41,586 nt of DNA from Exiguobacterium sp. Leaf196 (lineage in GTDB: Bacteria > Bacillota > Bacilli > Exiguobacteriales > Exiguobacteriaceae). Both the position numbers and the translations under genes were made by a program. Position 1 is the stretch's first letter. Each line of letters opens with the position of its first letter. Below are positions 1-41,586 of this stretch, piece by piece. The stretch lies in the NCBI RefSeq assembly GCF_001423965.1, contig NZ_LMPV01000002.1, positions 1-41,586 of the forward strand. The letters are read 5' to 3'. The notes beneath the pieces are model-generated. The model saw only the letters and a program-made list of their open reading frames with translations, was not told the DNA's origin and made no database searches.

Positions 1-63
1 TAAGCACTTGAACGCCGAAAGTAGTTGGGGGCTTCCCCCTGTGAGGATAGGACGTTGCCAGGC
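1..63 (+). rRNA. rrf: 5S ribosomal RNA, 3' part (truncated by window edge)
   Basis: The first ~63 bases match the 3' half of a Bacillales 5S rRNA. The conserved GTAGTTGGGGG / CCCCCTGTGAG helix is followed by GTAGGACG-like sequence (here ATAGGACGTTGCC) and the closing GCCAGGC that would pair with the missing 5' end. A rho-independent terminator follows within 5 bases, as expected for the end of an rRNA operon. The 5' half lies outside the window and the exact mature 3' end is uncertain by 1-2 bases. Confidence 0.9.
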
Positions 64-67
64 ACTT

Positions 68-99
68 GACCGATCTGCAGATTGCAGGTCGGTCTTTTT
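68..99 (+). terminator. rho-independent terminator of the upstream rRNA operon
   Basis: GACCGATCT (68-76) pairs with AGGTCGGTC (86-94), a 9 bp stem with one G-U pair, followed by TTTTT (95-99). It lies directly behind the 5S rRNA. Confidence 0.85.
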
Positions 100-132
100 G
101 TGTAATTATTTTAAAGGAAAAGGAGCTTTTTC

Positions 133-1547
133 ATGAAACACGAACTTCCTATTGTACATGCACTTCAACGTCACTTAGATCGAACGCCCATCTCATGGCA
201 TGTTCCTGGACATAAGAATGGAACTCTGACACCTCTTCCTGACTTTTTTAAATGGGACGTCACAGAATTACCTGGTCTAGATGATTTTCATCATCCGGAA
301 GAGGCTATTGCAGACGCAATAGCTTTGCTTCAAAAAGTCTACGATGCAAAAGCGAGTCATTTCCTTGTGAATGGTTCGACTGTTGGGAACTGGGCGATGC
401 TTGCAGCTGTAGCAATAAGAGGAGAGCGTGTTTATGTACAGCGTAATTCGCATAAATCGGTATTTAATGCACTCGAATGGTTAGGAATCGAACCGATCTT
501 TCTTGAACCAGATACCCATAAAGAAACGGGAATCAGTGGTCATGTTTCACGTGAAACATTAAAGGAAGCGTTTACGAAATATCCAGGAGGAGTTGGCGTG
601 TTTATCACTTCACCGACATATTACGGAGAAGTGGCTGATATCACGTCACTCGTTCAGCTCACGACGTCGTACGGACTCCCTTTATTAGTGGATGAAGCAC
701 ACGGTGCACACTTCGGTAAAGCATTTGGTGTTCGTTCTGCATTTGAATTAGGAGCAACCGCTGTTGTCCAGTCTGCCCATAAAACGCTTCCTGCACTGAC
801 GATGGGAGCATGGATGCACGAGCGATTTTCGGAAAAGATGAGAAGAAAGTTACAGCGAGCGCTCCAAGCGTTTCAAACCTCAAGTCCTTCGTATTTGTTA
901 CTGGCTTCATTAGACTATGCCCGTTCCTATCGTGAACAATGGACAGTTGAAGGTATGTCAGATATTCAGGTTAGTCACGATGCGTTTATCGAATCACTTC
1001 AACGGTTCGATCATATGACCGTCCTTCGCTTCGATGATTGGTCACGGATGACATTAACGTATGAGGGATATTCAGGAGATGCGTTGTTGCACGCGTTACG
1101 AGCTGTTCAACTCGATGCGGAATTTGCTCTAGGAGATCACGTCGTCTGTATTTTGCCACTTCGTCCGCTAGCAAAGTCTGAGCAGGATGACTGGGTTCAT
1201 CGTGTCGAACGCGCTATTCAAATGATGAAATCAGAAGGAATTCCTTTGAAAAGGTATATCGAGCAACCAATTATGGGTAAAATACAGGTATCTGCTTTAG
1301 CTTGTGCTTATGAACAGTTAGAACAAGCAACAGGTACGTTCCGTCAGCTGGATGAGTGTATCGGTCATGTTTCACTCGAAACCATTATTCCGTACCCGCC
1401 AGGCATTCCGTTGATCGTCAGAGGCGAACGCATTACGGCGGAACAGGTACTACGTTTACGACATTATCAAACCGTAGCCGTTCATTTGCAAGGGGGCGAA
1501 CAATTGCAACAAGGAGCGTTACGCGTCATAGAGGAAGGGTTTGAAAG

Positions 1548-1551
<4 letters not shown>
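133..1551 (+). CDS. yaaO: Orn/Lys/Arg decarboxylase family protein (YaaO-like)
   Basis: A 472-residue PLP-dependent fold-type I decarboxylase of the Orn/Lys/Arg decarboxylase major-domain family. Visible signatures are the N-terminal WHVPGHKNG motif (about residues 22-30), the VNGSTVGNWA substrate-pocket segment, the cofactor Asp in VDEAHGAH, and the Schiff-base lysine in SAHKTLPALT (Lys217). A short C-terminal domain containing YPPGIP follows. The family decarboxylates basic amino acids to polyamine precursors, but the substrate cannot be told from sequence. The start is set by AAGGAG about 10 bases upstream of ATG 133. It overlaps tmk by 4 bases (ATGA), the same neighbour as in B. subtilis, so translational coupling is likely. 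No strong promoter is visible between the 5S terminator and this gene. Confidence 0.9.
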
Positions 1552-2511
<960 letters not shown>

Positions 2512-2512
<1 letters not shown>

Positions 2513-3504
2513 TGCAGACGTTTCATGAACTGGAACAGACACAATCGGTCATTTCGACGATTCTTCAAAATTCGTTACGAAACGATCGAATCAATCACGC
2601 TTATATCTTCACTGGAGACTATGAGCCGCTTCTACTTGAAGCGGCTCACTTGTTCGCGAAAAGCCTTTTTTGTGAGACCCCGGTCGATGTAGAGCCGTGT
2701 GGTGTCTGTCGTAGCTGTCGGCGGATGGAAAGTGGTAACTTGGTCGATTATTATGAAATCGAACCAGATGGCGCGACCATCAAAAAAGAACAGATTCAAC
2801 AATTGATGCATGATCTCTCACTCCGAGGACTTGAAGGCGATCGTCAGATTTATGTCATTACACAGTCCCATAAGATGACTCCCCAAGCAGCGAACAGTTT
2901 GCTGAAGTTCTTTGAGGAACCAGGAGAAGGAAAAGTGGCCTTATTGTTGACGAATCAACCTCAACTCCTTTTACCGACGATTCGATCGCGGGGACAGTTA
3001 TTAAGTTTTCGTCCAGCGGATCGTCAAATGATTGGCGAGGTTTTATCTGAAAAAACGGGACGGGACCACGAGTTGACGCAACTGGCAGCGCGTGTCTATC
3101 CAAAAGTCGAGGATGCAGAAGAAGCATTACTCGAAGACTGGTTTGTAAATGCGCGAGCGTCAGTGTTACAATTGATGGAGGAATTAGCGAATCGTCCGGC
3201 TGATTTACCACTGTTCGTACAAGAGAAATGGATGGGACAATTCAAGAACCGTCAGGATGTCCGAATTGGTCTTGAACTCGTCACTTGTTTCTTCGAGGAT
3301 GTCTTACGCCTGAAACTGAATCCGGCGTGGGAAGGTATGACCTATACGAATAGTAAACCCCAACTTGAACAGATGGGGTCCAAGAGCCAGACGACGATCA
3401 CCCGCTGGTTACAAGCTGTGCTTGCCGCAGTCCGACGGGTCGAAGCGAATGTTAATCCCCAATTAACAGTTGAGCGTCTCATGTTTGACTTACAGAAAGG
3501 GTAG
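2512..3504 (+). CDS. holB: DNA polymerase III subunit delta'
   Basis: A 330-residue clamp-loader delta' subunit, which helps load the beta clamp with DnaX and HolA. Visible features are the NHAYIF start of the AAA+ fold, a zinc-binding cluster CETPVDVEPCGVCRSC (about residues 54-69), the EIEPDG-type segment, and a conserved SLLKFFEEPGEG helix followed by sensor motif IRSRGQ. The P-loop after HAYIFTG is degenerate (no GKT/S), which is compatible with a non-ATPase delta' role. Translation starts one base into the darA stop codon (TAATG), so coupling to darA is very likely; the own ribosome site is weak (GAAGGG about 16 bases upstream). Confidence 0.94.
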
Positions 3505-3510
3505 AGCGAC

Positions 3511-4341
3511 ATGCTAGAAGTAGTAGGCGTTCGCTTTAAAGAAGCGGGCAAAATTTATTATTTTGCACCTGGACAAGAGTCATTATCACGAGGACAAGCA
3601 GTCATCGTTGAGACGGTACGGGGCATTGAATATGGCGAAGTGGTCATCGCCGATAAACAAATGGACGAAGAAGATGTGGTGTTGCCACTGAAATCCATTC
3701 TTCGAATTGCTGACGATAAAGATGCAATGATCGTCCGCGAAAATAAAGTCGCAGCGCTTGATGCGCATGCGGTATGTGTCGAAAAAATCCGTGAACATAA
3801 ACTCGATATGAAATTGGTCGATGTCGAGTACACGTTTGACCGCAATAAGGTCATCTTCTACTTCACGGCAGAAGGACGTGTTGACTTCCGTGAGCTCGTC
3901 AAAGATTTAGCGGCTGTTTTCCGGACACGCATCGAACTCCGTCAAATCGGTGTTCGAGATGAAGCGAAGTTACTTGGAGGCATTGGTCCATGTGGTCGTG
4001 TCTTATGTTGTTCATCTTTCCTTGGTGAGTTCGAACCGGTCTCGATCAAGATGGCAAAAGATCAAAACCTGTCGTTGAATCCGACGAAGATTTCAGGGGT
4101 GTGTGGTCGTTTAATGTGCTGTCTAAAATATGAGAACGATACGTATGAAGAGATGCGCCGTGACTTGCCGGACTATGGAAAACGTTTGACGGTACCTGAA
4201 GGCGAAGGACGCGTCGTTGGCTTGAACATCCTCGATCAAGTCGTTCAAATTGAACTGAAGGATCGTTCCCGCGTCTTGACGTATTCGATGGAAGAACTAT
4301 TATCCGTTGGTGCCGTAAAACCAAAACGACCAAAAGAATAA
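3511..4341 (+). CDS. ricT: RicT (YaaT), PSP1-domain Fe-S protein of the RicAFT/Y-complex
   Basis: A 276-residue PSP1-domain protein. Two near-identical cysteine motifs are visible: CGRVLCC (Cys161, 166, 167) and CGRLMCC (Cys198, 203, 204). The family forms the RicA-RicF-RicT complex, which carries [4Fe-4S] clusters and stimulates RNase Y-dependent processing of polycistronic mRNAs. It was first known in B. subtilis as a stage 0 sporulation and competence factor. Its retention here, where sporulation genes are lost, fits an RNA-processing role. The start is ATG 3511, 6 bases after the holB stop, with AAAGGG inside the end of holB. Partners RicA and RicF are encoded elsewhere. Confidence 0.94.
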
Positions 4342-4355
4342 CGGGGTGCATACGC

Positions 4356-4700
4356 GTGGAGAGAGTCGATAAAAAAGAAATCATTACGCGTGTCGATGCG
4401 ATTGAGCAACAGATTCATTTGCTAACTGAGCATCTGAGCGTGTTAAAGGATCAGCTGGCTTACATGATGGAAGAGAACCAACATCTGTATCTGGAGAATC
4501 ATCATCTTCGGGAAAAAGTCGAACGCGATGAACAACAGCCGGTCACGGAAGCGGAAGAAGCGGAAGCAGGCGTTGGTGCGGGCTATGACAATCTCGGACG
4601 ATTGTACCAGGAAGGGTTCCACATCTGTAACTTGCATTATGGACAAGTGCGAAAAGACGGCGATTGTCTCTTCTGCTTATCCATGTTAACGAAACATTGA
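4356..4700 (+). CDS. yabA: replication initiation control protein YabA
   Basis: A 114-residue protein with the YabA layout: an N-terminal leucine-rich coiled coil for tetramerisation (about residues 5-60) and a C-terminal zinc module HICNLHYG...CLFC (about residues 91-111). YabA binds DnaA and the DnaN clamp and restrains re-initiation at oriC. The start codon is GTG 4356 with GGGGTG upstream; the MERVDKKE N-terminus resembles the B. subtilis start MDKKE. It is the last gene before an intra-operon hairpin terminator that begins 2 bases after its stop codon. Confidence 0.93.
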
Positions 4701-4701
4701 G

Positions 4702-4733
4702 AGGCTGACTTCTACATGAGTCAGTCTTTTTTT
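4702..4733 (+). terminator. intra-operon hairpin terminator between yabA and trmN6
   Basis: AGGCTGACT (4702-4710) pairs with AGTCAGTCT (4719-4727), 9 bp with one G-U pair and an 8-base loop, followed by a T-run (4727-4733). It begins 2 bases past the yabA stop. No promoter fits in the 18 bases between it and the trmN6 start, so it is probably a partial terminator that lowers expression of the downstream genes. Confidence 0.8.
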
Positions 4734-4751
4734 CGGAAAGGAAGGCACGAC

Positions 4752-5489
4752 ATGTTTGAACTATTACCAGACGAACGACTTGATTATCTCTTAGGACAAG
4801 AAGGGAAAATCATTCAAAGTCCATCCGTCTTCTCCTATTCACTCGATGCGGCATTGCTCGCACGATTTGCATGGGTTCCAATTCAACAGGGGCGGATTGC
4901 CGATCTTTGCTCTGGGAACGGTGCGATCCCACTCTTTTTATCCTACCGGACGAAAGGGCAGATCACGGGTCTTGAAATTCAGCCGCGACTAGCGGAGATG
5001 GCGCGACGTAGCATTAACTTGAATGAACTGAACGACCAGATTGAGATGATTGATGGTGACGTCAAAGAGGCGGGGGCACGTCTTGGATACGGCATCTATG
5101 ATGCTGTCACCTGTAATCCGCCTTATTTTTTAGCCAACGAGACATCAAACCAAAACCAAAGTGAACATTATACGATCGCAAGGCATGAAGTCCTCTGTAC
5201 ACTTGAAGACTGTATTCGTGGTGCATCTGATTTGTTAAAACAAGGCGGAAAGGCAGCGTTCGTCCATCGACCGGAACGACTGCTCGATATCGTCACTTTG
5301 ATGCGAACATACCGCTTGGAACCGAAACGGATGCAGTTGATTTATCCGAAGGCAGGGAAGGAAGCGAACATGCTTTTGATCGAGGGGATCAAGGATGCAA
5401 AACCTGGACTGAAGGTTCTTTCCCCGTTCATCGTCTATGAAGCGGACAACTCGTATGCGGCTCAGATGAAGGAACTGTTCGATGTCTGA
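4752..5489 (+). CDS. trmN6: tRNA1(Val) adenine(37)-N6-methyltransferase family (YabB/TrmN6)
   Basis: A SAM-dependent methyltransferase of 245 residues. The SAM-binding DLCSGNGAIPLFL lies near residues 57-69, an acidic strand-2 end (TGLEIQ) follows, and the N6-adenine catalytic motif is NPPYF. The family methylates A37 of tRNA-Val in E. coli; substrate identity in Bacillales is inferred. The start is ATG 4752, preceded by AAAGGAAGG. A longer in-frame reading to ATG 4716 would add 12 residues, but that ATG lies in the loop of the terminator hairpin and the resulting N-terminus does not match the family. It overlaps yazA by 8 bases. Confidence 0.9.
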   Translation: MFELLPDERLDYLLGQEGKIIQSPSVFSYSLDAALLARFAWVPIQQGRIADLCSGNGAIPLFLSYRTKGQITGLEIQPRLAEMARRSINLNELNDQIEMIDGDVKEAGARLGYGIYDAVTCNPPYFLANETSNQNQSEHYTIARHEVLCTLEDCIRGASDLLKQGGKAAFVHRPERLLDIVTLMRTYRLEPKRMQLIYPKAGKEANMLLIEGIKDAKPGLKVLSPFIVYEADNSYAAQMKELFDV

Positions 5490-5736
5490 GCATGCAGTCT
5501 ATATCGTTCGTTGCCAAGATGATACGTATTATACGGGTTACGCAGTAGACGTCACGCAACGCATCGCAACACATAATGCAGGCAAGGGGGCGAAGTATAC
5601 ACGTGCCCGTCTGCCGGTCGTCCTCGTTCATGAGGAAATTTTCGCGACAAAATCAGAAGCGATGAAGCGGGAATACGCGATTAAACAATTGACACGTTCA
5701 CAGAAAGAGCGTTTGATTCAAGGAGGAACCTCATGA
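5482..5736 (+). CDS. yazA: GIY-YIG nuclease superfamily protein YazA
   Basis: A small single-domain GIY-YIG protein of 84 residues. The two signature strands appear as VYIVRC and YYTGYA (residues 6-20). The Arg of VTQRIATHNAGKGAKYT and a conserved Glu in REYAIKQLTRSQK complete the domain. No partner domain is attached, as in the UPF0213/YazA family, whose cellular function is not established. It overlaps trmN6 by 8 bases and rsmI by 4, the same trio order as in B. subtilis. Confidence 0.88.
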   Translation: MSEHAVYIVRCQDDTYYTGYAVDVTQRIATHNAGKGAKYTRARLPVVLVHEEIFATKSEAMKREYAIKQLTRSQKERLIQGGTS

Positions 5737-6590
5737 AAGCGACAAGTAGCTATCAACAGCAAGGAGTCGGTCTCTATATTGTCCCGACACCAATCGGCAA
5801 TTTAGAAGACATGACGTATCGAGCTGTCCGGATCTTACAGGAATCTGATATCGTCGCAGCAGAAGATACCCGGCAGACGATGAAACTGTTTCGGCATTTT
5901 TCGATTGAGACGAAGCTGGTCAGTTACCACGAACACAATAAACAAACAAGTGGCGAACGACTACTCGCTGATTTAGAGGCGGGAAAGCAAATTGCCCTCG
6001 TCTCCGACGCCGGGATGCCCGGTATTTCGGACCCGGGAAGCGATTTGATCCGCCAAGCGATCGCAGCAGATATTCCTGTCATCGTTCTTCCGGGTGCGAA
6101 CGCTGCATTGACAGCCCTTGTCGCGTCCGGTCTGTCGACAGAACGCTTTTTGTATTATGGTTTTTTGCCACGAAAGAAAAAAGAACGCCGCGAAGCGTTA
6201 GAGCAATTGAAATACGAATCAGGAACACTCATCTTTTATGAAGCACCGCATCGATTGAAAGAGATGTTGCAAGGGATCGAAGAAGTACTTGGTGATCGCC
6301 AGGTGACGTTAGCCCGAGAACTAACGAAACGGTATGAAGAGTATATTCGTGGAAGTGTGAGTGAATTACGCGCTTGGGCAGCAGAAGACGTTCGAGGTGA
6401 GTTCGTCGTCCTTGTCGAAGGATCAAACGAAGAACGACCGGATACCGTCATTCAAGACAGTGATCCGCTCGAGCAAATCCGTCGGTATATCGAAGAGGGC
6501 GAAAAGCCGAATGCAGCGTTGAAGCGTGTCGCAAAAGAACGAGGACTGGATCGTCAGGAACTGTACCTCGCGTTTCACGAAGCAGATTAA
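5733..6590 (+). CDS. rsmI: 16S rRNA (cytidine(1402)-2'-O)-methyltransferase
   Basis: A 285-residue tetrapyrrole-methylase-fold protein that 2'-O-methylates C1402 of 16S rRNA in the ribosomal P site. Motifs in order are YIVPTPIGNLEDMTYRA (about residues 15-31), AEDTRQTMKLF, SYHEHN, VSDAGMPGISDPG and VLPGANAALTALVASG, followed by a C-terminal RsmI HTH-like segment. The ATG overlaps the yazA stop; AAGGAGG lies 6 bases upstream. Transcription ends at a bidirectional terminator shared with the convergent abrB gene. Confidence 0.95.
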   Translation: MKATSSYQQQGVGLYIVPTPIGNLEDMTYRAVRILQESDIVAAEDTRQTMKLFRHFSIETKLVSYHEHNKQTSGERLLADLEAGKQIALVSDAGMPGISDPGSDLIRQAIAADIPVIVLPGANAALTALVASGLSTERFLYYGFLPRKKKERREALEQLKYESGTLIFYEAPHRLKEMLQGIEEVLGDRQVTLARELTKRYEEYIRGSVSELRAWAAEDVRGEFVVLVEGSNEERPDTVIQDSDPLEQIRRYIEEGEKPNAALKRVAKERGLDRQELYLAFHEAD

Positions 6591-6623
6591 AAAAAGAAGC
6601 CCCGTTAAGGAGCTTCCTTTTTT
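6589..6623. terminator. bidirectional terminator between rsmI and abrB
   Basis: An A-run (6589-6595) and GAAGC (6596-6600) pair with GCTTC (6612-6616) and the following T-run (6618-6623). The inner stem is completed by CC/GG. The A-run/T-run symmetry lets it serve rsmI (+) and abrB (-), whose stop codons flank it. Confidence 0.75.
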
Positions 6624-6625
6624 GT

Positions 6626-6922
6626 TTATTCGTTGCTTGCGTAATGACGATCGAGGAAATCTTTTAATTCAACGAGAACGCGTTGTGCGCCATCTGGTGA
6701 AAGAATCAATTTACCATCAGCCAATTTGAAGTTATCTTCTGATACTTCACCTGTCACTTGGCAAGTCATGTTTGGTTTATATTTTTTAAGGATGATCTGT
6801 TCGTTGTCGACATAGATCTCGAGGGCATCCTTTTCTGCGATTTGAAGTGTACGGCGTAATTCGATTGGAATTACGACACGACCGAGCTCGTCTACTTTAC
6901 GTACAATACCTGTTGATTTCAT
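6626..6922 (-). CDS. abrB: transition-state regulator AbrB
   Basis: A 98-residue AbrB homologue. The N-terminal swapped-hairpin DNA-binding domain is nearly the same as in B. subtilis: STGIVRKVDELGRVVIPIEL, then RRTLQIAEKDALEIYVD and IILKKYKP. A shorter, more variable C-terminal multimerisation domain ends in RHYASNE. AbrB represses many post-exponential genes in Bacillus, so this is expected to be a global growth-phase repressor. A strong ribosome site (AAAGGAGG, 6931-6939 complement) precedes the ATG. It is the only confident protein gene on the minus strand here and has its own promoter with tandem Spo0A-box-like sites. Its paralogue Abh is an alternative identity, but the promoter layout favours abrB. 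Confidence 0.93.
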   Translation of the reverse strand: MKSTGIVRKVDELGRVVIPIELRRTLQIAEKDALEIYVDNEQIILKKYKPNMTCQVTGEVSEDNFKLADGKLILSPDGAQRVLVELKDFLDRHYASNE

Positions 6923-6969
6923 TTTGTTGTTCCTCCTTTGATGTCATGGATCTCTTTTTCTTTTGAAAA

Positions 6970-6986
6970 ATCGTCAAAATTCGACA
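6970..6986 (-). promoter_or_regulatory. tandem Spo0A-box-like operator of abrB
   Basis: On the minus strand the sequence reads TGTCGAA, 3 bases, TGACGAT. The first half is an exact consensus 0A box (TGTCGAA); the second matches TGACGAA in 6 of 7 positions. The B. subtilis abrB operator, as remembered, has TGTCGAA and TGACGAA with the same 3-base gap. The pair covers about +11 to +27 relative to the predicted start site, a position suited to repression. That Spo0A binds it is an inference. Confidence 0.7.
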
Positions 6987-7003
6987 TCGTTTCTATAGAA
7001 TGT

Positions 7004-7032
7004 AGAATACTAGACTTTCCAAAAGTAGTCAA
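7004..7032 (-). promoter_or_regulatory. sigma-A promoter of abrB
   Basis: On the minus strand, -35 TTGACT (7032-7027) and -10 TATTCT (7009-7004) are separated by exactly 17 bases. The predicted start near 6997 gives a leader of about 75 bases. Confidence 0.75.
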
Positions 7033-7203
7033 CCAATCTGAATAGCTTGAAATCAAAATGTCATTTATTTCTCAAAAAACCCATATTTGAAACGATTTAT
7101 TAATATATTTTCCCTTTTTAAAGGAAATGAAACTATAGAGTGTGTTTTTTTGTAATTTGATGTCTGATGTCAAAAAATGTTTCGATTCGACAAAAAGTGA
7201 ATT

Positions 7204-7232
7204 TCGACATCAGTCCCGTAACAGCGTATAAT
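7204..7232 (+). promoter_or_regulatory. sigma-A promoter of metG
   Basis: -35 TCGACA (7204-7209), a 17-base spacer and a perfect -10 TATAAT (7227-7232). A second TATAAT follows at 7237-7242. The -35 overlaps an exact TTCGACA box (7203-7209). Confidence 0.75.
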
Positions 7233-7234
7233 AG

Positions 7235-9226
<1,992 letters not shown>

Positions 9227-9231
9227 AACCG

Positions 9232-9266
9232 ATGCCTGTGGACTTCATGTCACAGGCATTTTTTTA
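9232..9266 (+). terminator. terminator of metG
   Basis: ATGCCTGTG (9232-9240) is exactly complementary to CACAGGCAT (9251-9259), followed by a run of T to 9266. Confidence 0.9.
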
Positions 9267-9286
9267 AAGAAGGAGTCGAATAAGAT

Positions 9287-10054
9287 ATGTTAATCGATAC
9301 ACACACTCACTTGAATGCAGACCAATTCGCGGAAGACGTTCATGAAACGATCGAGCGGGCACGTGCAAACGGCGTTTCACCGATGATCGTCGTCGGATTT
9401 GATCATAAGACAATCGACCGCGCGATGGAACTCGTCGAAGCGTACGATGATCTTTATGCGGTCATCGGATGGCATCCCGTCGACTCGATTGATTTTGATG
9501 AGGAAGCCTATCAAAAGGTCGAACGATTGATGGATCATGAAAAAGTCGTTGCGCTTGGAGAAATCGGACTCGACTACCACTGGGATACGTCACCGAAAGA
9601 CGTCCAACAGGAAGCTTTCCGCAAACAGATCCGTCTCGCGAAGCAGAAGAAAAAACCGATCGTCATCCATAACCGGGAAGCGACAGAAGATACGTTACGA
9701 ATCCTCGAAGAAGAGGATGCAAAAGAAGTCGGTGGTATTTTGCATAGCTACAGTATGAGTGCTGAATTGTTACCGCGTTGCCTAGCGATGAACTTCTATA
9801 TTTCACTTGGTGGACCTGTTACGTTCAAAAACGCGAAAATGCCAAAACGTGTTGCACAGGAAGTACCGCTCGATCGTTTACTCGTTGAGACGGACTGTCC
9901 GTATCTGACACCAACACCACACCGCGGTAAACGCAACGAGCCGGCTTACGTTCGGTTCGTCGCTGAAGAAATTGCGCAGCTCCGTGGCATGATGTATGCC
10001 GATGTGGAAGCAGCAACGACGGAAAATGCAAAACGGGTCTTCCGTTTGCCATGA
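9287..10054 (+). CDS. tatD: TatD family metal-dependent deoxyribonuclease (YabD)
   Basis: A 255-residue TIM-barrel hydrolase. The metal ligands are visible: DTHTHLN at residues 3-9, the Glu in ALGEIGLDYHWD, His in IVIHNREATEDTL, GGILHSYSM, and Asp in LVETDCPYLTP. TatD proteins are Mg-dependent 3'-5' DNA/RNA exonucleases linked to DNA repair; the substrate here is inferred. AAGGAG lies 9 bases before ATG 9287. The last codons overlap the next gene by 4 bases. The position between metG and yabE/rnmV matches B. subtilis yabD. Confidence 0.94.
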   Translation: MLIDTHTHLNADQFAEDVHETIERARANGVSPMIVVGFDHKTIDRAMELVEAYDDLYAVIGWHPVDSIDFDEEAYQKVERLMDHEKVVALGEIGLDYHWDTSPKDVQQEAFRKQIRLAKQKKKPIVIHNREATEDTLRILEEEDAKEVGGILHSYSMSAELLPRCLAMNFYISLGGPVTFKNAKMPKRVAQEVPLDRLLVETDCPYLTPTPHRGKRNEPAYVRFVAEEIAQLRGMMYADVEAATTENAKRVFRLP

Positions 10055-11322
10055 TGCGTTCGTTGACGTTCATTACAATCGGATGCAGCCTGCTACTTGC
10101 GGCTGCACTCGTCTATGGGATGATGGATCATCCACGAACCGTGACAGTTTTGATTGATGGACAAGAGCAGCAGGTGAAGACAACGGCTGATTCTGTTTAT
10201 GGCGTTCTCAAAGAAGCCGGCATTACGACGCGTGACAATGATGTGATTGAACCGGCTCTTAGTGCCGACCTGCCGAAAAAACGATTAATCGTCATTCAGC
10301 GGGCAAAAGAAATCACATTGATCATGGGCTACGGTGAGTCCCGTCGCGTCCGGACGCAGGCGCGTCAAGTAAAGGATCTACTTGCAGAGCGCGGTATCAA
10401 GAAAGCCGACACGGATGATATCTATCCGTCTTCTGACGCTGTATTGACGAGTGGTATGACGGTGCGGTACCGCGAAGCTTTTCCCGTTGATCTCGTCGTC
10501 GGGGGAAAAGCCCGACAACTCTACACGTATGAAACGACGGTCCGCGAATTGTTAGAACGGGAAGGAATCCGTCTTCAAAAGGAAGATCGGGTCGCTCCAA
10601 ATCCCGATACCCGCGTGACGGAAGGGACGTTGATTACGGTCAACACGACACGTCGTGCGATGTTGACACAGGATCAACTCGTTCCGTTTGAGATCGAAGA
10701 AGTCGAGGATCCGACCTTACCGGAAGGCGAGCAACTGGTGACGACATCAGGTCGTCCGGGTGTCCGAACGAAAAAGTATCAATTGACGTTAGCTGACGGT
10801 CTTAGTAAAGAGAAAAAACTGATTGATGACCAAGTGACACGGACGCCGATCAAACAAGTCGTCAAAGTCGGGACAAAACCGATTGAGACACCAATCGAAG
10901 CGCCCGTCTTCAACGAAAAACAAGCGACCAATCCGCTAACTGAAACACCGAAAGCCGATGCGGATCTTGATTTTGAGAGTGCGAAGAGCTTGATGGTCGA
11001 AGCGACAGCGTATACGAACGACCCAGCTTCGAACGGCAGTCGTTTGTACAATGGTCGTGCCTTGACAGCGACCGGGTATGACGTGACCGATACGATCACC
11101 TATCAAGGTTTGCCGATCATCGCGGTTGATCCGAAGGTCATTCCGCTTGGCACGAAGGTCTACGTCGAAGGGGTTGGTCTTGCGATCGCTCTCGATACAG
11201 GTGGTGCCATTAAAGGCAATAAGATTGATATTTTAGTCGATGGTGAACAAAAAGCAAAGACGTTCGGTCGAAAACAACTGCAAGTCTGGGTCATTCCTAG
11301 TGCAACGGAAGCGGACACGTGA
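10051..11322 (+). CDS. yabE: YabE-like cell-wall protein: 3x DUF348, G5 and 3D domains
   Basis: A secreted or membrane-anchored protein of 423 residues related to resuscitation-promoting-factor/stationary-phase survival proteins. An N-terminal hydrophobic signal/anchor (residues ~5-24) is followed by three DUF348 repeats starting near VTVLIDG, ITLIMGY and VDLVVGG, each with an LxExGI-type element. A G5 domain follows (about 200-275) with a VPFEIEEVED start. The C-terminal 3D domain (about 325-420) carries the AIALDTGGAIKGNKIDI core with the catalytic Asp residues. 3D domains resemble lytic transglycosylases of the MltA fold, so peptidoglycan remodelling is likely. ATG 10051 overlaps the tatD stop; a second ATG at 10054 is equally plausible. 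The stop codon lies in the loop of the terminator. Confidence 0.9.
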   Translation: MMRSLTFITIGCSLLLAAALVYGMMDHPRTVTVLIDGQEQQVKTTADSVYGVLKEAGITTRDNDVIEPALSADLPKKRLIVIQRAKEITLIMGYGESRRVRTQARQVKDLLAERGIKKADTDDIYPSSDAVLTSGMTVRYREAFPVDLVVGGKARQLYTYETTVRELLEREGIRLQKEDRVAPNPDTRVTEGTLITVNTTRRAMLTQDQLVPFEIEEVEDPTLPEGEQLVTTSGRPGVRTKKYQLTLADGLSKEKKLIDDQVTRTPIKQVVKVGTKPIETPIEAPVFNEKQATNPLTETPKADADLDFESAKSLMVEATAYTNDPASNGSRLYNGRALTATGYDVTDTITYQGLPIIAVDPKVIPLGTKVYVEGVGLAIALDTGGAIKGNKIDILVDGEQKAKTFGRKQLQVWVIPSATEADT

Positions 11323-11339
11323 CGCTTCCTTGTTTTTTT
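11307..11339 (+). terminator. terminator overlapping the yabE stop codon
   Basis: GGAAGCG (11307-11313) pairs perfectly with CGCTTCC (11323-11329), followed by TTG and a run of seven T. The yabE stop (11320-11322) is in the loop, so ribosomes finishing yabE would cover the 5' arm. Confidence 0.8.
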
Positions 11340-11388
11340 CGTGGAAACAGGTACAATTACGAGAGTGTTTGAAGAAGGTGGAGAGATC

Positions 11389-12846
<1,458 letters not shown>

Positions 12847-12857
12847 ATTTCCCCTTT

Positions 12858-12892
12858 CTAATATTTATTTAATATGCTATAATAAATATTAG
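12858..12892 (+). repeat. 12-bp perfect inverted repeat in the veg leader
   Basis: CTAATATTTATT (12858-12869) and AATAAATATTAG (12881-12892) are exact reverse complements around an 11-base spacer. The 3' arm ends 2-3 bases before the veg ribosome site AGGTGA, and a second TATAAT (12878-12883) spans spacer and arm. It could be an RNA hairpin affecting ribosome access or mRNA stability, or a DNA operator. Confidence 0.75.
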
Positions 12893-12905
12893 TGAGGTGA
12901 AGCGT

Positions 12906-13145
12906 ATGCCAAAGACGTTGAACGAAATCAGACATGTTTTCGAAACACATGTTGGTGAAAGACTGACGCTAAAAGCAAGCGGCGGTCGTAAAAAGGTCGT
13001 AACCCGAATCGGAACGCTCGTTGAGACGTATCCTTCGGTGTTTGTAGTCAAGCTAGACGCAGAGCGCCACAATGTCGAGCGAGTTTCTTATAGCTACGCC
13101 GACGTGCTAACAGACTCCGTACAAATCGAATTTGCGAATTCGTAA
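12906..13145 (+). CDS. veg: Veg protein (biofilm-associated small protein)
   Basis: A 79-residue member of the Veg family: MPKTLNEIR start, GERLTLKASGGRKK, and a beta-rich GTLVETYPSVFVVKLD core. In B. subtilis Veg stimulates biofilm matrix expression by antagonising SinR; otherwise its biochemistry is poorly known. ATG 12906 is preferred because AGGTGA lies 8 bases upstream; a GTG at 12897 lies inside that ribosome site. It is monocistronic: own strong promoter, a leader of about 55 bases with a long hairpin, and its own terminator. yabG (before it) and sspF (after it), sporulation genes of B. subtilis, are absent. Confidence 0.92.
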   Translation: MPKTLNEIRHVFETHVGERLTLKASGGRKKVVTRIGTLVETYPSVFVVKLDAERHNVERVSYSYADVLTDSVQIEFANS

Positions 13146-13156
13146 ACTTACCTTCC

Positions 13157-13186
13157 GAAGCGGACAAAATGTTCGCTTCTTTTTTT
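13157..13186 (+). terminator. terminator of veg
   Basis: GAAGCGGACA (13157-13166) pairs with TGTTCGCTTC (13170-13179), 10 bp with one G-U, then seven T residues. Confidence 0.9.
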
Positions 13187-13196
13187 GTGGAAAGGT

Positions 13197-13205
13197 TGAT
13201 ACAAT
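13197..13205 (+). promoter_or_regulatory. possible extended -10 promoter of ispE
   Basis: TGA-TACAAT (13197-13205) forms an extended -10 immediately after the veg terminator, about 36 bases before the ispE start. No good -35 is visible because that position is taken by the terminator T-run. Confidence 0.35.
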
Positions 13206-13240
13206 TCCTACAGGAAACGAACTAGAGGAGGAACGGCACG

Positions 13241-14101
13241 ATGACGATTATTGTAAAGGCTCCGGCCAAGATCAACCTAGTCCTGGATGCGACGGCAAAG
13301 CGCCCGGACGGCTATCACGATGTACATATGGTGATGACGACAGTCGATTTGGCAGACCGTCTAGAATTGACGGAGCTGCCGTCAGGAGAAATTCGAATGA
13401 ATGCCCAGCATGCTTACGTTCCGAACGACGAACGTAATCTTGCTTATAAAGCAGCAGCGATCTTAAAAGAAAAATACGACGTCAAGACAGGAGTAGAGAT
13501 CTTCTTAGAGAAACACATTCCAGTTGCAGCCGGACTCGCTGGTGGATCCAGTGACGCGGCAGCGACGTTACGCGGATTAAATGAGTTGTGGCAACTCGGT
13601 TTGACGCTTGAAGAGTTGGCGGAAGTCGGCGCAGCAGTGGGCTCTGACGTCCCGTTTTGTGTCATGGGTGGAACAGCGATTGCAACGGGTCGCGGAGAGA
13701 AGCTAGAAAAACTTGTCTCACCACCCCCATGCTGGGTTGTTCTTGCTAAACCGACGATCGGTGTTTCAACAGCTGACGTCTATGGTGCCCTCGACTTGAA
13801 CACGGCAAAACGTCCGAACGTCGAAGCAATGATTGATGCGGTGAAGGCGCAAGATTTCCAAGCCATCTGCCAATCACTCGGTAATGTTCTCGAAGCGGTC
13901 ACGTTGCCGATGCACCCAGAAGTCGAGCAAATCAAGGAATTCATGGCAAGTTGTGGCGCAGAAGGCGTCTTGATGAGCGGAAGTGGTCCGACGGTCTTTG
14001 CTCTAACGGAGCATGAAAATCGGGCACAACGTCTCTATAATGGATTACGCGGCTTTTGTAACGAAGTCTACGTCGTTCGTCTTTTAGGCGAAAACCATTG
14101 A
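13241..14101 (+). CDS. ispE: 4-diphosphocytidyl-2-C-methyl-D-erythritol kinase
   Basis: A GHMP kinase of 286 residues acting in the MEP (non-mevalonate) isoprenoid pathway; it phosphorylates CDP-ME. The N-terminal [11 protein letters not shown] motif (residues 7-17), the glycine-rich ATP loop [17 protein letters not shown] (from residue 94) and the C-terminal [11 protein letters not shown] motif are all present. AGAGGAGG precedes ATG 13241 at normal distance. It lies upstream of purR, as in Bacillus. Its presence means this organism makes isoprenoids by the MEP route. Confidence 0.96.
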
Positions 14102-14170
14102 TAATATCCGTATGAAAATGATATATTCACTATTGAATATTCGGAATTACGGAGAGGTGGAACGAAACAA

Positions 14171-15010
14171 ATGAAAATTCGGAGAAGTGGTCGATTGGTC
14201 GACATGACGCGGTACTTGCTTGACCATCCCCATCATCTCGTCTCATTGACGATTTTTGCAGAACGTTATAAATCGGCGAAATCGTCGATCAGTGAAGATT
14301 TAGATATCGTCAGCGAGATGTTAGAACATGAGGGAACAGGTCGTCTCGTTACAGTACCAGGTGCTGCGGGTGGCGTCATGTTCATTCCGACGTGGAGCAG
14401 TAAGAAGGCGTTACCGTTCATCGATGATCTATGTGAACGTGTCGCTCGTCCAGACCGACTGTTACCGGGGGGATACCTTTATTTGACGGACTTACTTGGA
14501 GATCCGAAGATGGTCAAACAAATGGGACAAGTGTTTGCATCTGTCTTTAGCCAAAAGAAAGTCGATGTCGTCATGACGATCGCAACGAAGGGGATTCCAC
14601 TTGCTTATGCAGTCGCTGAGCAACTTGGTGTACCGTTCGTCATCGTGCGTTCAGATAGTCGTGTTACGGAAGGATCAACAGTCAGCATCAACTATGTCTC
14701 GGGTTCTTCAAAAGCGATCCGGACGATGGCACTCGCGCGTCGAAGCTTACCACGTGGAGCGAATGTCTTATTGATTGATGACTTCATGAAAGCCGGCGGA
14801 ACGATTCGCGGAATGATGAGTCTCTTAAGCGAGTTTGAAGCAAAGGTCGCAGGTGTTGGTGTTTTGATCGAGGCAGAAGGTGCTGAGAAGAAGATGGTCA
14901 ACGAATACGTCAGCTTAATGAAATTAGCGGACGTCGACGTCGACCATGGTCAAATCCAAGTCAAGCGTGGAAACGTCGACCACTATTTCTCAGAAGCTGA
15001 GACTACCTGA
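14171..15010 (+). CDS. purR: purine biosynthesis repressor PurR
   Basis: A 279-residue Bacillus-type PurR: an N-terminal winged helix domain (about 1-74; RRSGRLVDMTRYLLDHP) fused to a phosphoribosyltransferase-like effector domain (about 75-279). The PRPP-binding loop reads VLLIDDFMKAGGTIRG (about 199-214). It represses purine and related genes; PRPP is the inducer. GGAGAGGTGG precedes the start. Upstream (14101-14160), TTGATA...TATATT resembles a promoter with an 18-base spacer. AATTCCGAATATT on the minus strand resembles half a PurBox, so autoregulation is possible but not shown. yabJ, which follows purR in B. subtilis, is absent. Confidence 0.95.
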   Translation: MKIRRSGRLVDMTRYLLDHPHHLVSLTIFAERYKSAKSSISEDLDIVSEMLEHEGTGRLVTVPGAAGGVMFIPTWSSKKALPFIDDLCERVARPDRLLPGGYLYLTDLLGDPKMVKQMGQVFASVFSQKKVDVVMTIATKGIPLAYAVAEQLGVPFVIVRSDSRVTEGSTVSINYVSGSSKAIRTMALARRSLPRGANVLLIDDFMKAGGTIRGMMSLLSEFEAKVAGVGVLIEAEGAEKKMVNEYVSLMKLADVDVDHGQIQVKRGNVDHYFSEAETT

Positions 15011-15012
15011 AA

Positions 15013-15041
15013 TTGACAGCCGCATGGATTGTAACTATACT
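15013..15041 (+). promoter_or_regulatory. near-consensus sigma-A promoter of spoVG
   Basis: -35 TTGACA (15013-15018, consensus), a 17-base spacer, -10 TATACT (15036-15041). The start would lie near 15048, giving a leader of about 120 bases. B. subtilis spoVG is a sigma-H gene; no sigma-H-type pair was recognised here. Confidence 0.85.
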
Positions 15042-15168
15042 GTAATTATCAAACTTTTGGAAATTATGCGTAAAAAGATTGGGAAAGACTAAACCTTTGT
15101 TTGTTTTAAGCCGTAAGTAGAAGTAGACAACGAAGAGTTGTGACAACGGTTAAAGGGGTGCGGACAAA

Positions 15169-15480
15169 ATGAACGTTACGGACGTTAAAATTCGTCGCGT
15201 CGTAGCAGAGGGTCGAATGAAAGCACTTGCCTCTATTACGCTCGACCACGAATTCGTGGTACATGATTTGCGTGTCATCGAAGGGAACAGTGGTCTCTTC
15301 GTCGCCATGCCAAGCAAACGAACGCAAGAAGGTATCTTCCGGGATGTCGCTCATCCAATCAATGCATTAATGCGAAAAAAGGTCGAAGATTCAGTACTCG
15401 AAGCCTATGCGGCACGTGAGGATCAAGAAGAAGGCATCGGTTACGAAGTCTCTTCTGCCCAAACGGCAGATCAAGCATAA
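15169..15480 (+). CDS. spoVG: SpoVG, regulatory nucleic-acid-binding protein
   Basis: A 103-residue SpoVG. The family signature is clear: [30 protein letters not shown], then the [11 protein letters not shown] and DVAHPINA motifs, followed by an acidic variable C-terminus. SpoVG homologues bind DNA and RNA and control cell division, virulence and capsule genes in non-spore-formers such as Listeria and Staphylococcus. Retention here therefore does not imply sporulation. AAAGGGGTG precedes ATG 15169. A long leader with a local hairpin (ACAAC gaaga GTTGT) precedes it. It is monocistronic between its own promoter and a strong terminator. Confidence 0.95.
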
Positions 15481-15481
15481 G

Positions 15482-15523
15482 AAAAAGACAGGTTTTCTCT
15501 TCTTGGGAAAACCTGTCTTTTTT
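15482..15523 (+). terminator. strong terminator of spoVG
   Basis: AAAAAGACAGGTTTTC (15482-15497) is fully complementary to GAAAACCTGTCTTTTT (15507-15522), a 16 bp stem with a 9-base loop and a terminal T-run. The flanking A and T runs could make it work in both directions. Confidence 0.93.
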
Positions 15524-15557
15524 CTCGTTTTTTCATCGATTCCGCTTCGTCCCATCA

Positions 15558-15586
15558 TTGAATAACGATGCCATTTTCGTTATAGT
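15558..15586 (+). promoter_or_regulatory. sigma-A promoter of glmU-prs
   Basis: -35 TTGAAT (15558-15563), a 17-base spacer, -10 TATAGT (15581-15586). The start would be near 15593, about 55 bases before glmU. Confidence 0.7.
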
Positions 15587-15647
15587 TGGAACGAGTGTAC
15601 TATTTCAGAACGAAATCAACACTAATTTACGTGGAGGAGCGACAAGG

Positions 15648-16997
15648 ATGAATCATTTCGCGGTAATTCTAGCAGCGGGTAAAGGAACTCGGATGAAATC
15701 TAAGCTTTACAAAGTACTTCACCCAGTCGCTGGGAAACCTATGGTACAGCACGTCGTCGATCAATTAGCGACGCTCGGCGTCAAGCGACAGGTCGTCATC
15801 GTCGGTCACGGTGCGGAATCCGTCAAAGAAGTGCTTGGCACATCGGTGGAATACGCACTTCAAAGTGAGCAGCTTGGCACAGGACATGCTGTTCAAATGG
15901 CAGAACCCGTACTCGGGAACGAACAGGGAGCAACGCTCGTCGTCTGTGGCGATACACCACTCTTGACGAGTGACACACTGGCTTCATTGTTACAACATCA
16001 TGCGGAGACAAACGCAAAAGTGACCGTCTTGACGGCACTCGCTGACGATCCGACAGGTTACGGACGTATCGTGCGTGGCGGAGACGGAAACGTCTCGAAA
16101 ATCGTCGAGCATAAGGATGCGAATGCAGAAGAGCTCGCGATTCGTGAAATCAATACCGGTACGTATGTATTCGATAATGAGATGTTGTTCGCGACGCTGA
16201 AGCAAGTTAAGAACGATAATGCGCAAGGTGAGTATTACTTACCAGACGTGATTGAGATTGCAAAGGCAGCAGGCGAGACGATCGCAGCGTATGCGGCACC
16301 TACGTTCGAAGAGACGATCGGTGTCAATGACCGCGTCGCACTTGCACAAGCAGAAACGTCGATGCGCAAGCGAACGAATGAGTACTGGATGCGTCAAGGT
16401 GTCACGTTCGTTGATCCGTCTTCGACGTACATCGGACCAGACGTCACGATTGGTTCAGATACTGTTCTCTATCCTGGTACGCAGTTGCTCGGTCAGACGG
16501 TCATTGGTTCAGAATGTACGATTGGTCCGAACTCGGATATCCGTAACAGTGAAGTGGCAGATGGCGCCATTGTTCGTCAATCCGTCGTCACGGATAGCAA
16601 GATTGGTCAAGCGGCACAAGTCGGTCCATTTGCGCATTTACGTCAGCAAGCGGTTCTCGGTGCGAACACACGCGTCGGAAACTTCGTTGAGATCAAGAAA
16701 TCAACATTTGGCGAAGGTAGCAAATCAGCCCACTTGAGCTATGTCGGAGATGCAACAATCGGAGAGAACGTCAACCTCGGTTGTGGATCGATCACGGTCA
16801 ACTATGATGGAAAAAATAAATTCCAGACGATCATTGAGGACGATGCCTTCATCGGCTGTAACGTCAACTTGATTGCACCGGTCACGGTCGGCAAGAATGC
16901 CCTCGTTGCTGCCGGATCAACCGTCACAGACGATGTGCCGGAAAACGGTCTCGCGATCGCAAGGGAACGTCAAACGACGAAACCCGATTATCGTTAA
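15648..16997 (+). CDS. glmU: bifunctional UDP-GlcNAc pyrophosphorylase / glucosamine-1-phosphate acetyltransferase
   Basis: A 449-residue bifunctional enzyme giving UDP-GlcNAc for peptidoglycan and teichoic acids. The N-terminal nucleotidyltransferase has the LAAGKGTRM loop (residues 8-16), then GTGHAV and VVCGDTPLL. The C-terminal left-handed beta-helix (about 250-449) is built of hexapeptide repeats such as IGPDVT and IGSDTV, with the acetyl-CoA/His region around GNFVEIKKS and [14 protein letters not shown] 15648 follows GGAGGAG; the reading frame stays open upstream to 15558 but that includes the promoter. It is followed 55 bases later by prs. Confidence 0.97.
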
Positions 16998-17052
16998 TTC
17001 ATTACTTGTCGCTCTACTCGTCTAAACCCAAACAAATGGAGGCCACCTACAC

Positions 17053-18009
17053 ATGTCTACTGTCTTAGAACATGAAATTCGTATTTTCGCACTCAACTCG
17101 AACAAACCACTGGCAGAGGAAATCGCTAAAGTCATCGGAATCCCGGTGAGCGAAAGTTCAGTCAAACACTTCAGTGATGGCGAAATTTCGATGAACATCG
17201 AAGAAAGTGTCCGGGGGGATGATATTTACATCATTCAATCGACAAGCCAACCAGTCAACGAAAACCTGATGGAACTTCTCATCATGATCGATGCACTGAA
17301 ACGGGCGTCTGCACGGACGATCAACGTCGTCATTCCGTATTACGGTTATGCGCGTCAAGATCGCAAAGCACGTTCACGTGAGCCAATCACGGCGAAACTC
17401 GTTGCGAACTTGCTTGAAGTAGCAGGGGCGACACGTGTCGTGACGATGGATCTCCATGCAGCACAAATCCAAGGGTTCTTCGATATTCCAGTAGATCAAT
17501 TGATGGGTGTACCGCTTCTCGCTTCATACTTCGAGAAAAAGAACATCGATCCAAACGAACTCGTCATCGTTTCTCCAGACCATGGCGGTGTCACACGGGC
17601 ACGTAAATTAGCAGAACAATTAAAAGCACCAATCGCGATCATCGACAAACGCCGTCCGAAACCGAACGTCGCAGAAGTCATGAACATCGTTGGTCAAGTC
17701 GATGGCAAGATTGCCATCATCATCGATGACATCATCGATACAGCGGGTACGATCACACTTGCAGCGAACGCTTTGATCGAAAACGGAGCGAAACAAGTCT
17801 ATGCATGTTGTACACACCCTGTTCTTTCAGGTCCGGCAATGGAGCGAATTGAGAACTCAGCGATCGAAGAACTCGTCGTCTTGAACACGATCGATTTAAC
17901 ACAACGCGAATGTGCAAGCAAAATCAAACAAATCTCTGTGGCACGCTTGCTTGCAGAAGCAATCATCCGTGTACACGAACAGAAATCAATCAGCCCGCTC
18001 TTCAGCTGA
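17053..18009 (+). CDS. prs: ribose-phosphate pyrophosphokinase
   Basis: A class I PRPP synthetase of 318 residues, which transfers pyrophosphate from ATP to ribose-5-phosphate to feed purine, pyrimidine, His, Trp and NAD synthesis. Visible signatures are [16 protein letters not shown], the [18 protein letters not shown] flexible loop, [16 protein letters not shown], and the PRPP loop [19 protein letters not shown] precedes ATG 17053. It is probably co-transcribed with glmU. ctc, which encodes a ribosomal L25-like protein between prs and pth in B. subtilis, is missing. Confidence 0.97.
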
Positions 18010-18022
18010 TTGCTTATGCATA

Positions 18023-18076
18023 CGAACGATGTGGTCCGGTTTATTGAAATCGGACCCTTGTTCGTTTACTTTTTTA
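18023..18076 (+). terminator. probable terminator of prs
   Basis: Nested stem: CGAACGA (18023-18029) with TTGTTCG (18058-18064) outside, and GTCCGGTTT (18034-18042) with AAATCGGAC (18047-18055) inside. The T-run comes a few bases later (18070-18075), so efficiency may be partial. Confidence 0.6.
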
Positions 18077-18096
18077 AACAGAAATGAGGAATCGAT

Positions 18097-18654
18097 ATGA
18101 AATGTATCGTCGGATTAGGGAATCCTGGCGCGAAGTATGCGAATACGCGCCACAACATCGGTTTTCTTGCGATCGATGCCTTAGCGGAGAAACACGGGAT
18201 CACGCTTTCAGAATCGAAGTTTAAAGCCCTCTTCGGAACGGGAATGATAAACGGAGAACGTGTCGTGCTCGTCAAGCCATTGACGTATATGAATTTATCA
18301 GGTGAAGCGGTGCGACCGTTACTTGATTTCTACAAGATCGCGGTCGAGGATGTGCTCGTCATCTATGATGATCTGGATTTACCACTTGAGAAATTGCGCT
18401 TGCGTTCGAAAGGCAGTGCAGGCGGTCATAACGGCGTCAAGTCGTTGATCCAGCACCTCGGTACGCAGGAAATCAAGCGTCTTAAACTCGGTGTTGGTCG
18501 ACCACCGGCACCAATCCAAGTCATCGACTGGGTGTTAATGAATTTTTCGAAGGCGGAACAAGGAAGTCTGCAACACGTACTCAATGCGTCTGTCGATGTA
18601 GCGACGGACTTTATAGACACACCGTTTCTCGCTTTGATGAATCGGTATAACTGA
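18097..18654 (+). CDS. pth: peptidyl-tRNA hydrolase
   Basis: A 185-residue Pth (spoVC of B. subtilis) that recycles peptidyl-tRNAs released from stalled ribosomes. Catalytic residues are visible: the Asn in GLGNPG, His20 of TRHNIGF (residues 17-23), Asp in VIYDDLDLP, and Asn of GGHNGVKS. ATG 18097 has GAGG 7 bases upstream. It lies directly before mfd, but a perfect terminator separates them, and fin (anti-sigma-F factor, B. subtilis) is absent. Confidence 0.96.
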   Translation: MKCIVGLGNPGAKYANTRHNIGFLAIDALAEKHGITLSESKFKALFGTGMINGERVVLVKPLTYMNLSGEAVRPLLDFYKIAVEDVLVIYDDLDLPLEKLRLRSKGSAGGHNGVKSLIQHLGTQEIKRLKLGVGRPPAPIQVIDWVLMNFSKAEQGSLQHVLNASVDVATDFIDTPFLALMNRYN

Positions 18655-18658
18655 ACGC

Positions 18659-18687
18659 AACGCTTTGGGGGTTCCAAAGCGTTTTTG
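18659..18687 (+). terminator. terminator of pth
   Basis: AACGCTTTGG (18659-18668) and CCAAAGCGTT (18674-18683) form a perfect 10 bp stem with a 5-base loop and a T-run to 18686. It lies between pth and mfd with only 25 bases left before the mfd start. Confidence 0.88.
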
Positions 18688-18711
18688 CTGTCGTGTTTTA
18701 GGAGGAAGAAG

Positions 18712-21700
18712 ATGAAACAATTACAAGAACTCTTATTAGCGATTCCTGAAATCAAGACGGTTCGGGAACGCTTCCGGGACGGTGTCAACGCTCAGTTGAT
18801 TACTGGTCTGATGAATAGTGGAAAGGCATTGTTCGTCGCCGGGATTTATCAGGAGACGAAACGTCGATTCGTACTCGTGACACATAATATGTTCCAAGCG
18901 CAAAAGTTGTACGATGATTTGATTGAACTCGTGCCGGAAGAAGACGTCATGCTCTATCCGGTCGATGAGACATTAGCCGCGGAACTCTCCTATGGGGCGA
19001 GTCCGGAACTGCGGGCAACACGGATCGAAACCCGTCATCGTTTATTGACGACGGACGACGGGATCCTAATCATTCCGCTCGTTGGCTTACGCCGATATGT
19101 TCCGGGTGCAGAGACGTTCTTGTCGCACGTCAAACAGGTGAAGCCAGGCGATATCTTGTCGATTCCAGACTTCGTCCAGGATTTAGTTGATGCGGGGTAT
19201 GAGCGGACAGCGACCGTGACGACACCAGGTGAGTTTGCCGTTCGCGGGAGTATCATCGATATTTATCCGCTCACGGTTGAACGCCCGTACCGGCTCGATC
19301 TATTCGACGAGGAAATCGACTCGATCTATACATTCGATGCGGAGACTCAACGTTCGCTCGGTGTTGTCGCAGAAGCATGTTTGATGCCAGCAGCCGAACA
19401 CTTCGCGACCAAGGATCAGTTAAAGGAGGCTGGCGAAAAAGTCCGTCGTCTTTATGAGGCGACGAAAGAGCGCGTCCAAAGTACGGAAGTCCTCGCGGCA
19501 CTCGAAGAGGGGATTGCTTACGACGTCGAGTTGTTAGAAAACGGCGATCGTCCGAAACAGTTCGCGAAGTATGCACCAATCCTCTACACGTCGACGTTAC
19601 GTCAAGACGTGACAGGCAGCGTCTTGATCGTCGATGAAGTCGCGCGGGTTGAAGAAGCGGCAGAAGTCCAGGATGCAGAGGAAGCAGAATGGATGGCGTC
19701 GCTCATTGAACGCGGACAAAGCGTCAGTGATTACGTCCTGTCCGTTCCGATGACACATGTCTTTGAAGGACAACCATTGTTGTACCTCTCGCTCCTTCCG
19801 ACTCGTCGGAGCGGTGTACCGGAAAGTGCGGCAATCCATTTCAGCATCAAACCGATTGCGCCGTTCCATGGTCAGATGGAACGCCTGAAGCAAGAAGTCG
19901 AGCGATATCGTCGCGCTGACATGTGGATGGTCTTCTTAGCGAGTAACCGAGAACGTGCCGAGCGGATGCGCCAGACGTTATCCGATTATGGGGTTGAAGC
20001 CTCGATCGTAACGAAAGAGGGCATCACTCGTGGTCAACCAGCGATCTTGATTGGCGGAATCCATGGTGGATTCGAGATGACGAATGCGCGCCTCGTCGTC
20101 ATCACAGAAGAAGAAGTCTTCAAGCAACCGGCGCGTCGCCGGAAGCAGACGACGAAGCTGACGAACGCTGAACGGATCAAGAGTTACCAAGAATTGAAGA
20201 CAGGTGATTACGTCGTTCATATTCATCATGGAATTGGGCGGTACCATGGCATCAAGACGATTGATGTAGCCGGTAATCATCAGGATTATCTCCATCTCGT
20301 CTACGCAGGAGAGGACTCGTTGTATGTTCCTGTCGATCAGATCGACTTGATTCAAAAGTACGTTGGGGCTGAAGGGAAAGAGCCGAAAATCTATAAACTC
20401 GGTGGAACGGAATGGAAAAAGGTCAAAGCGAAGGTTCAAAAATCGGTCGAGGATATCGCTGATGAATTGATCAAGCTCTATGCAGCTCGTGAAGCTGCCG
20501 TCGGTTTTGCTTTCCCAGAGGATGACGATAACATGCAAGCGTTCGAGGCTTCCTTCCCATATGAGGAAACGGTCGATCAATTGCGATCAATTGCCGAGAT
20601 CAAGAAAGATATGGAACGTCCGCGTCCGATGGATCGTCTATTATGTGGTGACGTCGGGTACGGGAAAACGGAAGTGGCGATTCGTGCAGCCTTTAAAGCA
20701 GTCATGTCTGGAAAACAAGTCGCGTTGCTCGTACCGACGACCGTCCTTGCGCAACAACACTACGAAACAATGCTTGAGCGATTCAGTGAATGGCCGATTC
20801 GAGTGTCGGTCATGAGCCGGTTCCGTTCGCCAGCAGAATTGAAGGCAACGAAACAAGGGTTAAAAGAGGGAACGATCGATGTCGTCGTTGGGACACACCG
20901 TGTGCTGTCGAAAGACGTCCAATTCGCTGATATCGGATTGTTGATCATTGATGAAGAGCAACGATTCGGTGTTAAACACAAAGAACGTCTGAAACAGTTG
21001 AAGACAAACGTCGATGTCTTGACGTTGACAGCGACACCGATTCCGCGGACATTGCACATGTCGATGATCGGAATCCGTGATCTCTCTGTCCTTGAGACAC
21101 CACCGGAAAACCGTTATCCAGTCCAGACATACGTCATGGAATACGACGGAATCGTCATGCGGGAAGCACTCGAACGGGAACTCGGACGTGGTGGACAAGC
21201 ATTCTTCCTCTACAACCGTGTCGAGGGCATCGAGCGAAAGGCAGAAGAGATTCGCGCCCTCGTACCGGAAGCACGAATTGTCACGGCTCACGGTCGAATG
21301 ACGGAAACCGAACTCGAAAGTCAGCTAATCGCCTTCTTCGAAGGAGATGCCGACGTCCTTGTCAGTACGACGATCATTGAGACGGGGATTGATATCCCGA
21401 ACGTCAATACGTTGATCGTTCATGACGCCGATCAAATGGGCTTATCACAGCTTTATCAATTACGTGGTCGTGTCGGTCGTTCAAGTCGCGTCGCCTACTC
21501 GTACTTTACGTACCGTCCGCAAAAACGATTGACGGAAGTGGCAGAAAGTCGTCTGCAGGCGATCAAGGAGTTCACGGAGCTCGGTAGCGGTTTTAAAATC
21601 GCAATGCGTGACCTGTCGATTCGCGGTGCCGGGAACTTACTCGGTTCGCAACAATCTGGATTCATCGATTCTGTTGGTTTCGATCTCTATTCGCAGATGC

Positions 21701-22227
21701 TTGCAGAAGCAGTCGAGGAGCGGAAAGAACGGATGAAAGGTAAAAAACGCATCCAGAAATTCGTTCCTGAGTTCACATTCAGCCTTGATGCCTATATTCC
21801 ATCGCACTACATGACAGACTCCGAGCTGAAAATCGAGTTCTACAAACGTTTGAAATATGTTGATACCGTCGATAGTCTCGAACAACTCGAAACGGAAATG
21901 CTTGAACGATTCGGTGAGTTTCCGGATGAGGTCGCGCGTTTGATCCAGTTGACACGGATGCGCATTTTCGCGGAACGGGCGCGTGTCGAGCGTGTTAAAC
22001 AAACCGATCCGAAAATTGAGATCGTCTTATCGCTCCAATCGACACAACAACTCGATGTGGCGGACTTCGTTAAATGGACTGTCCCACTGGGACGTGGTCT
22101 TGGAATGGGACAACAAGAGCAGAAACTCGTCTTAACCCTCAACCGCAACAAACAGTCGACGCAACAGATGACGATGCAGGCAGAACAATTATTGGCGGAA
22201 CTTGATCGCCGGCTCGTCGGGCGATGA
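18712..22227 (+). CDS. mfd: transcription-repair coupling factor Mfd
   Basis: An 1171-residue DNA translocase (family length ~1150-1180) that removes stalled RNA polymerase and recruits UvrA. The N-terminal UvrB-homology region (about 1-350) contains FAVRGSIIDIYP. The RNAP-interacting CarD-like domain includes YVVHIHHGIGRY. The RecG-like motor has Walker A GDVGYGKTEV, DEEQ box IIDEEQRFGV, TATPIPRTLHMS and VSTTIIETGIDIPN, followed by QLRGRVGRS. A TRCF C-terminal domain closes the protein. ATG 18712 with TTAGGAGGAAG is chosen; the in-frame ATG at 18685 is inside the pth terminator. spoVT, downstream in B. subtilis, is missing, so yabM follows with a 4-base overlap. Confidence 0.97.
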   Translation: MKQLQELLLAIPEIKTVRERFRDGVNAQLITGLMNSGKALFVAGIYQETKRRFVLVTHNMFQAQKLYDDLIELVPEEDVMLYPVDETLAAELSYGASPELRATRIETRHRLLTTDDGILIIPLVGLRRYVPGAETFLSHVKQVKPGDILSIPDFVQDLVDAGYERTATVTTPGEFAVRGSIIDIYPLTVERPYRLDLFDEEIDSIYTFDAETQRSLGVVAEACLMPAAEHFATKDQLKEAGEKVRRLYEATKERVQSTEVLAALEEGIAYDVELLENGDRPKQFAKYAPILYTSTLRQDVTGSVLIVDEVARVEEAAEVQDAEEAEWMASLIERGQSVSDYVLSVPMTHVFEGQPLLYLSLLPTRRSGVPESAAIHFSIKPIAPFHGQMERLKQEVERYRRADMWMVFLASNRERAERMRQTLSDYGVEASIVTKEGITRGQPAILIGGIHGGFEMTNARLVVITEEEVFKQPARRRKQTTKLTNAERIKSYQELKTGDYVVHIHHGIGRYHGIKTIDVAGNHQDYLHLVYAGEDSLYVPVDQIDLIQKYVGAEGKEPKIYKLGGTEWKKVKAKVQKSVEDIADELIKLYAAREAAVGFAFPEDDDNMQAFEASFPYEETVDQLRSIAEIKKDMERPRPMDRLLCGDVGYGKTEVAIRAAFKAVMSGKQVALLVPTTVLAQQHYETMLERFSEWPIRVSVMSRFRSPAELKATKQGLKEGTIDVVVGTHRVLSKDVQFADIGLLIIDEEQRFGVKHKERLKQLKTNVDVLTLTATPIPRTLHMSMIGIRDLSVLETPPENRYPVQTYVMEYDGIVMREALERELGRGGQAFFLYNRVEGIERKAEEIRALVPEARIVTAHGRMTETELESQLIAFFEGDADVLVSTTIIETGIDIPNVNTLIVHDADQMGLSQLYQLRGRVGRSSRVAYSYFTYRPQKRLTEVAESRLQAIKEFTELGSGFKIAMRDLSIRGAGNLLGSQQSGFIDSVGFDLYSQMLAEAVEERKERMKGKKRIQKFVPEFTFSLDAYIPSHYMTDSELKIEFYKRLKYVDTVDSLEQLETEMLERFGEFPDEVARLIQLTRMRIFAERARVERVKQTDPKIEIVLSLQSTQQLDVADFVKWTVPLGRGLGMGQQEQKLVLTLNRNKQSTQQMTMQAEQLLAELDRRLVGR

Positions 22228-23771
22228 ATAGACGAACGATTGCGCAAGGCGCAGCACTGCTTGCGATCTCTAGTTATATCTCAAAATTGCTCAGCTTCTT
22301 TTACCGGATTCCGTATCAGAACCTCGCTGGTGATTTCGGATTGTACGTCTATCAGACCGTCTATCCATTATTTGCGATTGCGGCAGCGCTCGGCATTTAT
22401 GCGCTGCCTGTCATCGTGGCGAAGTTGACGCTTCACCACCCGGATGAGAAACGAGAAGTTCTCTGGTCGATTTTTTATGTCTTACTTGCCATGACCGTCT
22501 TTTTCGGTCTGCTCGGATGGTGGATCGCCCCGACGCTCGCTGGGTGGTTCGGGGATGCAAAACTGGTTGTGCCCCTGCGTGCGGTAACATGTACGTTTTA
22601 TTTACTACCCGTGATTGCTGTTCTACGAGGAATGTTCCAAGCAGATCTTGAGATGCGACCGACGGCTGTATCCCAAGTCTCTGAAAATGCCGTCCGTGTC
22701 GGACTATTGTTGCTCGTGACGTATATCGGTGTCTCGATGCAGGCGGACCCCTACTGGATTGGTGCGAGCGCTCATTTAACGGCGATTGGCGGCAGCATCG
22801 TTTCGTTATTCGTCCTGTTACGCTTTGCGAAAGGGAAAATCGGTCGTCCGGTATTTTCGAGTATTCATATAAGACGTGTCGGAAAAGTGCTGGTGACAAG
22901 CGGTGTAGCAGTTAGTATCGCGTCACTTGCCTTGTTGCTGATGCAATTGATTGATGGATTAACGTTCGTCAATCTACTTGGCAATACGACGGAAACAAAA
23001 ATCGAAAAAGGAATACTCGACCGTGGGTATCCGTTACTGCAATTTGCGATTCTGTTTGCGACGTCGATGAGCCTTGCGAGTGTGCCAGCCTTGTCGACTG
23101 CATACCGGAAACACGATCCACAGATGATGCGTCAACAACTCGAGACATTACTCCGTTCCGGTTTATTGATTGCCGCTGCAGCGACGATCGGGCTAATGGG
23201 TGTGATGCGTCCGCTCAATATTGCGTTATATCAAAATGATCAAGGAACAGCGGGATTGATTTGGCTCGCAGCGACGGCATTTGCCGCATCGATCGCGATG
23301 ATGATCGTCTCTTGTCTCCAGTCGGTTGATGCCGAGAAATATGCGCTTGTTGGTGTTCTTATCGGATTAGGGGCGAAGCTTACTCTGAACCTCTATTTCA
23401 TTCCCCGATATGGTATGATCGGGGCGGGTATGGCGACATTTGGAGGTTTTGCCGTCATGGCGGCAGCGCAATGGATTTTATTGAACCGGAAGTTCGGTCG
23501 TGTATCTGCGGGAACTGTTTTTTATCGAAGACTGGTCTTACCTGTGCTTACCATGGGTGTGTTTCTGTATCTGATCGAGACGTTTTTCCAGCTGTTTGAG
23601 CTTGAGACACGAATCGGTGCGGCACTCGAAGTCGGCGTTCTTGTCGTCGGTGGTGCCATCATTTATGGCAGTATGGCGTTACGCTTTCGTGCCTTATCAG
23701 AACAAGAGTGGGCGTTATTGCCTTTAGGAGATAAGTTATATCAGATGTACCAACGTAGGAGGAGCATATGA
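22224..23771 (+). CDS. yabM: polysaccharide/lipid flippase of the MOP superfamily (YabM/SpoVB-like)
   Basis: An integral membrane protein of 515 residues with 12-14 predicted hydrophobic segments distributed along its whole length. The N-terminus (RRTIAQGAALLAISSYISKL) is typical of the polysaccharide biosynthesis/SpoVB subgroup of MATE-like flippases. The family moves undecaprenyl-linked precursors such as lipid II or glycans across the membrane; the cargo here is not known. Position after mfd matches B. subtilis yabM. The ATG overlaps the mfd stop by 4 bases, and the gene end overlaps yabN by 4 bases. Confidence 0.88.
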   Translation: MNRRTIAQGAALLAISSYISKLLSFFYRIPYQNLAGDFGLYVYQTVYPLFAIAAALGIYALPVIVAKLTLHHPDEKREVLWSIFYVLLAMTVFFGLLGWWIAPTLAGWFGDAKLVVPLRAVTCTFYLLPVIAVLRGMFQADLEMRPTAVSQVSENAVRVGLLLLVTYIGVSMQADPYWIGASAHLTAIGGSIVSLFVLLRFAKGKIGRPVFSSIHIRRVGKVLVTSGVAVSIASLALLLMQLIDGLTFVNLLGNTTETKIEKGILDRGYPLLQFAILFATSMSLASVPALSTAYRKHDPQMMRQQLETLLRSGLLIAAAATIGLMGVMRPLNIALYQNDQGTAGLIWLAATAFAASIAMMIVSCLQSVDAEKYALVGVLIGLGAKLTLNLYFIPRYGMIGAGMATFGGFAVMAAAQWILLNRKFGRVSAGTVFYRRLVLPVLTMGVFLYLIETFFQLFELETRIGAALEVGVLVVGGAIIYGSMALRFRALSEQEWALLPLGDKLYQMYQRRRSI

Positions 23772-25198
23772 CACACCGAATTACGATCGTCGGCCTTGGC
23801 GTCGGCGAACTCGAACAATTGCCGTTTGGCATCTATCGATTATTAAAAAACACGACACAACCTGTCTATTTGCGGACAGTGGATCATCCAGTCGTTTCAG
23901 AACTTGCAGCAGAGGGAATGAACTTTACATCATTTGACTCAGTTTATGAACGACATAGTCGGTTTGAAGACGTATATACAGAAATCGTCGAGGAATTGCT
24001 TCGTCTTTCTGAAACGACGGACATCATCTATGCCGTTCCAGGACATCCATTAGTCGCTGAGAGTACCGTGCAACAGTTGTTGCAACGGACAGACAATGTC
24101 GATGTCGTAGGGGGACAAAGTTTTCTCGATCCGATGTTCGCTGCACTTGGTGTGGATCCGATTGAAGGATTCCAGTTACTTGATGCAACGGCATTTGCTG
24201 TCGATGAAGCACAGATTCGTCAACATCTACTGATTGGGCAAGTCTATGACGCGCTCGTCGCTGGCGACTTAAAAGTCCAGTTGATGGAACGTTATCCGGA
24301 CGAACATCTCGTCACTCTTGTCACAGCAGCAGGTACGAGCCAGCAAACCGTTCAAAACGTACCGTTATATGAACTCGATCATGTGACGACGCTCAGTAAC
24401 TTAACGACGGTCTATGTACCACCGGTTACGGATGAGCAGACGTTGAATCGTGACTTCGCGACTTTAAAAGAGATTATCGCGCGATTACGCGGTGAAGGTG
24501 GTTGTCCATGGGATCAAGAGCAGACGCATGAGTCCTTAAAACGACATTTAATCGAAGAATCTTACGAATTACTGGAAGCAATCGACCTTCAGGACGATAA
24601 CTTAATGATAGAAGAACTAGGAGACGTCCTCTTACAGGTTATGCTCCACGCACAAATTGGTCTAGATGAAGGGTATTTTGATATTCGAGACGTCATCGGA
24701 AGCGTCAGCGATAAGATGATTCGTCGCCATCCCCATGTCTTCGGGGAAACGACTGTTGATTCTTCAGCAGACGTTGTGTCGAACTGGCAAGACATCAAAG
24801 CACAAGAAAAACCGGAGCGGACTTCTTTACTTGATGGTGTGACAAAAGGAGCACCTGCTTTGATGCGCGCAGAAGACATTCAAAAGAAAGTGGCGAAAGT
24901 CGGTTTCGAGTGGGAAGACGTCGAGGGGGCACTTGAAAAAGTGATCGAAGAGTTACATGAATTGAAAGAAGCAGCCCCAGAAGAACGACTCGGAGAATTT
25001 GGAGACGTCCTGTTCTCGATAACACTCGTCGGAAAATACCTCGGTCTATCGGCAGAAGAAGGATTACAACGAACGAATGATAAATTTATTCGCCGTTTTA
25101 CACGGATGGAACAACTAGCGGATCGACCGCTCGTTGAGATGACGCTTGAAGAGCAAGATTCACTCTGGCATCAAGCGAAGCAGGAGGAACAGTCATGA
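23768..25198 (+). CDS. mazG: YabN: tetrapyrrole-methylase-fold / MazG fusion, NTP pyrophosphohydrolase
   Basis: A two-part protein of 476 residues. The N-terminal ~225 residues resemble a tetrapyrrole methylase Rossmann-like domain (ITIVGLGVGELEQLPFG, VPGHPLVAEST, GGQSFLDPMFAALG). The C-terminal part contains two MazG modules. The first is GGCPWDQEQTHESLKRHLIEE with EESYELLEAI and EELGDVLLQ metal-binding Glu/Asp residues; the second includes KVGFEWEDVEGALEK and EEFGD-like EFGDVLFS. MazG hydrolyses (d)NTPs to monophosphates, a housecleaning activity. The methylase half has no known activity in this fusion. It overlaps both neighbours by 4 bases (yabM, rqcP). Confidence 0.92.
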   Translation: MTHRITIVGLGVGELEQLPFGIYRLLKNTTQPVYLRTVDHPVVSELAAEGMNFTSFDSVYERHSRFEDVYTEIVEELLRLSETTDIIYAVPGHPLVAESTVQQLLQRTDNVDVVGGQSFLDPMFAALGVDPIEGFQLLDATAFAVDEAQIRQHLLIGQVYDALVAGDLKVQLMERYPDEHLVTLVTAAGTSQQTVQNVPLYELDHVTTLSNLTTVYVPPVTDEQTLNRDFATLKEIIARLRGEGGCPWDQEQTHESLKRHLIEESYELLEAIDLQDDNLMIEELGDVLLQVMLHAQIGLDEGYFDIRDVIGSVSDKMIRRHPHVFGETTVDSSADVVSNWQDIKAQEKPERTSLLDGVTKGAPALMRAEDIQKKVAKVGFEWEDVEGALEKVIEELHELKEAAPEERLGEFGDVLFSITLVGKYLGLSAEEGLQRTNDKFIRRFTRMEQLADRPLVEMTLEEQDSLWHQAKQEEQS

Positions 25199-25467
25199 GA
25201 CTTGATAAATTTTTAAAAGTATCGCGTCTGATCAAACGACGGACGCTTGCGAAAGAAGTTGCTGATCAAGGTCGGATTACGATCAATGGTAATGTAGCGA
25301 AAGCAAGTAGCACGGTAGCAGCAGGTGATGAGATGACGATTCGGTTCGGAAATAAGATCGTGACAGTTGCGATTTCAAGCATTAAAGAACATGCGAAAAA
25401 AGAAGAAGCATCTGATATGTATGAAATCATCCGTGAAGAAAAGGTGAATTCCGAAGAATCGATGTAA
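25195..25467 (+). CDS. rqcP: RqcP (YabO), S4-domain ribosome quality control factor
   Basis: A 90-residue S4 RNA-binding protein: MRLDKFLKVSRLIKRRTLAK is the helix pair and ADQGRITINGNVAKAS the RNA-binding turn; an acidic/charged tail follows. RqcP works with RqcH on obstructed 50S subunits to drive poly-alanine tailing of stalled nascent chains. AGGAGG lies 6 bases before the ATG, which overlaps the yabN stop. yabP and yabQ (sporulation) normally follow in B. subtilis; here divIC comes next. Confidence 0.93.
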   Translation: MRLDKFLKVSRLIKRRTLAKEVADQGRITINGNVAKASSTVAAGDEMTIRFGNKIVTVAISSIKEHAKKEEASDMYEIIREEKVNSEESM

Positions 25468-25533
25468 TTTACCGGAAAAAGGAAGTATACTAAAGAGTGT
25501 CAGGGATGACCACTCAGAAAGAGGAGGGATGAT

Positions 25534-25911
25534 ATGCCAACACCGCTCGAATCAGGGCGTCAAACGCCAAAGATCAAGCCGCTCAATGACCGTAAGAAGC
25601 AATTGAGTCAGAATGCTATTGAAAACCGTCGACGTCTCAAAAATCGCTTTTTCTTGTGTCTGACCGTCTTTTTGCTCATCTTTTCCCTCATGGGGTGGTC
25701 ATACATGGAAAAACGGCAATTGATCGCAGAACAAAAGCAGTCATTTCAAGTAGCTGAACAGGAGCAGACGAAAGCAAAAAAAGAGACTGCTCGTCTGAAA
25801 GAAGAAATCAATCGTCTCAATGATAAAGAATATGTGGCGAACTTAGCCCGGAGTGAGTTGCTCTATTCGAAAAAAGGAGAAACGATCTTCTACTTTTCAC
25901 CTGAAGACTAA
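25534..25911 (+). CDS. divIC: cell division protein DivIC (FtsB-like)
   Basis: A bitopic membrane protein of 125 residues: a basic cytoplasmic N-terminus (1-38), one transmembrane segment (about 39-58, FFLCLTVFLLIF core), then an extracellular coiled coil (about 60-100) and the septum-type ending NLARSELLYSKKGETIFYF. It forms a complex with FtsL and DivIB in the divisome. AGAGGAGGG precedes ATG 25534. The leader has TATACT (25486-25491) without a good -35 and a small hairpin (GAGTG...CACTC, 25494-25514). Confidence 0.93.
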   Translation: MPTPLESGRQTPKIKPLNDRKKQLSQNAIENRRRLKNRFFLCLTVFLLIFSLMGWSYMEKRQLIAEQKQSFQVAEQEQTKAKKETARLKEEINRLNDKEYVANLARSELLYSKKGETIFYFSPED

Positions 25912-25929
25912 TTGAAGGTTGCCGATTGA

Positions 25930-25958
25930 TTGAAAAAAGAATGAATCACTCGTATAAT
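25930..25958 (+). promoter_or_regulatory. sigma-A promoter of yabR
   Basis: -35 TTGAAA (25930-25935), a 17-base spacer, -10 TATAAT (25953-25958), about 36 bases before the yabR start codon. Confidence 0.82.
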
Positions 25959-25994
25959 AAGAAACGAATCAACTAAAAAGGAGCAATACAATTT

Positions 25995-26510
25995 ATGTCG
26001 ATTGAAGTAGGCAGCAAAGTGCAAGGGAAAGTAACAGGCATCACGAATTTCGGAGCGTTCGTTGAGTTACCAACAGGGAAAACTGGTCTTGTTCACATTA
26101 GTGAAGTGGCAGATTCTTATGTTAAGGACATCAATGATGTATTAACGGTTGGTCAAGAAATCACCGTTAAAGTCTTAAGTGTTGAAAACGATGGTAAGAT
26201 TGGTCTTTCCATTAAAAAAGCCGTCGATCGTCCAGAAGGTGAACGCCCACGTCCAGCACGTCAGTTCGATCGTGGACCACGTCCAGCAGGACAAGATCGC
26301 GGACCACGTTCGTTCGATAACAAAGGACCGCGTGGAGGCGGTAATCGTGGAGGCTTCAACAAAGGTGGCCGTAATACACCACCACCGCGCAAAGAACAAT
26401 CGTTCGATACGTTGATGTCTAGTTTCCTGAAAGATAGTGAAGATCGTCTTGCTACATTGAAACGTCAAACGGATTCAAAACGTGGCGGGCGCGGCGCAAA
26501 ACGTCAATAA
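25995..26510 (+). CDS. yabR: S1-domain RNA-binding protein YabR with RG-rich linker
   Basis: A 171-residue protein. The first ~72 residues are a complete S1 OB-fold RNA-binding domain (GSKVQGKVTGITNFGAFVEL, GLVHISEVAD, GQEITVKVLSV, GKIGLSIKKA). Residues ~76-135 are a low-complexity, Arg/Gly/Pro-rich tract with repeated RGPR and GGNRGG units, followed by a short conserved FDTLMSSFLKDSEDRL helix and a basic RGGRGAKRQ tail. B. subtilis YabR, as remembered, has about 128 residues; the difference is mostly the RG-rich insert. Ribosome or RNA association is inferred from S1 content. It has its own promoter and terminator. Confidence 0.9.
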   Translation: MSIEVGSKVQGKVTGITNFGAFVELPTGKTGLVHISEVADSYVKDINDVLTVGQEITVKVLSVENDGKIGLSIKKAVDRPEGERPRPARQFDRGPRPAGQDRGPRSFDNKGPRGGGNRGGFNKGGRNTPPPRKEQSFDTLMSSFLKDSEDRLATLKRQTDSKRGGRGAKRQ

Positions 26511-26538
26511 CTTGCTGACCTGTTCTTTATAAGAATAG

Positions 26539-26577
26539 AGATGGAATGACGCCGTTCATTCCATCTTTTATTTTTTT
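26539..26577 (+). terminator. terminator of yabR
   Basis: AGATGGAATGA (26539-26549) and TCATTCCATCT (26556-26566) are perfectly complementary (11 bp, 6-base loop), followed by a T-rich tail. Confidence 0.92.
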
Positions 26578-26599
26578 AAAATTATTTTTATAAAAAGCG

Positions 26600-26628
26600 T
26601 TGACTTTCATTTGACCTGCCCGTATTAT
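26600..26628 (+). promoter_or_regulatory. sigma-A promoter of the tRNA-Met/tRNA-Glu unit
   Basis: -35 TTGACT (26600-26605), a 17-base spacer, -10 TATTAT (26623-26628), 36 bases before the mature tRNA-Met. Confidence 0.8.
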
Positions 26629-26663
26629 AGAAAATGTGCTTAAGACGCACGAGTTAAAAATAT

Positions 26664-26740
26664 GGCGGTGTAGCTCAGCTGGCTAGAGCGTACGGTTCAT
26701 ACCCGTGAGGTCGTGGGTTCGACTCCCTCCGCCGCTACCA
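26664..26740 (+). tRNA. tRNA-Met (CAT), elongator type
   Basis: A complete 77-nt cloverleaf with encoded CCA. Acceptor GGCGGTG pairs with CGCCGCT (two wobbles). The D-arm is GCTC/GAGC. Anticodon stem TACGG/CCGTG encloses loop TTCATAC with anticodon CAT. The T-loop is TTCGACT. The absence of an initiator-type C1-A72 mismatch and of the GGG/CCC anticodon-stem run indicates an elongator. The T-stem GTGGG/CCCTC contains one T-T mismatch. Confidence 0.95.
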
Positions 26741-26751
26741 TATTTTTTTTT

Positions 26752-26823
26752 GGCCCGTTGGTCAAGCGGTTAAGACACCGCCCTTTCACGGCGGTAACAC
26801 GGGTTCGAATCCCGTACGGGTCA
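26752..26823 (+). tRNA. tRNA-Glu (TTC), CCA not encoded
   Basis: A 72-nt cloverleaf to the discriminator A. Acceptor GGCCCGT/ACGGGTC, anticodon stem CCGCC/GGCGG enclosing loop CTTTCAC (anticodon TTC), and T-arm ACGGG TTCGAAT CCCGT. The bases after the discriminator are TTC, so CCA must be added post-transcriptionally. The tRNA pair Met-Glu at this locus is the same as in B. subtilis. Confidence 0.95.
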
Positions 26824-26828
26824 TTCTC

Positions 26829-26865
26829 AAAAAGCTATCTCTATTATATAGAGATAGCTTTTTTT
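26829..26865 (+). terminator. terminator of the tRNA operon
   Basis: AAAAAGCTATCTCTAT (26829-26844) pairs fully with ATAGAGATAGCTTTTT (26848-26863), 16 bp around a 3-base loop, ending in a T-run. Confidence 0.93.
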
Positions 26866-26894
26866 AGGTTTTAACGGAAAGGGGTGAAGTCGTA

Positions 26895-28127
26895 ATGGAA
26901 GGTGTGCCGTTTGAACCGCTCCTAGTCGGAGTGTCTGGAGGATGTGACTCGATGGTACTCGTCGATCGGTTGTATCGAGAAGGGTATGACATTGCAATTG
27001 CACATGTGCATCACGGATTACGAGCAGCATCCGACGAAGAAGCACATTTTATCGAAGACTGGGCAGCAACTCGAAAGATTTTGTTTTTCATGACGCGTTT
27101 AGACTGGGCAGGACGTACGAGCTCTCAAGCAGCATGTCGTGAGGAACGGTATGCATTTTTTGAGCGCATCATGGAAGAGACCGGACGCTCGCGTCTTGTT
27201 CTCGCCCATCATCAAGATGATCAAATCGAGACGTTGCTCATTCAGCTCGTTCGAGGAGAAGCACAAGTTGATGGGATTCCTGTCATTCGTCCGTTTGGTA
27301 ACGGCTGGTTACATCGACCGTTACTACATGAATCGAAGCAAGCATTACTCGATTATGCATGGCAACATGAGGTACCGTGGCGAGAGGATGCATCAAATGC
27401 AGAAACGACCTATTTACGAAATCAAATTCGGCATAAGATTCTTCCGCCACTACGAGACATTCGTCCTGGTTTTGAACAGGCAACAGCAGCAGCAGCACAT
27501 GCGCGACAGCAAATCATGCGTGAGCAGGCAACATTCGTCGCGACCTATCTCGACCGGTGTAAGGAAACAAACGGAATTCCGGTCGCACGTATTTTAGAAT
27601 TGCCGACGGATTTACAACGGCTCGTCTTGCCGACGTTAACGGGCGATACGTTTTCTTCCGAAACGATTCGTCACTTTGTTACATGGCTTCGGGTGGATAA
27701 GGGCTCGGACGAAGTGTATTATGGAAACTGGAGGATGCGACGTGCATATGGCTTTTTGATGCAAGATCGTGTGATACGGTCAATGAATGACGATTTACCG
27801 TTTCAAGTAGGGGAGAATTTGGGAACGTATCATTATGGTGAACAAATGCTTCGCTTCTCAATTGGAACGCACGGGATCCCACTGGACGCGATTACGTTTC
27901 CGTTGACGGTACGTCCGCCACGTCCGGGAGATCGGATTCAACTTGCTGTTGGTTCGAAAAAAGTCAGTCGAATTCTGATTGATGCGAAGGTTCCACGTTA
28001 TCTCCGGGAACAAGTGCCGGTCGTCGTCGATGCAAATGGAGTGATTTTAGCCGTCATTGGACATCGAATTGCAATATTCGGGTCATTTGAACTCCTCGCA
28101 AAATCTTATTTAATGATAGAATGGTAA
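26895..28127 (+). CDS. tilS: tRNA(Ile)-lysidine synthase
   Basis: Converts C34 of tRNA-Ile(CAU) to lysidine. The PP-loop ATP motif SGGCDS lies at residues 14-19. HVHHGLR and LAHHQDDQIETLLIQLVRG follow, with REDASNAETTYLRNQIRH as a further family motif. The C-terminal TilS domain (about 335-405) contains VRPPRPGDRI and KVPRYLREQVPVV. At 410 residues it is shorter than B. subtilis TilS (about 470), mostly in the middle linker region. AAAGGGGTG precedes ATG 26895. It follows the tRNA terminator directly; spoIIE, yabS and yabT, which sit here in B. subtilis, are gone. It is probably co-transcribed with hpt. Confidence 0.95.
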   Translation: MEGVPFEPLLVGVSGGCDSMVLVDRLYREGYDIAIAHVHHGLRAASDEEAHFIEDWAATRKILFFMTRLDWAGRTSSQAACREERYAFFERIMEETGRSRLVLAHHQDDQIETLLIQLVRGEAQVDGIPVIRPFGNGWLHRPLLHESKQALLDYAWQHEVPWREDASNAETTYLRNQIRHKILPPLRDIRPGFEQATAAAAHARQQIMREQATFVATYLDRCKETNGIPVARILELPTDLQRLVLPTLTGDTFSSETIRHFVTWLRVDKGSDEVYYGNWRMRRAYGFLMQDRVIRSMNDDLPFQVGENLGTYHYGEQMLRFSIGTHGIPLDAITFPLTVRPPRPGDRIQLAVGSKKVSRILIDAKVPRYLREQVPVVVDANGVILAVIGHRIAIFGSFELLAKSYLMIEW

Positions 28128-28160
28128 TGTAGTGTTTATTATGGAGGAGGAATACCTAGC

Positions 28161-28706
28161 ATGACCTTGATGAACGATATGGAAAAAGTATTGATTTCAG
28201 AAGAAGAGATCCAAAATAAAGTGGGCGAACTCGCCGGCGATTTGACAGCGGATTATCACGATCGTTTTCCGTTGCTTGTGTGTGTCTTAAAAGGCGCAAT
28301 GCCTTTCATGTCCGATCTTGTCAAAAAGATGGATATGCACCTTGAAATGGACTTCATGGACGTTTCGACGTATCACGGTGGGACAACATCAACCGGTGAA
28401 GTCAAGATTGAAAAAGATTTGAACACATCGGTAGAAGGACGCGACATCTTGATTGTCGAAGATATCATCGACAGCGGATTGACGCTTGGTTACCTCGTAG
28501 ACCTCTTCAAGTACCGGAAAGCGAAGTCCGTTAAAATCGTGACATTGCTCGACAAACCGACAGGACGGAAAAATGACTTGCATGCAGATTACAGCGGCTT
28601 CGTCATTCCACACGAATTTGTCGTCGGGTATGGTCTGGATTACGAAGAGAAATACCGTAACCTTCCGTATGTAGGTGTCTTGAAACCTGCAGTCTACGGT
28701 GGCTAA
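28161..28706 (+). CDS. hpt: hypoxanthine phosphoribosyltransferase
   Basis: A purine salvage enzyme of 181 residues converting hypoxanthine (and usually guanine) plus PRPP to IMP/GMP. The family sites are clear: [31 protein letters not shown] (flexible loop), the PRPP loop [16 protein letters not shown], and the base-binding [19 protein letters not shown] with [21 protein letters not shown] lies upstream of ATG 28161; a second ATG at 28170 is possible. The tilS-hpt-ftsH order is conserved in Bacillales. Confidence 0.96.
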
Positions 28707-28730
28707 TTATTTTTAATCTCGTCTGTCCCA

Positions 28731-28739
28731 TGATAAGAT
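28731..28739 (+). promoter_or_regulatory. possible extended -10 promoter of ftsH
   Basis: TGA-TAAGAT (28731-28739) forms an extended -10 about 88 bases before the ftsH start; the -35 region is not convincing. The leader then holds two small hairpins, GCGCG/CGCGC (28755-28770) and CATCCAT/ATGGATG (28784-28809), the second adjacent to the ribosome site. Confidence 0.4.
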
Positions 28740-28826
28740 GAAACCAATTACAAAGCGCGCCCTGTCGCGCCAGGATTCGTATTCATCCATTAGAAAAACG
28801 AGATGGATGCGGAGAGGAGGCATAAG

Positions 28827-30830
28827 ATGAACCGAGCAGTGAAGAATACCCTCGTGTTTGGGGTCATTTTTCTAGCTTTGATCTTGTTTCTGCAATACTT
28901 GCAGAGTCCAGTGAACAAAAGCAAAGAAATCAATTACACACAGTTTGTCGAGTCTGTTGAAAAAGGTGAAATCAAGACGGCTACCTTCCAGTATGAAGGC
29001 CAGACGTATAATGTGACAGGAGATTTGCGTGCAAAAGATTCGACGTATGAAACAGTCGTACCGGCTGTTGATACGGAACTAACGGATCTCTACACGCAAT
29101 TGAAAAGCCAAGGAGTCAAGATGGACTTCAAGGCAGCAGAAACGAATGGTGGTTGGATCGCGTTACTAACGACGATCGTTCCATTCATCATCATCTTCAT
29201 CCTCTTCTTCTTCTTAATTAATCAAGCACAAGGTGGCGGTGGTGGCGGTCGCGTCATGAACTTCGGGAAATCGAAGGCACGCCTCTACGATACAGAGAAG
29301 AAAAAGATTACGTTTGATGATGTAGCCGGCGCAGACGAAGAGAAACAAGAACTCGTCGAAGTCGTCGAATTCTTAAAAGATCCGCGTAAATTCGCGAAGC
29401 TCGGTGCCCGTATTCCGAAAGGGGTTCTCCTCGTGGGTCCTCCAGGTACAGGTAAAACGTTGCTCGCGCGTGCTGCAGCTGGTGAAGCTGGCGTACCATT
29501 CTTCTCGATTTCAGGTTCTGACTTCGTTGAGATGTTCGTTGGTGTCGGGGCATCACGTGTTCGTGACTTGTTCGAAAACGCGAAGAAAAACGCACCATGT
29601 ATCATCTTCATCGATGAAATCGATGCTGTCGGTCGTCAACGGGGCGCAGGTCTCGGTGGTGGACATGATGAGCGTGAGCAGACATTGAACCAACTTCTCG
29701 TCGAGATGGATGGATTCAGTGAAAACGAAGGCATCATCATGATCGCAGCAACGAACCGTGCTGATATTCTTGACCCTGCGTTACTCCGTCCAGGTCGTTT
29801 TGACCGTCAAATCACGGTTGATCGTCCAGATGTCGTCGGTCGTGAAGCAGTCTTGAAAGTACACGCGCGGAACAAACCGCTTGATTCAACGGTTGATTTA
29901 AAAGCCATCGCACAACGGACGCCTGGATTCTCGGGTGCGGATCTTGAAAACCTTCTAAACGAAGCAGCACTTGTTGCCGCTCGGGCAGATCGTGATAAGG
30001 TCTCGATCGTTGATCTCGAAGAAGCGATTGACCGTGTTATCGCTGGACCAGCGAAGAAGAGCCGGATCATCTCGCCGAAAGAGAAAAAGATCGTCGCATG
30101 GCATGAAGCTGGACATACGATCATCGGTGTCACGCTCGACGATGCGGACGAAGTACACAAAGTAACAATCGTTCCTCGTGGTAACGCGGGCGGATACGTC
30201 GTCATGTTGCCAAAAGAAGATCGTTACTTCATGACGAAGCCGGAACTCGAAGATAAGATTACTGGATTGCTCGGTGGTCGCGTTGCAGAGGACATCGTCT
30301 TCGGAGAAGTCTCGACTGGAGCAAGCAATGACTTCCAGCGTGCGACAGGTCTTGCACGGAAAATGGTCATGGAGTTCGGAATGAGTGAAAAACTCGGACC
30401 GCTTCAATTCGGATCAGGTCAAAGCGGTAACGTCTTCCTCGGCCGTGATTTCCAAAACGAACAGAATTACTCGGATGCGATTGCACACGAGATCGATACG
30501 GAAATCCAAGCGATCATCAACCGCTGTTACCAAAAAGCGAAAGATATCTTGACTGAGAAACGCGATCAGCTCGACTTGATTGCAACGACGTTGCTTGAAG
30601 TCGAAACACTTGATCAAAAACAAATTCACCATCTCTTAGAGACAGGCGAATACAAAAAACATGAACCAGAAGCAACGACTCCAAAAGCAGAAGAGAAAGC
30701 ACCGGAATCGACAGATGCAACCGTCGATCAACCGACAGAGTCTCCAACGCAAATGGGTTCAGTCGTTGACGAAGGACAAAATGTAGATACGGATACACCA
30801 GATACGCCGCGTCGCGACGATCAAGTGTAA
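28827..30830 (+). CDS. ftsH: ATP-dependent zinc metalloprotease FtsH
   Basis: A membrane-anchored AAA+ protease of 667 residues for quality control of membrane and regulatory proteins. TM1 is at about 8-25, an extracytoplasmic domain follows, and TM2 is at about 112-131 followed by a Gly-rich linker. The AAA module carries Walker A GPPGTGKT (204-211), Walker B IIFIDEID and the arginine-finger region RPGRFDRQI. The zinc site is HEAGH (426-430). The tail (about 610-667) is rich in Glu, Thr, Pro and Asp and looks disordered. ATG 28827 follows GAGAGGAGG; the in-frame ATG at 28803 lies in the leader hairpin upstream of the ribosome site. Confidence 0.97.
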
Positions 30831-30838
30831 ACGGATGG

Positions 30839-30874
30839 AACGGATTCGATCTCGCATCGAATCCGTTCTTTTTT
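30839..30874 (+). terminator. terminator of ftsH
   Basis: AACGGATTCGAT (30839-30850) and ATCGAATCCGTT (30856-30867) are perfectly complementary (12 bp, 5-base loop), followed by C and a T-run. Confidence 0.93.
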
Positions 30875-30921
30875 GTTACAGACCGAGCGAATACACATCG
30901 GTAGGTGTGACCATACGAGCA

Positions 30922-30930
30922 TGGTATAAT
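30922..30930 (+). promoter_or_regulatory. extended -10 promoter of coaX
   Basis: TGG-TATAAT (30922-30930), a consensus extended -10, about 83 bases before the coaX start and after the ftsH terminator. No -35 match. The flanking CCAT acgagc ATGG (30911-30924) is a small inverted repeat touching the -10. Confidence 0.55.
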
Positions 30931-31012
30931 CACAACGTATATCATTCCGAGCGTAAAACAACGGAATATAAAAAGAAGCATGAAAATCGAGAAGAAGCGG
31001 GGAAATAAGCAA

Positions 31013-31774
31013 ATGATTTTAGTCATCGATGTCGGAAATACGAATATCGTCTTAGGTGTCTATCAAGGACAAGAGTTGATCGAGCATTGGCGGATTGCGA
31101 CAGACCGGACACGGACGACGGACGAATACGGTATGCTCGTCAAAGCGTTGTTTCGTGACGCAGAGCTAAACGTGGAAGAAATCGAGGGAATCGTGTTATC
31201 ATCTGTCGTACCCCCCGTCGTGTTTCCACTAGAAAATATGTGTGTGCGTTACTTTAAACGCCGTCCGTTTTTGATTGGACCAGGAATCAAGACAGGACTC
31301 GATTTAAAAGTCGATAATCCACGGGAAGTGGGAGCCGATCGAATCGTCAATGCAGTAGCGGCGACGGCGAAATACGAGGGACCGATGATCATCGTCGATT
31401 TTGGAACAGCGACGACGTACTGTTACATCGATGCACAAAAACGGTATTACGGTGGCATCATCTCACCGGGTGTGATGGTTGCGACCGAGGCACTCTATAA
31501 TAAGGCAGCAAAATTGCCGCGAATTGAAATTGCGAAACCGCAGTCAACCATCGGTCGAAATACGATCCATGCGATGCAATCGGGTACGTATTTCGGATAT
31601 GTGGCGCAGGTGGACGGACTCGTTCACCGGATGAAAGAAGAAATGGGTGAAGCGAAGGTCATTGCGACCGGTGGTTTAGCCCGACTAATCAGCGAGGAAT
31701 CCACGATGATTGAGATCGTCGATCCATTCTTGACGTTAGATGGATTACGGATTATCTACGAACGAAATAAGTGA
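31013..31774 (+). CDS. coaX: type III pantothenate kinase
   Basis: The first step of CoA synthesis, by the feedback-insensitive type III enzyme. 253 residues with the actin-like fold: phosphate-1 motif [14 protein letters not shown] (residues 4-17), the DRTRTTDEY segment, [24 protein letters not shown] phosphate-2 motif, GGIISPG and the [11 protein letters not shown] adenosine motif. ATG 31013 is chosen because the protein then begins MILVIDVGN as in the family, with GGGGA upstream. The frame is open to 30980 but those residues are not conserved. hslO follows 12 bases later, probably in one operon. Confidence 0.94.
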
Positions 31775-31786
31775 GGGATTAATAAG

Positions 31787-32710
31787 ATGAAACGGGAAGA
31801 ATTATTAGCACAATTAAAAGATGACTATTTAGTACGGGCGTTAGGCTTCAACGGAGAAGTTCGTGCATTTGCGATCCGTTCGACAAAAACGGTCTATGAA
31901 GCACAACTTCGTCACCAGACGACACCGGTCGTCACGGCAGCGCTCGGTCGGACACTAACAATCGGCGCGATGATGGGTACGATGCAAAAAGGCGATACAC
32001 GTGTCACATTGAAAGTCGAAGGCGATGGACCAATCGGAAAAATCATCGTCGATGCCGATGCAAAAGGGGTCGTTCGTGGATATGTCAGTCGTCCCCGCGT
32101 CGAGATGGATACGTACGTCAATGCAGACGGTCTGACGAAATTAAAAGTCGGTGAAGCGGTCGGTCGCGGAAACATCTCTGTCATCAAGGATCTCGGGTTG
32201 CGTGACTTTGTCGGTGGTCAATCTCCGATTCAAACCGGTGAGATCAGCGAAGACTTCACGTATTACTTCGCTGTATCGGAACAAAGTCCATCAGTCGTTG
32301 GAGCTGGCGTTCTCGTTTACCCAGAAGACGAATCGGTCATTGCAGCAGGTGGGTTGATCGTTCAATTGATGCCGGGTGCATCGGAAGAGACGATCGCAGC
32401 GCTTGAAAAACGTGTCGGAGCTCTTAAACCAATCTCCATTCTCGTCGGTGAGGAAAAAACACCCGAAGAAATGTTAGAACTCGTTCTCGGTGACTACGAA
32501 CATCTTGATACGATTCCGGTGTCATTCGAATGTACGTGTGACCGCGACAAATTAGCAACAGCGATTATTGCCCTTGGACCAGATGAGATTCAAGCGATGA
32601 TTGATGAAGATGGTGGCGCGGAAGCTGTTTGTCACTTCTGTTCAGAGCATTATCACTATGATGTTCCAGAATTAGAGGAACTTCGCGAAAAATCACTCGA
32701 AAGAGCATAA
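31787..32710 (+). CDS. hslO: redox-regulated chaperone Hsp33
   Basis: A 307-residue Hsp33 holdase activated by oxidation. The core domain is typical (DYLVRALGFNGEVRAF, RTLTIGAMMGTMQKGD, GGQSPIQTGEISEDFTYYF, SEQSPSVVGAGVLV). The C-terminal zinc switch is intact with CTC (Cys249, Cys251) and CHFC (Cys282, Cys285). It is about 15 residues longer than B. subtilis HslO at the C-terminus. GAGGG precedes ATG 31787. It sits between coaX and the shortened yacD-position gene. Confidence 0.96.
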   Translation: MKREELLAQLKDDYLVRALGFNGEVRAFAIRSTKTVYEAQLRHQTTPVVTAALGRTLTIGAMMGTMQKGDTRVTLKVEGDGPIGKIIVDADAKGVVRGYVSRPRVEMDTYVNADGLTKLKVGEAVGRGNISVIKDLGLRDFVGGQSPIQTGEISEDFTYYFAVSEQSPSVVGAGVLVYPEDESVIAAGGLIVQLMPGASEETIAALEKRVGALKPISILVGEEKTPEEMLELVLGDYEHLDTIPVSFECTCDRDKLATAIIALGPDEIQAMIDEDGGAEAVCHFCSEHYHYDVPELEELREKSLERA

Positions 32711-32722
32711 GAGGGATCCGAT

Positions 32723-33034
32723 ATGGGGAATGTACAACCTAAGTACTTGTGGATGTTGATCTTCATCTTATTGTTGACGAATTTCATGACCGGCGCTTAT
32801 GCCTTCATGGGTGAGCTCCCTAAGGTCGATTCTCCTAAAATCGTTCAGGACAGTATTGGTGGTCCGCTTGAGGATGTCATCGCCGAAGTCGGTGATGAAA
32901 AAATCACCCGAGCAATGGTCTATCAGACGATGCGAACGGAACAAGAGAAGCAGACAATCGATCGTTTGATTCAAGAAGCGGTCGAGCGCCAGACAAAGGA
33001 TGGAAAAAAGCCGGAAGTTAAACGCTTTGATTGA
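32723..33034 (+). CDS. small membrane protein at the yacD locus; N-terminal remnant of a PrsA/SurA-like foldase
   Basis: A 103-residue protein with one N-terminal transmembrane or signal-anchor segment (about residues 9-28) followed by ~70 soluble residues. The segment EDVIAEVGDEKITRAMVYQ resembles the start of the SurA/PrsA N-terminal chaperone domain ('VAxVGxExItxxxxxxxm'), and the following helix resembles the VLDxLIxxxL helix of that family. No parvulin (PPIase) domain is present. In B. subtilis the same position, between hslO and cysK, holds yacD, a full-length (~300 residue) PrsA-like protein. Frame, ribosome site (GAGGG) and 12-base spacing from hslO are intact, so it is probably translated. 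Function unknown; it could be a degenerate remnant or a miniaturised chaperone. Confidence 0.75.
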   Translation: MGNVQPKYLWMLIFILLLTNFMTGAYAFMGELPKVDSPKIVQDSIGGPLEDVIAEVGDEKITRAMVYQTMRTEQEKQTIDRLIQEAVERQTKDGKKPEVKRFD

Positions 33035-33060
33035 CAGATTTCATCCAGTCCGCTGATAAT
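33031..33060 (+). promoter_or_regulatory. promoter of cysK
   Basis: -35 TTGACA (33031-33036, consensus), an 18-base spacer, -10 GATAAT (33055-33060). The -35 overlaps the stop codon of the preceding gene. Confidence 0.75.
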
Positions 33061-33075
33061 TAATCTATCGGATTA
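33061..33075 (+). promoter_or_regulatory. candidate operator downstream of the cysK -10
   Basis: TAATC (33061-33065) and GATTA (33071-33075) form an inverted repeat with centre TATCG, starting immediately after the -10, followed by TTGGAATT. Its position over the start site and its resemblance to AT-rich cysteine-regulator (CymR-type) sites suggest repression control. The identity of the regulator is inference. Confidence 0.4.
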
Positions 33076-33114
33076 CTTGGAATTCAAGCGGTTCACTAAT
33101 GAGGAGGAATGGTC

Positions 33115-34059
33115 ATGCGTATTGCGAATTCAGTATTAGATTTAGTCGGTCGGACACCGATCGTCAAGTTACATCATCTAACGGGTCCTGAGGATGCAGA
33201 TGTATATCTGAAACTGGAGTACATGAACCCTGGATCGAGCGTAAAAGACCGGATCGCGTTATCAATGATTGAAGCGGCAGAAGAAGCAGGTCAACTTAAA
33301 GAGGGAGATACGATCATCGAGCCGACGAGTGGGAACACGGGTATCGGACTAGCGATGGTCGCTTCGGCGAAGGGATACCGTTCCATCCTCGTCATGCCGG
33401 AAACAATGAGCATGGAACGTCGGACGTTGCTTCGCGCCTATGGTGCGGAATTGATTTTGACGCCAGGTCCTGAAGGGATGAAGGGTGCGATCGCTCGCGC
33501 GACAGCGGAAGCGGAAGAGCACGGTTACTTCATGCCGCAACAATTCAATAACGGTGCCAATCCAGTCGTTCATGAAAAAACGACAGGTCCTGAAATCGTC
33601 GAAGCGTTCGAAGGCATGCAACTCGATGCGTTCATCGCGGGAATCGGAACCGGTGGAACGATCACGGGTGCTGGTAAAGTGTTGCGCGATGCTTTCCAAG
33701 GCATTGAAATCATTGCTGTTGAACCGACGGATTCACCGGTCTTATCAGGTGGTAAACCGGGGCCGCATAAACTGCAAGGTATCGGTGCTGGATTCGTACC
33801 GTCGATTCTCGATACAGATATTTATGATGGTGTCGAGCAAATCACGACGGAAGAAGCATTTGATCACGCACGCCGAGCAGCGAAGACGAACGGTGTCTTA
33901 GGCGGTATCTCGTCAGGTGCTGCGATTGCAGCGGCACTGAAGACGGCAAAACGTCTCGGTAAAGGAAAAAATGTTCTCGCGATCATTCCTTCGAACGGTG
34001 AGCGGTACTTAAGTACACCGCTGTATCAAGTCGAGGAAGAAGCAGATCAATCGAAGTAA
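33115..34059 (+). CDS. cysK: cysteine synthase A (O-acetylserine sulfhydrylase)
   Basis: A PLP enzyme of 314 residues making cysteine from O-acetylserine and sulfide. PLP lysine is Lys44 in SSVKDRI; the substrate loop is [14 protein letters not shown]; the phosphate-binding loop is GTGGTITG; and [10 protein letters not shown] lies near the C-terminus. Start: ATG 33115 is preferred because GAGGAGG (33101-33107) is 7 bases upstream; the first ATG (33109) is only one base from it. The protein then begins [19 protein letters not shown] as usual. Monocistronic between its promoter and a perfect terminator. In B. subtilis CysK also works with CymR as a cysteine sensor. Confidence 0.96.
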
Positions 34060-34069
34060 TCCATCATAC

Positions 34070-34105
34070 GTACACGGAAGTCATTCGGCTTCCGTGTACT
34101 TTTTT
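34070..34105 (+). terminator. terminator of cysK
   Basis: GTACACGGAAG (34070-34080) and CTTCCGTGTAC (34089-34099) are perfectly complementary (11 bp), followed by six T. Confidence 0.93.
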
Positions 34106-34108
34106 GCG

Positions 34109-34114
34109 TATAAT
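34109..34114 (+). promoter_or_regulatory. -10 element of the folate operon
   Basis: TATAAT at 34109-34114 lies 4 bases after the cysK terminator T-run and 33 bases before pabB. Any -35 would fall inside the terminator hairpin; no good match is seen. Confidence 0.45.
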
Positions 34115-34146
34115 GAGAGCAGAATAGTGTGAAGTGGGGGACGCGT

Positions 34147-35532
34147 ATGCGACAGACGAAATATAAAGCAATACCATGGACGAAAGAACAATTCTACAAT
34201 CGGTATGTCGAACAGACGATTGGAACAACAGGACACGTCTGGCTCGAAAGCGGTCGAATCGGACGATATACGATGGCGGCGACTCGTCCTGTCGGATACG
34301 TCCGGACAAAGGACGGGATGACGACGATTGAGACAGATGGAAAAGTCGAGACGTCGACGGCAAACCCGTTTGATCTACTCGAACGACTCCGCGTCGAACG
34401 TGAATCCATCCGACCGGATGGAATGCCGCCATTCTTTGGTGGATTTGCCGGATATGTCAGTTATGATGCTGTCCGTTATTTAGAAAAGCTACCGGAGCAA
34501 GCGATGGATGATCTACAAACACCTGATCTATCGTTCTACTGGTACGATGAAGTTGCCGTGTTTGATGAGGAAACGAAACAATTGTTCATTGCCGTGACGC
34601 GAGACACAGCAGAGGAAGCAACACAGATTCTTGAAGAAGAAGTCGCGCGTTGGTGCGTCAAGACAAATAGACCGCAGTTTACAACAACCGGTTCATCCGG
34701 CGAACGAGAACGAGCTTTCGGACAGGAAGCGTTCATGACAGCGGCACACCGGATTAAATCGTATATTGAGGATGGTGACGTCTTCCAAGTCAATTTGTCC
34801 GTCCGTCAACAAGAACCGCTTGGGACGACAGCGGAACATCTGTATGATGTATTACGACAAATTAATCCTTCTCCATACATGTGTTACTTCGCAGATGAGG
34901 ATTTAACACTTGTGTCAGCCTCACCTGAGTTGCTCGTCGAAAAAATAGGTGATGCGTTAGCAACGCGTCCGATTGCGGGAACACGGCCACGCGGGAAGGA
35001 TGAAGCGGAGGATCTACGACTCGCGAAAACCTTACTCGATAACGAAAAAGAACGGGCAGAGCATGTGATGCTCGTTGATTTAGAGCGTAATGATTTAGGG
35101 CGCGTTAGTCGTTATGGTACGGTCCATGTCGATGAGCTGATGGTGATCGAGAAATACTCCCACGTGCAACATATCGTCTCAAATGTCAGAGGCGAAGTGG
35201 CTCCGGAACACTCCGGGAGTCAAGTGCTCGCCGCAATGTTCCCAGGTGGGACGATCACCGGCGCGCCAAAAATCCGGACGATGGAAATCATTGAAGAACT
35301 GGAACCGGTCCGGCGTGGCATCTACACTGGATCGCTTGGCTTCATCAGTTGGGCGGATGATGTCATTTTCAACATCTTGATTCGGACACTCGTTGCAAAA
35401 GATGGGATGGCATATGTCCAAGCAGGTGCTGGAGTCGTCACGGACTCGGACGCAGCACGTGAATACGAAGAGTCACTTAGTAAAGCCAAAGCGTTATGGG
35501 TGACAAAAGAAACGGCGGAGGGAACACGATGA
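34147..35532 (+). CDS. pabB: aminodeoxychorismate synthase component I
   Basis: A chorismate-binding enzyme of 461 residues that, with PabA, makes 4-amino-4-deoxychorismate for folate. Conserved chorismate-binding motifs are present: SPSYM-like [61 protein letters not shown], and [12 protein letters not shown]. The residue at the ADC/anthranilate synthase discriminating site is Ala277 (PIAGT), as in TrpE, not the Lys of E. coli PabB. Context with pabC and folP still argues for pabB. ATG 34147 follows AGTGGGGG; a GTG at 34129 is possible but has no ribosome site. Its stop overlaps the pabA start. Confidence 0.9.
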
Positions 35533-36110
35533 TTGTATTGATTGATAACTATGATTCCTTTACGTATAACTTAGTCCAGTATTTCGGCGAACTTGGACAA
35601 GACATCCGGGTATTTCGCAACGACGCGATTACGCTTGCAGAAATCGAAGCGTTGCAGCCTGATCATCTCGTCATCTCGCCGGGTCCCTGTACACCGAATG
35701 AAGCGGGGATCAGTTTAGAGGCGATTGCTTACTTTGCGGGGAAGGTACCGATCCTAGGAGTTTGCTTGGGTCATCAAGCGATTGGGCAAGTATTCGGTGG
35801 TAAAGTCGTCCGAGCGAAGGAATTGATGCACGGAAAAGTCTCGCCACTGACGCATGACGGACAAGGGATCTTTGAACGGATCCCACAAGCGACACCGGTG
35901 ACGCGTTACCATTCACTTGTCGTTGAACGTAAGACATTCCCGGAAGTACTCGAAGTGACAGCGGAAGCCGGCGGAGAGATCATGGCACTCCGTCACCGGA
36001 CGTTACCGATTTTAGGTGTCCAGTTCCACCCGGAAGCGATTTTGACACGAGACGGTAAACAGATGTTAAAAAATTTCTTGGAGTTGACGCATTATGTATC
36101 TCTGGCATGA
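35529..36110 (+). CDS. pabA: glutamine amidotransferase subunit of ADC (and possibly anthranilate) synthase
   Basis: A class I glutamine amidotransferase of 193 residues supplying ammonia to PabB. Visible elements are [30 protein letters not shown] (oxyanion region), the nucleophile Cys in [15 protein letters not shown], and the His-Glu pair in [10 protein letters not shown]. In B. subtilis the gene at this place is amphibolic and serves both folate and tryptophan synthesis; that may hold here too but trp genes are not in the window. ATG 35529 overlaps the pabB stop (ATGA) with GGAGG upstream. The frame extends upstream to 35496 but inside pabB. It overlaps pabC by 17 bases. Confidence 0.95.
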
Positions 36111-36933
36111 CGGAATCATCAAACGAGAAGAAGAGATAAGAATCTCCCCACTTGATCATGGATTCGTCTACGGGATGGGTATATTCGAGACGTTTCGGAC
36201 GTATAACGGACATCCGTTTTTGTTCGATGATCATATCGAACGTATGCGGATGAGTTGTGTCGCACTCGGGATACAGTTAGCGTATGACCGGGAAGCCTTA
36301 CGGCAAGCAATCCAAGATTTATATGAAGCATATGAGGCGAACGATCTCTATATCCGGTTGAATGTTTCGGCTGGTCCGCGTGAGATTGGGTTATCAATTG
36401 ACCCTTACGATACGCCAACCGTGTTGATCTATGCGAAACCAATCGCTCCGCGAAAACGGGCGGAACGTGCACTCGAGACGATTCGTTTGCCGCGCAGTAC
36501 GCCGGAAACGACATATCGCTTAAAGTCACATCATTACATGAACAATCTAGTCGCGAAACGTCAATTGTTCAATCCAGAAGCAGAAGGGCTGTTCTTGACG
36601 AAGGAAGGTCATGTCTGTGAAGGCATTACGTCAAATATCTTTTGGCGTTACGGAAGTACATGGTATACGTCGCCCCTTGAGACCGGTGCATTGAATGGGA
36701 TTACCCGTCAGTTCCTCATGCAACATTTACCGGTCGAAGAACGTCTGGCATATTTACCACAGCTCGAAGAGTCAGATGAGATCATCTATACGAATTCCGT
36801 TCAGGAAGCGGTCGCCATTTCGTCACTTGACGGACGCCCTTTCCCCGGAATAAACGGAACAGGGTATGCGGAGATTATGAAACTCTTCGATCAATCTGTC
36901 GAACATGTGACAACAAGGAGGGAACAACCATGA
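36094..36933 (+). CDS. pabC: 4-amino-4-deoxychorismate lyase
   Basis: A class IV aminotransferase-fold PLP enzyme of 279 residues that releases pyruvate from ADC to give p-aminobenzoate. Features: [18 protein letters not shown] (residues ~17-34), FDDHIERM, the PLP lysine in RLKSHH (Lys144), the EGITSNIF motif and the [11 protein letters not shown] phosphate-binding loop. The start is ATG 36094 within the end of pabA, with GGAG upstream. D-amino-acid or branched-chain aminotransferase is a possible alternative by sequence alone, but the operon settles it. Confidence 0.94.
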
Positions 36934-37715
36934 CCTACATCATGGGTATTTTGAACGTGACACCGGACTCTTTTTCGGACGGTGGACAATATGTTGATAT
37001 CGAGCAAGCGATGCGGCAAGCGCGTCAGCTTGTCGCGGATGGAGCAGATGCGATCGATATCGGTGGAGAATCGACGCGACCGGGTGCGGCGTTCGTGTCA
37101 GTTGAAGAAGAACTCGCTCGTGTTTTACCGATTATTAAACGCATTAAACGAGAGCTGAACGTCCTCGTGTCGATCGATACGTATAAACCGGTCGTCGCAG
37201 AAGCTGCTATTCAAGCAGGAGCGGACATCATCAATGACGTCTGGGGTTCGAAGTGGGGCGATCGTTCAATGGTCAAGGTCGCTGCGCAGTATGAAGTACC
37301 AATCATTTTAATGCATAACCGGGAAACGGCGCATGGAACAGATATGCTTGCGGAAGTCCGGGCTGACCTTGAGGAATCGATCCGGTTAGCGAAACAGGCA
37401 GGCGTGGCGGAAGAACACATTTGGCTCGACCCAGGGATTGGATTTATGAAAACGCAGGAAGAGAACTTGTACTTGATGCGTTACCTGTCCATCGTCACGG
37501 ACTTCGGGTATCCGGTTTTACTTGGAACGTCCCGTAAATCGATGATTGGTCTCGCGCTTGGATTGCCAACGGAAGAACGACTTGAAGGAACGATTGCTAC
37601 GGTTTGCTACGGGATTCAACAAGGATGTGACTGGGTGCGTGTGCATGACGTCAAAGAAGTCAAACGGGCAGCGCAGATGATGGACATCATGTTAGCTGCG
37701 ACGAAAGGGGAATGA
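36930..37715 (+). CDS. folP: dihydropteroate synthase
   Basis: Condenses p-aminobenzoate with dihydropterin pyrophosphate; the sulfonamide target. 261 residues, TIM barrel. Loop 1 MGILNVTPDSFSDGG (residues 5-19), DIGGESTRPGA, INDVWGSK, the LMHNRE motif, DPGIGF and GTSRKSMIG are all intact. AAGGAGG precedes ATG 36930, which overlaps the pabC stop by 4 bases; the gene end overlaps the start region of folB. Nothing suggests the known loop insertions associated with sulfonamide resistance. Confidence 0.96.
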   Translation: MTYIMGILNVTPDSFSDGGQYVDIEQAMRQARQLVADGADAIDIGGESTRPGAAFVSVEEELARVLPIIKRIKRELNVLVSIDTYKPVVAEAAIQAGADIINDVWGSKWGDRSMVKVAAQYEVPIILMHNRETAHGTDMLAEVRADLEESIRLAKQAGVAEEHIWLDPGIGFMKTQEENLYLMRYLSIVTDFGYPVLLGTSRKSMIGLALGLPTEERLEGTIATVCYGIQQGCDWVRVHDVKEVKRAAQMMDIMLAATKGE

Positions 37716-37717
37716 CG

Positions 37718-38089
37718 GTGGATCGAATTCATGTAACAGGAATGCGGTTTTATGGGTATCACGGTGTATTTGCAGAAGAGACGAAACTCGGTCAACGCTT
37801 CAATGTCGACTTATCGATCGGACTTGCATTGGCAGAAGCCGGTCGGACGGATGATTTGACGAAAAGTGTCAATTACGCTGAATTGTATGAAGCGACAAAA
37901 CGTGTCGTCGAAGGAGAACCGCTCCAACTCGTCGAAGCCTTGGCGGATCGTATTGCAAAAGAAGTCTTTGCGTTAGACGGGCGGATTGAAGAAGCATCGA
38001 TCAAAGTTATCAAACCGGATCCGCCGATTGCTGGTCATTATGAACATGTGGCAGTCGAGATCAATCGACTCCGGGGGGACTATGCATGA
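37718..38089 (+). CDS. folB: dihydroneopterin aldolase
   Basis: The enzyme that releases glycolaldehyde from dihydroneopterin; octamer of small T-fold subunits. 123 residues with FYGYHGVFAEETKLGQRF (catalytic Glu), SVNYAELYEATK, LVEALADRIA and the KPDPPIAGHYEHVAVEI ending (Lys catalytic). Start: GTG 37718 is preferred because AAAGGGG (37704-37710) is 7 bases upstream and the N-terminus then reads MDRIHVTGM as in B. subtilis. The ATG at 37712 would lie only one base from the ribosome site. It overlaps folK by 4 bases. Confidence 0.92.
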   Translation: MDRIHVTGMRFYGYHGVFAEETKLGQRFNVDLSIGLALAEAGRTDDLTKSVNYAELYEATKRVVEGEPLQLVEALADRIAKEVFALDGRIEEASIKVIKPDPPIAGHYEHVAVEINRLRGDYA

Positions 38090-38601
38090 AGGAAGCTTAC
38101 ATTGCACTCGGTTCAAACATTGGTGATAAAGCGGCTCACTTAAGAGCAGCGATCGCTCGCCTGAGAGCCTTATCGTCTGTTCATGATGTAAAGGTCTCTT
38201 CCATTTATGAGACTGTACCTGTCGGGTATCTCGATCAGGATTTATTTTATAATATGGTCGTCGGGATTCAAACGACGGACGAGGCAGATGTCTTACTTGA
38301 GCGACTGCAGGAAATCGAACAGCTAGAAGGACGCGAGCGTCTGTTCAAAAATGGACCGCGGACGCTTGATTTAGATATTTTGTTATATGGGGGAGAACGT
38401 ATTGACCTTGAAGGATTAACCGTTCCGCATCCGCGGATGCAAGAGCGGGCATTCGTCCTCGCGCCATTACGGGAACTAGCAGCAACATGCGTCATACCTG
38501 GTCTTGGGCAAAGTGTCGAGCAATTGTACCAGCAGTTACCAGAGACAGAACGAAACGGTGTGCGACGCTTAGGTGGTCTTTTAGAAGCGGAGGAACAATA
38601 A
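38086..38601 (+). CDS. folK: 2-amino-4-hydroxy-6-hydroxymethyldihydropteridine pyrophosphokinase
   Basis: HPPK of 171 residues, which pyrophosphorylates hydroxymethyl-dihydropterin before FolP acts. Motifs: YIALGSNIGDK at the N-terminus, SSIYETVPVGYLDQDLFYN, and the signature RTLDLDILLYG, then LTVPHPRMQERAFVLAPL. It follows folB by ATGA overlap. The stop TAA shares its last base with the dusB start. The small HTH gene yazB, present here in B. subtilis, is absent. Confidence 0.96.
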   Translation: MKEAYIALGSNIGDKAAHLRAAIARLRALSSVHDVKVSSIYETVPVGYLDQDLFYNMVVGIQTTDEADVLLERLQEIEQLEGRERLFKNGPRTLDLDILLYGGERIDLEGLTVPHPRMQERAFVLAPLRELAATCVIPGLGQSVEQLYQQLPETERNGVRRLGGLLEAEEQ

Positions 38602-39593
38602 TGGAATTTAACATTGGTGATGTCAAATTGAAGAATCAAGTCATCTTGGCACCGATGGCAGGCGTCTGTAATCCCGCGTTTCGGTTGATCGCAAAAGAAT
38701 TCGGCGCGGGACTCGTCTGTGCGGAGATGGTCAGCGATAAAGGGATCTTGTACGAGAACGAACGGACGCTACAGATGCTGTACGTGGATGAGCGGGAAAA
38801 ACCGCTCAGTCTTCAAATCTATGGTGGTTCAAAGGAGACACTCGTTCAAGCAGCGCGATATGTCGAAGCGAACACGAATGCCGACATCATTGATATCAAT
38901 ATGGGGTGTCCGGTCCCGAAAGTCACGAAAAGTGATGCTGGAGCGAAATGGTTGCTTGATCCGGATAAGGTCTATGAGATGGTCCATGCGGTGACACAAG
39001 CGATCGATAAACCGGTGACGGTCAAAATGCGGACCGGCTGGGACAGTCATCACATCTATTGTGTCGATAATGTCAAAGCGGCAGAAGCAGGTGGCGCGAA
39101 GGCTGTTGCCATTCACGGACGGACACGTTCACAAAAATATGAAGGTGTCGCAGACTGGAACATCATCGGTGAAGCAAAAAAAGCGGTTAATATTCCAATC
39201 ATCGGAAACGGGGATGTTCAAACCCCACAAGATGCTAAACGAATGATTGATGAGATTGGTGTCGACGGTGTCATGATCGGACGGGCCGCTCTCGGAAACC
39301 CATGGATGTTGTATCAGACAATCCAGTATCTCGAATCAGGAACGCTTCCGGCAGAACCGACGGCGCGCGAGAAGATTGATATTTGTCTCTTGCACGCTAC
39401 ACGACTGGTCGCGCTAAAAGGAGAAGAACTCGCCGTGCGCGAAATGCGGACACATGTCGCCTGGTACTTGAAAGGAATGAAGGGGAACGGTCGCGTTCGC
39501 AATGCGTTATTTAACATCGACACGCATACGGGACTCGTTGAACTGTTACAGCAGTACTTGCAGACACTCGAAGAAGACGTAGCGTATGCCTAA
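38601..39593 (+). CDS. dusB: tRNA-dihydrouridine synthase (DusB-like, YacF)
   Basis: An FMN-dependent TIM-barrel enzyme of 330 residues that reduces uridines in tRNA. Visible are the FMN/active segments LAPMAGVCNPAFR, GAGLVCAEMVSDKG, DINMGCPVPKVTKSDAG (catalytic Cys), VTVKMRTGW, AIHGRTRSQKYEGVADW, IIGNGDV and GVMIGRAALGNPW. ATG 38601 follows CGGAGGA and overlaps the folK stop; a longer frame to 38487 only overlaps folK. It is the last gene of the folate operon reading frame chain. Confidence 0.95.
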   Translation: MEFNIGDVKLKNQVILAPMAGVCNPAFRLIAKEFGAGLVCAEMVSDKGILYENERTLQMLYVDEREKPLSLQIYGGSKETLVQAARYVEANTNADIIDINMGCPVPKVTKSDAGAKWLLDPDKVYEMVHAVTQAIDKPVTVKMRTGWDSHHIYCVDNVKAAEAGGAKAVAIHGRTRSQKYEGVADWNIIGEAKKAVNIPIIGNGDVQTPQDAKRMIDEIGVDGVMIGRAALGNPWMLYQTIQYLESGTLPAEPTAREKIDICLLHATRLVALKGEELAVREMRTHVAWYLKGMKGNGRVRNALFNIDTHTGLVELLQQYLQTLEEDVAYA

Positions 39594-39607
39594 CAGGTAA
39601 AGTATAG

Positions 39608-41236
<1,629 letters not shown>

Positions 41237-41244
41237 TAAGTAGA

Positions 41245-41290
41245 GCTCTGTTCTTTCTATACTGTATAGAAGGAACGGAGCGTTCTTTTT
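41245..41290 (+). terminator. terminator of lysS
   Basis: A 16 bp stem, 41245-41260 with 41266-41281 (two G-U pairs), 5-base loop, followed by GTTCTTTTT. Confidence 0.9.
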
Positions 41291-41363
41291 GGAATCAACA
41301 CAGGAATAAACAAGTCAAAAAACGGGTAAACAAAAGTTTTTAAATGTTTTTCTAATAAAATGC

Positions 41364-41392
41364 TTGTACGATTCAAAAAGCCATGGTATATT
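41364..41392 (+). promoter_or_regulatory. rRNA operon promoter P1
   Basis: -35 TTGTAC (41364-41369), a 17-base spacer, -10 TATATT (41387-41392). Confidence 0.65.
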
Positions 41393-41447
41393 ACTTCTTG
41401 TGCCGCGAATGGTCGTGACACACAAAAATAAATATCAAAAAAAGTTG

Positions 41448-41477
41448 TTGACAATCGGGTTGATAACTTGTTAAGAT
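41448..41477 (+). promoter_or_regulatory. rRNA operon promoter P2
   Basis: -35 TTGACA (41448-41453, consensus); -10 TAAGAT (41472-41477) with 18-base spacing, or TTAAGA with 17. It lies 84 bases downstream of the P1 -35, the usual tandem layout of Bacillales rrn operons. Confidence 0.75.
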
Positions 41478-41586
41478 ATTAAAGTCGCTGAAAACGACAC
41501 GACGAACTTTGAAAACTGAACGATGAGGCAAAAATCGTATTCTACGGAATACAAAAACGAATGAAGCGCAAGCTTCGTCAATCGTG

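Follow-up and report, generated by a model that had tools for sequence, protein, structure and literature searches.

A tandem Spo0A-type operator at abrB in non-sporulating Exiguobacterium and its retention alongside Spo0A

The abrB promoter and its tandem boxes

The window analysed here, a stretch of 41,586 nucleotides from Exiguobacterium sp. Leaf196, carries abrB on its minus strand, next to metS, which encodes methionine--tRNA ligase (Table 1). Across the 76 non-Exiguobacterium proteins retained from a protein search, identity to this AbrB ranges over 71-84%, and two Exiguobacterium AbrB proteins match it at 100% identity. A sequence-only reading of the window had described a promoter, TTGACT-17-TATTCT, followed by the tandem motif TGTCGAA-3-TGACGAT, and both were found on the minus strand (7032-7004 and 6986-6970). 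A consensus scan of 6900-7300 recovers the promoter with a score of 9/12, to be read against an average of 1.8 such sites in shuffles of the region. With the putative transcription start set 7-8 nt past the -10 element, the two boxes (0A boxes) fall at about +11 to +27, in agreement with the earlier placement.

Table 1. Features at and around abrB (positions in the window)
Feature	Positions	Strand	Remarks
abrB	6626..6922	-	98-aa transition-state regulator; Pfam AbrB_C and MazE_antitoxin over cut-off; ATG at 6922-6920
abrB ribosome-binding site	6932..6936	-	GGAGG; GGAGGA with 6/6 columns invariant
Proximal 0A box 2	6970..6976	-	TGACGAT; 3 nt (TTT) past box 1
Proximal 0A box 1	6980..6986	-	TGTCGAA, perfect core; identical in 34/34 family genomes
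abrB promoter	7004..7032	-	-35 TTGACT at 7032-7027; -10 TATTCT at 7009-7004; 17-nt spacer
Distal 0A core	7186..7192	-	TGTCGAA; 206 nt upstream of proximal box 1
Distal 0A core	7203..7209	-	TGTCGAA (TTCGACA on +); 223 nt upstream of proximal box 1; overlaps metS -35
Probable metS promoter	7204..7232	+	TCGACA-17-TATAAT; score 11/12; divergent from abrB
metS start codon	7274		ATG
SpoVG	15169-15480		Kept in the window

The motif stands out by its exactness and its place. Written as a 16-mer pattern with 13 fixed bases, TGTCGAANNNTGACGA, it has a single exact match in the window and in the whole source genome (2,975,898 bases, 13 contigs). When up to two mismatches are allowed, the window holds 2 matches against 3.6 expected and the genome 155 against 56 for a reversed control pattern; five near matches in the genome carry one mismatch. 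Near matches alone thus say little, and without an excess in the window it is exactness and position that make the abrB operator special. A position weight matrix (PWM) trained without Exiguobacterium, on 72 of 76 named promoters from Bacillaceae and allies, gives the window site a score of 24.2, and the 7,720 single-base shuffles of 193 upstream regions used as a control reach 15.3 at most.

Conservation within the family is concentrated on the same stretch. For 34 Exiguobacteriaceae genomes (19 from the own genus, 15 from the sister genus), we aligned the 150 nt that precede abrB, an alignment of the kind that the sequence-only reading had proposed. All 16 operator columns are invariant, as against 47 of the 139 other columns, and among 140 windows of 16 columns the operator is the sole fully invariant one. 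The two genera share 100% identity over the operator and 56% over the rest. Promoter columns are invariant in 6/6 positions of the -35 and 5/6 of the -10 element. Box 2 reads TGACGA in 34/34 genomes and ends in T in 28 of them, in C in 5 and in A in 1. The promoter spacer (7010-7026, minus strand) carries TTTTGGAAAG...TAG ahead of TATTCT, and 8 of the 10 columns of TTTTGGAAAG are invariant within the family. By eye, this element resembles TGGAAAnnnTGGTAT in some Bacillus-type abrB promoters. A bipartite TGGNA motif has been named for AbrB (excerpt of PMC11135676), and the spacer motif may be an AbrB autoregulatory site.

The likeness to the abrB operator of B. subtilis, which we read in its close relative B. 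inaquosorum (L025, motif ttTTGTCGAATAATGACGAAG), extends to the TGTCGAA core, the 3-nt gap, the TGACGA box, the position 16-17 nt past the -10 element and the gene itself. The earlier claim that the spacing is that of B. subtilis therefore holds for the shared gap, and the tandem motif is present, within two mismatches and in the 300 nt before abrB, in 72 of 76 named Bacillaceae and allies. On the other hand, box 2 ends in A there and in T in Exiguobacterium, and the Exiguobacterium operator sits in a host without the sporulation programme. According to the parts of the literature available to us, the 0A region lying downstream of the abrB promoter in B. subtilis forms a transcription roadblock (PMC12090719, citing Greene and Spiegelman 1996), and deleting the 'Spo0A box' of the abrB promoter, the position of which is not printed, relieves repression of abrB by Spo0A (PMC9160880). 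The accessible text of PMC4366234 places the Spo0A site of B. subtilis abrB immediately upstream of position -41 relative to the start codon, which is where the proximal boxes sit in the window. Specific contacts to the TGTCGAA core are given for G2, C4 and G5 (excerpt of PMC3485338).

Spo0A and phosphorelay genes without the sporulation programme

The source genome encodes a partner for such an operator. Spo0A (L001:1498-2220, 240 aa) scores 269 bits against the curated NCBIfam equivalog TIGR02875 (cut-off 200), a cut-off passed by only 1 of 14 control genomes, that of B. subtilis. The protein combines a receiver with a Spo0A_C output domain, and both the acceptor Asp and the recognition helix are conserved: the receiver half matches solved Spo0A receivers, the C-terminal half corresponds to the DNA-binding domains solved for Spo0A (1fc3 and 1lq1), and the helix TTASRVERAMRHAI is nearly identical in the alignment with 1fc3. 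Spo0F is encoded at L328, flanked by pyrG and fbaA, and the top eight PDB matches are all to Spo0F. Two other receivers considered as Spo0F, one beside a helicase-nuclease-like ORF (L263) and a CheY-like one at L002, were rejected in favour of L328 for its synteny and its Spo0F structure matches.

The third component is a Spo0B-like ORF of 160 aa between rpmA and an Obg-like ORF recognized by eye. It exceeds the SPOB_a cut-off of 28.1 bits (33.5 and 31.3 bits) and has no NCBIfam match at 1e-6. Since 4 of 14 control genomes also have a SPOB_a match over cut-off, so that the domain alone is not specific, the call leans on synteny as well. Altogether, the source genome has the gene orders pyrG-spo0F-fbaA, rplU-rpmA-spo0B-obg and recN-spo0A of the Spo0 phosphorelay. 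One difference is that spo0A starts 4 nt past the end of recN, with no spoIVB between them, the place that spoIVB occupies in B. subtilis. With Spo0A, Spo0F and a Spo0B-like protein all encoded, the abrB operator has its partner.

A Spo0A match is present in 38/38 family genomes searched. The helix segment SRVERAMRHAI occurs in all 30 of the Spo0A loci read from these genomes, and in 29 of the 30 it shares one open frame with the acceptor segment LDIIMPH. The exception is G002, a genome of the same genus (L250) in which an insertion of ~1.3 kb splits the receiver half of spo0A and the abrB operator is intact; it is possibly a natural spo0A mutant or the product of a recent event. A separate observation concerns G347, from the sister genus (g2), where Spo0A is present and AbrB has no match at E<=1e-25, which makes it a candidate for AbrB loss within Exiguobacteriaceae.

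Sporulation genes are a different matter. SpoIVA, a coat basement ATPase and the sole genome-wide proxy for sporulation used here, has no match in the source genome at E<=1e-30, with a positive B. subtilis control; across a panel of 348 genomes of the class, it is matched in 235, none of which belongs to family f1. Within the window, ksgA-veg-ispE, mfd-flippase, S4 protein-divIC and tRNA-tilS are too closely spaced to accommodate yabG, sspF, spoVT, yabP/yabQ or spoIIE, which lie among these genes in B. subtilis. The claim that sporulation genes are missing at every expected position is slightly too strong because SpoVG is present.

That Spo0A occurs in non-sporulating Exiguobacterium is already published. 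In the sections of these reports open to us, E. sibiricum (2008) has Spo0A, spo0B, a Spo0F homologue, kinA and kinB and is most likely non-sporulating, with a Spo0A only 46% identical to that of B. subtilis (PMC2615787), a point against equating the two switches. Apparently essential sporulation genes, including sigE, sigF, sigG, sigK, spoIIE and spoIVA, are listed as missing from Exiguobacterium (PMC3533761, which also gives missing genes for Macrococcus). Of about 50 signature genes, strain Helios has 17, spo0A and abrB among them, and a transformation protocol is reported for this strain (PMC8706201). E. sibiricum, Exiguobacterium sp. AT1b and Macrococcus caseolyticus are likewise described as having Spo0A without the downstream sporulation genes (PMC2615787, PMC3533761, PMC5325327). 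The text available from these three reports covers genes and leaves the abrB operator, or its tracking of Spo0A, unmentioned.

In this setting, the operator could be a fossil of a sporulating ancestor, kept by chance or inertia. The reported loss of essential sporulation genes (excerpt of PMC3533761), the lack of a SpoIVA match and the intact operator of G002 despite its interrupted spo0A all speak for such a relic. Against it, the operator is the only fully invariant 16-column stretch while its flanks have diverged down to 56% identity, and Spo0A, Spo0F and the Spo0B-like protein are all present. We consider a fossil very improbable, also in light of the Spo0A-less relatives described below. 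The sequence-only reading had named absence of spo0A, together with poor conservation of 6970-6986, as what would speak against its proposal; the search for spo0A and phosphorelay genes that it suggested returned Spo0A, Spo0F and a Spo0B-like protein, and the segment is conserved throughout the family. Of its alternatives, persistence of Spo0A, with presumed control of AbrB for purposes other than sporulation (perhaps biofilm, competence or stationary phase), is the best supported, and the fossil, with cores gone from 29 Spo0A-less promoters, is disfavoured.

The operator and Spo0A among relatives

In the class panel, 111 of the 348 genomes have an AbrB match at E<=1e-25. Every one of the 44 genomes that lack SpoIVA and have Spo0A (E<=1e-35) and AbrB (E<=1e-25) carries the canonical operator. 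These comprise 32 genomes of family f1 (two genera, and including G002, the genome with the interrupted spo0A) and 12 of family f3 (four genera). Among genomes with both SpoIVA and Spo0A, the operator is found in 47 of 57. In the remaining ten, the 150 nt before abrB contain one exact core in a single genome and no core in the other nine, so such boxes are not a universal means of Spo0A control over abrB. The C. difficile abrB gene is stated not to be a direct Spo0A target (excerpt of PMC3485338). One further genome, G124, has SpoIVA and the operator and no Spo0A match; its assembly is a draft of about 210 contigs, and the missing Spo0A is likely, though unproven, to be an assembly gap.

Six genomes of family f10 initially counted as Spo0A-negative and operator-less, a classification that we rejected when a Spo0A_C search found Spo0A in 6/6. 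The apparent absence of Spo0A was an artefact of the E<=1e-35 threshold on TIGR02875 and that of the operator an artefact of a PWM fixed to a 3-nt gap, and the upstream regions show perfect TGTCGAA cores at other spacing. A comparison built on ten AbrB-positive, Spo0A-negative genomes, nine of them operator-less (Fisher p 2e-10, non-sporulators), was withdrawn after this re-reading.

A second panel, drawn from the order of f10 and f42, comprises 157 genomes. Spo0A_C is matched in 24 of them (E<=1e-6) and AbrB in 54 (E<=1e-25). AbrB is present in 24/24 of the Spo0A-positive genomes, and in 23 of these two exact TGTCGAA cores lie within 150 nt of abrB; the one counted as a miss (G296) has Ns over the operator. 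Measured from start to start, the cores are 11 nt apart in genus g143 (8/8) and 20-22 nt apart in the other 15, compared to 10 nt in Exiguobacterium and Bacillus. These re-spaced operators (L275-L301) come from the f10 genera g53, g107, g121 and g143, of which the six genomes tested are SpoIVA-negative, SpoIVA status in this panel covering those genomes shared with the class panel. The distances between cores amount to roughly one or two turns of the helix, which would fit binding to one face of the DNA.

The Spo0A-negative genomes of the same panel give the opposite picture: a TGTCGAA core, on either strand and within 150 nt of abrB, occurs in 0/29. A shuffled control yields a core in the abrB orientation in 23 of 2,650 sequences. 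The 29 are the readable ones among 30 Spo0A-negative, AbrB-positive genomes and represent five genera in families f42 and f58; G450, with an AbrB match of 49% identity, was dropped because no start was recognized. This set perhaps reflects a single loss of Spo0A, in one or two lineages, so that the p-value of 4e-14 over genomes is not independent evidence and the comparison is to be taken as one strong contrast, not many. Some Spo0A-less f42 genomes (L303, from G174, and relatives) carry TATCAAAAATTGATGAAG or a close variant near the operator position in the abrB leader, which could be a decayed operator.

From 44/44 in the class, and 23/24 versus 0/29 in the order panel, the site follows Spo0A and not sporulation. 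This suggests that the abrB site has been retained where Spo0A has been retained, with or without sporulation. The same comparison bears on a takeover of the site by another regulator. In favour of it, Spo0A may have gained other roles; yet the recognition helix of Spo0A is conserved, and the site tracks Spo0A in another order too, even where it is re-spaced to 11 or 20-22 nt. To our mind, such a takeover is very improbable indeed.

Distal cores and a switch that may have outlived sporulation

Further upstream lie the two distal cores (Table 1), and three exact cores within 351 nt correspond to a Poisson P of 4e-4 at the window's own rate. Both distal cores are present in 19/19 own-genus genomes, and 14/15 sister-genus genomes have a core in the opposite orientation at about -282. 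The pattern extends to Bacillaceae and allies. Between -400 and -110, 57 of the 76 named genomes (L013-L088) have a core in the abrB orientation and 61 on either strand, with a total of 103 cores versus 2.2 in shuffles. Among the 70 with a proximal operator, 52 have a same-orientation exact upstream core and 18 have none, and 70 of 78 distal cores in the abrB orientation lie 160-280 nt upstream of the proximal operator. In non-sporulating f3, a distal core is found in 8/9 genomes of g60 and 1/3 in other genera. In the order panel, it is found in 16/24 Spo0A-positive genomes and in 0/29 Spo0A-negative ones, for which shuffles would give 0.75. Helical phasing is a weak argument here: 14 of 27 spacings between neighbouring distal cores are 10, 21-22 or 32-33 nt, and the Exiguobacterium spacing is 17 nt. 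The relation to metS also differs, since a distal core overlaps the metS -35 element in Exiguobacterium and lies 206 nt from the metS start codon in B. inaquosorum.

Non-consensus extra 0A boxes in Bacillus are mentioned in PMC3485338, and Spo0A tetramers and DNA loops are raised as a possibility at the spo0A promoter in PMC12090719 (both in excerpt). Searches of open-access PubMed Central for Spo0A sites at abrB gave no pointer to a distal site; the primary 1990 footprint paper, outside that scope, may already report one. Tentatively, the abrB-metS intergenic region could carry two Spo0A sites, the proximal roadblock operator and the distal set of perfect cores, which Spo0A~P might bridge into a repression loop or through which it might also control metS. 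We regard this as possible, on the doubtful side. If true, control of metS would mean that translation capacity and AbrB are lowered together at stationary-phase entry. The distal cores may instead serve an unannotated transcript.

The distal cores also matter for a reading in which the proximal boxes owe their conservation to the transcribed leader, through an RNA function or promoter escape, and not to a role as a protein site. The boxes do fall in the presumed 5' untranslated region. Nevertheless, f10 has perfect cores at a spacing changed by roughly one turn of the helix, the distal cores lie far upstream of the leader, and a scan of four loci (L025, L028, L051, L010) gave no Rfam match that reached the gathering score. 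A leader function is, for us, extremely improbable.

The abrB operator of non-sporulating Exiguobacterium is thus, with high probability, a working Spo0A operator: a switch that would have outlived the sporulation programme because it would serve other transition-phase purposes. At the level of sequence, this reading is carried by the promoter, the exclusively conserved boxes, a genome that encodes Spo0A, Spo0F and a Spo0B-like protein, and an operator that tracks Spo0A across relatives. Because position, cores, gap and protein are all conserved, the same repression as in B. subtilis is the best explanation. We infer that Spo0A, once phosphorylated, would bind the tandem boxes just downstream of the presumed abrB start, as in B. 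subtilis, and act as a roadblock that stops abrB transcription. As AbrB declines, the stationary-phase genes that it represses would be set free.

Two points go further than what we found in print in open-access PubMed Central: the evidence for tracking of Spo0A by the site, and the distal cores. Judging by the latter, the textbook account of the abrB promoter may be an incomplete one even for Bacillus. More broadly, the presence of Spo0A genes in non-sporulators, so far a published oddity, becomes a testable statement that bears on the role of Spo0A in Exiguobacterium, f3 and f10: the Spo0A-AbrB switch would be a separable module, selected for after sporulation loss and recognizable by its operator.
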